Below, piece by piece: positions 1 through 64,000 of a stretch of 64,000 nucleotides of DNA (position 1 is its first letter; each line of letters begins with the position of its first letter). This DNA comes from Rhodothermus profundi (GTDB taxonomy: Bacteria; Bacteroidota; Rhodothermia; Rhodothermales; Rhodothermaceae): NCBI RefSeq assembly GCF_900142415.1, contig NZ_FRAU01000001.1, forward strand, positions 186,001-250,000, written 5' to 3'. The notes below the pieces were generated by a model. That model did no database searches and was not told the origin of the DNA. It saw only the letters and a list, made by a program, of their open reading frames with translations. A program made the position numbers and the translations under genes.

Positions 1-2927
1 TGTTGCTGTTGTCCGGCCATGCGTTGTAGCTGTTCAATGATCTGTTCCAGCGAAAGGCCGCCCATTCCTTGCTGCTGTTGCAACTGATCCAGCAGATCGG
101 CCAGCATGCGAGCCAGTTCATTCAGATGCATCATAGCCGTTGTCTGGTAACTGCTGGCCATGCGGGCGCTGCCTTCGGTTAAGGCGCCGATGGCATGGTC
201 CATTGCCTGCAATGCTTCGGCGGCCCTCTGCTGCACGGCGCGGTCCATCTGGGGAATGCGACGCGCAAGCTGGCGAAGGGAGTCGGTGACAGTGCGCGTG
301 CCTTGCACCAGTTGCTCCTGCCTGCGGGCCATAGGGGCCCCCGCGCGTTCTGTGCGGAGTGCCCGGATCTCATTGCGCAGCGTTTCCTGTAACTCGGACA
401 GAAGGAGCACGTGCCGCAGCGCCTGGCGCAGCCCGGCCGCGTTCAACTGACGCTGACTACCCGCCATGTGCTGCCTGAGCCGTTCCAGGCGAGCAGCCAG
501 TTGCTCCAACTGTTGCTCCATTTGCTGTTGCTCCTGGCGCGCCTCCGAAAAGTTACCCTGGCGGAGCTGGCGGGCGTTTTGCTGCATGCGCTCCGGTAGC
601 TGCTGGCGGCGCAGCGTTTGCCGTAGTGAATCCAGGGCTCGACGCGGCATGCCGCGCAGCGACTCCATCTGGCGGCGAATTTCTTCCAGCAGGGATTCCA
701 ACTGGCGGGCCTCTTCGCTGGCCTGCTCCTGCTGCCGTGCCAGGGTTGCGGGATGAGGACGTGTGGTAGAATCCACAGGGGCGCGGGAGGGACTGGAGGA
801 AGCGCGTTGCTGTTGTTCGAGCTGGGCTGTGCGCCGAGCAAGACGCTCTTGAAGGCGTGCCAGCGCTTCGGCGCGTCGGACTGCTTCCTCCAGTTGTTGC
901 TGGGTGCGCAGGCGTCTGAACAATGCCAGGGCTCGCTCAATGCGCTCGCGAAACTGGGCTTCGTTGAATTCGATTTGCTCCATGCTTTCCAGCAGGCGGG
1001 GCAGATCGAGCGAGCGCAGCGCTTCCTGAAGCCTTTCAAGCGCTTCACGTAGTTCAGGCGACTGGATTTCTTCGACGACCCGTTGCAGCTCCTGATACAG
1101 CTCCAGCGTCTCCTCGCTGACCAGCCGATTGGCTTCCATTTCCCGCGTAATACGTTCGAGCTGACGGGCCAGCGTTTCTACCTGTTCTTCGAGCGCTTCC
1201 TGTTGACGACGAAGCTGCTCCGCCTGTTGCTGTTCGTCCCATCCGGCCTGCCGCGTGCGCTGGATGGTTTCGCGCAATTCCTGAAACGTGGAGCGAAGCT
1301 GTTCGGCCTGCTCACGAACCGACTCTAATCCTTCCGCCACCTCGTCCTGGGCGACGTCCAACTGCTCATACCGTTCGGCCAGTGAGGGCAATCGGAGATG
1401 CTGCAGGGGGGTGCGGGCTGTTTTGGGTCCGGAGATCTGGTCGTTGTCCCACACCTGCACATAGTATTCGACAACGTCTCCCGGAACCAGGTCGAGGCCG
1501 TCAGCGCGCAGGTTCCAGAGCTGTTGGAGCTCCTGATTGAGAGGGCGGGGAGTGGAGAGTGGGAGCGGGCGGCTTGAAAATTCCGTCTCAGGGGTACGGA
1601 AATGGCTTTCTGCCAGACGCCAGTAAAGTCGCAGGGCCGTAAAGCCAAAGTCGTCATGCACGCGCACCTGCAACGGTGCCTGAAGGGCGTCATCAAGCGT
1701 GTACACGGCTTCAGGCTGAAGTAAGGTGATGGTCGGGGGATCGTCCGGGACAAGCTCCAGGGAATAGCGTACCGGATCCGGGTTGGTCAGGCCGTCGGGC
1801 GTGCGCAGCTCAATCCAGTAGTGTCCTGGCTGGCGCAGAATGAAGCTACCGCGGGCCAGGCTGTCGTGCAGCGTCATGGGCTGTGTGGTGCCGTCGTCGA
1901 AGCGTAGCAGGGCCAGGGCGACCGGTGCGGCCCCTGTGCGTACGTTTAGCTCAACCCGGGTGCCTGGCAGGGCGGACACGTTGCCTACGTTGGGTGGTAG
2001 CGTCTGCGCGGGCAGTCCAGTGTAGGAGGGGTAGTGCAGCGTTAGCTGGAGACGCCGAACCAGGGGACGCTCGCGCAGCGCAACGCGATACCAGGGGGTC
2101 GTGATTGGCGGAGCTTCCACCTGGTAGGTGAGGGGACGTTGAAGGTTGGGCAGGGTGAAGCGGACATGACCGGAAGCACCAGATGGAAGCAGAAACGTCT
2201 CGGCGCGCACTTCACCTGCGTAGCGTACCCGAATCGTGAGTTGTTCTGGCCATTGGGTTCCCGTAAGGGTGATCGTAAGGTGAAGTGTATCGCCGCGCGC
2301 CAGTTCGGTGGATCCCGGCGAGACAGTCAGAGAGAACGGTAGCGGGCGTTCAAACGGTTGGCCGGGCGCCAGGAGGCGGGCAAATGCATGCTGCAGGGTG
2401 TCGGGCGCCAGGAACAGCAGAGTGCCCAGGAGCAGCAGCGGCGTGAGCGTTAGCGAGAGCAGCCGAGGCGGCAGGCGTAAGGAGACCATCTGCTCGAAGG
2501 GGACGGGCGCGATCTGGCGCGTCAGTTGTTCACGGGCGCGCAGCAGCAGCGCCTCGGGGGCAGCGCTTCGGCGGCCTGTCTCAAGCTGTAGCAGGTTGAC
2601 AAGGCGGTCGGCAATTTCCGGAAAGTGCCGGCCGATCTGCCGGGCCAGATGCTCGTCGCTCAGGCGGCGCAGCGTGATCAGCGGGCGTCCTACTGTCCAG
2701 GCCAGCACGCCTGCGGAGCCTGCCACCAGCCCCCAGAAAAGTCCGGTGCGCAAACCGACAGGAAGCCACAGCAAAGCTTCTATCAGCGTGGCCGTTCCCC
2801 ACAACAGCACAAGCAATCCGAGCGCCTGCACACCCCCCTGTAGCAGATAGGCTGCTAGCAGGCGACGTCGCGTGCGGGCCAACCGCTGATGAAGTGAAGC
2901 TGTGTCTGTATACGCTGGCCGGTCCAT
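1..2927 (-). CDS. DUF4175-family membrane-anchored coiled-coil protein (3' end outside window)
   Basis: One open frame runs without a stop from the ATG at 2927 to the window edge (about 975 codons seen), so the C-terminus is missing. The N-terminus has two close hydrophobic helices (about residues 20-72) and a third near 155-175. A beta-rich, probably periplasmic part with Ig-like strands follows. From about residue 500 to the edge there is a very long Gln/Glu/Arg/Leu-rich coiled coil. This layout matches the large DUF4175 proteins of Bacteroidota, whose function is not established; an envelope role is inference. It is divergent from glgA, with 142 bases between the starts. The many other short open frames here are shadows of the GC-rich codon pattern. 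Confidence 0.88.
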   Translation of the reverse strand, partial: MDRPAYTDTASLHQRLARTRRRLLAAYLLQGGVQALGLLVLLWGTATLIEALLWLPVGLRTGLFWGLVAGSAGVLAWTVGRPLITLRRLSDEHLARQIGRHFPEIADRLVNLLQLETGRRSAAPEALLLRAREQLTRQIAPVPFEQMVSLRLPPRLLSLTLTPLLLLGTLLFLAPDTLQHAFARLLAPGQPFERPLPFSLTVSPGSTELARGDTLHLTITLTGTQWPEQLTIRVRYAGEVRAETFLLPSGASGHVRFTLPNLQRPLTYQVEAPPITTPWYRVALRERPLVRRLQLTLHYPSYTGLPAQTLPPNVGNVSALPGTRVELNVRTGAAPVALALLRFDDGTTQPMTLHDSLARGSFILRQPGHYWIELRTPDGLTNPDPVRYSLELVPDDPPTITLLQPEAVYTLDDALQAPLQVRVHDDFGFTALRLYWRLAESHFRTPETEFSSRPLPLSTPRPLNQELQQLWNLRADGLDLVPGDVVEYYVQVWDNDQISGPKTARTPLQHLRLPSLAERYEQLDVAQDEVAEGLESVREQAEQLRSTFQELRETIQRTRQAGWDEQQQAEQLRRQQEALEEQVETLARQLERITREMEANRLVSEETLELYQELQRVVEEIQSPELREALERLQEALRSLDLPRLLESMEQIEFNEAQFRERIERALALFRRLRTQQQLEEAVRRAEALARLQERLARRTAQLEQQQRASSSPSRAPVDSTTRPHPATLARQQEQASEEARQLESLLEEIRRQMESLRGMPRRALDSLRQTLRRQQLPERMQQNARQLRQGNFSEARQEQQQMEQQLEQLAARLERLRQHMAGSQRQLNAAGLRQALRHVLLLSELQETLRNEIRALRTERAGAPMARRQEQLVQGTRTVTDSLRQLARRIPQMDRAVQQRAAEALQAMDHAIGALTEGSARMASSYQTTAMMHLNELARMLADLLDQLQQQQGMGGLSLEQIIEQLQRMAGQQQ

Positions 2928-3009
2928 TTTCGCGCTGTAAACCCCCTGGCATGTACCCGGGGGGGCTGTCCCGGTTTCAGCGCCGTAACAAAGTTTTTGT
3001 ATTCGGCCG

Positions 3010-3041
3010 TTCGATAATGAGGACAGGCACGTTATCTTTAG
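3010..3041 (+). promoter_or_regulatory. possible promoter of the glycogen gene cluster
   Basis: TATCTTTAG at 3033-3041 resembles the Bacteroidota -7 box (TAnnTTTG). A weak upstream box (GTTCGAT, about 3009-3015) lies about 20 bases before it. The same TATCTTTAG string occurs just before the rmlD-like gene (42652-42660). The assignment rests on motif and position only. A GC-rich palindrome (CCCGGGGGGG context, near 2957) lies between this box and the DUF4175 start. Confidence 0.25.
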
Positions 3042-3069
3042 TAGGGAAAACCGAAGGATAGGGGTTGGT

Positions 3070-4539
3070 ATGTACGTACTCCACGTAGCTTTTGAATGCG
3101 CGCCGATTGCCAAGGTGGGGGGACTGGGAGATGTGCTAGGAGCGTTGCCCAAGTTTTTGCGACGGGCAGGCATTGAGGCGGCTGTTCTCATGCCCCGCTT
3201 TGGGGATGCGCAGGTAAAGGCCGAGGCATTGCAGCTCGTGCATGAGGGGACGTTAACGTATCGAGATCGTAAGTTACCCTATCGACTCTGGTTACAGGAA
3301 GCAGAAATTCTGGGATTTCCCGTCTACCTTCTGGAGGAGCCCATGCATTTTGGGCGGCCAGGCGTGTATCAAGATCCGAGAACTGGTCTGGATTTTCCTG
3401 ATCAGGGCGATCGGTTCTTTGTGTTTCAGCGGGGCGTGTTGGAAGTGCTGAAGGCCGGCGTATTGACGCCTGATCTATTGCATCTGCATGATCATCACAC
3501 CGCGCTGCTTGCGGTCTGGCTACGCGAAGATCCCCTCTATCAGGATTGGGCTGAAATGCCGATTGTGTTTACCGTCCACAATGCAGAGCATCAGGGACGG
3601 TATGACTGGTCGGTCTGGGAAGCCATAGGGGTACCGGTAGCCCATCCTGAAGACCTGCAGCATCAAGGGCAGCTCAATGCGCTGAAGGCGGGATTAATCT
3701 GGGCGGATGCCGTAACCACAGTTAGTCCGGGCTATGCGCGGGAGTTACAAGAGCGCAATGATATCGCCGCCGGATTGCAGGAGGTTTTTCAGCGGGTAGC
3801 CCCCAAGATGCAAGGCATTCTCAACGGAATCGACCCAGAGCTGTGGAATCCAGCGACAGATCCGCTTATCTTTGCAAACTACTCCGTTGATGACCTCTCG
3901 GGTAAAGAAAAGAACAAGGTCGCCTTATGCAAGGCGCTGGGGCTTCGTCCTGACCGACCGCTGCTGGTGTTTATTGGACGACTTGTGCAGGAGAAGGGGA
4001 TAGATCTACTGGTGGCCGGGCTGGAGCAACTGCTGACGCATCAGCTAGATGTGTCGGTAGTAGTGCTGGGGACCGGAAGACCGGCCTACCAGGCAGCCCT
4101 GGAGGATCTGCGTTGTCGTATGGTGCGGCCCGGTGGTTTTCCCCGGTTGGCCCTGCGGTTTGAATTCAACAACACGCTCGCTCATCAGCTCTACGCAGCA
4201 GGGGACATGCTCTTGATGCCTTCCCGCGTGGAGCCGTGCGGTCTTAACCAGATGTATGCGATGACCTATGGCACGGTCCCCATTGTGCACGCTGTCGGAG
4301 GATTGCGCGATACAGTGGAACCCTGGGAGCCCCATGCGCAGCAAGGCACCGGTTTCCGCTTTGAGACCTTTACGCCCCGTGCGTTTCACCAGGCTATACG
4401 GCGGGCGCTAACGGTCTACTATCGTCCGGAACAGTGGCGCGTGCTGCAGCGCAACGGGATGCGGCAAGATTGGTCCTGGAGTCGGTCCGCCCAGAAGTAC
4501 CTGGAACTCTACCGGAGTCTGGTTCCGGTAACTTCGTGA
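3070..4539 (+). CDS. glgA: glycogen synthase (ADP-glucose type, GT5)
   Basis: The 489-residue protein transfers glucose from ADP-glucose to a growing alpha-1,4-glucan. The N-terminal KVGGLGDVLGALP (residues 16-28) is the KxGGL nucleotide-sugar loop of GT5 enzymes. The C-terminal half carries FIGRLVQEKGIDLL and SRVEPCGLNQMYAM, the second nucleotide-binding region, and then a TVPIVHAVGGLRDTV segment. The length is normal for bacterial GlgA. The ATG at 3070 opens directly on the conserved start (MYVLHVAFECAPIAKVGG). It is the first gene of a likely cotranscribed run with glgC. No branching enzyme lies in the window, so glycogen metabolism is completed elsewhere. Confidence 0.96.
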   Translation: MYVLHVAFECAPIAKVGGLGDVLGALPKFLRRAGIEAAVLMPRFGDAQVKAEALQLVHEGTLTYRDRKLPYRLWLQEAEILGFPVYLLEEPMHFGRPGVYQDPRTGLDFPDQGDRFFVFQRGVLEVLKAGVLTPDLLHLHDHHTALLAVWLREDPLYQDWAEMPIVFTVHNAEHQGRYDWSVWEAIGVPVAHPEDLQHQGQLNALKAGLIWADAVTTVSPGYARELQERNDIAAGLQEVFQRVAPKMQGILNGIDPELWNPATDPLIFANYSVDDLSGKEKNKVALCKALGLRPDRPLLVFIGRLVQEKGIDLLVAGLEQLLTHQLDVSVVVLGTGRPAYQAALEDLRCRMVRPGGFPRLALRFEFNNTLAHQLYAAGDMLLMPSRVEPCGLNQMYAMTYGTVPIVHAVGGLRDTVEPWEPHAQQGTGFRFETFTPRAFHQAIRRALTVYYRPEQWRVLQRNGMRQDWSWSRSAQKYLELYRSLVPVTS

Positions 4540-4571
4540 GCATTCTTTTTCGGACGCATGCCTCAGACGCT

Positions 4572-5891
4572 ATGGAACAGGTTCAACTGACCACGGAGCT
4601 GGATCTGGAAACTCTTCGACTCAATGAGCGAACCATAGCTGTTATCTTAGGAGGGGGAGCAGGAACGCGGTTGTTTCCGCTAACGCTTAAGCGCTCTAAG
4701 CCGGCCGTACCGCTGGCCGGTAAGTATCGTCTCATTGATATTCCCATCTCGAACTGCATTAACTCGGGCATCAATCGCATTTTTGTACTGACGCAGTTCA
4801 ACTCGGCCAGCCTGAATCGACATATTGCGCAAACGTATCGCTTTGATCGATTCCGCACCGGCTTTGTAACGATTCTGGCGGCCGAACAGACCCCTGCCTC
4901 TCGGGAATGGTTCCAGGGGACGGCCGATGCCGTGCGTCGCAGCATGGCTCATATAGAAGTGTTCCGGCATGACTATGTGCTGATTCTATCTGGAGACCAG
5001 CTCTATCTTATGGATTACCGGGTGCTGTTGGCCTATCACCGCTCCAAAAAGGCCGACATTACCATTGCGACCATTCCAGTACGTGCTGAAGAAGCTCCGG
5101 CTCTGGGCATTTTGAAGACGGATGAAGAGGGCGTGATCACGGAGTTTTATGAAAAACCTCCCCTTCATGAGCTGGCGGGCAAAGAAAGTCCGGTATCTCC
5201 CGAAATGGAGGCGCAAGGACGTGTTTATCTTGCTTCCATGGGAATATACCTCTTCAACAAGGAGGTGCTTCGGGCGCTCCTGGAACAGCACCCGGCCGAC
5301 CATGACTTTGGTAAGCAGATTATCCCGAAGGCTATTCAGCAATGCCGCGTGGTCAGCTATCCGTTTACCGGCTACTGGAGTGATATTGGAACAATTCGGT
5401 CGTTTTATGAAGCGAACCTGATGCTGGCGCAGCGACAGCCTCCTTTCGACATGTATAACCCGCAGATGCCTATCTATACCAACGCACGCATGCTCCCCCC
5501 GGCCAAGGTCCAGAGCTCCTTTGTGCAGGATTCGATAATTGCCGAGGGGAGTGTGATTATTAACAGCCAGATTGTTAACTCCGTCATAGGAATTCGCTCG
5601 GTCATCCGCGAAAATGCCACGGTCAAAAACGTGGTAATGATGGGCGCCGACTATTATCCGTGGCACGATCCTGGCCTGCGCGATCCGGTAGAAGGCCCGG
5701 ATAATCCAGGGATCGGTGAAGAGTCGTATGTGGAAGGCGCCATTATCGATAAAAATGTCAGCATCGGACGGCGCTGTGTCATTAAAAATCGGGATCAAGT
5801 GCAGGAAGGAGAGGGCCCAAATTTCTACATCCGGGACGGTATTGTAGTCCTGCCTAAGAACGCACGCATCGAGGACGGAACAATCATCTAA
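4572..5891 (+). CDS. glgC: glucose-1-phosphate adenylyltransferase (ADP-glucose pyrophosphorylase)
   Basis: It makes ADP-glucose from ATP and glucose-1-phosphate, the substrate of GlgA next door. The GGGAGTRLFPLT loop near residue 27 is the nucleotidyltransferase signature. It is followed by KPAVPLAGKYRLIDIPISN and a C-terminal left-handed beta-helix domain rich in I-x-x-S/N-x-V repeats. The C-terminal end (FYIRDGIVVLPKNARI) resembles plant and cyanobacterial enzymes more than the E. coli type. That points to allosteric behaviour unlike E. coli GlgC, but the effector is inference. I chose the ATG at 4572 (439 residues). A GTG at 4536 overlaps the glgA stop and would add 12 residues. Neither start has a clear Shine-Dalgarno sequence. 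Confidence 0.95.
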   Translation: MEQVQLTTELDLETLRLNERTIAVILGGGAGTRLFPLTLKRSKPAVPLAGKYRLIDIPISNCINSGINRIFVLTQFNSASLNRHIAQTYRFDRFRTGFVTILAAEQTPASREWFQGTADAVRRSMAHIEVFRHDYVLILSGDQLYLMDYRVLLAYHRSKKADITIATIPVRAEEAPALGILKTDEEGVITEFYEKPPLHELAGKESPVSPEMEAQGRVYLASMGIYLFNKEVLRALLEQHPADHDFGKQIIPKAIQQCRVVSYPFTGYWSDIGTIRSFYEANLMLAQRQPPFDMYNPQMPIYTNARMLPPAKVQSSFVQDSIIAEGSVIINSQIVNSVIGIRSVIRENATVKNVVMMGADYYPWHDPGLRDPVEGPDNPGIGEESYVEGAIIDKNVSIGRRCVIKNRDQVQEGEGPNFYIRDGIVVLPKNARIEDGTII

Positions 5892-5903
5892 TTGCCGAGC
5901 ACC

Positions 5904-6131
5904 ATGCTGTTGGTACGGGCTGGCGCTTATACCATTAATGTGGAGCGGGTGCTATTTTTTCGCGAGACGGAGCAGGGACTGGAGGTAACCTTTGCCCTTC
6001 ACGATCAGGAACGCGCGGCGCTGCACACGCTCCAGCTCTCTGGAAAAGATGCGGCGCAGCTCCGGCAATGGTTGGAGCGTAATGCGGAAGGAGCCGAACG
6101 ACCCGAAGCAGGCTTTGCGCTAGGCAGTTAA
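5904..6131 (+). CDS. small conserved-looking protein of unknown function
   Basis: This 75-residue protein starts at the ATG 12 bases after the glgC stop; a TTG at 5892 is the alternative. It has no signal peptide or membrane segment. The first half reads as alternating beta strands (YTINVERVLFFRET, LEVTFALHD), followed by a short helix containing GKDAAQLRQWLE. No family is recognised. Tight spacing after glgC supports cotranscription, and the reading frame has normal local codon use. Confidence 0.7.
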   Translation: MLLVRAGAYTINVERVLFFRETEQGLEVTFALHDQERAALHTLQLSGKDAAQLRQWLERNAEGAERPEAGFALGS

Positions 6132-6234
6132 TTGAAGGGAAAGGCGTGAAAAAGTTCAGCAAAACGATGGCTGCCCTTCCTTTTGCCTGCGCTTTTTGAG
6201 AATTTTCAGCCCGAAGAGACGGTCGTATAGCAAA

Positions 6235-6798
6235 ATGAGTCGGCAAGCTATGAAGCGACACCTTGGCCTTCTTGGACTGCTGGTAGCGCTGATCGGTGCC
6301 TCAGGTTGCCGGTTTTATGGCTATCCGGGCGGCGTAGCGCAGACGCTGATGCAAATTGAAGCAGCCAGTGAACAGGCGGCGCAGGATCTGGAGCAGGCGC
6401 TGGCTGAAATTGAAACGCTGCGTCAGATGGCCCGCCGAGATGAGGCGCTGGCTCCTTATGTAGCGCAGTATGAGTCGATACTGCATGCCCATCAGCGAGC
6501 CGTGCTGGAGTTTGAGCACTGGAAGGAGGAGGTTGTGAATCATCCAGATGATTACCGCCGGGCCAATCGCACGCTGGGCGCCATCACGGCGCGCCACGAA
6601 GCCCTCCTGCAGCAGTATGCAGAAGTAGCCTGGGCAGTAGCCCGGCGCGTGAATCCTACGCTACAGGCTCAGGCACCTGTGGCAGTCGGGCCCCGTTTCT
6701 TTTTCCATGTGCTACCACCTCAGTATATTCGCCTGGTGAACGAGCAGGCTATTTCACCACTACAGGTGGTGCGGTATCTGGCTGCTCAGCTTGGCTGA
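6235..6798 (+). CDS. lipoprotein with helical periplasmic domain
   Basis: The N-terminus is basic (MSRQAMKRH), followed by a hydrophobic stretch (LGLLGLLVALIGA) and the lipobox ASGC, so lipidation at Cys25 is expected. The mature part (about 160 residues) is mostly helical, with heptad-like Glu/Gln/Leu spacing, and ends in a region with aromatic and proline residues. It lies 34 bases before a TonB receptor and after the glg genes in the same orientation, so it may work in the envelope with the receptor. That link is inference. The ATG at 6235 is preferred over an upstream TTG at 6196; a second ATG at 6250 would also keep the signal. Confidence 0.8.
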   Translation: MSRQAMKRHLGLLGLLVALIGASGCRFYGYPGGVAQTLMQIEAASEQAAQDLEQALAEIETLRQMARRDEALAPYVAQYESILHAHQRAVLEFEHWKEEVVNHPDDYRRANRTLGAITARHEALLQQYAEVAWAVARRVNPTLQAQAPVAVGPRFFFHVLPPQYIRLVNEQAISPLQVVRYLAAQLG

Positions 6799-6832
6799 AC
6801 ATCCACATAAGCCCTCCTGGAGGGCAAAAGCT

Positions 6833-8821
6833 ATGCTTTCCTGGAAGCGGTTCTGGGTGCTGGGTTGGGTCCTGGGTCGTGTGGCGACGGCGCAGCCGGA
6901 AACGGATACCATCCGAACCTATGTGCTGGATCCAGTGGTCATCACGCTGGAACAGGAGCAGGAGGCGTCGGCCCAGATGTCTTCGGTGCACCACGTCTCC
7001 CTGGCGGAGCTAGCCGTGGAAGATGCTGTTAGCATCTCGGAGATTGCTAACCTGCTGCCCGGGGTGTCGATTCAAACAAATTCCCGGGGGGAAACCCTGT
7101 TGTATCCGCGAGGGAGTGGGGAGCGACAGGTAGCGATTTTCCTGGATGGCGCGCTGCTTACAGTTCCCTGGGACTACCGGTACGATCTGGATCTAATTCC
7201 TACCGCCGCCCTGGGAGGTGTTACGCTCATTCCAGGCAATGCTTCGGTGCTGTATGGTACCAATGCGGCAGCCGGAGTGTTGAGCCTGCGTTCGCGCTTG
7301 CTTGCTCATCCGGGGCGGTTGACCGAGGTCAGCATGTGGGGCGGTGCGCCGGCCGCGATGCAAGCAAGTGTGGTGCATCTGGGGCATACAGGCCGGCTTG
7401 CCTATACCGTAGGGGTAGGGTACGCGTATCGCAGGGCCCTGGCACTTCCCGATGTAGATTTGCCCTATAGTCAGCCCGATCCGGAGCTGCGCACCAACAC
7501 GGACCGACGTCTCTTCCACGTGCTGTCCCGGCTGCAGGCCGGGCGTGCCGGCCGGCGAATCGGCGTCACGCTTTTTCACATGCAGGGAGCGCAGGGCGTC
7601 GCTCCGGAAGGCCATCTTAATCCTCTGGTGGCGTCGGTGCGTTACTGGCGCTACCCCTTACAGCAACATACGCTCCTGATTGTAAGTGGAGAGCAGGCAA
7701 CGCGCATCGGACTGCTGGAAGGCGCCTTCTGGGGCAGTCTGTTTCGACAGCATATTGATCAGTATCGGGATGTGCAGTATACCGTTCGGGAAGCCCGAGA
7801 GGAGGACGCAAACTGGACAGTAGGGAGCCGATTGGTCTGGCGCCGTCGCCTGGATGCCGGTCAATGGCGGCTGGCGCTTAACTGGGTAGGCAGTCGGCAT
7901 GGGCAGCGAATCGACTCCTATGCAGAAGCCGACATTCCTCCGAGGACAACCTACTATCAGCAGCATCTGTTGAGTATAGGTACAGAGCTGGTGCAGACCC
8001 TGGGCTCGCAGACGCAGGGCATGGTAGGCATCAGCTACGATGCGATGTGGACGCCAGAGACCGGGGATAAGCCGGCACGCGATCCGATGAGCGCCTGGAG
8101 CCTGGGGATAGGCCTGCACCATCGTTGGAAAGAAGGCGTGGAAGGATTCCTAGCCGCTTCGCGCAAGGTGCGGTTCCCTACTATGCGGGAGTTGTTCAGT
8201 GAGGCGCTGGGACGCTTCCTGGTGAATCCCACCCTCCGTCCCGAAACCATCTGGATCGCAGAAGCAGGATTCCGACTCTTTCCAGCCTGGGGATATGCAG
8301 AAATCGTGGGGTATATTAACCGAACATTTGATACCATCGACCAGCGCACGGTTGTCGTCGATGGGAAACGCAAACGCCAGCGCGTTAACCTGAACGGAAG
8401 TCGCGTCTATGGTATTGAGGCGCGGATAGGATGGGCCTTTCTCAGGACCTGGCAACTGGAAGGCCATGTGGCCGGCCTGCGAAGCCGAGCGTTGCTGCCA
8501 GGGGCTGATAGACCCCTGACTGAAAAGCCTGCCTGGCTGGCAACGCTAACGCTGCGACGCATGCCTGGATTGGGGCTGGCGCCGCTTGTGCAACTGCATT
8601 ATCGGGGACAGGCCTGGGCGCTGGATGAAACGAATCAACTGCAGGAATTACCTGATGCCTGGCTGCTCCATGTGCGTCTGGCTTATCGGCTGCCCATTGC
8701 ATCAGGCCAGGTGGAAGGGTTTGTGCGGGTCAACAATGTAACCAATACCGCTACATGGTTGCAGCTCGGACTACCCGGCCCCGGTCGTGAATTGCGATTG
8801 GGCGTGCACGTATGGTTCTAA
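6833..8821 (+). CDS. TonB-dependent outer membrane receptor
   Basis: The 662-residue protein begins at the ATG at 6833, behind a GGAGGG Shine-Dalgarno. Its signal peptide ends near ATAQPET. A plug domain follows, with SEIANLLPGVSIQTNSRGE, a GERQVAIFLDGAL strand and the VTLIPGNASVLYGTNAAAGVLSL segment typical of plugs. The rest is a 22-strand-like barrel ending in an aromatic residue (HVWF). It lacks the carboxypeptidase-like N-terminal domain of SusC proteins, so it resembles FepA/BtuB/FecA-type receptors for siderophores, cobalamin or metal complexes. The substrate cannot be read from the sequence. No riboswitch was seen upstream. It overlaps the convergent HDOD gene by four bases. Confidence 0.93.
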   Translation: MLSWKRFWVLGWVLGRVATAQPETDTIRTYVLDPVVITLEQEQEASAQMSSVHHVSLAELAVEDAVSISEIANLLPGVSIQTNSRGETLLYPRGSGERQVAIFLDGALLTVPWDYRYDLDLIPTAALGGVTLIPGNASVLYGTNAAAGVLSLRSRLLAHPGRLTEVSMWGGAPAAMQASVVHLGHTGRLAYTVGVGYAYRRALALPDVDLPYSQPDPELRTNTDRRLFHVLSRLQAGRAGRRIGVTLFHMQGAQGVAPEGHLNPLVASVRYWRYPLQQHTLLIVSGEQATRIGLLEGAFWGSLFRQHIDQYRDVQYTVREAREEDANWTVGSRLVWRRRLDAGQWRLALNWVGSRHGQRIDSYAEADIPPRTTYYQQHLLSIGTELVQTLGSQTQGMVGISYDAMWTPETGDKPARDPMSAWSLGIGLHHRWKEGVEGFLAASRKVRFPTMRELFSEALGRFLVNPTLRPETIWIAEAGFRLFPAWGYAEIVGYINRTFDTIDQRTVVVDGKRKRQRVNLNGSRVYGIEARIGWAFLRTWQLEGHVAGLRSRALLPGADRPLTEKPAWLATLTLRRMPGLGLAPLVQLHYRGQAWALDETNQLQELPDAWLLHVRLAYRLPIASGQVEGFVRVNNVTNTATWLQLGLPGPGRELRLGVHVWF

Positions 8822-9774
8822 GCTTCCGCGTTTCCATTCCCATTCCCGTTCCCATTTCCCTTCAGAAGCATTTGCAGGTATCGCTCTGTCTCGCTGCGCT
8901 CTGCTTCGAGTCGTTCAATAAGCTGAGCTTCGGTAAGCGTGTAGCCCAGCAACAGGCGCGCCTGCTCCGGAAGGAAAACGGTGTCATGGTGGGTCAGATG
9001 CAGTTGCTCGGCCACAGCACTGCCGGTGGCTACGAGCGCCGCTTGCGTTTTCAATTCAGGGGTAGGTAGCTCCTTGGGGGACTCTAGTTTGCTCAGCATG
9101 AGTCCCAGCTCTTCCGGCAGATTCCATGCGTTGGCAGCCTGCTCATTGAGCTCAAGGTAGCTAACGCCAAAAATTGTGCGCTCGGCATCGGCCGAAGGAA
9201 GGGCTCCTTCTTCGTTTGTATACCAGAGCGCTTCGTAATCATCCGGCCGGTTGTACAGCAGGATCAGGCGACCGCTGGCATGAAGCAAGGCGGCGGTAAA
9301 GACGCGACGCGCGTAGGGCAATTGCAGCCACTGCGACAGGCGTTGGGCATAGATGGCACTGCCAACACTGAGCCGCATCAGGTTGTCAAAGATGTGCTCC
9401 TGTTCGGGATTAGAGACCGCCTCTCGAAGCTGCAACATGGCTGCGGTCAGTACAATGTTGCTGACCTCCAGGAAGCCCAGTAGAGCTATTGCTTTTTGAA
9501 TTTCGGTGATGCGCCGTCGCAAACCGTAATAAGCCGAATTAATGCGTCGCAGCACCAGTTGCGTTACAATAGGGTCGGCATGAACAATTTCGATTAATTG
9601 CTCCAGATTCGGTTCGGTCGAATCATCGCTGAGGAGCCGTGCCACCTCGCTGGCCGTGCGGGGTAATGGAGGAAAGCGAACGTTAAGGTCCGCCTGAAAC
9701 TTGGTAGCGGGAACTGACCGCCCCGACGGTGTCATGGAATTTAGCATGGTTTGCGACGGCCCGAGGGAACGCAT
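8818..9774 (-). CDS. HDOD-domain signalling protein
   Basis: The 318-residue protein carries an HDOD domain over about residues 30-240. It has PLPRTASEVARLLSD, the helical HADPIVTQLVLRRINSAYYG motif, and IQKAIALLGFLEVSNIVLTA. HDOD proteins are catalytically silent HD relatives used in signalling and regulation of motility, biofilm or stress. The partner here is unknown. The C-terminus ends in a GNGNGNGNGN repeat coded by an imperfect six-base microsatellite (8829-8862). Starts at 9774, or downstream Met codons at residues 10 and 14, are all possible because the conserved domain begins later. It is convergent with the TonB receptor. Confidence 0.9.
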   Translation of the reverse strand: MRSLGPSQTMLNSMTPSGRSVPATKFQADLNVRFPPLPRTASEVARLLSDDSTEPNLEQLIEIVHADPIVTQLVLRRINSAYYGLRRRITEIQKAIALLGFLEVSNIVLTAAMLQLREAVSNPEQEHIFDNLMRLSVGSAIYAQRLSQWLQLPYARRVFTAALLHASGRLILLYNRPDDYEALWYTNEEGALPSADAERTIFGVSYLELNEQAANAWNLPEELGLMLSKLESPKELPTPELKTQAALVATGSAVAEQLHLTHHDTVFLPEQARLLLGYTLTEAQLIERLEAERSETERYLQMLLKGNGNGNGNGNAEA

Positions 9775-9860
9775 GGGTTTGTCTAAAACGAACTAACGGC
9801 CCACGGTGCTCCTATCGGTAATCGGCTGAAAATATAACTTCTAAAACTTTTGCGGACTCT

Positions 9861-11129
9861 TCAAGACGTAAAACCCATTAAATATCGACCTATAGCGCAC
9901 TTCAAACAGCGAAAGGGTTGACAGTAGGCTCGATAGAGTTGATGAAGTCCTTGTGAATAAAAGGCGTCAGGAGGGACATACCCCAGTTGCGCAAATCGCC
10001 GGGTAATCTGGTCACGCTCGGCCGGTAGGAGGTGCAGCAGGGCGTGAAGCTGGGAAGCATCCGAGAGATCAAGGGCCAGCATAAATGGAAAGATCGCATT
10101 CATCAAAAGAACGTTGGTGCGCTGCCGGCCCAGTGGAGCGCGGGCATTGTCCGGGCAAAGCAGATGGCGCAGAGCGGTCAGGGGCCGAGCATGTCGCAAT
10201 GCTTCCTGGAGCTGTTTTATGGGATGCTGGCGAAGCCATCCGGCAGGCGCCAGCCAGGTAGCGGCCTGCACCAGGCGACGTTCGGGCTGGTTGGCGGGAC
10301 GCAGCTTGCCGCGTTGCCAGAGTAGTGCAGGAAGAGGGGGTACGCGAAGCTGTGGTTGTAGCTTCGCAAAACGGTTGCGTAGCGCATCGCATTGCGCTGC
10401 CGTAAACAGGGAGCCAGGCTGAAGCGTTTCCAGCAAGCCAGCTGTGCCCAGCAGAGCCGCTTCGATGTCTTCAAGGGTTGGCAACGTCCGAACGGTGGCA
10501 AGCGGAAGACGCTGCGCCAGCAACCGCATCGGGTCAGCATTCGGCGCATAGCCCAGAGCCGTTAGCAACAGCTCGTAGAGAAGCTGGTCCGGTGCGGTTT
10601 CGGCCAGACGAGCCCGGATGCGCCGGGCGCGCTGTCGCAGGCGTTCCTGGCTCAATGCGTCCACCCAGGAAGTGCGCAGAGACGCTGGCACTGCTTCCCA
10701 TTGGAGAGCGCAGGGAAGGGGCAGGCGAGGGCGGCGGTAAAAGGTGTAGAGCAAGGTTCGTAAGGATTGAGGCAGGTAAGGCGCCAGTATCAGTTCAGGA
10801 AGCCGGCTTCCGTCTGCTCGCTGGAGCCGACCCGTGGCGCTATCCGATTCGAGCACAACGTGCAGGATGACGCTATTGTAGCGCGGGTCTTGATGGTGAC
10901 CATGGGCGGTCCAATCGGAGGAATAACTATGCACTTCAACGGTGCCGTACCACCGCGTACCATCGATCAAGAGACAGGCATTGACAAAGTCAGGGCCTGC
11001 TTCGGCATTAGCCTGACCGGGATGAAAAATCTGAACGGTTTCACCGGTTACCGTTCGGAGCTGTTTTCCGACCAGTAAGCCCTGGGCCCACAGGTCGTGC
11101 AGCAAGGCTTCCGGAGGACGCCTGCGCAT
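9861..11129 (-). CDS. DUF2851-family protein
   Basis: The 422-residue protein shows the DUF2851 hallmarks in its first 100 residues: EALLHDLWAQGLL, FHPGQANAEAGPDF, GTVEVHSYSSDWTAHGHH and YNSVILHVVLESD. This pattern of His, Asp and Glu resembles a nuclease-like or metal-binding core, but no activity has been established for the family. The C-terminus contains a Cys pair region (FRCLKCAIGRYL). It has no signal peptide or membrane segment, so it is cytoplasmic. It starts 27 bases after the pyrF stop in the same direction, and the two may be cotranscribed. Confidence 0.9.
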   Translation of the reverse strand: MRRRPPEALLHDLWAQGLLVGKQLRTVTGETVQIFHPGQANAEAGPDFVNACLLIDGTRWYGTVEVHSYSSDWTAHGHHQDPRYNSVILHVVLESDSATGRLQRADGSRLPELILAPYLPQSLRTLLYTFYRRPRLPLPCALQWEAVPASLRTSWVDALSQERLRQRARRIRARLAETAPDQLLYELLLTALGYAPNADPMRLLAQRLPLATVRTLPTLEDIEAALLGTAGLLETLQPGSLFTAAQCDALRNRFAKLQPQLRVPPLPALLWQRGKLRPANQPERRLVQAATWLAPAGWLRQHPIKQLQEALRHARPLTALRHLLCPDNARAPLGRQRTNVLLMNAIFPFMLALDLSDASQLHALLHLLPAERDQITRRFAQLGYVPPDAFYSQGLHQLYRAYCQPFRCLKCAIGRYLMGFTS

Positions 11130-11156
11130 GGTAAACAGACAATTGTCTGCTCAACT

Positions 11157-12005
11157 TCAGATAGGACAGGCTGCTGTCAGTTGGGCACGTAGCGTTTCGG
11201 CTGCTCGGGCGGCTGCTTCCATGAAGTCGTCTTGATCGGAAGCGTAGAGAATCTGACGACTGCTATTAACCAGCACAGGGTTGCGCCGCGCCACTTGCAG
11301 AATAGGGGGAATAGCTCCTCCCTGGGCCCCAACACCAGGGATAAGCAGGGGCAATCCCGGGCAGGCCAGGTGTACGGCGGCAAGCGCATAGGGATCGGTG
11401 GCGCCCACCACCAGTCCAGCTGTTCCCGGCAATTCCTGATCCCAGCGGGCAACAGCGCGCGCAACAGTCAGGTACAGGGGCTCGTTGTCGCAGCGCCGTT
11501 CCTGAAAGTCACGGGCGCCCGGGTTTGAGGTGCGCGTGAGTACAAACACCGCCCGATTTTCGTACGCCAGGAAAGGGGCAACGGCGTCACGCCCCATGTA
11601 GGGAGAGACGGTGCACGCGTCAAATGGCAATAGCTCAAAGACAGCGCGTGCATAGAAGCGAGCGGACGAGCCAATATCGCCGCGTTTTCCGTCCGCTATG
11701 GTCATGACGCCGTCCGGCATGTACTGTAACGTGGCTTCTAATACCGACCAGCCATCACGGCCCAATGCCTCGAAAAAGGCCAGGTTGAACTTGTAAGCGC
11801 ACGCTACATGACTGGTGGCATCAATGATGTGTTGAAGAAACTTGCGAACGGCGGTGATCAGATTCGACTCGCGCCGAAGGGGCCGAGGCAACCGGGCCGG
11901 ATCTGGATCCAACCCAACGCACAGAACCGTCTGTTTGCGACGTTGTAGCGCGCGTAGTCGATCGGTAAACGTCATCGGTGTGGCACTGCTGGTGAGGAGC
12001 TTCAA
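11157..12005 (-). CDS. pyrF: orotidine 5'-phosphate decarboxylase (type 2)
   Basis: It catalyses the last step of UMP synthesis, decarboxylating OMP. VLCVGLDPDPARLP (about residues 28-41) is the first strand and substrate loop. The catalytic DGKRGDIG segment carries the Lys and Asp residues of the Asp-Lys-x-x-Asp set. IPGVGAQGG near residue 225 is the phosphate-binding end of the barrel. At 282 residues it fits the longer type 2 PyrF. The ATG at 12005 gives ten extra residues before the domain; MTFTDRLR at residue 11 is an alternative start. No other pyrimidine genes lie nearby. Confidence 0.95.
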   Translation of the reverse strand: MKLLTSSATPMTFTDRLRALQRRKQTVLCVGLDPDPARLPRPLRRESNLITAVRKFLQHIIDATSHVACAYKFNLAFFEALGRDGWSVLEATLQYMPDGVMTIADGKRGDIGSSARFYARAVFELLPFDACTVSPYMGRDAVAPFLAYENRAVFVLTRTSNPGARDFQERRCDNEPLYLTVARAVARWDQELPGTAGLVVGATDPYALAAVHLACPGLPLLIPGVGAQGGAIPPILQVARRNPVLVNSSRQILYASDQDDFMEAAARAAETLRAQLTAACPI

Positions 12006-12160
12006 AGATACAATGCGAAAAAAACAACGCGTGCGAATTACCCGGAAAGATCCGGATTTTTAACAGCGAAGCGCGGAACCCTGCTTTTCACAAGCAGGTT
12101 GGCTTAACGCGCTTGTTCGTTCACGATCGCTTGCCCACATAGAATCAAACCCGCACAGCC

Positions 12161-14182
12161 ATGTCGTTACTGAGTCGTCTGAAGGGCATCTCGGCGCAAG
12201 ACCGCCGAATGATCGAAGATATTGAGGCCATGCTGGGGCCGGAGCCCGACGAGATGGGCTTCATGAAAAATCTGTTCTGGGGCCGCTTCCGAGAGGATCT
12301 GGTCTTTCCCTATCCTGAAGAGTCCAAAGAAGAGCGGGAGAAGTGTGATGCCTTGCTGGCCGAACTGGAAGCGTATCTCAAAAATGAGCACCCGGCCATC
12401 CTGATTGATCAGGAGCAGTACATTCCAGACTGGGTGCTGGAGCGGCTGTTCGAAATGGGGGTGATGGGCCTGACGATTCCAGAGGAATATGGTGGATTGG
12501 GGCTGGGAGTAACCAGCTACAACCGGGTGCTGGAGCTGATCGGTCGCTACTGCGCTTCGACCGCCGTGGTCGTCTCGGCGCATCAGTCGATCGGCTGCAA
12601 GGCCATTATGCTATTCGGGACCGAAGAGCAGAAGCGGAAATATCTCCCCATTGTCGCGCGGGAGAAACTGGCGGCCTTCTGCCTGTCGGAGCCCAATGTC
12701 GGATCAGATGCGGCCGGCCAGCAAACCCGCTGTGAGTTGAGCGAAGACGGCCAGTATTACATCCTGAATGGCGAAAAGAAATGGTCCACGTCGGGGGCCC
12801 TGGCCGGTGTGCTGACAGTGATGGCCAAGCAGCGCCTGCAGAACCCCAAGACGGGTAAGTGGGAAGACCGCGTGACGGCTCTGATCGTCACGCCCGACAT
12901 GGAAGGCGTGGATGTCTTTGAGAAAAACCGCAGCAAGGCGGGTATCCGGGGGACCTGGCAGGCGCGCATCCGCTTTACGAATGTCAAGGTACCTCGTGAA
13001 AACCTGCTGCACAAAGAAGGCAAAGGCCTGAACGTGGCGCTGACGTGCCTGAACTATGGCCGCTGCACGCTGTCGGCCGGAGTGCTGGGCGGCGCCACCT
13101 GGGCGTTGGAGCAGAGCACAAAGTGGGCCCAGACGCGCTACCAGTTTGGCCGTCCTATTGCCGACTTTGAGGCGATCCAGCAGAAAATCGCCAAGATGGC
13201 GGCGCTTACCTACGGCATGCGGGCCATGCTCTACATGGTTACCGGCATGCTGGATCGCCACGACCAGGACGTGATGCTGGAGACGGCCGCCGCTAAGGTC
13301 TTCTGCTCGGAAATGGGCTGGGAGGTGATTGACGAAGCGCTCCAGATCATGGGAGGCGAAGGCTACATGACCGAAAACGAGATGGAGCGCGTCTGGCGCG
13401 ACAACCGCATCCACCGCATCGTGGAGGGGGCTAACGAGGTAATGCAGTCGTTCATTTTCGGCTACGGCGGCAAGCAACTTGCCGAGCAGATGCTGGCCAT
13501 TAAACAGGCGCTGGGATGGGACGCTGACCAGTCGCCTGTCGAAAACCTGCAACGCATTGTCCGCAATGCGTTGAATCCCACGTTGCTACGCCGAGCCTTA
13601 CCTCTGGCAGCTGAACTGTTCCTGGGCATTCGTCCCCAGGCTCCGCGTATTCGCAACATTCATCCGCAGTTGTGGCCCTGGGCCGACCGCCTGGCGCGTC
13701 TGGTTCAGCAACACGCTCACTACTTCAAACTGGTGAGCAAGTGGGAAGGCGATGCTATCGTAACCCGGCAGGCGCAGCAGGCCCGCCTGGCGGACAACGC
13801 TATGTATCTGTTCGCATTGAGCGCGGCGCTTTCGGACATGGATCGCCAGCTTCGCAAAGGAGCTTCTGGCGTGGCTTTTGAACGGGACTGGGCCGCTTTC
13901 GAACACTTGTTCGATCTGCTGGAAATCCGCATCCAGCAAAACCTGGGGCTGCTGCGCCGTAATGGAGATGCCAGCATGCGTCGGGCTGCCCAGGCTATGC
14001 TGCGCTACGTGGACACGCTGCCTAACCGCGACTACTACATCCATGAAGCGTCGCCCGTGGCCAAAGGAACGGGCAAGCCCGTGCAAAAGGAGCATATCAA
14101 GCAGTTTCCAGGCGACCGCTACGTAACGACCGGAGGGAATGGAGCCGCTGCGGAATCATCTGCCGCGCGCTCAGAAGCGTAA
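12161..14182 (+). CDS. long acyl-CoA dehydrogenase (VLCAD/ACAD9-like)
   Basis: The 673-residue flavoenzyme oxidises acyl-CoA to trans-2-enoyl-CoA. The core shows MGLTIPEEYGGLG, the FAD signature FCLSEPNVGSDAAG, GEKKWSTSGALA, the QFGRPIADFEAIQ helix, MGGEGYM, and the end-of-core VEGANEVMQ, whose Glu is at the position used as catalytic base in VLCAD/MCAD-type enzymes. About 230 residues follow the core, as in VLCAD and ACAD9, where the extension serves dimer and membrane contact. Thus a long-chain substrate is likely but inferred. It stands alone between divergent pyrF and a terminator, so it is probably monocistronic. Confidence 0.94.
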   Translation: MSLLSRLKGISAQDRRMIEDIEAMLGPEPDEMGFMKNLFWGRFREDLVFPYPEESKEEREKCDALLAELEAYLKNEHPAILIDQEQYIPDWVLERLFEMGVMGLTIPEEYGGLGLGVTSYNRVLELIGRYCASTAVVVSAHQSIGCKAIMLFGTEEQKRKYLPIVAREKLAAFCLSEPNVGSDAAGQQTRCELSEDGQYYILNGEKKWSTSGALAGVLTVMAKQRLQNPKTGKWEDRVTALIVTPDMEGVDVFEKNRSKAGIRGTWQARIRFTNVKVPRENLLHKEGKGLNVALTCLNYGRCTLSAGVLGGATWALEQSTKWAQTRYQFGRPIADFEAIQQKIAKMAALTYGMRAMLYMVTGMLDRHDQDVMLETAAAKVFCSEMGWEVIDEALQIMGGEGYMTENEMERVWRDNRIHRIVEGANEVMQSFIFGYGGKQLAEQMLAIKQALGWDADQSPVENLQRIVRNALNPTLLRRALPLAAELFLGIRPQAPRIRNIHPQLWPWADRLARLVQQHAHYFKLVSKWEGDAIVTRQAQQARLADNAMYLFALSAALSDMDRQLRKGASGVAFERDWAAFEHLFDLLEIRIQQNLGLLRRNGDASMRRAAQAMLRYVDTLPNRDYYIHEASPVAKGTGKPVQKEHIKQFPGDRYVTTGGNGAAAESSAARSEA

Positions 14183-14204
14183 CTGTCCCTCTGGGGATGC
14201 CTCC

Positions 14205-14245
14205 AGGCGGGGCCGCCGGGCAAGTCCGGTGGCCCCGCCTGTTTT
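14205..14245 (+). terminator. intrinsic terminator after the acyl-CoA dehydrogenase
   Basis: AGGCGGGGCC (14205-14214) pairs perfectly with GGCCCCGCCT (14231-14240). An inner CCGG/CCGG pairing extends the stem, and GTTTT follows. It lies 23 bases after the stop at 14182 and separates this gene from the convergent DsbA-like gene. Confidence 0.8.
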
Positions 14246-14308
14246 GCAGAACCGCTGCTCACACAGGCAGAGGAACCCTGCAGTGAGAGGTATCCGGCAG
14301 GCTAACCC

Positions 14309-14998
14309 CTATGGCGTGGGAGGTGTGTGTTGAAGTGCCTGTTGCACGTACCGGCGCAACCGGTCCGCCGAAACCCCTACGGGCACCCGCCGACCGTTCA
14401 GAAAGAATGTGGGCGTGCCTGTCACTCCTACCCGTCGCGCCAGCGATATGTCGCGCGTCAGCAGCGTGTCGATGGGCGTCTCCCACCCGTACAGACATCG
14501 CTCCATCGCCTTCCGATCCCGCGCTGGCCGATCGTAGAGCAGGCTTTCGAGGTCCAGCCGCTGCGCTTCCAGCAACCGTCGGTGCATCGTTTCGAACCAG
14601 CCTTGCTGCGCCGCACAGAGCGCGATGCGGGCCGCCCCCGATGAATAGGAGGTGACAAAAGGATAGTGCCGATAGCGCAGCTGTAGCGTTGGGTATGTGC
14701 GTACCAGGGCTTCCAGGGTGGGATGAATCTGGCGGCAGCCGGAGCACCCGTAATCGAAGAAGGCGACAAGAGTAGCTCGGGGGGAGACTGCACCGACCGG
14801 ATGACCACCCTGCTGGAGGACCTGCCAGAGCGTGTCGGGCAGGGCGGGCAGCTCCTGCCAGTGTTCGGGGAAAGGCGGCCCGGTCGTCGGAGAAGAGGCG
14901 CCCGGAGCTACGAGCCGATAGAGAACAGCGGTGGTAACGATCAGGGCGCATCCGGCGAGAATGCCGGAGAAGAGGAGTTGGAGGCGTTCGGTTGTCAT
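14309..14998 (-). CDS. membrane-anchored DsbA-family thiol oxidoreductase
   Basis: The 229-residue protein has an N-terminal membrane helix or uncleaved signal (residues 8-30), then a thioredoxin fold with the active site FFDYGCSGCRQIHP (CSGC) near residues 82-95. The cis-proline region is GVTGTPTFFLNGRRVPVG. It should act outside the cytoplasm on disulfides. Its start overlaps the stop of the beta-propeller gene by four bases, and a Cys-rich secreted peptide gene stands at the head of the same run. That makes the peptide or propeller a plausible substrate (inference). A DsbA-type rather than DsbC-type enzyme is suggested by the absence of a dimerisation domain. Confidence 0.9.
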   Translation of the reverse strand: MTTERLQLLFSGILAGCALIVTTAVLYRLVAPGASSPTTGPPFPEHWQELPALPDTLWQVLQQGGHPVGAVSPRATLVAFFDYGCSGCRQIHPTLEALVRTYPTLQLRYRHYPFVTSYSSGAARIALCAAQQGWFETMHRRLLEAQRLDLESLLYDRPARDRKAMERCLYGWETPIDTLLTRDISLARRVGVTGTPTFFLNGRRVPVGVSADRLRRYVQQALQHTPPTP

Positions 14999-16071
14999 GG
15001 TAGTTCGGGGAGGGTGTAGACGTAGAGCAGATCGTCAGGGTTCATCCAGGCAAGCAGCTTGTTTGTCTCAGCGATCACTTCGAAGTAGCCAACCCGGAAC
15101 CACTGCTGTAGCCAATCGGGCGGCAGCTCGGCCTGCAAGGCCTTTTCGTTGCGGTGCAGCCGGAGCAGGTGAGAAAGCCGCATGCCCTCGGGCGTGACCC
15201 GCACCACGATGATCACAGTGACGTCTCGCGAAAGCCCGGGCCAGGGACGGGCAGGCGCCAGGTACAGCCAGCCCTGCTTATAGACGGCGTCTTCCCAGAG
15301 GGAATAGATCATAAACGGCTGACCCTTCCGGTGGGCCGTTTCGGTCTGGCGAAGGGCCTGACGGGCCAGCTGCGCAATCGGTCGGAAATGATCCAGTTCC
15401 AGCACTTCACGCAGCGTGCCATCGAGGCGATAGCGCTCCACCTGGGGGAAGAGCATAAAGACGCTGAGCAGCTCATCCCATTCCGTAAAGAAGACGCCGA
15501 CCCGTAGGTTGAACACCCAGCTATTGTCCCGGTCCTGGTAGAGCTGTCGGCCAAAGTTTAAGGGCCGTTCGCGCGGGCGCACAAGCTGTAACGGGGACTG
15601 GGGGGATCGACGCGCCCTCAGGAAAAGACTGTCAGTGCGAAGGTCGAGGGCGTGAGGAGCAATGGCCAGGGGGGAAACCGGCAACTGGCCCAGGTACTCA
15701 AAGGCCGGCAGGCGGAAAAGCCGTCTTCCCACCACCAGCGTGTCGCCCCAGAAGCGAAGCAGCGTAGCAGATGGGTATTCTTGAGGACCTCCCCCAAAAC
15801 GTCCCAGCCTCTGGATGGGACGGAACTGAAGGTCCGTTAAGACGAGGCCCCCTACATCAGAGTCTAAAAAAGCATAGCCATACCTGTCTGAATAGGCAAT
15901 GGCCTGCAACCCGCCTAAATAAAGCGTATCACCCAGCGCGGTGAGTACCGTATCGGGATACAGATCAAAGACGGGCTGGGCCGCGGCGCCTGTGATGATC
16001 GCAAGACTAATAATCACCCCTCCTACCACCCTTCGCAGAGGGTGATTCGGGGCACCAGAGCGATTCCACAT
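14995..16071 (-). CDS. secreted 6-bladed beta-propeller protein
   Basis: The start at 16071 gives 358 residues with a signal peptide (VVGGVIISLAIITGAAAQ). The mature part is almost all beta strand in propeller-like repeats. It includes the phrase LGRFGGGPQEYPSA, which matches the G-x-G-P-x-E-Y hallmark of the Bacteroidota 6-bladed beta-propeller family. In Bacteroides such genes are commonly found beside small secreted NVEALA-type peptides. Here too a small Cys-rich peptide gene lies directly upstream (71-base gap) and a DsbA-like gene overlaps downstream. Function is unknown. An open frame extends upstream to 16209 but overlaps little of value and lacks a signal at its start. Confidence 0.85.
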   Translation of the reverse strand: MWNRSGAPNHPLRRVVGGVIISLAIITGAAAQPVFDLYPDTVLTALGDTLYLGGLQAIAYSDRYGYAFLDSDVGGLVLTDLQFRPIQRLGRFGGGPQEYPSATLLRFWGDTLVVGRRLFRLPAFEYLGQLPVSPLAIAPHALDLRTDSLFLRARRSPQSPLQLVRPRERPLNFGRQLYQDRDNSWVFNLRVGVFFTEWDELLSVFMLFPQVERYRLDGTLREVLELDHFRPIAQLARQALRQTETAHRKGQPFMIYSLWEDAVYKQGWLYLAPARPWPGLSRDVTVIIVVRVTPEGMRLSHLLRLHRNEKALQAELPPDWLQQWFRVGYFEVIAETNKLLAWMNPDDLLYVYTLPELP

Positions 16072-16142
16072 GTTTGGATGTTTATGGAATGGTACAATGG
16101 AAGCACTGCCGCTGTTTAGTCCATTTGTCGAAACAGTTGAGA

Positions 16143-16439
16143 TCAGTGGGGACAGAAGGCACGCGCGCTGGATCCACCTCCTGAGCACACAACCCCTACC
16201 GTTTCGCAATTATTCGAGTTTGGAGGATCACATATCTGCACATAATCGCAAGTAGTTCCACCACCATCCGCGGAGCAGGATATCTGAGCACCTCCACCGC
16301 AGTTGAGCGAAACGGTACCGCTTGCGTCCACAGCATGAGAAGCAGTGGGTAGGCCCAGAAGCAGGCCGCCGAGCAGTACGATGGTGGCACTGAATAGCTG
16401 AATAGTCGGCAACCATTTTTGAATGGTGCGTGTGTACAT
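16143..16439 (-). CDS. secreted cysteine-rich peptide precursor
   Basis: The 98-residue precursor has a strong ribosome site: AGGAGG at 16445-16450, five bases before the ATG. Residues 1-36 form a signal peptide (basic start, hydrophobic core TIVLLGGLLLGLP, cleavage after ASHA). The mature part of about 62 residues is rich in Gly, Ser, Asn and holds seven cysteines in short C-x(n)-C spacings, ending in FCPH. The arrangement resembles the NVEALA-type peptides of Bacteroides, though the NVEALA string itself is absent. It heads a run with a beta-propeller protein and a thiol oxidoreductase. An odd number of cysteines leaves one free, or linked to a partner or cofactor. No function is known. Confidence 0.8.
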   Translation of the reverse strand: MYTRTIQKWLPTIQLFSATIVLLGGLLLGLPTASHAVDASGTVSLNCGGGAQISCSADGGGTTCDYVQICDPPNSNNCETVGVVCSGGGSSARAFCPH

Positions 16440-16890
16440 GAAACCCTCCTTGTTTTAGAGCTGACTGCATCATCAAGTGCAGCAGCATTTTTAAGAAATA
16501 AAGAAAAAGATATCAAGGGAGAACGATCCATAGTGAAAACCTCTAACAAATCCGTCAACACTTGCTAAAAAGCGTTTCTCAGCCCCTATTGTCTGAGCTA
16601 GTGGGCTGAAGTATCAGAAGTAATCTCCGGGCTCAATCTGGAAAGTGGGAGGCAGAGGATAGCGGATAGCCTGTCTTAACAGTTTGAAGGGGGGCATGGT
16701 AGCGGTTTTGCGGGGTTCGTCGTAAAGGGCTACGTCAGGCAGTTGGTGAGGGGGGCAGTGCTTGAAAGTATTCCGCCTGGCTTGCATCTTGGGAGTCATA
16801 CGTGGCAGGAAGTAGTGCGTCCGATTGGAAGAGAGCATACCGCTAACGGGTTTGAGGCTGCTACGGACCAGCAAGCATCTGCGGCAGACC
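16440..16890. other. 451-base divergent intergenic region
   Basis: It lies between the Cys-rich peptide (-) and the SLC13 transporter (+) and should hold both promoters. The part next to the peptide gene (16450-16570) is AT-rich, with a TTGACG box on the minus strand at about 16552-16557. A weak hairpin with AGCCC/GGGCT arms is near 16580-16606. A minus-strand frame of 74 codons (16614-16838) is open but has no ribosome site or recognised similarity, so it is not called as a gene. Confidence 0.5.
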
Positions 16891-18351
16891 ATGACGCGTC
16901 GGCAGCAATGGGGATTCTGGTTGGGGCCGCTGGTTTTTTTAGGATTTGTGTTGTTGCCCCGACCGGAGGGCCTTTCGCAGGCAGCCTGGTATGCCGCGGC
17001 CGTCAGTCTCTGGATGGCTATCTGGTGGATCACCGAGGCGATTCCAATACCGGCTACAGCACTGCTGCCCATTGTGCTCTTTCCGTTACTGGGCGTTCGC
17101 TCGGTCGGGGACGCCACAGCGCCGTATGCACATCCTATCATCTTTCTGTTCATGGGCGGTTTTTTGCTGGCGCAGGCGATGCAGCGCTGGCGGCTACACC
17201 GACGACTGGCGCTGCATATCATTCGGCGGGTAGGTACCCGGCCGGCTCGGCTGATTCTGGGCTTTCTGCTGGCAGGGGCATTTTTGAGCCTCTGGGTCAG
17301 CAACACGGCCACCGCGCTGATGATGTTACCGATCGGGCTGTCGGTGCTGGAGCTGCTGGAAGAGCGTGTGGCCGAAACGCCTGCGCTGCACGCCTTCAAG
17401 GCAGCGTTGGTGCTTAGCATTGCCTATGGCTGTAACATCGGCGGCATGGGGACGCTGATCGGCACGCCACCCAATGCGCTGCTAGCCGGTTTTCTGAGCG
17501 AAACGTACGGCTATGGACTGAGCTTTGCTGGCTGGTTACCGTTAGGTATTCCTGTAGTAGCCCTGGGATTGCTGCTGACGTATCTGTTTTTGGTTTATGG
17601 GCTATTCCCGGCAGGACGACAGTTGCAAGTAGAAGCAGCAGAACTGATTCAGGCGGAACTGGAAGCTCTTGGGCCTGTCCATCCGGCCGAGCGGCGCATT
17701 GCCTGGATTTTTGCAGGGACAGCCCTGCTATGGATTGCGCGTCCTGTGCTAAGTCGTTGGATCCCTGGTCTTTCGGATGCCGGTATCGCTATGGGGGCAG
17801 CTCTGGTGCTGTTTTTACTTCCGGCGGAGCCAGGCCGTCGGTTGCTCGACTGGGAGTCGGCGCGGCATCTGCCCTGGGGACTCTTACTGCTTTTTGGCGG
17901 CGGCCTCAGCATGGCTGGTGCCATCACCGGTACCGGCCTGGCTCACTGGATTGGCGAGCAGGTCAGGGTGCTGGCCGGGTGGCCGCCTTGGGTAATCGTG
18001 TTGCTGGCAACAGGAACGATCGTTTTTTTGACCGAGATTACCAGCAACACGGCCGTTACGGCTGCTTTTCTACCTGTGCTGGCCTCGGCAGCCGTGGGAT
18101 TGGGGCAGAACCCGTTGCTGCTGGCCGTGCCGGCTACGCTGGGCGCTAGCTGCGCCTTTATGTTGCCGGTGGCCACGCCCCCCAATGCCGTGGTGTACAG
18201 CACCGGACGCGTGTCGATGCTTGAGATGGCACGGGCCGGCTTCTGGCTAAACCTGTTGTTTATTGGGCTGTTGACGCTATTGGCCTTCACGTTGCTTCCC
18301 CGGGTGCTGGACGTGCAGCCTGGGGTGGTGCCTCCCTGGGTCCATCCCTGA
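16891..18351 (+). CDS. SLC13/DASS-family anion:sodium symporter
   Basis: The 486-residue inner-membrane protein has about eleven hydrophobic helices. It carries the two inverted-repeat SNT motifs of the DASS family, SNTATALMMLPI and SNTAVTAAFLPV, which bind the carboxylate and sodium. The C-terminal signature region PVATPPNAVVYSTG is also present. Family members carry di- and tricarboxylates such as succinate, malate or citrate, or sulfate; the exact anion cannot be told here. The ATG at 16891 begins just before the first helix (MTRRQQWGFWLGP), and upstream in-frame codons add a sequence with no family features. It is convergent with argB, with a two-base gap. Confidence 0.93.
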   Translation: MTRRQQWGFWLGPLVFLGFVLLPRPEGLSQAAWYAAAVSLWMAIWWITEAIPIPATALLPIVLFPLLGVRSVGDATAPYAHPIIFLFMGGFLLAQAMQRWRLHRRLALHIIRRVGTRPARLILGFLLAGAFLSLWVSNTATALMMLPIGLSVLELLEERVAETPALHAFKAALVLSIAYGCNIGGMGTLIGTPPNALLAGFLSETYGYGLSFAGWLPLGIPVVALGLLLTYLFLVYGLFPAGRQLQVEAAELIQAELEALGPVHPAERRIAWIFAGTALLWIARPVLSRWIPGLSDAGIAMGAALVLFLLPAEPGRRLLDWESARHLPWGLLLLFGGGLSMAGAITGTGLAHWIGEQVRVLAGWPPWVIVLLATGTIVFLTEITSNTAVTAAFLPVLASAAVGLGQNPLLLAVPATLGASCAFMLPVATPPNAVVYSTGRVSMLEMARAGFWLNLLFIGLLTLLAFTLLPRVLDVQPGVVPPWVHP

Positions 18352-18353
18352 CG

Positions 18354-19142
18354 CTATGGCGTTACGCGGGTAGCCTGGCGGCGCGTGAGCAGGTCGTCAG
18401 GAGCCAGGATGTACACTTCTGGAATGTGTTGTGCCAGCGCTTGAAAGGCAACTTCTAATTTGACCTGCATGCCGCCCCGAATCCATCCTTCACGAAGCCC
18501 TGCCTCGAAAGTAAGCCGGTCGCAATGGTGCAGCAGGCTGGTGGGATCGTCTGGCCTGCGCCGCACGCCACCCGTTTCTGTAACGAGCAGGAAGGTGTGG
18601 GCCTGCAACGCGGCGGCCAGGGCGCAGGCCACGGTGTCGGCGTTCACGTTGTAAAGCAGGCCTTCGTCGTCTATGCCGAGGGGGGCTACGACCGGCACAT
18701 AGCCTCCCGCCAGCAGGTGCTGCAATAGCGCGGGCTCAACGCGCGACACATCGCCGACCCACCCAAAATCTACCGTTTCCCCTTCGATGGTCCAGGGAGG
18801 GCGGCGCCGGACGCGCAGCGTGCCGCCGTCAGCCGCTGAGAGACCAACAGCGGGCAGGCCATACTGCAATGCTGTGGCCACCAGGCGCAGGTTCAGTTCA
18901 CCCCGAAGGGCCCATTGCAGGATCTGCAGGTCCAGGGCAGTTGTAACGCGACGTCCCTGAACGATGCGCGGCTGATGGCCCAGGCGTTGGGCCAGCGCAG
19001 TAGCCTGAGGACCGCCACCGTGCACCACGACGACAGGAGCCTGTTGGCGCAGGCCGACCACACCCTTCCAGAAAGCCTCAAGGGATTCGGAGGCTTCCAG
19101 TAAGGCCCCGCCGATCTTGACAACAATCGGATGGTTGGTCAT
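18354..19142 (-). CDS. argB: N-acylglutamate kinase (ArgB)
   Basis: The 262-residue amino-acid kinase phosphorylates N-acetyl- or N-succinyl-glutamate. KIGGALLE at residue 9, VVHGGGPQATALA near 39, the GLSAADGG segment, and NVNADTVACALAAAL near 165 are the ATP and substrate loops. The chain starts directly at the first beta strand. It lacks the N-terminal helix that makes hexameric kinases sensitive to arginine, so it resembles the short E. coli-type enzyme. If this holds, arginine control of the pathway must lie elsewhere, and the operon has a leader attenuator. It is the last gene of the operon and overlaps the carbamoyltransferase stop by four bases. Confidence 0.93.
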   Translation of the reverse strand: MTNHPIVVKIGGALLEASESLEAFWKGVVGLRQQAPVVVVHGGGPQATALAQRLGHQPRIVQGRRVTTALDLQILQWALRGELNLRLVATALQYGLPAVGLSAADGGTLRVRRRPPWTIEGETVDFGWVGDVSRVEPALLQHLLAGGYVPVVAPLGIDDEGLLYNVNADTVACALAAALQAHTFLLVTETGGVRRRPDDPTSLLHHCDRLTFEAGLREGWIRGGMQVKLEVAFQALAQHIPEVYILAPDDLLTRRQATRVTP

Positions 19143-20182
19143 GAGTCAAACGGAGGTAAGTGCCAGACGTACTCCAGAATGGCTTTCTGCGCATAGAGTC
19201 GAAAAGCAGCCTGTTTCAGGTGGATTGCCTGAGGGCTATCAAGCACGGCATCATCTACCACCACGTTACGACGGACGGGCAGGCAGTGCATGAAGGCAGC
19301 CTGCCGGGTGCGCGCCATCAGCTCGGGCGTAACGCGCCAGTGACGATATTGCTGGCGCAGGGCCGCTTCTTCTTCGGGCGAGGTGTAGTACAGTCGGCTG
19401 CCCCATGATTTGGCATAGACAATGGCCGCTCCGTCGAAGGCTTCGGCCTGGTCATGCACCACGGTAACCCGCCCGCCGCGAGCGGCTGCGTCGGCCTGGG
19501 CGCGGGCCAGGACGCCTTCGTCTAGCTCAAAACCCGGGGGATGGGCAACGACTACTTCCATGCCCAGACGTGCTGCCATGAGCAGGGCCGAGTTAGGGAC
19601 GGCCATGGGCAACGCGCGCGGATGATAGGCCCAGCTCAGCACAAAGCGCCGGCGCTGCACCGAGCCGTCCAGATGGTCGAGAATGGTAGCGGCGTCGGCC
19701 AGCGCCTGGCAGGGATGATAGAAAGCAGACTCCAGGTTAATAACAGGTACAGTGGCAGCACGTGCGATTGCGTTAAGCAGGCGCTCCTCTCGATCCTGCT
19801 CGTAGTCGGTCTGGGAAGCAAAAATGCGCACGCCCAGTGCGTCGTAGTACTGAGAGAGCACGCCAATAGCCTCCCGGATGTGTTCGGCTGCAGCGCCGTC
19901 CATGACCACCCCATCGCGCCATTCAAGCTGCCAGGTGCCCTGGCCGATCACCAGCGTGGTAGCATGGGCCCCCAACTGGACGGCTGCCAGCTCCATGGAC
20001 GTGCGCGTGCGCAGGGACGGATTAAAGAACAGGAGCCCCAGGCTTCGATGGCGAGCCACTTGGCTCCAGGCCTGTTTGCCTTGGTGGTAATGCTCCAGCG
20101 TACGCGTCAGACAGCGTTGCCAGATGTCGTCGCTGAGATACTGCCAGTCAAGTAAATGCCGGGGAGGCGGAAGCTCATCCAT
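19139..20182 (-). CDS. argF': N-acylornithine carbamoyltransferase (ArgF')
   Basis: The 347-residue transcarbamylase has the carbamoyl-phosphate loop FFNPSLRTRTSMEL (residues 52-65), a HPCQALAD loop, WAYHPRALPMAVPNS, and MHCLPVRRN near the end. The acyl-ornithine type is shown by the WxxxP(R/K) segment and by VVMDGAAAEH (residues 92-101). From memory of the two characterised enzymes, the residue three after MDG is Glu92 in the Xanthomonas N-acetylornithine enzyme and Pro90 in the Bacteroides N-succinylornithine enzyme. Here it is Ala99, which fits neither. The Lys that is carboxylated in Xanthomonas (Lys302) is Val here, as in the succinyl type. So the acyl group is uncertain. The ATG shares one base with the argD stop (TAATG). 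Confidence 0.9.
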   Translation of the reverse strand: MDELPPPRHLLDWQYLSDDIWQRCLTRTLEHYHQGKQAWSQVARHRSLGLLFFNPSLRTRTSMELAAVQLGAHATTLVIGQGTWQLEWRDGVVMDGAAAEHIREAIGVLSQYYDALGVRIFASQTDYEQDREERLLNAIARAATVPVINLESAFYHPCQALADAATILDHLDGSVQRRRFVLSWAYHPRALPMAVPNSALLMAARLGMEVVVAHPPGFELDEGVLARAQADAAARGGRVTVVHDQAEAFDGAAIVYAKSWGSRLYYTSPEEEAALRQQYRHWRVTPELMARTRQAAFMHCLPVRRNVVVDDAVLDSPQAIHLKQAAFRLYAQKAILEYVWHLPPFDS

Positions 20183-21390
20183 TAGACCGTCCGGGTTGCT
20201 GGCTGGTTATTGCGGGTGAGAACCTGCAGGAAAATTTCCAGAAACTCGTCAATTGCTTCCTCCGGAGTGTTAAGCGGAGGCATGAGCCGGATAACGTTTG
20301 GATGGCTGGCACTGCCGGCCAGGATCCCCTTGGCCCGTAGCTGGGCCAGCACAGGGGCGGCCGGGCGGTCCAGTTCCAGCCCGATCAAACAGCCTCGGCC
20401 CCGTACGGCTACAACATGCGCCGCGACCGCCTGGCGGATGCGTTCGAAGATGGCCAGGGCGCGCGCCATCAGTTTTTCGTCACGGATCGTTTCGAGCGTG
20501 GCCGTTACAGCAGCCATGGCCAGCATGCCGCCGCCAAACGTAGTTCCCTGGTCGCCGGGTTTGACCGTTGCGGCAATGGCATCAGAAACCAGCACGGCGC
20601 CGACAGGCACGCCAGATCCCAGACTTTTGGCCAGCGTGATCAGGTCTGGACGTATGCCATATTGCTCGGCGATAGAAAACGTGCCGGTTCGGCCCACGCC
20701 TGTTTGCACTTCGTCGAAAATCAAAACGACCCCGTAGCGGTCGCACAGTGCCCGAAGGCCCTGGTAGTAGGCTACCGGTGCTTCATAGACGCCGGCCATG
20801 CTCTGAATAGGTTCCAGGATGATGGCAGCAATGTCGTGATGCCGGGTGAGCAGGTGTTCAATAGCTTCCAGGTTGCCCATGGGTACGAAGTGCGTGGGCG
20901 GCAGCACCGACAGGTATGGTTTGCGGTAGCTGAGCGGTTCGGTAGCTGCCAGGCTGCCCAGTGTGCGGCCATGAAAGCTGCGTTCGAGCGCAATCAACCC
21001 GGGTTTTCCGGTCCAGGCTCGGGCCAGTTTGAGTGCCGTTTCGTTGGCCTCAGTACCTGAATTGCAGAAAAACACGTGGCGCAGTCCTTCCGGGGCCATC
21101 TCGGCCAGCAGGGCAGCCGCGCGTGCCCGTACCGGACTGTAGACAACATTCGAGTAAAACAAGAGCTGGGAGGCCTGGTCCTGGAGGGCCTGCACCACGC
21201 GGGGCGGGCAGTGGCCCAGCAGTGTGACACAGTGGCCGCCGTAAAAGTCCAGGTAACGGCGTCCCTCGGCATCCCACACGTAGCACCCTTCGCCGCGCAC
21301 AAGCGCGACGGGCATCTTGCGATAGGTGGGAAGCTGAACGGTCTCTTCAAGCTGAATGATTTCCTGCGTGTTCATGGGTGCGATTACCAT
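20182..21390 (-). CDS. argD: acetylornithine (or succinylornithine) aminotransferase
   Basis: The 402-residue class III PLP aminotransferase converts N-acylglutamate semialdehyde to N-acylornithine. NSGTEANETALKLAR binds the phosphate; HGRTLGSLAATEP and IIFDEVQTGVGRTG-type segments follow (FDEVQTGVGRTG here). The PLP lysine is in ITLAKSLGSGVPVGAV, and GTTFGGG is near residue 283. It lies between argC and the carbamoyltransferase with almost no gaps. The ATG at 21390 is listed; an ATG at 21375 (MNTQEI) is an equally good start, and neither has a Shine-Dalgarno sequence. Confidence 0.95.
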   Translation of the reverse strand: MVIAPMNTQEIIQLEETVQLPTYRKMPVALVRGEGCYVWDAEGRRYLDFYGGHCVTLLGHCPPRVVQALQDQASQLLFYSNVVYSPVRARAAALLAEMAPEGLRHVFFCNSGTEANETALKLARAWTGKPGLIALERSFHGRTLGSLAATEPLSYRKPYLSVLPPTHFVPMGNLEAIEHLLTRHHDIAAIILEPIQSMAGVYEAPVAYYQGLRALCDRYGVVLIFDEVQTGVGRTGTFSIAEQYGIRPDLITLAKSLGSGVPVGAVLVSDAIAATVKPGDQGTTFGGGMLAMAAVTATLETIRDEKLMARALAIFERIRQAVAAHVVAVRGRGCLIGLELDRPAAPVLAQLRAKGILAGSASHPNVIRLMPPLNTPEEAIDEFLEIFLQVLTRNNQPATRTV

Positions 21391-21425
21391 TTGGAGGTAA
21401 ACAACCCGGGGATCGGGCGGCGAAC

Positions 21426-22457
21426 TCAGGCGTCGACTGCGGCAGGAGTCGGGAGCAGACCGGCTGTCTGCGGGAGCCCCAACAGCAGGTTCAGGTTCTG
21501 GATAGCCTGGCTGGCCGCGCCTTTGAGCAGGTTATCGAGGGCAAAGCCCACAACCAGATGGTGGTGGCGCACCACCCAGCCCAGGTCACAGAAGGGGGTA
21601 TGGACGGCATAACGCAGTTCGGGGAGCTGGTCGGGCCACAGGCGCACGAAGGGAGCCTCTCCATAGGCGGCCTCATACCATTCCGACACGTCACGGGTTG
21701 TAATGCCTGCGGGCAGCGTTACATGCACTGTGCCCCAGATGCCCCGCGTCCACGGTCCAGAAACCGGCACAAATGCGATATGGAGATAGGGCCCGACCAC
21801 CTGTTGCACCTCAGGCAGGTGCTGGTGCGTCAATACCTTATAAGCACGCACGTTGCCGTCGCGCTCTGGAAAGTGCGTGGTAGCTTTCGGACGGGTGCCT
21901 GAACCGGAGGCGCCCGTCAGGGCCGTGACGGCAACGGTACGTTCGCGGAGGGGGTGGCGTAGTGGCCAGAGCGCCAAGGCCAGTCCGGTGGCAAAGCAGC
22001 CTGGATTGGCCAGCAGGCGGGTGCCCGGTGCGTAGGGCGCATAAACTTCTGGTAGGCCGTAGACAAACCGACCGAGCAATTCAGGGGCAGGGTGATCAAA
22101 CCCGAACCATTCCGGATAGCGGGCAGCGTCCCGAAAGCGAAAGTCAGCACTCAGATCGATAATCAGGCCCTGATAGCCGTTTTCAAGCAGACGCTGCACC
22201 GTGCGGGCCCCCTGACCGTGTTCGGCTGCAATCAGCACCGCGTCCAGCTCCGACAGCGTCAGCGCTGCTTCTTCGACGAACGTCAGGTCGGTCTGTCCCC
22301 GCAGGGTGGGGTGGGCACGCCAGAGCGGCTGGCCGGCGAATGTGCGGCTGGTCACAGCAGTCAGCGTGCAATACGGATGCGTCAGCAGCAGACGAATCAG
22401 TTCGCCGCCGACGTAGCCGGCTCCATGTAGAATGGCAATGCGCAAAGGCGTTGACAT
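21426..22457 (-). CDS. argC: N-acyl-gamma-glutamyl-phosphate reductase
   Basis: It reduces N-acylglutamyl phosphate to the semialdehyde with NADPH. The 343-residue product from the ATG at 22457 opens with IAILHGAGYVGGELIRLL, a Rossmann loop. NPGCFATGLALAL holds the catalytic Cys, and HRHLPEV-like HQHLPEVQQ holds the active-site His. An upstream frame extension to 22577 would run into the neighbouring gene and is rejected. The gap from the P-loop gene is 16 bases, consistent with one transcript. Confidence 0.95.
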   Translation of the reverse strand: MSTPLRIAILHGAGYVGGELIRLLLTHPYCTLTAVTSRTFAGQPLWRAHPTLRGQTDLTFVEEAALTLSELDAVLIAAEHGQGARTVQRLLENGYQGLIIDLSADFRFRDAARYPEWFGFDHPAPELLGRFVYGLPEVYAPYAPGTRLLANPGCFATGLALALWPLRHPLRERTVAVTALTGASGSGTRPKATTHFPERDGNVRAYKVLTHQHLPEVQQVVGPYLHIAFVPVSGPWTRGIWGTVHVTLPAGITTRDVSEWYEAAYGEAPFVRLWPDQLPELRYAVHTPFCDLGWVVRHHHLVVGFALDNLLKGAASQAIQNLNLLLGLPQTAGLLPTPAAVDA

Positions 22458-22473
22458 AAGCCCTTCAGAAGGT

Positions 22474-23568
22474 TCAGGTTGCAGCAACTGCGACACCACT
22501 TCCATTATGGTAATGGGGTAAAGGGCGGGCTGCCGTACGTACCGAGCGGGCGATAAGCTGCCCCAGCGCTTCGGCATCCTGGCGGGCGTTAAGCGCTGGG
22601 ATGCCCATGGCGTGCTGGATATACCGCTTGCCGACGGCGTTGTCGGTGACCGGCCCGGTAATTACCGTAATCGGTGCGTGGTAGCGCGTCCGGAAAAGCT
22701 GATCGGCAGCCCAGGCACCGGCCAGGTCGGTGGCGGCTACTACATGCGCCCGCGTGAAGCGCTGCAGTTCTTTATCCAGCAAAAGTTCGTCAACGCCGTA
22801 GTAGCCGATAAAGCCGTCGCCGAGCTCGACCACAATCACGTCCGGGGCGAACGTGTTGAGATGGGCAATGAGTCCTTTAGCAAGCGGAGCCATCTCCTTG
22901 TTGGTGGATGAGACGACCCCGGCATCGATGAACGTCACGCTGGCAATGGCGCCGTTTTCTTCCATGAGCCGGGCATCGCGCAGCAGGGCGGCACCGGTGA
23001 GCTTGCCGGCGGCCACCCGCAGGCCGTGTTCGCTCAAATAGCGGATGATCTGGGCGGCCGCAAACGTCTTGCCCGTGTTCATGGAAGTGCCGCTGATCAT
23101 GACCAGGGGCGCCGAGTGCGTGAGCGAAAAGACGGGCTCCAGAGCATGATCCTGCACGCGAGCGTGCCGTTTCTGACCGTCCACTTCAACGACTACTGCG
23201 CCCAGCACTTCCACGCGCAGCGCTGGACCTAAGTCTGGGTGATCTGAAATGCACTGGCCCAGAATGCCTCCCATGTTTAAGATGTGCAGCACATCCCCTA
23301 CTTGAATGCGTCGAGGGATGCGGCCGCTGTACCCTTTGAGCGCCTGGCGTTCGCCAAGAGCCCCCACAATCAGGTCACCTCGCCGGATGGTCTGGAACGT
23401 ACCATCGGTGCACTCCAGCAGGTTGTACGTAGTTTTTTCTTCCAGGGCCCGTACGACCAGGCAGTAGCCCTCTTCTGCAACGATGTACGAAGTGATTTCG
23501 AGCTCGTGAGTAAGCTGGCACGGGGCCGTGCTTGATCCGATTTTGTCAACGGTCAGTTGCTGGTACAT
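22474..23568 (-). CDS. P-loop protein of the arginine operon (DUF1611/DgcN-like)
   Basis: The 364-residue protein has an N-terminal beta-rich part (residues 1-150), then a P-loop domain with the Walker A motif VMISGTSMNTGKTFAAA. VAAGKLTGAALLRDARLM and VIVVELGDGFIGYYG follow. This resembles DUF1611 and the dethiobiotin-synthetase/MobB class of P-loop proteins. The DUF1611 protein DgcN is known to act as an N-acetyltransferase on D-glutamate. In Bacteroides a GNAT acetyltransferase gene is next to argG; here no GNAT, argA or argJ is present, and this gene sits between argG and argC. A role as the missing N-acylglutamate synthase is my hypothesis. It may instead be a regulator or ligase. Confidence 0.8.
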   Translation of the reverse strand: MYQQLTVDKIGSSTAPCQLTHELEITSYIVAEEGYCLVVRALEEKTTYNLLECTDGTFQTIRRGDLIVGALGERQALKGYSGRIPRRIQVGDVLHILNMGGILGQCISDHPDLGPALRVEVLGAVVVEVDGQKRHARVQDHALEPVFSLTHSAPLVMISGTSMNTGKTFAAAQIIRYLSEHGLRVAAGKLTGAALLRDARLMEENGAIASVTFIDAGVVSSTNKEMAPLAKGLIAHLNTFAPDVIVVELGDGFIGYYGVDELLLDKELQRFTRAHVVAATDLAGAWAADQLFRTRYHAPITVITGPVTDNAVGKRYIQHAMGIPALNARQDAEALGQLIARSVRTAARPLPHYHNGSGVAVAAT

Positions 23569-23588
23569 GGCTCCAGAGGTTTACGGGG

Positions 23589-24815
23589 TTAAGCGGCCGT
23601 CTGGTTGGTTTCGTAGGACGCGGCCGACTGCCGGGCTCGGGCAGCCAGCAGGGCCTGCACACCATAAATGCGCGTGAACCCCTGGGCATCGCGCCCGTCC
23701 CAGAGCCGGTTTTGTTCGCCGTAGGTAGCTACTTTTGTATCCAGGAGCGAGTAGGGACTGTCGCAGCCGAGCACCTCGATATGGCCTTTAAAAAGCCGCA
23801 CCCGGACCGTACCCGTTACGGTCTGCTGGGAAGAGTCCAGGAACGCTTCGATGTCGCGCATAACGGGATCGAAGTACTGGCCTTCGTGGAGCAGCATGCC
23901 GTAGAAGTCGGCCAGATGATCTTTCTGATACCGCTGCCAGCGCGTCAGCACGATCTTTTCCAGCTCTCGGTGCGCAGTGATCAGGATCAGGGCAGCCGGG
24001 GCCTCGAAGCCTACGCGTCCTTTGATGCCCAGGATGGTGTCACCGACGTGGATGCCCCGGCCCACGCCATGCGCGGCACCAAGCCGGTTGAGGCGCTCAA
24101 TCAGCGTGACAGGATCCAGCGTCTCGCCGTCCAGGGCCGTGGGAATGCCCTGCTCAAAGGCGATCGTGAGTTCCAGGGGAGTGTCGGGCGCCTGGGCAGG
24201 CGGGACCGTGTCGGGATAGGCCGCATCGGGCAGCGGCTCCGAGGAAGTGTGCGTCTCGCGACCACCAATCGTCGTGCCCCACAGGCCCCGGTTGATGGAA
24301 TAGGCGGTTTTCTTTTCGGGGACTTCGATGCCGCGTTCTTTCAGGTAGGCGGTGGCCGCCTCACGGCTGAGTCCCAGCTCCCGGATCGGTGTCAGAATTT
24401 CCAGATCATCGGCCAGGATACGCAGCGCTACGTCGAAGCGCACCTGGTCGTTGCCGGCGCCCGTCGAGCCATGGGCAATTGCCCGCGCGCCAAGCCGACG
24501 GGCTACTTCCACCACCTTACGGGCTTGCACAATGCGTTCCGGCCCGACGCAGAGAGGATAGACGCCACCGCGTAATACATTGCCCTTGATCAGATAGCTC
24601 AGGTGATCGCGAAACAGGTCGTGGCGGCCGTCAATCGTGAAGTGATCGGCTGCGCCGAGGCGTTGCGCGAGCGTCTGGATTTCGGCAATAGCCGCTTCGG
24701 TCAGTCCACCCGTGTTCACGGTTACGGTGTAGACCGGCTCGCCATAGGTCTCCCGCAGGTACGGGACGCAGAACGACGTGTCTAACCCGCCGCTGAATGC
24801 CAGCACGATGGACAT
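23589..24815 (-). CDS. argG: argininosuccinate synthase
   Basis: It joins citrulline and aspartate using ATP. LAFSGGLDTSFCVPYL (residues 5-20) is the PP-loop. GSTGAGNDQVRFD is the aspartate/citrulline segment, and KKTAYSINRGLWGTTIGG with YDP-type contacts follows. The 408-residue length is normal. It is the first structural gene of the operon, starting 25 bases after the poly-U tract of the leader terminator, so its expression should depend on read-through. The stretch before the ATG has no Shine-Dalgarno sequence. argH and argE are not in the window. Confidence 0.96.
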   Translation of the reverse strand: MSIVLAFSGGLDTSFCVPYLRETYGEPVYTVTVNTGGLTEAAIAEIQTLAQRLGAADHFTIDGRHDLFRDHLSYLIKGNVLRGGVYPLCVGPERIVQARKVVEVARRLGARAIAHGSTGAGNDQVRFDVALRILADDLEILTPIRELGLSREAATAYLKERGIEVPEKKTAYSINRGLWGTTIGGRETHTSSEPLPDAAYPDTVPPAQAPDTPLELTIAFEQGIPTALDGETLDPVTLIERLNRLGAAHGVGRGIHVGDTILGIKGRVGFEAPAALILITAHRELEKIVLTRWQRYQKDHLADFYGMLLHEGQYFDPVMRDIEAFLDSSQQTVTGTVRVRLFKGHIEVLGCDSPYSLLDTKVATYGEQNRLWDGRDAQGFTRIYGVQALLAARARQSAASYETNQTAA

Positions 24816-24839
24816 CGCTGTCTTGGCTCGTTTCGGGTG

Positions 24840-24877
24840 AAAAAGAAAGGCGCCGGCTCCTTGCTGGAACCGGCGCC
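24840..24877 (-). terminator. leader terminator (attenuator) of the arginine operon
   Basis: On the minus strand GGCGCCGGTTCC (24877-24866) pairs with GGAGCCGGCGCC (24860-24849). This gives twelve base pairs including one G-U, around the loop AGCAA, followed by TTTCTTTTTC (24848-24839). It lies between the leader peptide and argG, where a terminator makes sense only as a conditional stop. Confidence 0.9.
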
Positions 24878-24997
24878 CTGTCTATGTTCAACGCTGTCAG
24901 CTCAACTCATCCTCATCCTGCCACAGGACAGCATGCGCCGGTTCCACCCCCGCGGGGGCGACGGGGACGTCGCACAGGTCGGATGGGTCGAACCGGC
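24849..24997 (-). promoter_or_regulatory. four-segment attenuator (1:2, 2:3, 3:4) sensing arginine
   Basis: Four segments are mutually complementary on the minus strand. Segment 1 is GCCGGTTC (24997-24990), segment 2 is TGGAACCGGCGC (24946-24935), segment 3 is GCGCCGGTTCCA (24876-24865), and segment 4 is GGAGCCGGCGCC (24860-24849). Segments 1 and 2 pair over 8 bases, 2 and 3 over 12 perfect bases (antiterminator), and 3 and 4 form the terminator. Segment 2 starts two codons after the last Arg codon of the leader peptide. A ribosome stalled on Arg codons would cover segment 1 and leave 2:3 free to form. A ribosome reaching the stop would cover segment 2 and let 3:4 form. The mechanism is inferred from this geometry. 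Confidence 0.88.
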
Positions 24998-25002
24998 TGC
25001 AT
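24913..25002 (-). CDS. arginine-rich leader peptide
   Basis: This 29-residue reading frame begins at the ATG at 25002, with AGAGG (25016-25012) nine bases upstream. Residues 5-17 read RPIRPVRRPRRPR: seven arginines in thirteen positions, coded by CGA, CGT and CGC. The tail is GGGTGACCPVAG and a TGA at 24913. An in-frame ATG at 25026 would add eight residues and two more arginines. The frame also stays open upstream of that ATG, but the promoter at 25037-25065 excludes a longer gene. It is followed by the attenuator segments and then argG, so its translation rate should report charged tRNA-Arg supply. Confidence 0.88.
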   Translation of the reverse strand: MQPVRPIRPVRRPRRPRGGGTGACCPVAG

Positions 25003-25036
25003 CCTATGGAACCTCTGTGGCAGCATGATGGCTCGC

Positions 25037-25065
25037 ATGATACAACAAAATTTTATGCCTGTCAA
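25037..25065 (-). promoter_or_regulatory. promoter of the arginine operon
   Basis: TTGACA (25065-25060), a 17-base spacer and TATCAT (25042-25037) on the minus strand match the general sigma-70 consensus closely. They do not match the Bacteroidota TTTG/TAnnTTTG type. The transcript would start near 25030, about 28 bases before the leader peptide ATG at 25002 and only a few bases before the ATG at 25026. Confidence 0.75.
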
Positions 25066-25354
25066 GAGCACATGCCCTGGCGATACGGCAAAAATCCTGC
25101 GAATGGACAGGTAGCCTCGTCGTTCGAAAGGTCTGAGGACACCACCACAGGGCGGCAGGAAGGAAGCAGCAGGCACCGGACGCGGTGGTCCTGACAGCAT
25201 GAAGGGCCGGATCGGTCGACTCGGTTGGGGGTGCGCTTCAGGAAGGACGGCTTGAAGGGCAGGCCAGCGTGACATCTGGACAGACGCCTGGCACGAATGC
25301 CGGTCAGAGGTTCGATGTATAACAGACGGGCGAAGGAGGAAGCAACGGTCCTGG

Positions 25355-25490
25355 AGGTCCGACGACAGGGCTTTTTTTTTTCTGTGGATGCCTGGATAGG
25401 GAAATCTGTTAGAGGTCCGGCGACAGGGCTTGCCTTTTTCCAGGACGTCTTTTGCCTGGTGCAGAGAAGTTAGACGACAGAGCTTTTCTG
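25355..25490. repeat. three degenerate direct repeats, about 56 bases apart
   Basis: Three copies of a motif near AGGTCCGACGACAGGGCTTT are seen. They start at 25355 (followed by nine T), 25413 (then GCCTTTTT) and about 25467 (degenerate, AGTTAGACGACAGAGCTTTT). Spacing is 58 and 54 bases. No gene is visible in this stretch. The copies are too diverged for a CRISPR and have no constant spacer length. Confidence 0.6.
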
Positions 25491-25495
25491 CGGCC

Positions 25496-25972
25496 CCCGC
25501 CCCTCCGAGGAGGGGGTGGCTGTGTCGAGATCGATGGGACCTTCCACAGTTCCCTTTCCTGGGAGAAGAGGGGACGATGGTAGATCGAGCGCATTGGCCC
25601 CGGTCTCCCACAGTATCTTCTTCCCTCTCCCCTCTGGGGAGGGGGTTCCAGGTTGAAATTAGCGCTGGCGTTCGGGGCCTTGGTGGTCTGGCTGAGAGCC
25701 CCCTCCACCCTTCGGGCAGTTTCCTCTGAGAGAGGGAGCGAGGTTTCTGGGGGGCCAGGGTGGCCCATCTTGCCTGAGCGGTTGGCGCTGGCAGTTTTTC
25801 CTGGGAGGTTGCCGTTCTTGCTTGATCCACCAGCAGAGCTTATCTCTTTTCACCCTCTCCCCTCTGGGGGGATCAGGGGGGGCTATTTTCTCTTGGCCAC
25901 GGTGGTTGATACGGGCGGCGTGCTTATTTTCGCGATGCTCCCCTCCGCCCTTCGGGCAGCTCTCCCCGGACG
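25496..25972. repeat. interspersed GC-rich palindromic repeats
   Basis: Two motifs recur. One is a CCCCTC-nnnn-GAGGGG hairpin, at 25500-25515 and 25629-25644, with a broken copy near 25857-25870. The other is CCCTCC[G/A]CCCTTCGGGCAG, near 25704 and 25943. They resemble REP-like or small non-autonomous extragenic elements. The region from 25066 to 26326 holds no gene I can support; several long open frames on the minus strand have no start signal, family or consistent codon use. Confidence 0.55.
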
Positions 25973-26326
25973 GAAGGGCAGGTCTTTTTCTTCTGGTTGG
26001 CGCTTGGTCCTGGCCTCCCTGCCTCCCCTCAACCTCGTGGTCCAATCCTTCCATCCTGTTGCTCATCCGCCCATCCCGACCGAACCCGAATCGTCGCTGC
26101 ACGGGAAAGCACGCTGTCCAACAAAGCAATAGATCACCATAATTTATTTTTCAAAACTGTTGCATAAATAGAAGCAATTTCACTCAGGCCAAGCGCTTAC
26201 CAATCAAAGAAAAACTGACTATTATTCATGGAATCATGATACATGATCACTTGCCCTGTTAAAAAAAAATATAGTAGCGTTTTATGGTACGTTTCTCACA
26301 CCAAACCTATCTATGTCCTGAAAGGG

Positions 26327-27356
26327 ATGGCTCGTTTTCGCTCCGGACGCCCTGTCGTTGCGATCGGACTTTTCACGCTGCTGGTGGGCCTGTCGGGGTG
26401 CGAGGGCTGGACACCAACGCCGAACCAGGAGGCGGTGCTGGATCCTTCGCGTTTTCGGCGAGCGCTGGTCGAAGAGCAGGAGCGTCTGGCGCGTTTCGTG
26501 GTGCGTTATGTGCGGCGCCAGGAAGCGTTTCGGGCGGGCAAGCGGCTGGCACCGTCAGGCGGTGAGTCGGTTGCTGGAGGCGGCGCTGGCAGCTTATGAG
26601 CGGACGCATGGGGTGACGGGTGTGCTGACGGGGTATCGTCGGGCGCAGTTGGTGTTGGCGCAGGCTCGCTCGGGGGATCGTCAGACGGCCTGGTGGGACA
26701 GTCTGGGGTTGGATGCGGAGCAGCAGGTGTGGATGGAGCGATTGTGGGAGGTGTTTCGGACGTCGCATACGGTGGCGGAGTTGGACGAGCGGCTGGGTCG
26801 GTATGAGGCGGCGGTGGTGGCGGCGTTGGGGGCGGAGCGTTCGGGGGTGTTGCTGTGGAGTTCGGGGGTGTTGTATAGTGTTGCGGTGTTGGTGTTTGGT
26901 CGGGAGGAGTGGGTGGAGGCGTTCTGGTCGGTGGTTCGGGAGTTGTTGGAGAAGTCAGGTAGTGGTGGGATGGCGCGTTGGGGTATTCTGGGTGGTAGGG
27001 GATGGATTCGGCTGGCGCAGCAGAACACGACATGTGAGCTCAACAGCATGCCGGAGTATGGAGATTACTGGTCGTGGGAGGGGATCGCTCAAGGCGCGCT
27101 CGTCGGTACTGCTGCTGGATGCTTGGGTGCGCTGGGGTTGATGGAAAAGGTTCCTTTCCCGGCATTATGGGGTCCCTTCAAAAGTTGTGTTGTAGGAGCA
27201 GCGATAGGCGCAGTCGGGTCAATAGGTGTTTATCTGCTACTCAAACGCGATATATACAAAACAGAAAAAGCAAGGTGGTGCCGCGAGAATTACACAAATT
27301 GCAAAAACAATGAGTATTATCTGAACGCATGTGACGAAATAATTAATCCCCAGTAG
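26327..27356 (+). pseudogene. frameshifted lipoprotein with foreign glycine-zipper C-terminus
   Basis: The ATG at 26327 begins a lipoprotein signal (basic start, VVAIGLFTLLVG, lipobox LSGC). The frame runs to a stop at 26599, but the coding pattern moves to the next frame near 26550 (CACCGTC). Removing one C joins AGKRLA to RQAVSRLLEAALAAYE and gives 342 residues. The middle part is helical. The C-terminal 110 residues, from about 27010, shift to AT-richer codons. They contain GIAQGALVGTAAGCLGALGL and GAAIGAVGSIGVYLLL, two glycine-rich membrane segments like those of bacteriocin-type peptides, and four or five Cys. A small membrane protein gene follows after 12 bases. It could be a decayed gene or a sequencing error. 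Confidence 0.7.
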
Positions 27357-27368
27357 AGAAAAAAATTA

Positions 27369-27779
27369 ATGGATGCTATGATCGTATATGATCTAATCAG
27401 AAAGATTAATAGGCGATATCCTGCTCTAATTCTTTTTGTTTCCATAGTTATGTTTTCTTTAAGTTATGTTTTGACAGTTGTTACGGAGGGATTAAGTCTT
27501 CAATGGGACAAATGGTTTTTCACATTTGCTTTTGGATGTCTATTATTTTTTGTAATAACAGGATATATTACCTTCTCTCAAACATTATATATAAAAGAAC
27601 AGAAATCGATTTTACTTACCTCTATAATATCGAGCATTTTGTTAACATCTCCATTGTACATATTCTTTAAAAGTTTATTTGATGATACAAAAATTCAAAT
27701 AGGTATTATTATTACTATATTCATATCCACCTCTATCTTTATGTATATAAAAATAAAAAATCGACAAACGGCAACCTGA
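27369..27779 (+). CDS. small four-helix membrane protein, AT-rich, possible immunity protein
   Basis: The 136-residue protein has four hydrophobic helices at about residues 19-40, 48-68, 80-100 and 108-128, with a basic tail (KIKNRQTAT). Base composition is strongly AT-rich compared with the surrounding genome and matches the 3' end of the preceding gene, so both were probably acquired together. Size, topology and position directly after a protein with a bacteriocin-like C-terminus fit an immunity protein. That is inference; no family is recognised. The start at 27369 is used; an ATG at 27378 is also possible. Confidence 0.7.
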   Translation: MDAMIVYDLIRKINRRYPALILFVSIVMFSLSYVLTVVTEGLSLQWDKWFFTFAFGCLLFFVITGYITFSQTLYIKEQKSILLTSIISSILLTSPLYIFFKSLFDDTKIQIGIIITIFISTSIFMYIKIKNRQTAT

Positions 27780-27965
27780 TTCATCTGACCCGTAATCTGG
27801 CAGACCGCATGATACACTTCGCGCAAAGGCCTCGAAGCCTGCCGCACAGGCGCCAGGAAAGCATCGGAGCATGAGGAAGGATCGCATTAAACGTCAGGGT
27901 AGAAGCAGCGTGCAGCCGCTCAGGCAGCGCAGCAAGTGGCCGGCCGGGCAGGCGCAGGGCGCGTG

Positions 27966-28394
27966 TCAGAACGTGCGCACCGGCACGGGCAGGCAGTTAC
28001 GTTCCCGCCCGCAGCGGTGCAGATAATCCCACGGCACGGCCGGCACCCGAAACCGCCCCACAAAATGCAGCTTCGCGTCCGGATACCGACTCCGATACGA
28101 ACGGAAATCCGGCGAGAGCATCAGCTCGAAGCTTCCTTCGTAAAAGACCAGCAGAAACGGCTCGGTCTGCACCGTATCGATGCGACTGAAACGCACCCAG
28201 CTCTGCAACGAATCCTCCCGCGCAATCCAGTACAAGCTGAGCCCCAGATCCCATCATCTTCTCCAAAACTGCCCATCATCCCGCGGAAGCTCTCTCCTGG
28301 CGACCCTTTCTCGGTCGAAGGGATTGGCGTTGAACAGGTAGTAAGTGGTGTCGGTCTGGAGCGGTTTTTTGTAGAGGTCAAAACGTGACCACAT
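27966..28394 (-). pseudogene. interrupted gene fragment of unknown family
   Basis: The frame from the ATG at 28394 reads MWSRFDLYKKPLQTD and on through TYYLFNANPFDR to an in-frame TGA at 28254-28256. It then continues in the same frame as WDLGLSLYWIAREDSLQSW to a stop at 27966. The two halves together give 142 sense positions with uniform composition, so the TGA looks like a nonsense mutation. The start overlaps the end of the T9SS-tail fragment in another frame. No ribosome site is evident. Function unknown; the region around (27780-27965) holds nothing recognisable. Confidence 0.5.
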
Positions 28395-28707
28395 AGCTTC
28401 CCGAGGGCCAGTTGCCTGCGGCCAGCGTCATCCGGTGCCAGTCCGCCGCCATGCAACCCGGCCGCCGACGCACCACCTCCCGACCCAACACGTCGTAGAC
28501 TACCGGCGCCACCTCCTGCGCCTCCGGCAACGCCTCCACCCCCTGCCCCTGCACCACCTGCACCGAATCCCCCGAGGGCTCCTGCGCCCAGAAAATTTCC
28601 TTCCCACCACGCGAATCCAGCACGTAGATTTCCTGCAGCTTGGTGGCCGGCAGCTCCAGCCAGCGTTCCGGCTGGAAAATGGGTAGGGGAAGCCATGGGC
28701 TTCTCAT
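28378..28707 (-). pseudogene. C-terminal remnant of a secreted protein with T9SS-like sorting tail
   Basis: This 109-residue frame has no signal peptide. It ends in APVVYDVLGREVVRR and NWPSGSYVVTF, the pattern of the type IX secretion C-terminal sorting domain (YDVLGR, then PSGxY). Upstream the frame is open to 28824 without features, so it appears to be the 3' end of a longer gene whose front has been lost. It partly overlaps the other fragment at 27966-28394, which suggests a rearranged locus. From 28708 to 28932 no gene is seen. Confidence 0.5.
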
Positions 28708-28932
28708 GGCACCTTTCGCTTTCGGTTGGGGAAAGGGCTTGCGGATCAACCAAGAACGGCCGGTGACGGGGATCATCCCGTCGCCGTGGTTATAGACAAG
28801 AAAACGCGAAAGCGGAAAATGCAAGCCCAGGGGTTGTCTGCATGGATGTGGTCTCCCCTCCCTCAGGAAGAAAAATCATCAAGCATGCCCCTCTTCAGCG
28901 GAGAGAGGGCAGCCAAAGGCAGCCTATCCGTA

Positions 28933-29352
28933 TCACGTTCCCTGCACAGTCACGATGATTTCGCGCTGGCGAGCCCGGACGTCGCATTCCAGCAGCACGA
29001 TCTGCTGCCAGGTGCCCAGCACCGGAGCGCCATCACGCACCGGTACGGTTACTGAGGCCCCTATCAGCGTGGCTTGAAGATGGGAATGCGCGTTGCCGTC
29101 GTGCCAGGTGCGTTCATGCAGGTAGGATCTTCCAGGTGGAATCAGCCGATCCAGCACGGCAGGCAGATCTTGTTGCAAGCCCGGTTCGAACTCAATCGTC
29201 CCAATTGCCGCCGTGCTGCCTACCACATGGATGTGCACCAGCCCACGCTGCACGCCTGAACGCGCCACAACCGCCGCAACGTCCGGCGTGAGATCCTGCA
29301 AATCACCGTGCCCGCTGGTGCTCCGATGCAGCGTCTCCTGATATGTTTTCAT
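28933..29352 (-). CDS. yjbQ: YjbQ/UPF0047 family protein
   Basis: The 139-residue protein matches the UPF0047 family end to end: [36 protein letters not shown] and [16 protein letters not shown]. The conserved His and Asp residues of the metal-like pocket are present. E. coli YjbQ has weak thiamine-phosphate synthase activity, but the true role is not settled. Its ATG lies 50 bases inside the 3' end of surE, so the two are translationally linked. Confidence 0.92.
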
Positions 29353-30193
29353 TGGGCTTCGAGGGAGAAATTTCCGAATGGCACGGCAAGGTGTCGGCCT
29401 CCCAGTTCCATTGGCTCAACATAGACCGGTAGGCATGGGCTGTCAGATCATGTTGTAGCGGCGTTATGGAGACATAACCCTGCTTGACCGCTTCCAGATC
29501 CGTATCATCTCCATCGTCCAGATTTACAAAACGTCCGGTAAGCCAATAGTAGGGCCGGTTGTAGGGATCTCGGCGTTCGGCGAAGCTTTCTTCCCAGCGC
29601 GAGCGAGCCTGTCGGGTAACGGCAATCCCCTTGATGGCGTCAAGCGGCAAATCGGGAATGTTCACGTTGAGGAGAATACCCGGTGGCAGCCCGCGGGTTA
29701 GTACGGTATGAGCAATTCGTTGCGCGTAGTGAGCGGCTGCGCGGTAGTCACGTGCCTCCCAGTTGCATAGCGAAAAAGCGATGGCATCAATGCCCAGAAT
29801 AGCGGCTTCGGTTGCCGCGCTGACCGTACCCGAATAGATCACGTTAACGGCCGTGTTGGGTCCTCGGTTAATGCCGCTGACGACCAGATCCGGGCGACGG
29901 GGTAATAGCTGATTGACCGCCAGCTTGACGCAATCGGCCGGCGTGCCCGAGACAGCATAGGCCGGCACTTCGCCGGAAGGCACCGCAAAGGGCTGCGGGT
30001 AAGCGCGTACGGGATCGCGCACGGTGATAGCATGGCCCACCGCACTTTGCTCGGTAGCCGGAGCCACCACGTACACCTCGCCCAGGGCATCCATGGCAGC
30101 AGCCAGGGCGGCAATACCGGGCGCATTAATTCCGTCGTCGTTGCAAACCAGAATCAACGGCTGTCGGATTGACTCAGGCGTCCGATGACTCAT
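29303..30193 (-). CDS. surE: 5'/3'-nucleotidase SurE
   Basis: The 296-residue phosphatase of nucleoside monophosphates has the metal site [12 protein letters not shown] (residues 14-25), [14 protein letters not shown], and [25 protein letters not shown] in pieces of the conserved core. The C-terminal 25 residues are extra, hydrophilic and overlap yjbQ. It starts nine bases after the panB stop, so panB-surE-yjbQ is a likely transcription unit. Confidence 0.95.
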
Positions 30194-30202
30194 AGCGCAA
30201 GC

Positions 30203-31039
30203 TCAGTAGCTTTCTTCAGGGGAAGGAAATGCGCGCTGCCGCACGTCCTGCACGTAGTGCTGCACAGCTTCCGTGATCGTTTCTGAAAGTCGTGCATAGC
30301 GACGCACAAAGCGCGGGTTAAAGTCGGTGGTCAATCCGAGCATGTCATGCAGCACCAGAATCTGTCCGTCGCACTCCACACCGGCTCCGATGCCGATGGT
30401 GGGGATGTGCAGCGACGCGGTTACCTCACGAGCCAGCGCGGCCGGGATCTTCTCCAGCACGATGGCAAAGCATCCGGCCTCTTCAAGCAGCTTGGCGTCG
30501 CGCCGCAACTGTTCCGCTTCGTCGGGCTCCTGCGCCCGTACTTTATAGGTGCCAAAGCGATAAATGCTCTGGGGCGTTAACCCTAGATGCCCCATTACAG
30601 GGATGCCGGCAGTCACGATGCGCTCCACAGCTTCCAGAATTGCCTGTCCCCCCTCCAGCTTAACCGCATGTGCCCCGGCTTCTTTCATAACCCGAATGGC
30701 AGAGGCCAGCGCTTCATTCGGATTGCCCTGATAGGACCCAAAAGGCAGATCGACCACCACCAGTGCCCGCCGCACAGCCCGCACGACACATTGCGCATGG
30801 TAAATCATTTGATCCAGCGTAATAGGCAGCGTCGTCTCATGACCAGCCATTACATTAGAAGCCGAGTCGCCCACCAGGATCACATCGATCCCAGCCGCGT
30901 CCAGGATGCGTGCCAGCGTGTAGTCATAGGCAGTCAGCGCCGCAATAGGAATGCGGGCTGCTTTCATTTCCTGAAGCGTCTGGGTGGTCACTCGCCGCGC
31001 GTTGACCACCGTCGAAGAAGGGACGGTCTGTGTACTCAT
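30203..31039 (-). CDS. panB: 3-methyl-2-oxobutanoate hydroxymethyltransferase
   Basis: It makes ketopantoate for coenzyme A. The 278-residue chain shows [36 protein letters not shown] (metal Asp), [17 protein letters not shown] and [16 protein letters not shown]. These are all conserved in the PanB barrel, with the general-base Glu following in the family. It lies after the terminator of the ompH/bamA operon, so it probably has its own promoter in the 102-base gap 31040-31141. Confidence 0.96.
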
Positions 31040-31087
31040 GCCGAAGCCGGGTCAGGTGCGTTGGAGGTATGCGTGTTTATTCCAACG

Positions 31088-31117
31088 AAAAAGCGGGCGC
31101 CTGGCTCCGACGCCCGC
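31088..31117 (-). terminator. terminator at the end of the dxr-bamA-ompH operon
   Basis: On the minus strand GCGGGCG (31117-31111) pairs with CGCCCGC (31099-31093) around an 11-base loop and is followed by TTTTT (31092-31088). It lies 25 bases after the stop of the last ompH gene. Confidence 0.75.
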
Positions 31118-31141
31118 CGAGAACAACCCGATAGCTGGCGT

Positions 31142-31705
31142 TCAGTTCTGCTGAACCGCAGTTGTATCCTCCGGCACCTGAATGCCCAGGCGGCGTGCAA
31201 CCTCCCGCGTAATATCCACCACACGGCCTTCCTTGACATACAAAAGCGCTTGTGCCCGCAACACCACGTCCAGGTTCTGCTCCCGGGCTACCTGGTCGAT
31301 CACCTGCTGCACGCGTTCCAGAAGCGGCTGCATCAGCTCAGCCTCGCGCTGCGCCAGTTGCTGCTGGCGGCGCGCGGTAGCTTCCTGGATTTCCTGCTGA
31401 AGCTGCAGCAGCTCCTGCTCTCGCTCCTGACGGCGCTGTTCAGAAAGCAAGGCGCGCTGGCGTTGATAACGCTCCAGCTTCTGCTGGTATTCATTGAACA
31501 TTTCCTGCAAAGCCGTCTGGCTCTCCTGCGCTTCCTTCTGCAGTTGCTGCTGAATATCCTGGTATTCTTTCATATTGATAATGATCACATCGGGATCGGT
31601 GTACCCGATGCGCAGCGGTTGCGCCAGGCTACCTTCGGCCTTGAGTAAGCTGACTGTCAGAGCGGCGCCGACCAGCGCCCACAACGTGAAGCGACGATTG
31701 CGCAT
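31142..31705 (-). CDS. OmpH/Skp-family periplasmic chaperone
   Basis: The 187-residue protein has a signal peptide (FTLWALVGAALTVSLLKA, cleaved near EGSLAQ). A short beta strand follows (IGYTDPDVIIINM), then a long Gln/Glu/Arg coiled coil that forms the tentacles of Skp-like trimers, and finally LDVVLRAQALLYVKEGRVVDIT. It should hold unfolded outer-membrane proteins in the periplasm. It is the second of two ompH genes after bamA, a common Bacteroidota arrangement. A C-terminal tail (VPEDTTAVQQN) is typical of one copy. Confidence 0.93.
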   Translation of the reverse strand: MRNRRFTLWALVGAALTVSLLKAEGSLAQPLRIGYTDPDVIIINMKEYQDIQQQLQKEAQESQTALQEMFNEYQQKLERYQRQRALLSEQRRQEREQELLQLQQEIQEATARRQQQLAQREAELMQPLLERVQQVIDQVAREQNLDVVLRAQALLYVKEGRVVDITREVARRLGIQVPEDTTAVQQN

Positions 31706-31730
31706 AGGTGGTTTCCTTGTTGGTTAACCC

Positions 31731-32264
31731 TCAATTTCTCGAATCAACATTCACATTAAGCTCGGCGAGAACCCGATCACTCAGGTCATGTTCCGGCGGT
31801 GCGTACAGCAACACAGGCGCTGCTGCCTTGTCCAGCACATAGTCATACCCCTGGTCACGCGCTACCGCTTCAATAGCTTCTAACACCCGTTCCTGAATAG
31901 GGCGCAGCAGCGTCTCCTGCTGACGGAACAGTTCGCCTTCTGGCCCAAAGTATTGCTGCCGCAGACGGTCGAGCGCTTCCTCCGCACGCGCAATCTCCTC
32001 CCGCCGCCGTCGCCGTTCTTCTGGCGTATAAAGCAACTCACGCGCCTGATATTCTTCAAACATGCGGTCAATTTCCTGCCGCCGCCGGTCCAGCTCAGCC
32101 TGCCAGTCGCGGACCATCTGGTCCAGCCGCTGTTGCGCCGCCTGATATTCCGGCAGTTTACTCAGAATATACTCTGTATCTACATACCCGATGCGGTGCT
32201 GCGCCTGCCCTGCGCCGGCCAGACACAGCATCCCTGCCACGAGTACAGGCCATAGCCGCCCCAT
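31731..32264 (-). CDS. OmpH/Skp-family periplasmic chaperone
   Basis: The 177-residue paralogue of the next gene has a signal peptide (WPVLVAGMLCLAGAGQA) and IGYVDTEYILSKLPEYQAA, the conserved OmpH opening. A charged coiled coil of about 90 residues follows, then YDYVLDKAAAPVLLYAPPEHDLSD. It starts 15 bases after bamA, and both work with BamA in outer-membrane assembly (family knowledge). Confidence 0.93.
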   Translation of the reverse strand: MGRLWPVLVAGMLCLAGAGQAQHRIGYVDTEYILSKLPEYQAAQQRLDQMVRDWQAELDRRRQEIDRMFEEYQARELLYTPEERRRRREEIARAEEALDRLRQQYFGPEGELFRQQETLLRPIQERVLEAIEAVARDQGYDYVLDKAAAPVLLYAPPEHDLSDRVLAELNVNVDSRN

Positions 32265-32279
32265 ACGTAAGCCAATCTG

Positions 32280-34745
32280 TTAGTTATTGAAGCCCTGTCC
32301 CAGCGAGAACTGGAAGTACCAGCGCCGTGATCCGTCGTGTCCCTGCGTCGGGATGGGCTGAAATTCGTCAAAGTTGTACCCGTAGACCAGCTCAACCATT
32401 CCCAGGATAGGCAGGAAGAGTCGCACGCCCAAACCGGCCGAGCGGAAAAGCTGCGCAGGATTATAGGTAGCAAAGCGATCCCATGTATTGGCCGCATCCA
32501 TGAACAAATACGGGGCCGCCTGAAGCTGCGGACTTTGCACCGCCAGCCAGCGCAATTCCGAAGTGTATTTGTTCAGAATGCGTCCTCCAATCGGCTCATT
32601 ATTGAGGCGCGGCCCCAGCACCCCCAGCGGATAGCCGCGCATGTAGACAATATCCTTGCCATAGTAGCCAAAGGCCCCCTGCGTATCAAAGGGCGAGCCG
32701 CCTACAATAAACCGCTGAAAAACTACCGGATCACCGGTGATCGATCCAATAAAGCCAAACTCTGTCCCAAAGCCCAGCGACACCTTCTTAAAGAGCGGCA
32801 CGTTCCAGCTTGTCTTCAGCCGCCATTTGTGGTACTGCACGAAGTCGCCAAACGGCAGCGCCACATCTACCGATAGCCGTACGAGCGAACCGACGGTTGG
32901 AAACAGCGGATTGTCCAGTGAATTGCGCGTCAGTCCGGCACGCAGCGTGATCTCTTTGCTAACGCCGCGCGGCAACGTAGCGGTAAAGTTATTGTTTTCA
33001 AAATACTGAAAACCTAACCCCAGCGACCCGGTGAAGTAATCATCGGGCCATTTCAGCCGCCGCTCATAAAAGACGCGACTGGTAAAGGTGGTCAAATCGC
33101 CTACGTTGTTGAAAAAGGGATAATCGCTAAAGCGTGTGTAGTCGAGTGCAAACCCGACTGGGTTCGGACGCCCCCTGAACCAGGGCTCCGTAAACGAAAT
33201 CCCGTAGCTCTGATAGAACGTGCCGTTGGTTTGTACGCTCAGAGAAAGCTGTTGTCCATCGCCGGCCGGCAGCGGTCGCCAGGCTTTACCGTTAAACAGA
33301 TTCTGCGCCGAAAAATTATTGAGCGTAAAGCGCAACATAAGAATCAGACCTAACTGTCCCCACGTGCCCGAAAGCTCAAGCTGGTCGCTGCCTACCTCTT
33401 CTACCTTATAGGTCAGGTCAACGGTCTTTTTTTCCGGATTGATCTGGACCTCAGGGCCGGCAGCCAGGGCCTCCTGGTTGAAATAATTGAGCTGGGCCAG
33501 GCGTCGAATCGATTCCTGAATGGCATCCCGGCTGAAGGTCTGTCCCGGAATCGTGTACAGCTCCCGACGAATGACGTGCTCCTTTGTCTTGGTGTTACCC
33601 ACAATGTTGATGGTGCCAAACTCAAACACATCGCCTTCATATACATCAAAATGCAGATCCAGCGAGTCGCGCCCCACTACCCGAATCGTAGGCTCCGCTC
33701 GAAAGAGCATGTAGCCCCGGTTCATGTACAGGCTGGAGACGTCGGTGCTATGCCGGTTTCCGTACAGATTTTCTTCCAGCTTCTTTCGGTTGAACGGATC
33801 CCCTTTCTTGAAGCCCAGGGCCTCGGTCAACGTCTCGTCCGAAAACACCGTATTTCCTTCCCATTCAATATGGCGAATGTAGTAGCGAGGCCCTTCGTGG
33901 ACGGTAATTTTAACAATCAGCTCCGGACTCTCCGTATTGTCAGCCAGGTAAACAGTGTCGTCTACGATGCGCGCATCGTAGAAACCTTTTTCGTTGTAAT
34001 AGTCAATAATAGCTTGCAGATCTTCCTGGAATTTATCCGGATCAAAACGGGCTTTACGCCAGAAGCGCCACCAGCTTTTCTGCTTGGTGTGCTTCATCTT
34101 GCCCCGCAACTTGCCATCGGAGATCTGCTTGTTTCCCTCGAAAATAATCTTACCAATCTTGACCTTTTCTCCACGATCCACCGCAAAGTGCAGCACAACT
34201 TCGCCGGCCTCATTCTCTTCGCGGTGGGTCGTAACTTTTGCCAGCAGGTAGCCTTTTTCTTTCAGATAGTCGCGAATGATCTGCTCGGACCGTTCAATAT
34301 CGGTCGGGCGAACCCGCGCGCCCCGAAACAGCGGGAGCCGCTTGCGCAGTTCCTTCCGGTCACCTTTCTTTAGGCCCGAAAACGTATAGCTTGCCAGCCG
34401 GGGCTCCTCCTTGACGCGAATGGTCAAATACACGGCATTTCCCTCACGGCGTTGCTCTACAATCTGCACCTGGGAAAAAAGTCCCAGCCGGTAGATGCCT
34501 CGGATGGCCTCAGCCAGCGCCGGATCGCCCGGCAGCGTCAGCTCCTGGCCAATGCGCAATCCACTGGCCTGCCGCACAATGTCTTCGGTGCTTTCTCGGC
34601 TTACCCCTTCAATCTCCAACCCCTGCAGTACCACACGGCTAACGCCATTGGGCGTAAATGTCTGCGCCTGCGCTACGCCCAGCGCCAGCAGCAATCCACT
34701 GCACCACCCCACCATTATCCGTTTTATGAGCGGCATGCCCGGCAT
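32280..34745 (-). CDS. bamA: outer membrane protein assembly factor BamA
   Basis: The start at 34745, preceded by GGAG, gives 821 residues with a signal peptide (MVGWCSGLLLALGVAQAQ). Five POTRA domains follow, seen as repeated GL/GN-x-K blocks such as FEGNKQISDGKL, WEGNTVFSDETL and VGNTKTKEHVIRREL. The Omp85 barrel has VGGSPFD and the MRGYPLG motif of loop 6, and ends with an aromatic-rich FQFSLGQGFNN. It inserts beta-barrel proteins into the outer membrane. An upstream open stretch to 34928 overlaps the uppS gene and is not used. Confidence 0.96.
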   Translation of the reverse strand: MPGMPLIKRIMVGWCSGLLLALGVAQAQTFTPNGVSRVVLQGLEIEGVSRESTEDIVRQASGLRIGQELTLPGDPALAEAIRGIYRLGLFSQVQIVEQRREGNAVYLTIRVKEEPRLASYTFSGLKKGDRKELRKRLPLFRGARVRPTDIERSEQIIRDYLKEKGYLLAKVTTHREENEAGEVVLHFAVDRGEKVKIGKIIFEGNKQISDGKLRGKMKHTKQKSWWRFWRKARFDPDKFQEDLQAIIDYYNEKGFYDARIVDDTVYLADNTESPELIVKITVHEGPRYYIRHIEWEGNTVFSDETLTEALGFKKGDPFNRKKLEENLYGNRHSTDVSSLYMNRGYMLFRAEPTIRVVGRDSLDLHFDVYEGDVFEFGTINIVGNTKTKEHVIRRELYTIPGQTFSRDAIQESIRRLAQLNYFNQEALAAGPEVQINPEKKTVDLTYKVEEVGSDQLELSGTWGQLGLILMLRFTLNNFSAQNLFNGKAWRPLPAGDGQQLSLSVQTNGTFYQSYGISFTEPWFRGRPNPVGFALDYTRFSDYPFFNNVGDLTTFTSRVFYERRLKWPDDYFTGSLGLGFQYFENNNFTATLPRGVSKEITLRAGLTRNSLDNPLFPTVGSLVRLSVDVALPFGDFVQYHKWRLKTSWNVPLFKKVSLGFGTEFGFIGSITGDPVVFQRFIVGGSPFDTQGAFGYYGKDIVYMRGYPLGVLGPRLNNEPIGGRILNKYTSELRWLAVQSPQLQAAPYLFMDAANTWDRFATYNPAQLFRSAGLGVRLFLPILGMVELVYGYNFDEFQPIPTQGHDGSRRWYFQFSLGQGFNN

Positions 34746-34785
34746 AGCAGCTCCTGCGTAGTGCGTTCGGTTCTTTCTTAACGTT

Positions 34786-35589
<804 letters not shown>

Positions 35590-35640
35590 GTTGGTGGTAC
35601 TGCGCACGTCTTTCCGGTTCAGGTCCCTCAGTTAAACCCG

Positions 35641-37050
35641 TTACAGCCGCAATAGATCATTCAGAATGACAAACGCCATAAAGGCTATCAGGAGCATCAT
35701 GCCTACCTGCTGCAGAGCCAGGCGCACGCGCACCGACGGCTCGCGCCGCGTTACGGCCTCATAGAGCAAAAAGAGCAAATGCCCTCCGTCCAGCGCTGGC
35801 ACCGGCAGAATATTCACAATAGCCAGCGTGATCGATAGAATGGCCACAATATTCCAGAAAGCACGGGCGCCCGCCTCCGCCGCCTCCTTCGTGACCTTGG
35901 CGATCATGATGGGCCCTCCTACATTTTCCCGGAAGCTCTCCTGGCCCGTCACCATGCGGCGGAGGCTGGTCAGGATCACGCGCGTGTGCGTCCACGTCTC
36001 CTTTGCACCGGCCAGCAGCGCCGACCCGATTCCATAGCGCACCTGCTGCACTCCGAAGTATTCCATCAGGAGCCGCGGCGTAGGCGCCGCAATGCCCAGG
36101 TAGTAACGCTTGGTCTCCGGGTCGTAGTACGGCGTGATGGTAGCCTCATATACCACCCCATCGGGACGGCGCGCTACTTCAACCGCTCCTTCAGGCACCG
36201 CAGCACTGGTGTCCGCGCGCAGCCAACGCACCCGCATCGGTTGGCCGCTCCGCTGCTGCACCACCGCGACCAGCTCATTCCAGAAGCTAATCGTTACCGA
36301 ATCGATGGCCAGGATCCGGTCACCTGTTCGCAGGCCAGCTTTCGCTGCAGGCGATCCCTCCAACACCCCGCCTACCAGAGGCGGATCTACCGAAATGCCC
36401 AGCACCCCACCCCGACGGCTGAGCTGTGTCATCAGGTCGGGCGGACCGGTAAACGTCAGCGTATCGCCGTTGCGCACAACGGTGACCGTAAACGGATCAG
36501 CCAACAAGGCCTCCAGATTACGCAGGTCGCCATAGCGTTCAAGCGGCCGCCCGTTTACCGCCACAATATGATCTCCGGTGCGCAGCCCCATTTCATACGC
36601 CAGCGAGCCCTCTGCTACGTACACAGCTTCCACATTCTCAGCAGGAATGTAGAGCTCGCCATAGGCCAGCTTCAGCCCGGCAAAAATGACAACGGCCAGG
36701 AGCACGTTAAAAAGTACACCGCCCGAAATGACCAGCATGCGTTGCCAGATGGGCTTCGCGCGAAATTCCCAGGGCTGGGGAGGCCGATGCACAAACTCGG
36801 CGTCCAGGTTTTCATCAATCAGACCGGCAATCTTTACATACCCACCTAGCGGCGTAGCCCCAATCACGTACTCTGTTTCGCCGCGACGCCAACGAAAAAT
36901 TTTTGGAGGAAAACCTATAGAGAACTTCTCTACCCGCATGCCGAAAAGCCGGGCAAACAGGAAGTGGCCCATCTCGTGCGTAAACACGAGAATCATGATG
37001 GCCAGGACCACCCAGAACACGTAGGTCAGCAAACTCAGCACGCTTTCCAT
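35641..37050 (-). CDS. rseP: RIP zinc metalloprotease RseP (site-2 protease)
   Basis: The 469-residue membrane protein has the zinc motif LVFTHEMGHFLFARLFG (HExxH, first helix). KFSIGFPPKIFRWRRGETEY follows, then two PDZ-like domains (GLRTGDHIVAVNGRPLE, GLRTGDRILAIDSVTIS). The second metal ligand motif VPALDGGHLLFLLYE is near residue 420. It cleaves membrane proteins within the bilayer, such as anti-sigma factors and signal peptides. The substrate here is unknown. Confidence 0.95.
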   Translation of the reverse strand: MESVLSLLTYVFWVVLAIMILVFTHEMGHFLFARLFGMRVEKFSIGFPPKIFRWRRGETEYVIGATPLGGYVKIAGLIDENLDAEFVHRPPQPWEFRAKPIWQRMLVISGGVLFNVLLAVVIFAGLKLAYGELYIPAENVEAVYVAEGSLAYEMGLRTGDHIVAVNGRPLERYGDLRNLEALLADPFTVTVVRNGDTLTFTGPPDLMTQLSRRGGVLGISVDPPLVGGVLEGSPAAKAGLRTGDRILAIDSVTISFWNELVAVVQQRSGQPMRVRWLRADTSAAVPEGAVEVARRPDGVVYEATITPYYDPETKRYYLGIAAPTPRLLMEYFGVQQVRYGIGSALLAGAKETWTHTRVILTSLRRMVTGQESFRENVGGPIMIAKVTKEAAEAGARAFWNIVAILSITLAIVNILPVPALDGGHLLFLLYEAVTRREPSVRVRLALQQVGMMLLIAFMAFVILNDLLRL

Positions 37051-37093
37051 GCTTGAATGGCAGCAAAAGCTTCAAACGGTGGATCGCTCGCCT

Positions 37094-38302
37094 TCAATGG
37101 GCGGCTACACCTGCGAGTTCCAGCACATATTGCCGCGCCCGCCGGTCGGCTTCCTGCAGATGCTCATAGGAAGGCACCGCATCCGGCTCGCTCAGGTGCT
37201 CCAGCGCTGCCTCAACCAGACGCGCTATGTCAGTAAAGCGAATCTGTTCCTGCAAAAAGAGCTGGACGGCCTGCTCGTTCGCTGCATTAAGGACAGCCGG
37301 GGCTGTTCCTCCACGCCGCAGCGCCTCGTAGGCCAGCGGCAGGCAGGGAAAGCGTGCCGGATCAGGCGTTTCAAAATCCAACCGTCCCAGCCGCGCCCAA
37401 TCGATGCGTTCATGAGGGGCCTCCCAGCGTTCCGGATAACTAAGCGCGTACTGGATGGGCAGCCGCATGTCGGGGACGCCAAGCTGTGCTTTAGTCGACC
37501 CATCCACAAAGGTTACCATGGAGTGAATGATCGACTGCGGGTGCACCAGTACCTGAATGCGCGCGGCAGGCAGCTCGAAGAGCCAGTGGGCCTCGATCAC
37601 TTCCAGGCCCTTGTTCATCATGGTAGCGGAATCAACCGTTACCTTGGCGCCCATCGACCAGTTTGGATGGCAGAGCGCTTCATCCGGTGTAATACGATCA
37701 AAGGTCTCCAGCGGACGCGTGCGAAACGGCCCGCCCGAAGCTGTTAAGATCAGGGTTTCCACAGACGCAGGGGTCTCGCCGACCAGGCACTGGAAAATCG
37801 CCGAATGCTCGCTATCTACCGGAATCAACGTCCCACCATACCGACGCAGCGTCTGCCGCACCAGGGCACCACCCGCTACCAGCGTCTCTTTGTTGGCCAG
37901 CGCTACCTGCTTCCCGGCTTCCAGGGCAGCCAGTACCGGACGCAATCCGGCAAAGCCCACGAGCGCTGCCATCACCACATCCACATCCGGCCGCTGGACG
38001 CAGGCGCACAACCCCTGCTCTCCCTGCAACACTTCTATGCTTGTGCCTCGAAGCGCCTCACGGAGTTGCCGGTATCCTTCCGGATCATCAATCACCACAC
38101 AGGCAGGACGAAATTCCAGGGCTTGCTGAAGTAAACGGGCTGCATTGCGCCGGGCCGTCAAGACCTGCACTGTGAGCCGATCCGGAAAAAGCCGTACGAT
38201 GTCAAGCGTCTGCGTGCCAATCGAACCCGTAGCCCCCAGCACGGCCAGCCTACGGGGCGCAGCAACCGATGAAGCCGATGTTGTATCTGCCGTTTCCTGC
38301 AT
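37094..38302 (-). CDS. dxr: 1-deoxy-D-xylulose-5-phosphate reductoisomerase
   Basis: The second enzyme of the MEP isoprenoid route. The 402-residue product from the ATG at 38302 has the NADPH loop LGATGSIGTQTLDIV, ANKETLVAGG, VDSEHSAIFQCL, TASGGPFRT and KVTVDSATMMNKGLEVIEA. The metal ligands (Asp in VDSEH, Glu residues) are present. It begins the operon dxr-rseP-uppS-bamA-ompH-ompH, which joins isoprenoid carrier synthesis with envelope assembly. It is divergent from a TPR protein gene, with 80 bases between the starts. Confidence 0.96.
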   Translation of the reverse strand: MQETADTTSASSVAAPRRLAVLGATGSIGTQTLDIVRLFPDRLTVQVLTARRNAARLLQQALEFRPACVVIDDPEGYRQLREALRGTSIEVLQGEQGLCACVQRPDVDVVMAALVGFAGLRPVLAALEAGKQVALANKETLVAGGALVRQTLRRYGGTLIPVDSEHSAIFQCLVGETPASVETLILTASGGPFRTRPLETFDRITPDEALCHPNWSMGAKVTVDSATMMNKGLEVIEAHWLFELPAARIQVLVHPQSIIHSMVTFVDGSTKAQLGVPDMRLPIQYALSYPERWEAPHERIDWARLGRLDFETPDPARFPCLPLAYEALRRGGTAPAVLNAANEQAVQLFLQEQIRFTDIARLVEAALEHLSEPDAVPSYEHLQEADRRARQYVLELAGVAAH

Positions 38303-38382
38303 AGGTTGCCTGGTCGGTGGAAACGAATCGGAGCGCTCTCTGTACGACGAAGGGTTCCCTTTTGCTTCCAACGTTCCTGCGT

Positions 38383-40218
38383 ATGCCTCGAAGCTTTGCA
38401 CGCATAATGGGCAGGATTTGCTTCCCGGTGGTTCTGTCTCTTGTCCTGGCCTATGCTGCCCAGGCGCAGGCTCCCGATAGCCTGCTCATGGTGCGCTATC
38501 GCGCTGCCGAGCAATTGCTTCGTAGCGGACAGTACCAGCAGGCCCTTCCACTGCTGGAATCGCTGTACCGGGAACGCCCCGACGTGTACATTTTCTATGA
38601 TCGGCTCAAACAGACGTACGAAAATCTCAAACGCTACGATGATGCGATCCGGCTTATTGAAGCACGCCTGGACGACCAGGCTCCCAATCCTTCTTTGCTC
38701 GCCGAAAAAGGCCGGTTGCTTTACCTGAAAGGAAATGAAACAGCCGCCAGAGCTGCCTGGGAAGCAGCTATCCAGGCAGCTCCCCGGAAAAGTGGCACCT
38801 ATCGCGTGGTCTACCAGACCCTGCTTGCGTTGCGCCGGTTTGATGAAGCAATCCGCGTGCTGGAACGCGCCCAACAAGCCCTGTCCAATCCTTCCCTCTT
38901 CCTACTGGACCTGGCCTACCTGTACAGCCTGAACGGCCGTTATCAGGAAGCTATGGAAGCCTACCGGCGCTTTCTGGAGCAGGATGCCCGTCGCCTTGGT
39001 CTGGTGCAGACGCGCCTGGAGCCTTTTCTGGAAGAGCCGGCAGCCCGTGAGGCAGGAATTAACGTCTTCAAGCGAGCGGTCCGCCGCACTCCCTTAAATC
39101 CTGCCTTCCGTCAGATGCTGGCCTGGCTCTACCTGCGCAATGACAATTACAACGAGGCGCTGAAGGTCTACCGGGCACTGGATCGACTCCAGCAGGCCCA
39201 GGGCCAGTTACTCCTGCAGTTCGCGCTGCAGGCGCGGGATGCCGGCGCCCTGGAGGTAGCCCGGGCTGCACTGGAAGAGATTCTGCGGCAAGCTGGCAGC
39301 CCCATCCTCCCAGAAGCCCACTATGAACTGGGGCGGCTCTACGAACAACAGGCGCGTGCTGGCGATACTACGGCGGCCCAGCATGCCCGCATGATGTACC
39401 AGCGCTTTCTGACCACTTTTCCCGGTCATCCCCTCTTTCCAGACGTCCTGCATCGTCTGGCCCGCCTGGAGCTGGACGTGCTGCATCATTCCCACCATGC
39501 CGACTCCTTATTGGCCGTAGTGATTCGGCGGTTTGGCGGACACGAGGTGGCCTGGCAGGCCCGCTTCGACCAGGGACGACTGGCTTTGCAAAACGGCAAC
39601 CTGAGCGCTGCACGCCTGGCCTTCCTCCGGCTGCTTGAAACGCGCCGAACGGGCCCGCTGGCCGAAGCGGCCCGTTACCAGCTCGCTCTGCTTGACTTCT
39701 ACGAGGGTGCCTTCGAGGCAGCACTAGCCCAACTGGATATTCTCGTTGAAGATGCTGCCTCTGACATTGCAAATGATGCCCTCTCGCTCCGGCTGCTCAT
39801 TCAGGAGAACCGAGGTCCCGACTCGCTCCACACACCGCTGCGACGGTACGCCTATGCCCGGTTGTTGCTGGCTCAGGGCCAGCTCGCTGCTGCGCTCGAC
39901 TCCCTCAACGCATTGCAACAGAACGTAGGCCTGCATCCCATTGCCGACGACGTAACGTTGCTGCGGGCTCACCTGCTGCGCCAACTGGGACGCCCTGCAG
40001 AAGCTCTGGCACTCCTGCTCGAATTTCCTCTGCGCTACCCGCAGAGTCCACTACGAGACCAGAGTTTGTACGAGGCAGCGCGCATTCAGGAAGAAGACTT
40101 GCACAATCCAGCGGCTGCGCTTAAAACGTACACGCGCCTGCTTACCGAATTCCCTGGTTCGCCGTTGATCCCAGAAGTGCGCCTGCGCATTCGTACCCTC
40201 CGAGAACAAGACGCCTGA
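38383..40218 (+). CDS. secreted tetratricopeptide-repeat protein
   Basis: From the ATG at 38383 the 611-residue protein has a signal peptide (ICFPVVLSLVLAYAAQAQ). About a dozen TPR or TPR-like helix pairs follow, such as LLRSGQYQQALPLLESLY, LYSLNGRYQEAMEAYRRF and RLYEQQARAGDTTAAQHA. TPR proteins are scaffolds, so a periplasmic or outer-membrane assembly role is likely but not specified. It is followed after six bases by the next gene, so the two are cotranscribed. An ATG at 38407 is an alternative start. Confidence 0.88.
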   Translation: MPRSFARIMGRICFPVVLSLVLAYAAQAQAPDSLLMVRYRAAEQLLRSGQYQQALPLLESLYRERPDVYIFYDRLKQTYENLKRYDDAIRLIEARLDDQAPNPSLLAEKGRLLYLKGNETAARAAWEAAIQAAPRKSGTYRVVYQTLLALRRFDEAIRVLERAQQALSNPSLFLLDLAYLYSLNGRYQEAMEAYRRFLEQDARRLGLVQTRLEPFLEEPAAREAGINVFKRAVRRTPLNPAFRQMLAWLYLRNDNYNEALKVYRALDRLQQAQGQLLLQFALQARDAGALEVARAALEEILRQAGSPILPEAHYELGRLYEQQARAGDTTAAQHARMMYQRFLTTFPGHPLFPDVLHRLARLELDVLHHSHHADSLLAVVIRRFGGHEVAWQARFDQGRLALQNGNLSAARLAFLRLLETRRTGPLAEAARYQLALLDFYEGAFEAALAQLDILVEDAASDIANDALSLRLLIQENRGPDSLHTPLRRYAYARLLLAQGQLAAALDSLNALQQNVGLHPIADDVTLLRAHLLRQLGRPAEALALLLEFPLRYPQSPLRDQSLYEAARIQEEDLHNPAAALKTYTRLLTEFPGSPLIPEVRLRIRTLREQDA

Positions 40219-40224
40219 ACGGCC

Positions 40225-41484
40225 ATGCGACGCGGGTACCTGTTACTGATATGGCTGCTGGCGGCTGCTCCGGCAGCATCCCAGCAGATCCTTATTCCAA
40301 TGGACGCTTACCAGACCGACCACCTGAAAGCCTACGGCATAGCTTACTGGGCCCTCAACCAGGGCATTGACGTGGACTGGCTGCTCAACTACCGCGGCGG
40401 TGCTTTTCTGCTGCAGGACTTTCCCGGCCTGCAGGCCGAACTGCGCATTCGCGGGGTCGCTTTTGAATCCATTGACCCGGCCACCGCCGCTCGCATTTTA
40501 GCGGAAGTAGAAGCTGAAGACCGCAACACCGCGGTCGTTCGCCTCGAAAAAGCACCCCGCATTGCCGTCTACGCTCCTCCCTACACCCAGCCCTGGGACG
40601 ATGCCGTTATGCTGGCCCTTACGTATGCGGAAGTGCCCTACCAGCAGATCTACGACGATGACGTGCTAAACGGGGCCCTGGCGGACTACGACTGGCTACA
40701 CCTGCATCACGAAGACTTTACTGGCCAATTCGGCAAGTTTATCCAGTACCGAAACCGCCCCTGGTACATTGAACAGCAACGCCAGGACGAAGCCACTGCT
40801 CGCAAGCATGGCTTTCGCAAAGTCAGTCAGCTCAAACTGGCCGTAGCCCAGGCCATTCGAGAATATGTGCGCCGGGGGGGCTTTCTGTTTGCCATGTGCT
40901 CGGGCACGGATACCTTCGACATTGCGCTGGCAGCGCACAACACCGACATCGTACCGGCCGAATATGACGGCGATCCGGTCGATCCCGATGCGCTTCAGAA
41001 ACTCGACTATAGCCAGACGCTGGCCTTTACGAACTTCACCCCCGTTTTTAATCCATACGAATACGAGCATTCCGACATCGACGTAGGCCCTCCCCCACCC
41101 CAACTGCGCGATCCAGCCCTCGACTACTTCACGCTGCATGAGTTCAGCGCCAAATGGGACCCGGTCCCCACCATGCTCACGCAGAATCATGTGGCCACTA
41201 TCAAGGGATTCATCGGACAAACAACCGCCTTTCGCAAATCCCTGATCAAACCCGAAGTCGTTATTCTGGCCGAAGCACCAGGTCGAGACGAGGTTAAATA
41301 TCTTTATGGCCCGTTCGGACGGGGTTTCTTCACGTTCTACGCAGGCCACGATCCGGAAGACTACCAGCACTTTGTGGGCGACCCTCCTACCGACCTGAGC
41401 CTGCACAAAAACTCTCCTGGCTACCGACTTATCCTGAACAACATTCTATTTCCGGCCGCTCGTAAGCAAAAACGAAAGACCTGA
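40225..41484 (+). CDS. secreted protein with class I glutamine amidotransferase-like fold
   Basis: The 419-residue protein has a signal peptide (RRGYLLLIWLLAAAPAASQQ). It includes a GATase-like strand-turn region VRRGGFLFAMCSGTDTFDIAL, where the Cys is at the nucleophile-elbow position, and RIAVYAPPYTQPWDDAV. Similar Bacteroidota proteins carry the database name asparagine synthetase B. The ATP pyrophosphatase domain of real AsnB is absent and the protein is exported, so that name should not be trusted. It may be an extracytoplasmic hydrolase or binding protein. It is in an operon with the TPR protein. Confidence 0.8.
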   Translation: MRRGYLLLIWLLAAAPAASQQILIPMDAYQTDHLKAYGIAYWALNQGIDVDWLLNYRGGAFLLQDFPGLQAELRIRGVAFESIDPATAARILAEVEAEDRNTAVVRLEKAPRIAVYAPPYTQPWDDAVMLALTYAEVPYQQIYDDDVLNGALADYDWLHLHHEDFTGQFGKFIQYRNRPWYIEQQRQDEATARKHGFRKVSQLKLAVAQAIREYVRRGGFLFAMCSGTDTFDIALAAHNTDIVPAEYDGDPVDPDALQKLDYSQTLAFTNFTPVFNPYEYEHSDIDVGPPPPQLRDPALDYFTLHEFSAKWDPVPTMLTQNHVATIKGFIGQTTAFRKSLIKPEVVILAEAPGRDEVKYLYGPFGRGFFTFYAGHDPEDYQHFVGDPPTDLSLHKNSPGYRLILNNILFPAARKQKRKT

Positions 41485-41577
41485 TTTTTCCACGCCTTTC
41501 AAACATGCCCTCTTGTGCAGCCCATGCGAGATTGCAGAATTTTGCGCGACGCCACCTTAAACGCAGCGCACGTAACC

Positions 41578-42129
41578 ATGGAAGCGCGACCTGTACGCCA
41601 CTCTCGATGCGTCATGACCGAAATGGTCATTCCCAATGACCTGAATGGCCTGGGCAACCTGCTGGGCGGACGCCTCCTCCACTGGATGGACCTGTGCGCG
41701 GCCATCTCAGCCCAGCGCCATACCAACCGCGTGTGCGTAACGGCGGCCGTCGACTTTGTCGAGTTTCGTTCCCCTATCCGCCAGGGAGAGATCGTCGTTC
41801 TTGAAAGCCAAGTCAACCGTGCCTTTCGCACCTCGATGGAAGTCGAGGTCAACGTCTGGGCTGAAAATCCGCTCACGCAGACGCGGCGTTTCTGCAATCG
41901 TGCGTTTTATACGTTTGTGGCCGTCGACGAGACGGGACGCCCGGTCCCTATTCCTCCGGTCCAGCCAGAAACCCCGGAGGAACAGGAACGATACGAGCAG
42001 GCAGCTCGTCGACGGGAGCTCCGACTTTTGCTGTCCGGCCGTTTACCCTCTGAAAAGGCTCGGCAATTGCAGGCCTCGCTCACTGAGCTGGCTGCTTCGG
42101 CCTCTTCCTCCGATGAACCTAACCCCTGA
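41578..42129 (+). CDS. acyl-CoA thioesterase, hotdog fold
   Basis: The 183-residue product from the ATG at 41578 shows the YciA/BACH-type hotdog core: NDLNGLGNLLGGRLLHWMDL (catalytic Asp/Asn region), CVTAAVDFVEFRSPIRQGE and CNRAFYTFVAVDE. The C-terminal 60 residues are charged and helical. It hydrolyses acyl-CoA; chain length cannot be told. A GTG at 41515 or ATG at 41524 would add about 20 residues without conserved features. It lies in a + strand run with envelope genes. Confidence 0.9.
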   Translation: MEARPVRHSRCVMTEMVIPNDLNGLGNLLGGRLLHWMDLCAAISAQRHTNRVCVTAAVDFVEFRSPIRQGEIVVLESQVNRAFRTSMEVEVNVWAENPLTQTRRFCNRAFYTFVAVDETGRPVPIPPVQPETPEEQERYEQAARRRELRLLLSGRLPSEKARQLQASLTELAASASSSDEPNP

Positions 42130-42138
42130 GGGCTTCCT

Positions 42139-42618
42139 ATGCGACGCGTGCTCACTGCACTGCTGCTAACCAGCCTGCTCCCCCTTATCGCCCAGGCTCA
42201 GTCCTACTCCCACACGCCCCCGGGACATACTGGCCTGGGCGGCATGATCGGCAATCCCAGCGGTCTATCGCTAAAGGTCTACGGGACCGATCCGGCTTCG
42301 TTTACGGCATACGACTTTCTGCTGGCTTACGATCTGGACCGCTTCTTCTTTTTTAGCCTGCACGGCCTTTACGAACGGCCCCTGCCCGACTCTCCGCTGA
42401 ATTACTTTCTGGGTCCCGGTGCGCTGCTGGGCGTGCGTGAAGGCTCGTCGCACGCAAATGAAATGGTGCTGGGACTCAGCGCGAACCTGGGCATCAACTT
42501 TTTCACCGAACGATTTGAGGTATTTCTGCAGGTGACTCCCCGTTTGCATTTGATTCCTGAAACGGAAGGCGACATCGGGGGCGGCATTGGCCTGCGTTAC
42601 TATTTTGGCAGTCAGTAG
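42139..42618 (+). CDS. small outer-membrane beta-barrel protein
   Basis: The 159-residue protein has a signal peptide (VLTALLLTSLLPLIAQAQ). The chain then alternates strand-like segments (LSLKVYG, YDFLLAYDL, EMVLGLSANLGINFF, FEVFLQVTPRLHL) and ends in GGGIGLRYYFGSQ, close to the usual aromatic end of small barrels. About eight strands can be counted, like OmpX or OmpW-type proteins. Function unknown. Confidence 0.8.
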   Translation: MRRVLTALLLTSLLPLIAQAQSYSHTPPGHTGLGGMIGNPSGLSLKVYGTDPASFTAYDFLLAYDLDRFFFFSLHGLYERPLPDSPLNYFLGPGALLGVREGSSHANEMVLGLSANLGINFFTERFEVFLQVTPRLHLIPETEGDIGGGIGLRYYFGSQ

Positions 42619-42687
42619 CCAACCCGCAGAACGAAATCCCCCGCTTGCGTGTATCTTTAGGCCACACGCCGACGCACTCCCACCGTC

Positions 42688-43614
42688 ATGCTCTACCAGC
42701 GCATCCTGATAACCGGCGCAAACGGCCTGCTGGGCCAGGAGCTGGTTGCCCAACTCAGCCGGCATGCCGAATACGACGTGCTGGCTACCGCCCGCGATCC
42801 AGCACCGCGCTTTCAGGGCGGCTCCTGCGGGTACGTGCCGCTCGACATCACCGACGCCCAGGCCGTCCGCCGGATTTTTCAGGATTTTACGCCAACGGTG
42901 GTGATCAACTGCGCGGCTATGACGCAGGTCGACCGGTGCGAGCTGGAAAAAGAGGCCTGCTGGCGCGTTAACGTTGAAGCAGTCGAAACACTGGCCCGGC
43001 TATGCCGGCAATTTGGCGCCCGCCTCATCCAGGTATCTACCGACTTTGTCTTTGACGGCGCGGCCGGTCCGTACCGGGAAACAGACCGCCCCCATCCGAT
43101 TAACTTCTACGGCCGCTCCAAACTGGCCAGTGAGAATGTGGTGCGGGAAGCGGGAATCGACCGCTGGGCCATCGCCCGTACCGTACTGGTCTATGGGACC
43201 GGCGAGCAGCTCAGCCGCTCCAACATTGCGCTCTGGGTCATCGAACAACTGTCGCAGGGCCGGCGCATCCGGGTTGTTACCGACCAGTGGCGCACCCCTA
43301 CGTACGTGGCCGACCTGGCAGCCGGTATTGAACGCATTGTCCGCTACCATAAACATGGCATCTACCATATTTCAGGACGTGAATTTCTGACGGTCTACGA
43401 CTTTGCCTGCCTGATCGCTGACGTGTTCGACCTGGATCGCACGCTTATCGAACCGGTCGATAGCGCCACGCTCAACCAGGTGGCCCCCCGCCCCCCACGC
43501 ACAGGTTTCATTATCCTGAAAGCTGAAACCGAACTGGGTTACCGCCCACGCTCGATTCCAGAAGCCCTCCGCCATTTAGGCCAACGCCTGGGTTTGCCGG
43601 TCACGCTATCCTGA
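42688..43614 (+). CDS. rmlD: dTDP-4-dehydrorhamnose reductase-like SDR protein
   Basis: The 308-residue short-chain reductase has the Rossmann loop LITGANGLLGQELV, VINCAAMTQVD, QVSTDFVFDGAAGPY and NFYGRSKLASE, the YxxxK catalytic pair. The RmlD-like region EPVDSATLNQVAPRPPRTG follows. These features fit RmlD, which makes dTDP-L-rhamnose, but no rmlABC lies nearby, so the exact sugar is less sure. A TATCTTTAG box is at 42652-42660, 27 bases before the start. Confidence 0.82.
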   Translation: MLYQRILITGANGLLGQELVAQLSRHAEYDVLATARDPAPRFQGGSCGYVPLDITDAQAVRRIFQDFTPTVVINCAAMTQVDRCELEKEACWRVNVEAVETLARLCRQFGARLIQVSTDFVFDGAAGPYRETDRPHPINFYGRSKLASENVVREAGIDRWAIARTVLVYGTGEQLSRSNIALWVIEQLSQGRRIRVVTDQWRTPTYVADLAAGIERIVRYHKHGIYHISGREFLTVYDFACLIADVFDLDRTLIEPVDSATLNQVAPRPPRTGFIILKAETELGYRPRSIPEALRHLGQRLGLPVTLS

Positions 43615-43647
43615 AGTTGTTTCTGGTTGTATCCTGAGAGAAAACCT

Positions 43648-44928
43648 ATGCTGGATCTGCAGCGCATTCGCCAGGAACCCGACCGCGTGCGAGACGCCAT
43701 TCGGGTCAAAGGAATGGGCGATCCACAGCTCGTTGACCGCGTCCTAGACCTAGACACCCGGCATCGCCAGACGCAAACCGAGTTGCAGGAAGCACGCCAT
43801 CGCCTGAACACGCTCGCGCGTCAGATCGGCCAGCTCATGCGCGAAGGGCGCCGCGACGAAGCCCAGGCGCTCATCGAAGAAAATGCTCGTCTCAAAGAAC
43901 GCATTAAGTCGCTGGAAGCTCATGCGCGCGCGCTGGGCGAGCAGCTCGAAACCCTCCTGCTGGAGTTGCCCAATATTCCCCATCCATCGGTTCCGGTCGG
44001 GCGCGGCCCCGAAGACAACGTAGTGCTGCATGAAGAGGGCTGCCCGCCGACGTTCGACTTCACACCGCGTCCGCACTGGGAACTGGCCACGCGCCACGGA
44101 CTGATCGATTTTGAGCGCGGCGCCAAAGTGACGGGAAGCGGCTTCCCCTTCTACGTGGGCAAAGGCGCCCGGCTGCAACGCGCCCTGATTCAGTTCTTCC
44201 TGGACCTGGCCGTGCAGGAGGGTGGCTATGTAGAAATACAACCTCCGCTCCTGGTCAACGCTGATAGTGCGCGAGGTACGGGCCAGCTTCCCGACAAGGA
44301 GGACCTGATGTACGTGATTGAACGGGATGAACTTTATCCCATCCCTACCGCAGAGGTACCGGTCACTAACTATTTCCGCAACGAAATCCTCGAAGAAAAT
44401 CAGCTTCCTGTCAAGTTTTGCGCCTACTCTCCCTGCTTTCGGCGTGAGGCAGGGTCTTACGGCAAGGACGTGCGCGGTCTGAACCGTCTGCACCAGTTTG
44501 ATAAGGTAGAGCTCGTCCAGTTTGTCCACCCGGACCATAGCTACGAAGCGCTGGAACAACTGCGAGAAGATGCAGAGCGGCCGCTTCGCCTGCTGGGACT
44601 GCCGTATCGCCGCGTGCTGATGTGCACCGCAGAGACCGGTTTCACGCAGGCCAAAAAGTACGACCTAGAAGTCTGGAGCCCGGGCCAACAACGCTGGTTA
44701 GAGGTGTCGTCTATCTCTAATTTTGAAGACTTTCAAGCGCGGCGCGCACGCATCCGCTTCCGCCCGGCCCAGGGGGGCAAGCCCCATTTTGTGCACACGC
44801 TCAATGGAAGCGGCCTGGCCCTACCTCGTGTGGTGGCGGCCCTGCTGGAGCACTACCAGCAGCCAGACGGCTCGATTCTCATTCCTGAGGTGCTTCGCCC
44901 CTACACCGGCTTCGACCGGATCGGATGA
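43648..44928 (+). CDS. serS: serine-tRNA ligase
   Basis: The 426-residue class II synthetase has an N-terminal coiled-coil arm (about residues 30-105). Motif 2 is [16 protein letters not shown] and motif 3 is [34 protein letters not shown] and [15 protein letters not shown] lie between. It charges tRNA-Ser and tRNA-Sec. The start is at the ATG at 43648 ([14 protein letters not shown]), the normal SerRS opening. It is convergent with the M1 peptidase, with eight bases between. Confidence 0.97.
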
Positions 44929-44936
44929 GCTGCGCA

Positions 44937-46628
44937 CTAGTCGGAGGCGCGCAGGATCCAGTGATCCGGATCGATAATCGGGTCAGCTTCCAGCTCGCCT
45001 AGCGGCACCACCGCCTTACCATTCGGCATAGGAATGCGGCGCCGCGTCTCCCCGATCTGCACCTCCACGGGCATGGGAAACGGCAGATCGCCTGGCACCT
45101 CCCAGCGCAGCACGAGCCGGTCTGGCTCGCGCACTACGAGAAGACGGGGCAGCTCGGCGCGGCGCACGTACACCTCGAAAAACCAGTCCAGCTCCTGTCC
45201 GGTAATTGCTTCAACCAGCGAGATAAAATCGTCAGTCGTGGCAAAGCGACATGCACAGCCCCCAGACATGCGCTCCAGTGCCGGATCGGGATACGCCATG
45301 CGCCGCAGGGCCCGGAAGAAAGCCTCGTCGCCGATCAGATAGCGCAGCGTGTGCAGCACCCAGGACCCCTTGTAATAGATGTCGTTGTCCGTCTGACCGG
45401 TCGCCGGATCTGCAAAGTACATTTCTGTGGTTGTCCTGGAAGTGCGGGGCGCAATAGGCCGCCGGTTCCGAATAGCGGGAAGGTAACGACGTAACTCTGC
45501 CCGATAGGCCTCCACGCCGAACCGTTCTTCCGCATAAAGGGCCTGCATGTAGGTGCAGAAGCCTTCATGCAGCCAGAAATCCTTCCAGTCGTAGACTGTT
45601 ACCAGATTACCCCACCATTCATGGCCCAGTTCGTGGTGGTGTAGCCAGTCGAAGCCATAGGGTTGATCCGAGAAGTCGCTTCCATAGGCAATGATCGTCT
45701 GGTGTTCCATGCCCAGGAAAGGCGTATGCGCAATCCCGTATTTGTCCGCACGGAAAGGGTACGGCCCCAGCAGGCGCTCATAGAACGCCAGATGATCCAG
45801 AAATTCTGGCAACATGCGGCGAGCATCGGCCTCTCGTTCGGGCAGTACCCAGAACGTTACCGGGATCGTATCGCCAGCCACGCTGACGTAGGTGGTATCG
45901 ACGGTTCGGTAAGGAGCAATGTTCAGCGCAACGCCGTAGTTGTTGATGGGCGTTGAAACGAACCAGTGGTAGGTGCGCGTGCCATCGGCATGCGGTTCGA
46001 CGCGGCGCAGCCGCCCGTTGCTGGCTACCACGAGCGGTTCGGGGACAGTAATGCGCAGCGCCATCGAGTCGGGCTCATCCGAAGGATGGTCTTTGCACGG
46101 CCACCAGAGGTCCGCCCCTTCGCCCTGGTTGGAAGTAGCAATCCAGGGTTGACCATCGGCCGTGCGCGCCCAGGTAAACCCGCCGATCCAGGGAGGATAT
46201 GGCGCCTCGCGCGGAACGCCTCCGTAATGCACCCGGAGCACGACGCGCTCACCCGGCTGGCGCGTACGTGTCAGATGCGTCCAGATGCGTCCGTCGGCGC
46301 GATGTTCAAAACCGCGCGGCACCCACTGTCCGGCTACCCGTTCCTCTACCTTCTGGACAGTCAGCGCCGTGTCAAGGTCCAGCACGAACCAGATGAGCGG
46401 TTGCACTACGCGCGCCTGCACTTCCAGCGTGCCATCGATGCGACGGGCCGCCGGATCGATGCGCAACGCGAGATCATAAAACGTGACGTCGTAAGCAGCC
46501 TGCTCAGGTAGTAGCGGCCCACCGGAATGGTTCGTAACCCGTCGGTCCAGCAATCGCTGCGCACAGGCAGCCTGCACGGACAGGATGACAAGACCAAGCG
46601 CAAGACTTCCCTTAAGATGCCCGGACAT
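44937..46628 (-). CDS. secreted M1-family zinc metallopeptidase
   Basis: The 563-residue protein has a signal peptide (GSLALGLVILSVQAACAQ) and an N-terminal beta domain. The catalytic set is LGMEHQTIIAYGS (GxMEN-type), HHELGHEWWGN (HExxH) and LHEGFCTYMQAL, whose Glu is the third zinc ligand. The C-terminal 80 residues form a beta fold instead of the long helical domain of APN. At about 560 residues it is like the secreted, cold-active or Bacteroidota M1 aminopeptidases. It follows the LytTR regulator with a 19-base gap, so it may be cotranscribed with the two-component genes. Confidence 0.93.
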   Translation of the reverse strand: MSGHLKGSLALGLVILSVQAACAQRLLDRRVTNHSGGPLLPEQAAYDVTFYDLALRIDPAARRIDGTLEVQARVVQPLIWFVLDLDTALTVQKVEERVAGQWVPRGFEHRADGRIWTHLTRTRQPGERVVLRVHYGGVPREAPYPPWIGGFTWARTADGQPWIATSNQGEGADLWWPCKDHPSDEPDSMALRITVPEPLVVASNGRLRRVEPHADGTRTYHWFVSTPINNYGVALNIAPYRTVDTTYVSVAGDTIPVTFWVLPEREADARRMLPEFLDHLAFYERLLGPYPFRADKYGIAHTPFLGMEHQTIIAYGSDFSDQPYGFDWLHHHELGHEWWGNLVTVYDWKDFWLHEGFCTYMQALYAEERFGVEAYRAELRRYLPAIRNRRPIAPRTSRTTTEMYFADPATGQTDNDIYYKGSWVLHTLRYLIGDEAFFRALRRMAYPDPALERMSGGCACRFATTDDFISLVEAITGQELDWFFEVYVRRAELPRLLVVREPDRLVLRWEVPGDLPFPMPVEVQIGETRRRIPMPNGKAVVPLGELEADPIIDPDHWILRASD

Positions 46629-46647
46629 GGGAATATGTTGCTGGTTT

Positions 46648-47448
46648 TCACTCCGCGTTTAAGCCCAGCCGGCGTTCCAGTGCTTCACGACGGCTGCGAC
46701 TGACCTTCAGGCGCACCCCGTTTTTCAGCCGCACCGCATAACGCCCCCCGGCTCCCCTCAGCAGCACGTCAATCAGATCAATGCGCACAATTGCCGAACG
46801 ATGAATGCGAATAAACAGCGCCGGATCCAACCGCTCTTCAAGCGTCTGCATCTGCTCACGAATCACGTACACTTGGTCCCCCACGTGCAGCTCCGCATAG
46901 GGGCCACTGGCGGTAATATAGTCGATCTGCCGAACCGGAATGACGCGCACCTGCCCACGCATTTCCACGGCAATGCGCTCCAGATATTTCGGTGGCCGTG
47001 CAGGCTCTGGCGTTCGATCTTCCTGCAGCAGTTGCAACAGGCGATCTCGTAGCGCTTCCACCTTTTTGAGCTTCCACAGACGGCGCGCCCGTTCAAGGGC
47101 CTGTTCAAATCGTTCATCGTCAAACGGTTTGAGCAGATAGTCCAGCGCTGCCACCTCAAAGGCCTGAAGCGCATACTGGTCGTATGCCGTCACAAAAATG
47201 GTAACCGGCATCTGTTCAGGACCGATTTCGCGCACAACGTCAAAACCGGTCATGCCCGGCATCTGCACATCTAAAAAGACCAGATCCGGGTGCAACGAGC
47301 GGATGGCCTGAACAGCCTCCCGACCGCTGGTGGCCTGCCCCACAACTTCAATCTCTGCCCGTCCTTTTAGCAAATCCAGTAAACGTTGCCGTGCCAGCGG
47401 CTCGTCGTCTACAATCAGCACGCGAAGCGGACGGTCATTCATCGGCAT
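46648..47448 (-). CDS. LytTR-family response regulator
   Basis: The 266-residue protein has a receiver domain (VLIVDDEPLARQRLLDLL; phosphoacceptor in DLVFLDVQMPGMTGFD; Lys in YLLKPFDDERF). A linker leads to a LytTR DNA-binding domain over residues 160-260 (VIPVRQIDYITASGPYAEL, FIRIHRSAIVRID, VRLKNGVRLKVSRSRREAL). It binds DNA as a LytTR dimer. The start overlaps the kinase stop by 14 bases; Met3 at 47442 is an equal start. Confidence 0.95.
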   Translation of the reverse strand: MPMNDRPLRVLIVDDEPLARQRLLDLLKGRAEIEVVGQATSGREAVQAIRSLHPDLVFLDVQMPGMTGFDVVREIGPEQMPVTIFVTAYDQYALQAFEVAALDYLLKPFDDERFEQALERARRLWKLKKVEALRDRLLQLLQEDRTPEPARPPKYLERIAVEMRGQVRVIPVRQIDYITASGPYAELHVGDQVYVIREQMQTLEERLDPALFIRIHRSAIVRIDLIDVLLRGAGGRYAVRLKNGVRLKVSRSRREALERRLGLNAE

Positions 47449-48610
47449 GCGCAGCTACACGCAGGTCGCTTTCGGTATGATAGGGAAGCTGAAGGCAAAC
47501 TTCTACGCCTCCCTCCGGAAGTTCGCGCAGTTCCAACCGATAGGCAGCGCCATAAAGGCCTTCCAGCCGGGCACGCGTATTTCGCAGCCCCAGCCCTTCC
47601 TGCCACTGTCCGTCGCCGGAAAGCCCTGGTCCGTTATCGCGCACGCACAGGCAGAGATAATCTCCTTCCCGCCAGGCACGCAGCGTAATGCGTCCGGTTG
47701 TTTCCAGGCGGCTGACGCCATGCTTGATCGCGTTCTCCACAATCGGTTGCAAGATCAGGTTAGGCACCAGTGCATCCAGCACAGCCGGATCGATCTCCTG
47801 ACGCACCTCCAGACGTCCCTGAAAGCGAATCTGCTGAATGTCCAGGTAACCCTCCAGAAAACGCAGTTCCTGCGACAGCGGGACCTCCTGCGCAACGCTC
47901 TCGTCAAGCGTATAGCGCAGCAGCTCACTGAGACGCGCAATCATGTGCCGCACGCCTTTGGGATCACGCTCGACCAGGGCCGAGATGGCATGCAACGTGT
48001 TGAATAGAAAATGCGGATTGAGCTGCATGCGAAGCGCCCGCAACCGCGCCTCGGTCAGTCGCGCCTGCAAATCGGCCGCCTGTGCCCGAAGTTGGGCTGC
48101 CTCCTGCTGCCGCTGCTGATAGCGAATAAAGTAGTCTCGGGCAAAGCCTGCGGCCAGGACGGCAAAATAGGTAACCAGCTCATTGATAAACCAGAAGCGG
48201 CGGATGCCCATCAACAGGTCGAAATTGACGACGCGCCGACGCGCGAGCTTATACACATAGAAGTAGAGATAGTCGACCCATACTTCCATGGCCAGGGCTA
48301 CCATTAGCCCAATCAGCAAATGTAAAATCAGCCGCCCCACCCAGCGGGGACGGTCGAATGCCAGCTTCCGGCTAAGCCAGAAAATACCCGGCGTCAATAG
48401 CGCCCAGGTGTAGTATTCCGAAAAGATGTAAAGCACCTGCCGCTGCAGCAGCGACACGCCCCGATCCGCCCAGCGCGGATCCAGCAACCGACCTGTTACG
48501 ACCAGCACGGCCAGAAACGTCCAGAAGGCCCAGATGACTAGCACCTCCACCCATGGCCGTCGAAACAGCCGGGCAGCGTCGCACCTTGTCTTTTGCGGCA
48601 ATGCAGTCAT
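47435..48610 (-). CDS. LytS-type sensor histidine kinase
   Basis: The 391-residue membrane kinase has four hydrophobic helices (about residues 20-45, 65-85, 92-115 and 135-158) with no large periplasmic loop. A coiled-coil segment follows. The His_kinase phosphoacceptor is MQLNPHFLFNTLHAISALVE, and the ATPase region has LILQPIVENAIKHGV, CVRDNGPGL and GLGLRNTRARLEGLYG. It pairs with the LytTR regulator it overlaps. The signal is unknown. It is divergent from the 829-residue protein, with 246 bases between the starts. Confidence 0.95.
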   Translation of the reverse strand: MTALPQKTRCDAARLFRRPWVEVLVIWAFWTFLAVLVVTGRLLDPRWADRGVSLLQRQVLYIFSEYYTWALLTPGIFWLSRKLAFDRPRWVGRLILHLLIGLMVALAMEVWVDYLYFYVYKLARRRVVNFDLLMGIRRFWFINELVTYFAVLAAGFARDYFIRYQQRQQEAAQLRAQAADLQARLTEARLRALRMQLNPHFLFNTLHAISALVERDPKGVRHMIARLSELLRYTLDESVAQEVPLSQELRFLEGYLDIQQIRFQGRLEVRQEIDPAVLDALVPNLILQPIVENAIKHGVSRLETTGRITLRAWREGDYLCLCVRDNGPGLSGDGQWQEGLGLRNTRARLEGLYGAAYRLELRELPEGGVEVCLQLPYHTESDLRVAAHADE

Positions 48611-48856
48611 ATATCCCTATACCTGGCCAGACTGAAACGCCTGATTGCCTAAAAGATCACCAGGTCTGCACAGAGTGCACCCAGCCACTTACAAACAGCA
48701 CGGATTTGTTTTCAGCGACTTCGACACTTTTTCAAAACCTGCAAGGTTATTGATCCATTATACAACTGTCTTTTAGACCAGAACACGGATGCGCAGGCTA
48801 CTCCTATCTGCCTGTCCCGTTGAAGCGTCGCCCATTGATCCAATCTGCATAAACCC

Positions 48857-51346
48857 ATGAAGCTACACTTTTATGGATTGCTCCTCATGCTGTGGGCCCT
48901 GCCTGTTTCTGCCCAGCAGCCACTTTTCTACGGAACGCCCGATACTACGGGTAGCCTACCCATAGGCTGGCAGGCGCACTTCTGGACCACGACCGACCAG
49001 ACTCCATCACCTGGCTCAGGGGGATTCAGCTTTGTGCTCCACGGGCGCCAGGCAGATCGGCTCTGTACCCCTGTGCTTGACACACGCGCAGCGGTACTGG
49101 ATACGCTGTCTTACCGGGCGCGTCGAACCCGCTCCTATCCGGCGCTGCATCTGACGGTGCGGGCTTCGGTCGATGGAGGCCGCACGTTTCCCTATGTCAT
49201 AGCGGTCGCCGGTGCAGCCCTGCCCGCATCAGCAAGCAAATGGCAAATCATGCGTTTTCCACTCCCCCCACAGCTTTCTGGCACACCCGCCCTCCAGCTC
49301 TGCTTCGATGCCCTGGGCGGCATGACCAGTAGCGCACGGCTCCAACTGGACGATATCCGTCTGTATGGTTCCGGGCAACTCCACCAGCGACCGTTTGCCA
49401 TCCAGCCTGCGCAAATCAACGCGGGCTTTGTAGCCGTAGGCGATACCGTAATGCTTCCGCTCTACCTGCGCAACCAGAGCGACCGTACCCTGACAATAAC
49501 TCTTCCCGCTCCCCCTCCTCCCTGGACGTTAACGCGTCATACCATGACGCTTGCACCGCATCAGATCGATACCCTGAAACTCTATGTAGCGCCTTCTCAG
49601 CCCGACACGTTCACCGCTACCTGGATGCTTCCCTTTGAGGGTGACACCCTCTGGATCCCGCTCCGCGTCACCGCTACGCTCCCGGTGCATCACCTGGGGT
49701 GGAGCACCCCGCATATCCTCGCCCGGGCTCGCGACACCGTTCGCCTCGGGCTCCAGCTACAACTGGGAGGCAACGCCCCCACGCTGCAGGGATTGCTGCT
49801 GACAGCCCAGTTGCCGCATCATGCGCACACTTACCTGGTACTGGAGCCAGGCGCATCGCTGCCCGATCCGGACCGATGGACGTTACAATTCACCCAACAG
49901 GGCAACACGCTGCAGCTATTATTGCTGGGCGATGCAACGCATACGCTATCGCCGGGAAGCTATCCAGAGCTACTCCGGCTCCAATTGGGGCTGGCCGATG
50001 TCCCCGATACAACCCGGCTGCAACTGACCTTGCAATCCGTAGAGGCCATAGCAGCTACGCCGGAAGCCCCCTCCATAGGCCTGGCACTCCATCCACGTCG
50101 CCTGCACCTCACCGTGCGTCCGCGCATCGCACAGGCTGTGTTGATGCCCGACACGCTCCGCCTGCCCGCCACGCCCGTGGGTACCCGCCGGTCGGCTACC
50201 GTCTACCTGAGCAATCCCGGCGGCGAGCGTCCGCTCCACGCTCGCTTCTATCTTTCACCTGATCCTACCGTGACCATTGTGCCCGACTCTATAGCCGTTG
50301 CGCCCAATGACACCGTGCCCCTGACGGTTCGCTTTGAACCAACGCTCCGAAATTTTGGCCGGCGCGTGGCCTCCCTGCACGTGCAGCATGATGGACTGGG
50401 CAGCGACACCTTACTTATCATCGAAGCGACGGGCACCGGCGGCCTGGGGGATGCCACCGAAGAGGGCGCCGTCGATGTAGCTGACCTGCAACGAGGCATC
50501 CGCTACGTGCTTGGGCTGGAAGAGCCCGAAGCGCAGGATCGGCTTGTGCTCGACGTAGCACCGTTTCCGCACGGCGATGGTCAGTTGCGCTTGAACGACC
50601 TGGGCGTGCTGGTGCAGGCGATTGCCCGCAACCAATGGCCTGACGGCCATCCTCTACCTGTCCCCCCGCCTTTTCCACGGACGAGCGCCAAACAAGACGC
50701 CCCGATCACCTTGCATCTGCAACCTGAACCAGACGGTATGACAGGCCTGGAAATAGAAGCACCACGCCCATTCGCCGCCCTGCAGCTCATGCTGCCTCCA
50801 GTCGCCTTCGATGCAGCCCGGCAGGCTCTGCCTGCAAACGCCCACTTTCGCGTCGAAAACAATCCGAACCACCTCGCACTGCTGATGTACCGTCTTGACG
50901 GCGCCGCTTTTGCACCCGGACGATACCGCCTGGGCATGTTGCGAGACGTAAAGGCCGACACGCTGCACCTGCTGCGATGGGTAGCTGTTGATGCGATAGG
51001 TCGTTATCTGTCTACTACGGTTCAGGTGGCTCGCGCAACCCCTGTCGAGCCGGCCGCTTCGCCCCCCCTCTTTTTTCCTCCATATCCGCAACCCTTTGCT
51101 CCTACCCGCCACACGGCTCTGATACTTTCCGGTACGCTTCCGACGCCTAGTGCATTCACGCTGGAAGTATTTGACCTGCTGGGACGCCGCCTGACGTACA
51201 CGCAAGGCCATCTGCCTGCTGGCGCGTTTCAGTATCACTGGAACGGACGGGACCTGCAGGGGCGGAGGCTCCCTCCTGGTCTCTACCTGCTTCGCCTGCG
51301 CACCGCAAGCCTGACCCAGACTTTCCCTGTGGTAATTATCCACTGA
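48857..51346 (+). CDS. large secreted multidomain protein with FlgD/T9SS-like tail
   Basis: The 829-residue protein has a signal peptide (LLLMLWALPVSAQQ). The N-terminal part is an adhesin-like beta domain, followed by Ig-like or cohesin-like strands. A HYDIN/ASPM-type domain (about residues 420-530; LPATPVGTRRSATVYLSNPG, VPLTVRFEP) comes next. Then come two dockerin-like calcium repeats (GAVDVADLQRGIRYVLG and GDGQLRLNDLGVLVQAIA). The C-terminus (LEVFDLLGRRLTY, LPPGLYLLRL) is a sorting or anchoring domain of the T9SS/FlgD kind. It is probably a surface or secreted structural protein. Function unknown. Confidence 0.88.
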   Translation: MKLHFYGLLLMLWALPVSAQQPLFYGTPDTTGSLPIGWQAHFWTTTDQTPSPGSGGFSFVLHGRQADRLCTPVLDTRAAVLDTLSYRARRTRSYPALHLTVRASVDGGRTFPYVIAVAGAALPASASKWQIMRFPLPPQLSGTPALQLCFDALGGMTSSARLQLDDIRLYGSGQLHQRPFAIQPAQINAGFVAVGDTVMLPLYLRNQSDRTLTITLPAPPPPWTLTRHTMTLAPHQIDTLKLYVAPSQPDTFTATWMLPFEGDTLWIPLRVTATLPVHHLGWSTPHILARARDTVRLGLQLQLGGNAPTLQGLLLTAQLPHHAHTYLVLEPGASLPDPDRWTLQFTQQGNTLQLLLLGDATHTLSPGSYPELLRLQLGLADVPDTTRLQLTLQSVEAIAATPEAPSIGLALHPRRLHLTVRPRIAQAVLMPDTLRLPATPVGTRRSATVYLSNPGGERPLHARFYLSPDPTVTIVPDSIAVAPNDTVPLTVRFEPTLRNFGRRVASLHVQHDGLGSDTLLIIEATGTGGLGDATEEGAVDVADLQRGIRYVLGLEEPEAQDRLVLDVAPFPHGDGQLRLNDLGVLVQAIARNQWPDGHPLPVPPPFPRTSAKQDAPITLHLQPEPDGMTGLEIEAPRPFAALQLMLPPVAFDAARQALPANAHFRVENNPNHLALLMYRLDGAAFAPGRYRLGMLRDVKADTLHLLRWVAVDAIGRYLSTTVQVARATPVEPAASPPLFFPPYPQPFAPTRHTALILSGTLPTPSAFTLEVFDLLGRRLTYTQGHLPAGAFQYHWNGRDLQGRRLPPGLYLLRLRTASLTQTFPVVIIH

Positions 51347-51471
51347 ACCCTGCATCCATAGCGCCCACGTGCCACTCATGACAGTTCGGTGCGGCTCGTG
51401 CCCTGCGCTGTATCTCGGTGCGTACCCCTACTGTATAAACACGTGCAATAACCAACGCAAAAGGATCCAAC

Positions 51472-53940
51472 ATGCGCACCGTCTTCTGGGGCTTATTGCT
51501 GAGCAGTCTGGTATACGGATACGCCTGGGCGCAGGACCGACCATTTCAGGGCAGACGGCTACCTACCCACATCGCAGGTCAGGTACTGGATGCTACCCAC
51601 CAACAACCCATCGAAGCAGCCACCGTTGCCGTCTGGCGCACTGCCGACTCCACGTTGGTCACGGGTACGGTAACGGACGCGCAAGGGCGCTTTACCATTG
51701 AAGGGCTTCGGCCAGGCCGCTACTATGTAACAGTTAGCTTCATTGGCTATCAGCGCCAGGTGCTCTCATCTATTGTCCTGCGCCCCCCCAACGCACTACG
51801 CATCGACCTGGGCATCATTCACCTGAAGCCCGACACGGCTTACCTTCAGGAAGTGCAGGTTACGGCCGAACGTGCGGCTGTAGAGATCGGCATCGATCGC
51901 ATTGTTTACAATACGCGCGATCAACTGGTCAGCATTGGCGGCGCGGCCGTCGACGTGCTGCGTAGCATCCCGTCGGTCGAAGTAGATATTGAGGGGAACA
52001 TCAGTCTGCGGGGCAATCAAAACGTAGCCATCCTGATTAATGGCCGCCCCTCCGCACTGCAGGGCGAAGCGCTTACTCGCTTTCTGGAAGGGCTACCGGC
52101 TGATGCCATCGAACGCATTGAGATTATTCCGAACCCCTCCGCCCGCTACGAACCCGACGGCATGGCTGGCCTGATTAACATCGTGCTACGCCAGAATCGG
52201 GATCTCGGGCTAGGCGGCAGCCTGACGCTGGGAATCGGCACCCTGAATACCTACAATGCTTCAGGGCTTCTGACCTACCAGCGAGGCCGGCTCAATCTGA
52301 CGACCAACTATGGCTTTCGGACCGGCGAGCGTCCCATCGAAGGATCCCGATTTCGGGAAAACCGCTATACGGATCCCCTCTCTTACCTGGAACAGCTGGA
52401 CCGTGGCACGCGCGGGCGTTATGCCCATAATCTGAACACCACGCTGGAATATCGCCTGAGCCGCTACCAATCCCTGGGCCTGCAAACCCTGCTCAGCTTC
52501 CGCGGAGGCAATTCCAGTACCCGGGCCCTGTATCAGAATCTGGACGCTGCCCGGACGCTAACCTCGCAGTATGAACGCCAGATGAGCGGTAATCGAAACG
52601 ACCTGAACACCGACGTCCGTCTTTTCTTCCGACGGATCGTTACGCCTTCCCGCCATGAATTCACGGCCGAGCTGCGCTACGAGCGCGAACGCGACGATAA
52701 CGAGGAGCGCTACCTCCAACAGTTGCTCTCACGCGAAGGTGATCCCCTGACGCTGATGCGCCGCGAACAGAACGACCAGGATGAACATGGCTCGACCCTC
52801 TCGCTTCAGCTTGACTATATGCGTCCCCTGAACGCCCGACTTCGTCTGGAGGCCGGCTATAAAGGCGATTTAAACGTTAATGACTACGCCCAGACTTACC
52901 GCGTTCAGGACAACAGCCCACAACTGCTCACCAACACCTTCCGCTACACGCTTCAGCGCCATGCCGCCTATGGCATTCTGAACTATGACCAGGACTGGTG
53001 GGGCGTGCAGCTCGGACTCCGCATTGAACAGGCCTATACGGCCTTCGAGCAGAAAACCCTGGGAGAAACGTACCGTCAACGCTACTTCAACCTGTTTCCC
53101 AGTATCTTCTTAAGCTTTCGTCCTACAGAGACGCACCAGGTTCGCCTGAGCTACAGTAAACGCATTCGGCGCCCGCGCACCTGGCAGCTCAATCCCTTAA
53201 GTGACCTGCGGGATCCACTCTTTCGCCGTCAGGGTAACCCCTACCTCGATCCAGAATACACTCATGCCTTTGAATTCAGCTATTCCTGGCTCTCTTCCTC
53301 CTTTACCCTTACCCTGACCCCTTACTACCGCTACACGGTTGACGTTATCCGCTGGTACGAAACGCTGGACCCAGCAAGCGGCACCTCTATCATTACGTTC
53401 AAGAATCTGGCGTCCCGCAACGACTGGGGCCTGGAAACCATCGGCACCTTTCGAATGGGGCAGTGGCTGAACGCCCACGCCAGCCTGAACTTCTTCCGGG
53501 TCACAACGGATGGGAGTAACGTTGACACCGACTTTGGCAGCGATGCGATCGGCTGGAGCACCCGTCTCAATGCAACCCTACAGCTACGGCCGGGCCTGTC
53601 GCTTCAGTTTTTCTACTTTTACCGCGCTCCTATGGACATTGAAAATGGCCGCATCTCCAGCCACTCAATGGCCACCCTGGCGGTGCGGCAGCAATTGCTG
53701 GATCGACGGGCCAGCCTGAGCCTGCGCATCAGCGACCTGTTCAACACCATGCGCATTCAGACAGAACGAGAAGATGAGCAGTTCTACCAGCGCTTTTATC
53801 GAAGCTGGAATGCGCAACAGGTATTTCTGACCTTCACGTATACCTTTGGGCGCCAACCACAACGCCGCGATCGACGGTGGAGCGGAAACAGAGAGAGTGA
53901 CCGGCCTCAGGATCTCGAAGGCGTCTTTATGCAGCAGTAG
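51472..53940 (+). CDS. TonB receptor-like outer membrane protein with carboxypeptidase-like N-terminus
   Basis: The 822-residue protein has a signal peptide (LLLSSLVYGYAWAQ) and a carboxypeptidase-regulatory-like domain (residues 30-110; HIAGQVLDATHQQPIEAATV, GRFTIEGLRPGRYYVTVSF). A plug-like region holds VDVLRSIPSVEVDIEGNISLRG and FEGLPADAIERIEIIPNP-type text. A large barrel of the OMP_b-brl_3 type, with many aromatic strands, follows. This fits the Bacteroidota family that takes up unknown ligands or acts as an envelope receptor. No SusD gene is adjacent, so a polysaccharide locus is not supported. Confidence 0.93.
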   Translation: MRTVFWGLLLSSLVYGYAWAQDRPFQGRRLPTHIAGQVLDATHQQPIEAATVAVWRTADSTLVTGTVTDAQGRFTIEGLRPGRYYVTVSFIGYQRQVLSSIVLRPPNALRIDLGIIHLKPDTAYLQEVQVTAERAAVEIGIDRIVYNTRDQLVSIGGAAVDVLRSIPSVEVDIEGNISLRGNQNVAILINGRPSALQGEALTRFLEGLPADAIERIEIIPNPSARYEPDGMAGLINIVLRQNRDLGLGGSLTLGIGTLNTYNASGLLTYQRGRLNLTTNYGFRTGERPIEGSRFRENRYTDPLSYLEQLDRGTRGRYAHNLNTTLEYRLSRYQSLGLQTLLSFRGGNSSTRALYQNLDAARTLTSQYERQMSGNRNDLNTDVRLFFRRIVTPSRHEFTAELRYERERDDNEERYLQQLLSREGDPLTLMRREQNDQDEHGSTLSLQLDYMRPLNARLRLEAGYKGDLNVNDYAQTYRVQDNSPQLLTNTFRYTLQRHAAYGILNYDQDWWGVQLGLRIEQAYTAFEQKTLGETYRQRYFNLFPSIFLSFRPTETHQVRLSYSKRIRRPRTWQLNPLSDLRDPLFRRQGNPYLDPEYTHAFEFSYSWLSSSFTLTLTPYYRYTVDVIRWYETLDPASGTSIITFKNLASRNDWGLETIGTFRMGQWLNAHASLNFFRVTTDGSNVDTDFGSDAIGWSTRLNATLQLRPGLSLQFFYFYRAPMDIENGRISSHSMATLAVRQQLLDRRASLSLRISDLFNTMRIQTEREDEQFYQRFYRSWNAQQVFLTFTYTFGRQPQRRDRRWSGNRESDRPQDLEGVFMQQ

Positions 53941-54438
53941 GGATTGCGTTAAGAGCGTGGGCTGGTGTAAAGCCGCCTGCTATAGCTTCGTAGATAAGAA
54001 ATCAGCGGCAGATAGCAGCGCTGCCTTGTGGCGGGTTGCTGCCTTACACGCGAGGCCCTCTCGATGCCCCACGCAATGGACCCGAGAGTGTCCTTGCGAC
54101 CAAACAGATATTTCCCACCAACAACCAACAGCCCAGATGATCATTGATCATTCGGCTCCCCCTTAGATCCAATAATCCCTACTGACACCGTGTACGCGTA
54201 GCGGGCCGTTCTGTCATCGTGGTAAGTTGCTGCACATAGCTTCTCCGCGCTATCCACGCCCAATCAGAGCAGACCTTCCTCGTTGATGCCCCCTGCCGCA
54301 CGATTCCAAACCACCTTCCCAGTGCCATCTTCAGGTACCGCGAAGCCCATCCTTCTACCTCCGCATTTTTGGAAGATCGGTCTGGCAAGGCCTTTTGAGC
54401 CTAACCATTCTCACCGGAGGCCTTTTCTGCTAGCTCCT
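53941..54438. other. 498-base intergenic region
   Basis: It lies between the TonB receptor-like gene (+) and the coiled-coil gene (-). No ribosome site, family match or strong hairpin is seen. A minus-strand frame of 69 codons (54179-54388) is open but has no start signal, and its composition is like the other frames of the region. Confidence 0.5.
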
Positions 54439-54786
54439 TTACCGCAGCAGCGCAAACAGCGCCACAATCACCCCGATCTGTCCCGCCCAGAAAATAAACA
54501 TCCAGCGCACCAGACTCGCATACCGCTCACTGAGTGCCACTTTCACCTCTGCAAACTGATTGTCCAGACGCGCTTCTACTTCCGTGATGTGCTGTCCCAG
54601 ACGTGCCTCCACCTCCGTGATACGCTGCTCCAGACGCGACACCTCCTCCGTGATCCGGTTGTCCAGTTTCGCCGCCTCTTCGGTAATTCGGTTTTCCAGG
54701 CGTTTTTCCGTCTGGGCAATCAATAACTCCAGCCGCTTGCCTTCTTCCGTCACGCGGCGAAAGATGGATTTGGTTTGGAAATTCAT
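54439..54786 (-). CDS. small membrane-anchored coiled-coil protein with 11-residue repeats
   Basis: The 115-residue protein carries four tandem hendecad units: ITEEAAKLDNR, ITEEVSRLEQR, ITEVEARLGQH and ITEVEARLDNQ (about residues 34-77). Two related blocks precede them (KRLELLIAQTE, KRLENR). The C-terminus is a single membrane helix (WMFIFWAGQIGVIVALFALL). This layout resembles DUF1640/CCDC90-type proteins. The 33-base DNA repeats behind the units could expand or contract between strains. Function unknown; the likely orientation is with the coiled coil in the cytoplasm. Confidence 0.8.
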   Translation of the reverse strand: MNFQTKSIFRRVTEEGKRLELLIAQTEKRLENRITEEAAKLDNRITEEVSRLEQRITEVEARLGQHITEVEARLDNQFAEVKVALSERYASLVRWMFIFWAGQIGVIVALFALLR

Positions 54787-55205
54787 AGCTCACAGGTTCC
54801 CCTCCACTTGCACCTGGTCCATATCGCTACCCTCCCACACTACCTTCCCGGGGAGCAGCTGTTGCCATGCGACAGTAAGGGTCCTGACAGTTGCCGGCAG
54901 CCGAACCTGCCAGCAGCAGCGTGCGTCCCTGCGCCCGCAGTCATCTTTTCCGCTTCGTTTTATCCCGCTGTGCAATGGCTGCACAACACCGCGCAGAAGC
55001 AGAACATCTGGATAACGCTATGGATTCAGCGTCCACCGAATCAGATTCACGCCTGTAGTCAGGTATCAGGCAACGCGGAGTGTTACTCTCAAAAAGCCCC
55101 GGGACCAATGTCTCCGGGGCTCCACAAACTACCAGGCCGCTTGCAGTCAAGTGCGAAGCAACGTGGCGCGTCGTTGTCCTGAACAAATTGTTTCAGGTTT
55201 CTGCG
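54787..55205. other. 419-base intergenic region
   Basis: It lies between the Wzi-type gene and the coiled-coil gene, both on the minus strand. Apart from the terminator at 55091-55121 it holds no gene I can support; the overlapping open frames on both strands lack starts and similarity. The promoter for the coiled-coil gene should lie in the part nearest 54787. Confidence 0.5.
55091..55121 (-). terminator. terminator at the end of the exopolysaccharide locus
   Basis: On the minus strand AGCCCCGG (55121-55114) pairs perfectly with CCGGGGCT (55102-55095) around an 11-base loop and is followed by TTTT (55094-55091). It lies 85 bases after the stop of the Wzi-type gene. Confidence 0.8.
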
Positions 55206-56648
55206 TCAGCGTCCCTGCCAGCGCAGCGTCACCTCCACTCCAGTGCTTCGGGGGTATACCCGTCCCTGATCTCGGGCTACTGCCATGCGCAAGGTCAGTT
55301 GTTCTGAAAGCATCCGTGACAGGGCAATGTACCAGCTCCATTGCCGCGGCCCATTTTCATAGAAGTACGGGACCCCTTCCTGACGTGCTGCATCACGGGC
55401 TCTGTAGGTTCCATAATTGCGGGAATAGGTCACCTTAAACACATAGTGCCCTATGCCTGGCAGCGCACCTGACAGTCCCACGTGATGTGCAACAATGCGG
55501 TTATTCGCAATGCGATCGGCATTTACAATCTGCCCATTGGGATAAGGGAAGAACAGCGGGTTACTGATCGTGCGGCCGTAGTAGGTCCATCCAGAACGAT
55601 AAATGTAATGGTTGTAGTAATTATCTTGTCCTCCGGGCCCTCCTCGCCCCACCGTTGGTCCAGGCGGAATTGGTCCACTTTGACGTTTTGAGTAAAGGTA
55701 TTCATACACCACCTGTGAGATAGTCCCCTTCTCAAACGTTAGCGCTATCCCTAACAGACCATCTCCAGGGTTTTTCAGTTTCAGTCCATCCTTATCGTTA
55801 AAAAGAAAATGCCGATAGATGTGTAGATTGATGGCCCCTACCTGTCCTTTCACTCCCACGTCCCAGATACCCAGGTGGTTACCCTGGTAGTATACCTGTT
55901 CAGGTAATGGCGTATCCGGCGCACCGCCCATGCCCCAGAACACACGCCACCAATCGTCAATGCCATCAGGTTGCGGCCCATAGACAGGAGATGTGCCGCC
56001 CCACTGCACATCATGCACTAACCCACCATAAAACCTCCACTTTCCCAACTGCAACCGGCCATAAAGAAACTTCTGGTGCAGGTAAGCTCCGCGTGTATGG
56101 CGTGGATCATCGAACCATCCATGGGCCAGATATGCGCGAACGCCCAGGAGTCCACGTGTCCATGGAACGGTCAGAAATCCGGGCGTTTCGAGCACTACTT
56201 TAGGCAGTGGCGTTGCGTTGAGGCCGGTCCCCAGAGATCCCATCGACAGCTTACCGGCCGTTTCGCCGATCTCATAGACTCGCCGACCGATCCAGAACCG
56301 TATCCACGTACTGGCTACTTCCGTGTACAGCTCTGGAAAAAACACCGTCTGATGGGGCGAGCGTCGTCCTACCAGTTGAACACTTGCTTCCCACTGCCAG
56401 GTCCCCCCCAGATGTTTGCTGGCTATGGCATGCACCCGCACGTACCCATTAGTGCCGCCTGGGTCGATCATGCCCAGGCGGTTTGCATGCAGCCAGAGCG
56501 GCAGCGAGTCGGCTGTGGCGGCGACCAGTCCCGTTTCTACCATCAGATGCCGTAATAAAGACTCCTGCCCCCATACTATGCTAGTGCTGTTTAGTCCCAG
56601 CACCAGGAGCAGGTGCACAGCTCGCCAGCGACGTTCAGTACGCTCCAT
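55206..56648 (-). CDS. capsule assembly protein, Wzi family
   Basis: The 480-residue outer-membrane protein has a signal peptide (VHLLLVLGLNSTSIVWG). The barrel-like chain is rich in aromatics (VRVHAIASKHLGGTWQWEAS, SPHQTVFFPELYTEVA, GALPGIGHYVFKVTYS). These match the Bacteroidota Wzi-type family, which anchors capsule polysaccharide at the outer surface. The start is at the ATG at 56648, within the end of the sugar transferase gene (14 bases overlap). A TTG at 56663 is rejected. Confidence 0.88.
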   Translation of the reverse strand: MERTERRWRAVHLLLVLGLNSTSIVWGQESLLRHLMVETGLVAATADSLPLWLHANRLGMIDPGGTNGYVRVHAIASKHLGGTWQWEASVQLVGRRSPHQTVFFPELYTEVASTWIRFWIGRRVYEIGETAGKLSMGSLGTGLNATPLPKVVLETPGFLTVPWTRGLLGVRAYLAHGWFDDPRHTRGAYLHQKFLYGRLQLGKWRFYGGLVHDVQWGGTSPVYGPQPDGIDDWWRVFWGMGGAPDTPLPEQVYYQGNHLGIWDVGVKGQVGAINLHIYRHFLFNDKDGLKLKNPGDGLLGIALTFEKGTISQVVYEYLYSKRQSGPIPPGPTVGRGGPGGQDNYYNHYIYRSGWTYYGRTISNPLFFPYPNGQIVNADRIANNRIVAHHVGLSGALPGIGHYVFKVTYSRNYGTYRARDAARQEGVPYFYENGPRQWSWYIALSRMLSEQLTLRMAVARDQGRVYPRSTGVEVTLRWQGR

Positions 56649-58200
56649 GTCCTTGCAGAACAACCCGAATAGTACGAATCAGAATCACCAGGTCCAGCCA
56701 TATCGACCAGTTGCGCACATAGAAAGAATCCAGCATAACACGATATTCATAGGAGGTATCATTCCTACCGGATACCTGCCATATTCCTGTAACCCCGGGT
56801 TTTACTCTCAGATAAAGATCAAACTTGTCTCCATACTTTCTTGCCTCCTCCTCAACAATAGGCCGCGGCCCCACCAGACTCAATTCACCACGCAGCACGT
56901 TCCACAACTGAGGTAACTCATCCAGAGAAAACTTGCGTAACCATTTTCCAATCCTTGTAACTCTCGGATCGTTTTTAAGCTTAAAATTCTCCTCCCACTC
57001 CTTACGCGCCTCTGGATGTTGTTCCAGATAAGTTTCCAACACCTCTTGGGCATTGGGTACCATTGTGCGAAACTTGATAACCCGAATAGGTCTCCCCTTA
57101 TATCCTATGCGCTGATGCATAAAGAAAGGTGCTTTTCGATCACTCAGCCATATAAGCAGGGCAATTATTGCAATCAGGGGAGCCCACAGTGGAAGAGTTC
57201 CCACCACAAATACTAAATCAAATAATCTTTTGATCACCTGCGCAACTGGATCGGTCAATTCCCGATTGATCTCAAAGGCTGGCCGTCCGGCAAGTCCGCA
57301 CGATCGTACCCCGAGGATTGGTAGACTGTCGGGCAAGGATGGAATAAAAATAACCCTCCGATAAAGGCTAAGCGGTCCGTCAAGCAGTTTTTCCAGTAGC
57401 TTTTTGTTCAATCCCTCTCCAATAAGCAGCGCAACGGGTACTTCATCAGTATTCTGATTTAACCCCCCCAGGACTGGGATCCCCCAGATTTTTTCACCCC
57501 AGAGTTCCGGACTTCCGTGAAATATTCCCACAGGATTGTATCCAATAGCCCGCTCATTGCGAAGCGCTGCGCATAATTCCTTGACCGTTCCGTTACATCC
57601 ATAGATAACCACAGGTACGCCCCATTTATTCAGGCGCACTAATATGTACTTAATAAATGCCCGGGTGGCAGGGAGCATAACCAGTGCCAAAGGGCCTCCC
57701 ATTGCCAACAACATACGACCTGTTTCTGCTTGTTTTGCTAGAAAGAGCAGCGCTGCGGTCCCGACAAAGAGCGTAACCAAGCCGAGCGTCATCCGACGTA
57801 ATTCTTCAGCGGCACCCAGCCCCCAACCTGGCAGCAGGCGGCTGAAGGCAGCAATTCCCCACCAGAGTACAGGGAACCCCCACGCCCACACAGGCCAGGA
57901 AGCTGCACCGGTTAACCAGAGATCGAGATGATATGCAAGCCCAAGGGCCGCCAGGAGAGCTAATCCTTCTCCTACAGCCAGAATTAGCGCATCCCCTATG
58001 CGGCGACGATGATATAGCAGCGCCTTACGACGCCCCAGATGTATGAACTGATGAGCAGAGTCTGTAGCAGTAACGTCGCCTGGGGCAGGCGACGTTACTA
58101 ACACTTCAACTCCGGCGGCGCCTTCATCCATCGGCGACGCGTGGCTGGACATGCTTTCCCGGGCGGGTTCTGTCTCTAAGCGAGATTCAGGAACAAACAT
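56635..58200 (-). CDS. WbaP-type undecaprenyl-phosphate sugar transferase
   Basis: The 521-residue protein has about five hydrophobic helices in its N-terminal half and a CoA-binding-like domain (VPVVIYGCNGTVKELCAALR). The C-terminal catalytic domain has KRLFDLVFVVGTLPLWAPL, VIKFRTMVPNAQEVLE, RVTRIGKWLRKFSLDELPQ and LVGPRPIVEEE. This is the polyisoprenyl-phosphate hexose-1-phosphate transferase family that starts exopolysaccharide or O-antigen repeat synthesis on the carrier made by UppS. The hexose is probably galactose or glucose. A poorly conserved N-terminal 70 residues is normal for the family. Confidence 0.94.
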   Translation of the reverse strand: MFVPESRLETEPARESMSSHASPMDEGAAGVEVLVTSPAPGDVTATDSAHQFIHLGRRKALLYHRRRIGDALILAVGEGLALLAALGLAYHLDLWLTGAASWPVWAWGFPVLWWGIAAFSRLLPGWGLGAAEELRRMTLGLVTLFVGTAALLFLAKQAETGRMLLAMGGPLALVMLPATRAFIKYILVRLNKWGVPVVIYGCNGTVKELCAALRNERAIGYNPVGIFHGSPELWGEKIWGIPVLGGLNQNTDEVPVALLIGEGLNKKLLEKLLDGPLSLYRRVIFIPSLPDSLPILGVRSCGLAGRPAFEINRELTDPVAQVIKRLFDLVFVVGTLPLWAPLIAIIALLIWLSDRKAPFFMHQRIGYKGRPIRVIKFRTMVPNAQEVLETYLEQHPEARKEWEENFKLKNDPRVTRIGKWLRKFSLDELPQLWNVLRGELSLVGPRPIVEEEARKYGDKFDLYLRVKPGVTGIWQVSGRNDTSYEYRVMLDSFYVRNWSIWLDLVILIRTIRVVLQGHGAY

Positions 58201-58360
58201 ACGCGATTGCGAGGATGTTTACAAGGTCCGGAAGTTTTTTCCTACATAGACATCATTCGCCCTTACGCATAACCTGCACACAAACCTTTCAAAAAAACGA
58301 AAGGCAAGACTATTGGGCAGAAGGGCCAAAAAAGTGCCACAAAGAGTAAAGACTCTTCAA

Positions 58361-58400
58361 AAAAGCACTCCGGCGAGAGCTTGCTCGCCGGAGTGCTTTG
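58361..58400. terminator. strong bidirectional hairpin between epimerase and sugar transferase genes
   Basis: AAAGCACTCCGGCGAG (58362-58377) and its perfect complement (58384-58399) form a 16-base stem with a six-base loop. A T-run follows in both directions (AAAA at 58361-58364 read from the minus strand, TTT at 58397). It lies 32 bases after the stop of the epimerase gene, inside the polysaccharide locus. It may thus limit read-through into the WbaP gene. A weaker AAGAGT/ACTCTT hairpin is at 58342-58357. Confidence 0.85.
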
Positions 58401-58431
58401 CGTTCATGGGTTCGGAGTTAGATTGTTAATC

Positions 58432-59448
58432 TTATACGGCAGCCTGCTCAAGAGCTTTTTTCTGAGCTTCTTCTGCTAGCCATAGGCGCACCTGCTCCTC
58501 AATCCATGCGTAGGTACGTTTCAAGCCTTCCTTTAGCGGCATCGACGGTGCCCAGCCTAATTTCTCCTGAATCAACCGATTGTCAGAATTACGTCCACGG
58601 ACGCCTTGCGGTTTGGTCAGGTCATGCCGTTTTTTCAGACGCTTGCCAGCAATTTCACAGACCATGTCCACCAGTTGATTGATCGTCACCATTTCCTCGG
58701 AGCCAATGTTTACAGGCCCCGGAAAATCTGACTCCATAAGACGACGGATTCCTTCAATGCACTCATCAATGTAGAGAAAAGACCGTGTTTGATTACCATC
58801 TCCCCAGATTTCGATTTCATCACCGTCTTTTGCCATCGCGACTTTCCGGCAAATTGCGGCTGGAGCCTTTTCTCGTCCTCCTCGCCAGGTTCCCTGGGGT
58901 CCAAAGATGTTATGTAGGCGGGCGATGCGCACATTCAGGCCATAATTACGCATAAAGGCCAGGTAAAGCCGTTCGCTAAACAATTTTTCCCACCCATACT
59001 CGCTGTCAGGCATAGCTGGATAGGCAGAATCCTCGGAGCACTTGGGATTATTGGGGTCCTGTTGATTGTAGGCGGGATAGATACATGCGGATGATGAATA
59101 GAAGACCTTCTTCACCTTGTGCTCCACACACAGCTTAGCCATGTTCAGATTGATCAATGCTGAGTTGTGCATCACATCCGCATCATGTTCGCCTGTAAAA
59201 ATGTAGCCTGCGCCGCCCATATCAGCTGCAAGCTGATAAACTTCATCAATGGGACGATCGAACAGACGGGCACATACCTGTGGATCGCGCAAATCTCCCA
59301 GCACGAAATCATCAGCGTTCATGTTGCCCCACTCGTTCTCCTTTAGATCCACACCTCGGACCCAGTAACCTTCATCTTTCAGACGATTTACCAGATGTCC
59401 GCCGATGAATCCACCGGCACCACACACGATTGCGGTTTTCTGCGCCAT
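58432..59448 (-). CDS. GDP-mannose 3,5-epimerase-like NAD-dependent epimerase
   Basis: The 338-residue SDR has the loop CGAGGFIGGHLVNRL, ADMGGAGYIFTGEHDADV, SSSACIYPAYNQQDP, YGWEKLFSERLY (YxxxK), HNIFGPQGTWRGGREKAPA and VRGRNSDNRLIQEKLGWAPS. From memory this matches plant GDP-mannose 3,5-epimerase closely; those enzymes make GDP-L-galactose. Bacterial relatives occur in polysaccharide loci. The start at the ATG at 59448 has GAGGAG upstream; an in-frame ATG at 59505 lies before it without a clear ribosome site. Confidence 0.88.
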   Translation of the reverse strand: MAQKTAIVCGAGGFIGGHLVNRLKDEGYWVRGVDLKENEWGNMNADDFVLGDLRDPQVCARLFDRPIDEVYQLAADMGGAGYIFTGEHDADVMHNSALINLNMAKLCVEHKVKKVFYSSSACIYPAYNQQDPNNPKCSEDSAYPAMPDSEYGWEKLFSERLYLAFMRNYGLNVRIARLHNIFGPQGTWRGGREKAPAAICRKVAMAKDGDEIEIWGDGNQTRSFLYIDECIEGIRRLMESDFPGPVNIGSEEMVTINQLVDMVCEIAGKRLKKRHDLTKPQGVRGRNSDNRLIQEKLGWAPSMPLKEGLKRTYAWIEEQVRLWLAEEAQKKALEQAAV

Positions 59449-59558
59449 AGCTTTGCTCCTCTGGTTTGTTAAGAAGGTGCTGATGACCCGGATTTTCCAG
59501 TGCAAGGAGTGTTCCTACAAAAGGGACACCACATTCCCTCCAGGATAACCACTCTTTA

Positions 59559-60761
59559 TCAAATCTTAACAGCACACTTAATAATTGTCTCAAATTTGTC
59601 TGCAATCTGTTCAATATCGAAATGTTCTTCGGCGTACGTTCGTCCTTTTTTGGCCATTACTTTCCTCAGGTTGGCATTTTTATACAGCGTCCAGGCAGCT
59701 TCCACAAAAGCTTTGGGATCATTGGGAGGCACTACTTTGCCTGCTCCGTGTTCAGAGACAATGCGCGCTGCCAAGTTTTCTGGAGGTACCGCCAGCAATA
59801 GCGGCCTGCCCGCACACAGGTAGGTTAATACTTTAGAAGGAACGGCAAAGACACCGGCATCAGGTTCTAGCAGAGCTACCAGTACATCAGCCGCAGCTAA
59901 CATTCGAGGTAATTGATGGTAATCCTGGAAGGGCAATAGCATGAGGTTATTCAAGGCAAGTTCTTTTTTCTTTTTGCTGAGATAGTTTGCGCCAATACCT
60001 TCGGAGGCCACAATAATCCGTACGGTCGGCTCACATTTAAAGTGCTGGGCTAATTCTATCAGCAGATCAGGGTTATGCTTCATACCTAACGTTCCTGAAT
60101 ACAAAAAATTGAAAGTATGCACTACTCCATGATCCTGTGTCCATGCATTTTTCTTATCAAGAACGGGCAGTTCATCCAGCGGTGCCCAGTTGTAGATTAC
60201 GCTTACGCGATCACGAGTAACACCAGCCCGATCACAGGTAGAAAGAAAATCCTCAGTAATTACAACAATAGCATCACTCTGTCGCAGAAGATATTTTTCT
60301 AGCCACACAAAGTATTCGCCAAGCAGCCCACCAATGAGAGGAAGTTTCTTGTTTAAGTTGACTTTAATACCAAAGCCTAGCAAATCCTGGACCCAGTATA
60401 TTCGATTTATTTTATATTTCTTACACATTTTGTCAATAACCTTCAATGTAATTAAAGGAGTATTTGAAGTTATAACAACATCAGGTTTAAAATGGGCTAT
60501 TTTTTCTGCTACGAGCAGTCCCAGCTTATATTCTTGACGTAGACGTTCGAGCAGCCCATATCGATTAAATTCCTTTCCCAGTTTTATAGGAGTTATTTCG
60601 AAAGTAGGCGAATCGTCCTTTTGCCTAACCAGCGCACCACGTGGTGTTGTAAGCTCTGCAGTAAAAGTATGTAGCACCTGATATCCACGAGAAGCTAACT
60701 TTCTGCTAAGCTGAACTTGAAAAGGATGGCCACAGTGATCATTGATCAAAATTTTCAACAT
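59559..60761 (-). CDS. GT4-type glycosyltransferase (WbuB-like)
   Basis: The 400-residue GT-B enzyme has an N-terminal acceptor domain (ILINDHCGHPFQVQLSRKLA, VITSNTPLITLKVI). The C-terminal donor domain has NFLYSGTLGMKHNPDLLIEL, the SEGIGANYLSKKKKEL segment and DAGVFAVPSKVLTYLCAGRP, where the Glu-x7-Glu region is replaced by EPDAGVF. It resembles WbuB-like transferases. Donor and acceptor are not known. Composition from here to the end of the window is AT-richer than the rest. Confidence 0.9.
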   Translation of the reverse strand: MLKILINDHCGHPFQVQLSRKLASRGYQVLHTFTAELTTPRGALVRQKDDSPTFEITPIKLGKEFNRYGLLERLRQEYKLGLLVAEKIAHFKPDVVITSNTPLITLKVIDKMCKKYKINRIYWVQDLLGFGIKVNLNKKLPLIGGLLGEYFVWLEKYLLRQSDAIVVITEDFLSTCDRAGVTRDRVSVIYNWAPLDELPVLDKKNAWTQDHGVVHTFNFLYSGTLGMKHNPDLLIELAQHFKCEPTVRIIVASEGIGANYLSKKKKELALNNLMLLPFQDYHQLPRMLAAADVLVALLEPDAGVFAVPSKVLTYLCAGRPLLLAVPPENLAARIVSEHGAGKVVPPNDPKAFVEAAWTLYKNANLRKVMAKKGRTYAEEHFDIEQIADKFETIIKCAVKI

Positions 60762-60766
60762 AGTCT

Positions 60767-61630
60767 CTAAACCTCCTTGATTGCCAGTTCGTACCCCAAA
60801 GCTCTTATTTCTGAGTGAGCAAGACTTTCAAGAAGAAGTAAATTATCGGGAGATAGACGACTTCTCCACTTTTGAACTCCTCCTTCACGAAATGTATGGG
60901 ACTTTTGGGGATTAATTCCGGACTCCATTCTTTTCACCAATTCATCTACGGTTCCATAAGCAGATGTCTTTTCCACTATTCTTCTGGCAATATACTTCAA
61001 CACATTCTTACGATTATCTCCTTGCAGATCTTCATAGCGAATACAAATACAATCTTTACTATTTATCCATGGAATAAAACCACGTAGCCGTTCACTTATA
61101 TCACCATATATTCCAGGAATTCCTTCTATCAAACTTCTTATTCTATCTTCATAAGAGTCTAATTTACACATAAACTTATGTAAACGATGCCATCGATTCA
61201 TCTCCGTTAGATATACAGCCTCTGAAATAACAATATCTCTAGGATCTCTATAGATGAACAGATGAATACAATTCATTTTCCTAATTAGATTTTCAATTTT
61301 AGTATCATATTTTATATGAGCTCCCACAACTTCTCCAGGCACAAGCATTCTTATTCGCAACAATAATTCCCATACTGAACGCTCTCTTAAGGTTACAGAC
61401 CAGGCATGTGCAATAAAACCACCCAGGTATATAGTTTGAGGTATTGAACGGGCAATCTGCAATAGCAGATGGGTGCCACTTTTAGGAATAGAATTCACAA
61501 TAATTGGCGGTTTTACTTTATAGAGAGAAGAAGTACAAGCAAAGCGAAAGGGGATCTTTATCGTTTGTAAAGTATAAGCAACCCCCTTTCTAATTATTGA
61601 ATTTTTATGATTCAGAAAATATTCCAACAT
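60767..61630 (-). CDS. PAPS-dependent sulfotransferase
   Basis: The 287-residue enzyme has the 5'-phosphosulfate loop NSIPKSGTHLLLQIARS near residue 48 and the 3'-phosphate loop IYRDPRDIVISEAVYL near 130, the two PAPS sites of sulfotransferases. It may sulfate the polysaccharide built by this locus, but small-molecule acceptors are possible. The gene is AT-rich with many A/T-ending codons, and it sits six bases upstream of the glycosyltransferase gene. Transfer from another genome is likely. Confidence 0.9.
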   Translation of the reverse strand: MLEYFLNHKNSIIRKGVAYTLQTIKIPFRFACTSSLYKVKPPIIVNSIPKSGTHLLLQIARSIPQTIYLGGFIAHAWSVTLRERSVWELLLRIRMLVPGEVVGAHIKYDTKIENLIRKMNCIHLFIYRDPRDIVISEAVYLTEMNRWHRLHKFMCKLDSYEDRIRSLIEGIPGIYGDISERLRGFIPWINSKDCICIRYEDLQGDNRKNVLKYIARRIVEKTSAYGTVDELVKRMESGINPQKSHTFREGGVQKWRSRLSPDNLLLLESLAHSEIRALGYELAIKEV

Positions 61631-61763
61631 AGATATATCTAGTTTCTAGTTTGATTCAAGTGATTGATCTCACAATTTATTTCAATTAAAACCATTTTAC
61701 AAATAATTTGTCGTTGACCCTGGAGTTCTCTATCTTCAAATTATGAAGATTATCAACAATTTA
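61631..61763. other. AT-rich intergenic gap in the polysaccharide locus
   Basis: 133 bases of AT-rich sequence separate the sulfotransferase and the upstream glycosyltransferase. No hairpin or family signal is seen. A promoter for the downstream genes is possible. Confidence 0.4.
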
Positions 61764-62942
61764 TCATTTACTCATAACCTTTGTAATGATATTTTCGAGA
61801 AGATCTTCCTGACACTCCCAGAAATAACGTTCCCTTATGGCATTACGTCCCGCTTCTCCCATACGTTTCCGCTTTTCATGATCTAGAATAAGTGTCATCA
61901 GACCTTCCGCAACTTTATGAGGATCTTCCTCGACAATTATACCACACCCTTCCTTATTAACAAATCGAACCACAGGCTTCATAGGTGTTGCACATACAGG
62001 CAACCCCACACTTAAATAGTCATAAATCTTGTTTGGCATTGTATGATTTGTAAGTTCACATACGCGATGAAATATGATACCAATATCCCCTTCACTCATA
62101 GCACGATAACGCATTGTTGGAGAAACAAAGCCTCTAAACTCTACAACTGATGCTACTCCTAGCTCATGAGCTCGTTTTTCAAGAGTAGGACGCAACGGGC
62201 CGTCCCCAAAAATAACCAATCGTGTAGCTGGTAAATGGCGGTGCACTATAGCAAAGGCATCGATCGCAAGGTCAAGACCACGAATTTCATTAATAAGCCC
62301 AAAAGAGACAATCCGCACAGGATCACTAGCGAGACCATAAGGCCGATGCTGACAGTAATCAGTTTGAGATATCTCTGAAAGAAGCGGATAATTTTCAATC
62401 ACATTTAATTCCTTAGCATAAGGTCGCAGTCGATGAGCATTCTCTTCACATACTACCCAAACCTGATCGGCAGCCTGAATTGTAAAACGTTCAAGCCAGG
62501 CAATTAGTAATGGATTGCGGTACGTCACATCAGCCAGGATGCCTTTTGATACAATCTGCATCAATCCTGGATAATGCTCTGCAATGTCCAATATAGCAGG
62601 TATACCTAAATGATGCGCAGCAGTAATAGCCGGTAGGCTAAGCCGTAAATCTCGAGTAATCACAAGATCCAATTTCTCAGCCTGGAAAACCTGCTCTAGC
62701 CAATGCGTCCAACTTGGGTTAAACGGAATAGATATGTGCTTGATCTTCGAAAATGGCCTGGCCGCAGATATTCTTCTCAGAATACGACCATAATCAAACA
62801 GGTCATGTTCCTTATCATCAGAATGTCCAGGACAAAATACAATACATTCATGCCCCATTCTATCTAAACTATAAGCTAGCTTTGTCAAACGAATTTCTCG
62901 GGGCGTAGGATACCGATGGGCAGTTACTAAGCCAATACGCAT
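61764..62942 (-). CDS. GT4-type glycosyltransferase
   Basis: The 392-residue enzyme opens with LVTAHRYPTPREIRLTKLA. It has the GT-B donor-domain features RLVIFGDGPLRPTLEKRA, VEFRGFVSPTMRYRAMSEGD and NKIYDYLSVGLPVCATPMKP. It extends the sugar chain in the exopolysaccharide locus. The start at 62942 is the first in-frame ATG after the wecB gene. Donor sugar unknown. Confidence 0.9.
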   Translation of the reverse strand: MRIGLVTAHRYPTPREIRLTKLAYSLDRMGHECIVFCPGHSDDKEHDLFDYGRILRRISAARPFSKIKHISIPFNPSWTHWLEQVFQAEKLDLVITRDLRLSLPAITAAHHLGIPAILDIAEHYPGLMQIVSKGILADVTYRNPLLIAWLERFTIQAADQVWVVCEENAHRLRPYAKELNVIENYPLLSEISQTDYCQHRPYGLASDPVRIVSFGLINEIRGLDLAIDAFAIVHRHLPATRLVIFGDGPLRPTLEKRAHELGVASVVEFRGFVSPTMRYRAMSEGDIGIIFHRVCELTNHTMPNKIYDYLSVGLPVCATPMKPVVRFVNKEGCGIIVEEDPHKVAEGLMTLILDHEKRKRMGEAGRNAIRERYFWECQEDLLENIITKVMSK

Positions 62943-62987
62943 GGGATTCTACTGTTTTCCCCAATCACAAAATGCACAAATACAATT

Positions 62988-64000
62988 TTATTTATCGTTT
63001 ACAGATGATAAAATACCAACGATTCTCTGTGCTGCGTATCCATCTCCATAACACAATACAGATCTGCTCATTTGAGCATAGAATGCTTTATCATCAAGCA
63101 ATCTAGTTGTTTCAGTTACAATACGCCTAACGTCTGTCCCGACAAGCTTTACAACTCCTTCTTTAACAGCCTCCTCTCGCTCCGTCACTTGTCGCATAAC
63201 TAATACAGGTTTACCAAGCACTGGCGCCTCTTCTTGCACTCCTCCCGAGTCAGTCAATATAAGATAGGAGCGTAACATGAGTCCTACAAACCATCGATAG
63301 TCTACCGGATCAATAAGAGAAATATTGGGATAATTCCCAAGCATCTGATACACGGGACCTCGAACGTTAGGATTTAGATGTACAGGATATACAATCTCAA
63401 CATCTTTCCGCTCTGCAATTTGACTTATTGCTTTACAAATATTTGCAAATCCTTCTCCAAAATTCTCTCGTCTATGCCCTGTCACCAAAATTAATTTACG
63501 CCCCTCTTCTCGACAGCGTTTCAAAGCAGGAATAGCTGCTTCCATCTGTCGTGCTAATACACTATCCTTTTTAATACGCTCTGCCATCCATAAAAGAGCA
63601 TCTACAACAGTGTTACCTGTTACAAAAATCCGATCGTCTGTTACTCCTTCTGATAAAAGATTGATACGAGCGGCTTGTGTTGGAGCAAAATGATAATCAG
63701 CAACTACACTTACAATCCGGCGATTTGCTTCCTCAGGAAAGGGAGCATGCAGATTTCTCGTGCGTAAGCCAGCCTCAATATGACCAACAGGGATTTTTCT
63801 ATAAAATGCAGCAATAGCAGCGGCCATAGTTGATGTAGTGTCACCCTGCACAAGGACGTAATCAGGATTTACACTTCCCATTGCATCATCTATACGCGTT
63901 AATATTCTGGCCGTCAAATCTGATAATCTCTGATTGGGAAGCATCACTTGGAGGTCAATATCAGGTACAATGTCAAACATCTCTAAAGTGCTATACAGCA
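62988..64000 (-). CDS. wecB: UDP-N-acetylglucosamine 2-epimerase, non-hydrolysing (5' end outside window)
   Basis: The frame is open from 62988 to the window edge. The part seen begins inside the protein: LYSTLEMFDIVPDIDLQVML precedes the first listed Met and matches the middle of the WecB N-terminal domain. GHIEAGLRTRNL, LVTGHRRENFG, VYPVHLNPNVRGPVY and LTDSGGVQEEAPVLGKPVL are family signatures. It converts UDP-GlcNAc to UDP-ManNAc for polysaccharide synthesis. About 50 residues at the N-terminus are missing. Confidence 0.95.
   Translation of the reverse strand, partial: LYSTLEMFDIVPDIDLQVMLPNQRLSDLTARILTRIDDAMGSVNPDYVLVQGDTTSTMAAAIAAFYRKIPVGHIEAGLRTRNLHAPFPEEANRRIVSVVADYHFAPTQAARINLLSEGVTDDRIFVTGNTVVDALLWMAERIKKDSVLARQMEAAIPALKRCREEGRKLILVTGHRRENFGEGFANICKAISQIAERKDVEIVYPVHLNPNVRGPVYQMLGNYPNISLIDPVDYRWFVGLMLRSYLILTDSGGVQEEAPVLGKPVLVMRQVTEREEAVKEGVVKLVGTDVRRIVTETTRLLDDKAFYAQMSRSVLCYGDGYAAQRIVGILSSVNDK

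Follow-up and report, generated by a model that had tools for sequence, protein, structure and literature searches.

We identified a leader region upstream of the argG gene of Rhodothermus profundi which very probably acts as a trp/his-type, ribosome-mediated attenuator of transcription, senses charged tRNA-Arg and thereby controls argG-argC-argD-argF'-argB. The transcription start site, translation of the leader open reading frame (ORF) and the response to arginine are inferred without expression data. The region lies on the minus strand of the window, which is the whole stretch of DNA analysed (64,000 nucleotides; contig NZ_FRAU01000001.1, positions 186,001 to 250,000). Six further genomes of the same genus (G001-G006) were compared with the genome of the window (G000), and five of these relatives have argG. 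Among public genomes, the named relatives of the ArgG protein fall in Rhodothermales. The leader consists of the following features, given in window coordinates:

25060 to 25065, minus strand: -35 element TTGACA, from a consensus scan, conserved in 5/5 same-genus relatives.
25037 to 25042, minus strand: -10 element TATCAT, 17 nt spacer from the -35 element.
24913 to 25026, minus strand: leader ORF in its probable form, MLPQRFHRMQPVRPIRPVRRPRRPRGGGTGACCPVAG, 37 codons, with its ATG 10 nt after the -10 box.
24913 to 25002, minus strand: leader ORF in the form of the sequence-only reading, MQPVRPIRPVRRPRRPRGGGTGACCPVAG, 29 codons, sharing the reading frame of the 37-codon form.
24937 to 25002, minus strand: 66-nt block, starting at the second ATG and running through segment 2, with one variable column among five species of the genus.
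25015 to 25023, minus strand: 5' strand of the outer helix, CTGCCACAG, from folding; at two pairs, both strands differ between species.
24990 to 24997, minus strand: segment 1, GCCGGTTC, directly preceding the first core CGA codon.
24935 to 24946, minus strand: segment 2, TGGAACCGGCGC, the antiterminator strand.
24918 to 24926, minus strand: 3' strand of the outer helix, CTGTGGCAG, from folding; pairs with CTGCCACAG.
24865 to 24876, minus strand: segment 3, GCGCCGGTTCCA, pairing with segment 2 or segment 4.
24849 to 24860, minus strand: segment 4, GGAGCCGGCGCC, the 3' arm of the terminator.
24840 to 24848, minus strand: T-run TTTCTTTTT of the intrinsic terminator, preceding the argG start at 24815.

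The terminator ends 24 bases upstream of argG, the first gene of an operon with the order argG-P-loop gene-argC-argD-argF'-argB, whose arg genes make arginine, the amino acid that is predicted to be sensed:

23589 to 24815, minus strand: argG, argininosuccinate synthase (NCBIfam TIGR00032 and NF001770, above cut-off).
22474 to 23568, minus strand: gene of a P-loop protein, located between argG and argC (CbiA and DUF1611 match only weakly, below cut-off).
21426 to 22577, minus strand: argC (TIGR01850).
20182 to 21390, minus strand: argD-type acetylornithine/succinylornithine transaminase (TIGR00707 as best match, E 2.7e-113, below its cut-off).
19139 to 20182, minus strand: argF', N-acetylornithine carbamoyltransferase (NF003384, above cut-off).
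18354 to 19142, minus strand: argB, acetylglutamate kinase (TIGR00761).

The argH gene is located separately in Rhodothermus and no Arg leader is evident before it. DNA similarity revealed no further copy of the leader in the rest of the genome.

The promoter matches the consensus at 11 of 12 positions with a spacer of 17 nt (average in shuffles of the region: 0.0), bearing out the TTGACA/TATCAT promoter that had been proposed from the letters alone; the -10 box reads TATCCT, TATTGT or TATTCT in same-genus relatives. The downstream ORF, read as 29 codons, carries seven Arg among residues 5-17. A density of seven Arg in 15 codons was not reached in any of 100 shuffles (p = 0.01) and was found in only one of 42 upstream regions of the window. 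While the Arg-rich ORF thus stands as first described, its start probably does not: the ATG at 25026 is in frame with the ATG at 25002, 24 nt upstream of the latter, and on sequence grounds is the more likely start of the leader, giving 37 codons. An equivalent ATG is missing in one relative, G006 (L004). Transcription usually begins about 7 nt downstream of the -10 box, which would place the leader AUG at the 5' end of the mRNA or no more than a few bases from it. The arrangement recurs across families, with the -10 box ending 6-10 nt before the leader ATG in 23/36 leaders scored; the promoter-to-ATG distance is mostly longer in families f12 and f14. In addition, the ATG at 25026 is directly followed by the 5' strand of the outer helix, supporting an RNA 5' end near this position. 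The leader ORF is therefore predicted to be probably leaderless, or nearly so, with the transcription start site still unmapped.

The pairing of the four segments was examined next to the folding of the entire leader. Segment 1 (GCCGGTTC) is complementary to GAACCGGC within segment 2 over 8/8 bases, segment 2 (TGGAACCGGCGC) to segment 3 (GCGCCGGTTCCA) over 12/12 bases, and segment 3, in the form GGCGCCGGTTCC, to segment 4 (GGAGCCGGCGCC) over 12 pairs including one G-U. The sequence-only reading had described the 2:3 helix as 12 perfect bases and the 3:4 helix as 12 pairs with one G-U, followed by a T-run (24848-24840) and argG (24815), and both descriptions are exact. Its 1:2 helix of 8 bases does pair fully, but the arm is longer than stated and continues into the outer helix CTGCCACAG/CTGTGGCAG (25023-25015 with 24926-24918). 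The RNA from 25026 to 24840 folds with a z-score of -6.4, and none of 200 shuffles was equally stable.

In the proposed mechanism, transcription would start at the leader AUG or a few bases from it, so the mRNA from which the ORF is translated would be leaderless or nearly so. Under ample Arg-tRNA, or without translation, 1:2 would form, followed by the 3:4 terminator, and transcription would stop before argG. When Arg-tRNA is scarce, a ribosome would stall on the first Arg codons and cover segment 1; 2:3 would then form before segment 4 is made, allowing the polymerase to read through. To follow these states, RNA ending after segment 3 (window sequence) was folded as nascent RNA under schematic ribosome masks reaching 17 nt behind the A-site codon and 12 nt onward from its first base. 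Without a ribosome, the predicted probability of 1:2 was 1.00, while with the A site at codon 13 or 16 that of 2:3 was 0.91-1.00. A ribosome at the stop codon let 1:2 form if the 5' RNA was free, and with masks at later Arg codons 1:2 re-formed unless the 5' RNA was also covered, for example by a following ribosome. These masked folds suggest that the first two conserved CGA codons, rather than the last Arg codons, are probably the main sensors. The expectation that stalling on Arg codons frees segment 2 is thus met for the first Arg codons, but the supporting argument from the distance between segment 2 and the last Arg codon needs correction, as segment 2 lies inside the ORF and would be partly covered by a ribosome on that codon. 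Folding in both states, which had been suggested as a check, switched the nascent RNA from 1:2 to 2:3 under masks at codon 13 or 16, but the full-length RNA at equilibrium adopts the terminator fold in every masked state, indicating that the switch must be kinetic.

Within the genus, the promoter, the ORF and the segments are kept in 5/5 same-genus relatives with argG, two of the leaders being near-identical. A loss of the Arg codons or of the 2:3 complementarity in relatives that keep argG had been named as a refutation, and both are retained in all five. The 66-nt block shows no change at 20 four-fold codons, while four-fold sites of argG differ from the window by 42-57%, indicating selection on the RNA letters and not on the peptide alone. 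The block is near-invariant even in its unpaired middle, where GCGACGTCCCCGTCGC can form a hairpin. This constraint exceeds what codon sensing, and hence the attenuator model, needs. Covariation in the outer helix, where some species have changes on both strands at two pairs, is modest; it rests on five sequences, 33/500 shuffles reach its score, and the helix is partly broken in L004.

To see how far the design extends, the DNA upstream of argG was read in 50 Rhodothermales genomes (calls were hand-curated, L119 and L127 by eye). Shortly upstream of argG, an Arg-rich short ORF with a subsequent intrinsic terminator was found in 41/50 genomes and in 13/14 families, with diverged sequences. It was seen in 0/6 genomes of family f15 and is missing in three genomes outside f15 (G033, G046 and G040). 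Typical leaders have 18-40 codons with 4-10 Arg, and the Arg enrichment compared to shuffles was significant (p<0.05) in 30/37 distinct leaders. Outside Rhodothermales no convincing Arg leader before argG was found in about 75 loci, mostly of Bacteroidota; the ORF MRIKQRILLR of Dyadobacter/Larkinella was rejected as a candidate, as it looks like the end of an upstream coding frame. GC-rich DNA readily gives Arg-rich frames, and five Arg in 15 codons occur in 3/42 upstream regions of other window genes, so that an Arg-rich frame might lie by chance beside an ordinary terminator of the upstream region. Conservation of the design in 13 families, right after a conserved promoter, refutes this explanation and leaves it practically no credibility.

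For the antiterminator, the 5' strand of each terminator was scored against the part of the ORF that separates the Arg cluster from the stop codon. Pairing of the 2:3 type was above chance across families (Fisher p about 2e-5, each family entering with one median value), and exchanging partners between families weakened it (mean rank 0.26, p 3e-4; family members are not independent). The loop-side half of the terminator arm varies by family and segment 2 of the ORF varies to match, with partners GGAGGAA/TTCCTCC in f11, AGGTGGA/TCCACCT in f6, GGACTG/CAGTCC in f3, GGATGGA/TCCATCC in f2, GGACGGGA/TCCTGTCC in f12 and GAATCGGCG/CGCTGATTC in f7. Some members (L010, L011, L024, L125) show only weak 2:3 pairing. 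Pairing of the 1:2 type was above chance overall and weak in individual families, and segment 1 lies just before the first Arg codons in several families. The wider comparison thus gives the sequence-only reading what it had called for, conserved Arg codons and matching changes in the paired segments. A structured RNA to which arginine or a protein binds directly, the ORF being incidental, would account for the 66-nt block being almost invariant in the genus beyond the needs of codon sensing, and for the very stable fold (z -6.4). It is nevertheless a very unlikely reading, since no Rfam family matches and neither the sequence nor the structure of the block is kept across families, unlike the Arg frame, the terminator and 2:3.

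The choice of Arg codons is strongly biased. CGA makes up 110/273 (40%) of the Arg codons in the leaders and 49/718 (7%) in argG of the same genomes, whereas CGG accounts for 5% in the leaders vs 30% in argG. Leader Arg codons are mostly CGA, CGC or CGT, including all seven core Arg codons in the window. Among the best 30 tRNA loci of the genome (ARAGORN), the tRNA-Arg anticodons are ACG, CCG, CCT and TCT, with one tRNA-Arg(ACG). Under standard wobble pairing, the ACG (inosine) tRNA decodes CGA as well as CGC and CGT, suggesting that the leaders chiefly sample one isoacceptor. The sensed species would then be charged tRNA-Arg, chiefly the lone tRNA-Arg(ACG) expected to read these codons. A proline-sensing reading was rejected; Arg is conserved and Pro is not in other families (L014 has no Pro).

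The same bias bears on an arrest-peptide switch, in which an Arg-rich nascent peptide and free arginine in the tunnel would stall the ribosome at high arginine, as in SpeFL or the fungal arginine attenuator peptide. The latter (arg-2/CPA1 uORF) is likewise a short ORF controlling an arginine pathway gene; it is eukaryotic and translational, and arrests at high arginine via its peptide sequence. Polybasic stretches slow ribosomes and the core of the leader peptide is identical across the genus, which would fit such a switch. However, the peptides differ between families and share little beyond Arg runs, so that a conserved sequence is lacking; the strong codon bias points to codons and tRNA rather than to a peptide shape in the tunnel; and a stall at high arginine would induce a biosynthetic operon at the wrong time. 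We consider an arrest peptide very improbable. CGA, decoded by inosine wobble, is also known to be slow, and its strong enrichment would fit a constitutive governor in which the slow decoding of CGA runs fixes the read-through level irrespective of arginine supply. Without sensing, though, the occurrence of arginine codons before arginine biosynthesis in 13 families would be a coincidence, and ArgR, the usual sensor, is missing, so that there is very little to recommend this possibility. A tRNA-sensing attenuator remains the preferred reading.

The textbook regulator of bacterial arginine synthesis is ArgR. Matches to PF01316 (ArgR) were present in 2/60 Rhodothermales genomes, and none was found in G000 or its six genus mates. 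With ArgR missing in 58/60 genomes, the earlier argument from ArgR holds for this lineage. The matches to Arg_repressor in G016 were rejected as ArgR; there are five copies with identical scores, from which we infer a probable mobile element. In G040 (C181; L129/L131), an ArgR gene lies directly upstream of argG and there is no Arg leader; this argG is diverged, with only 51% identity to argG of the window. Because G040 has ArgR before an argG without a leader, attenuator and ArgR look like alternatives at the argG locus, though f15 has neither. The f15 loci L027, L029, L111, L112, L117 and L118 lack both an Arg leader before argG and ArgR, and the six f15 genomes carry a different argH (scoring about 640 vs 330 bits), which suggests replaced arginine genes. 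ArgR and arginine T-boxes likewise regulate arginine genes in response to arginine or to the charging of tRNA-Arg; here the ArgR gene is absent and no covariance model match to a T-box riboswitch was obtained at the window. The Rfam leader families (trp, his, leu and other operon leaders) gave no gathering match in the window, and the best weak matches are unrelated. The best reading is that the attenuator replaces ArgR in this lineage.

The argG leader shares its layout with the enterobacterial trp, his, leu, ilv, thr and phe attenuators: a promoter, an ORF with codons for the product, 1:2, 2:3 and 3:4 pairing, a U-run and a biosynthetic operon. This layout, keyed to arginine, had been the central proposal of the sequence-only reading; anatomy and conservation (the observations here being sequence anatomy, order-wide conservation, persistence of pairing, codon bias and near-absence of ArgR) support it, and function remains an inference. 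Unlike trp/his-type leaders, the argG leader is arginine-keyed, apparently has its AUG at the 5' end of the mRNA or close to it and contains segment 2 within the ORF, and it has no sequence kinship with them (the Rfam scan was empty). Leader-peptide attenuators have also been predicted in Actinobacteria, and the same survey states that RNA regulation of arginine elsewhere relies on T-boxes (PMC1262725). Among arginine cases the closest is orf34 of Salmonella speF, where consecutive Arg codons also sense arginine and low arginine favours expression; it differs in serving a polyamine gene, in acting by Rho-dependent termination, RNase G and masking of the ribosome site, and in having two Arg codons and no intrinsic terminator switch (PMC6386406). 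The nearest leaderless case is that of the mycobacterial polycysteine short ORFs (Canestrari et al. 2020), which PMC9031893 describes as regulating translation of downstream genes. These share a leaderless short ORF, codon runs for a single amino acid and control of a downstream operon by ribosome speed; they concern cysteine in Actinobacteria, whereas the argG leader concerns arginine and has an intrinsic transcription terminator and an antiterminator. No description of a bacterial arginine-biosynthesis attenuator was found in the literature searched, nor any paper that brings together attenuation, leader peptides and Rhodothermus. As the search did not extend to the survey of Lopatovskaya et al. 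from 2010 (Mol Biol 44:128), priority is not certain.

Leaders for other amino acids were also seen. The trpE gene is preceded by a Trp-run leader and a terminator at L182 (G000:C1:705274-706644; leader MRHVAYHSAHYYGWWWFTPAVVGRARA) and at L183, L184, L187, L188, L191, L195, L197 and L199. Several trpE leaders have their ATG 7-10 nt after a TATCTT-like box and may be leaderless too. Upstream of ilvB (acetolactate synthase; L209-L215) there are Leu/Ile/Val-rich short ORFs, e.g. ..RLRRLPLLLLGLLVLLISLIG in Rhodothermus and ..RGIILLILIINLIIIG in G013, which judging from their sequence are likely branched-chain attenuators. A short ORF with HFHHH and a terminator lies upstream of hisG at L166 (G009) and was not seen in Rhodothermus. 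Attenuation appears to be a general habit of Rhodothermales, with Trp, branched-chain and one His leader.

Taken together, we regard it as rather probable, while by no means settled, that the order has lost ArgR and uses a leaderless attenuator which reads one Arg isoacceptor via CGA-rich codons amid a wider reliance on attenuators, and that this is the first classical attenuator of arginine biosynthesis. Rhodothermus can be cultured, so the prediction is directly testable. If the leaderless start is true, the ribosome would load on the first codon of the mRNA and couple transcription and leader translation from the first base, which would make the leader an unusually simple test bed for attenuation. 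At the argG locus of G040, two control solutions have been exchanged naturally, and the order as a whole appears to control arginine synthesis by RNA and ribosome instead of ArgR.
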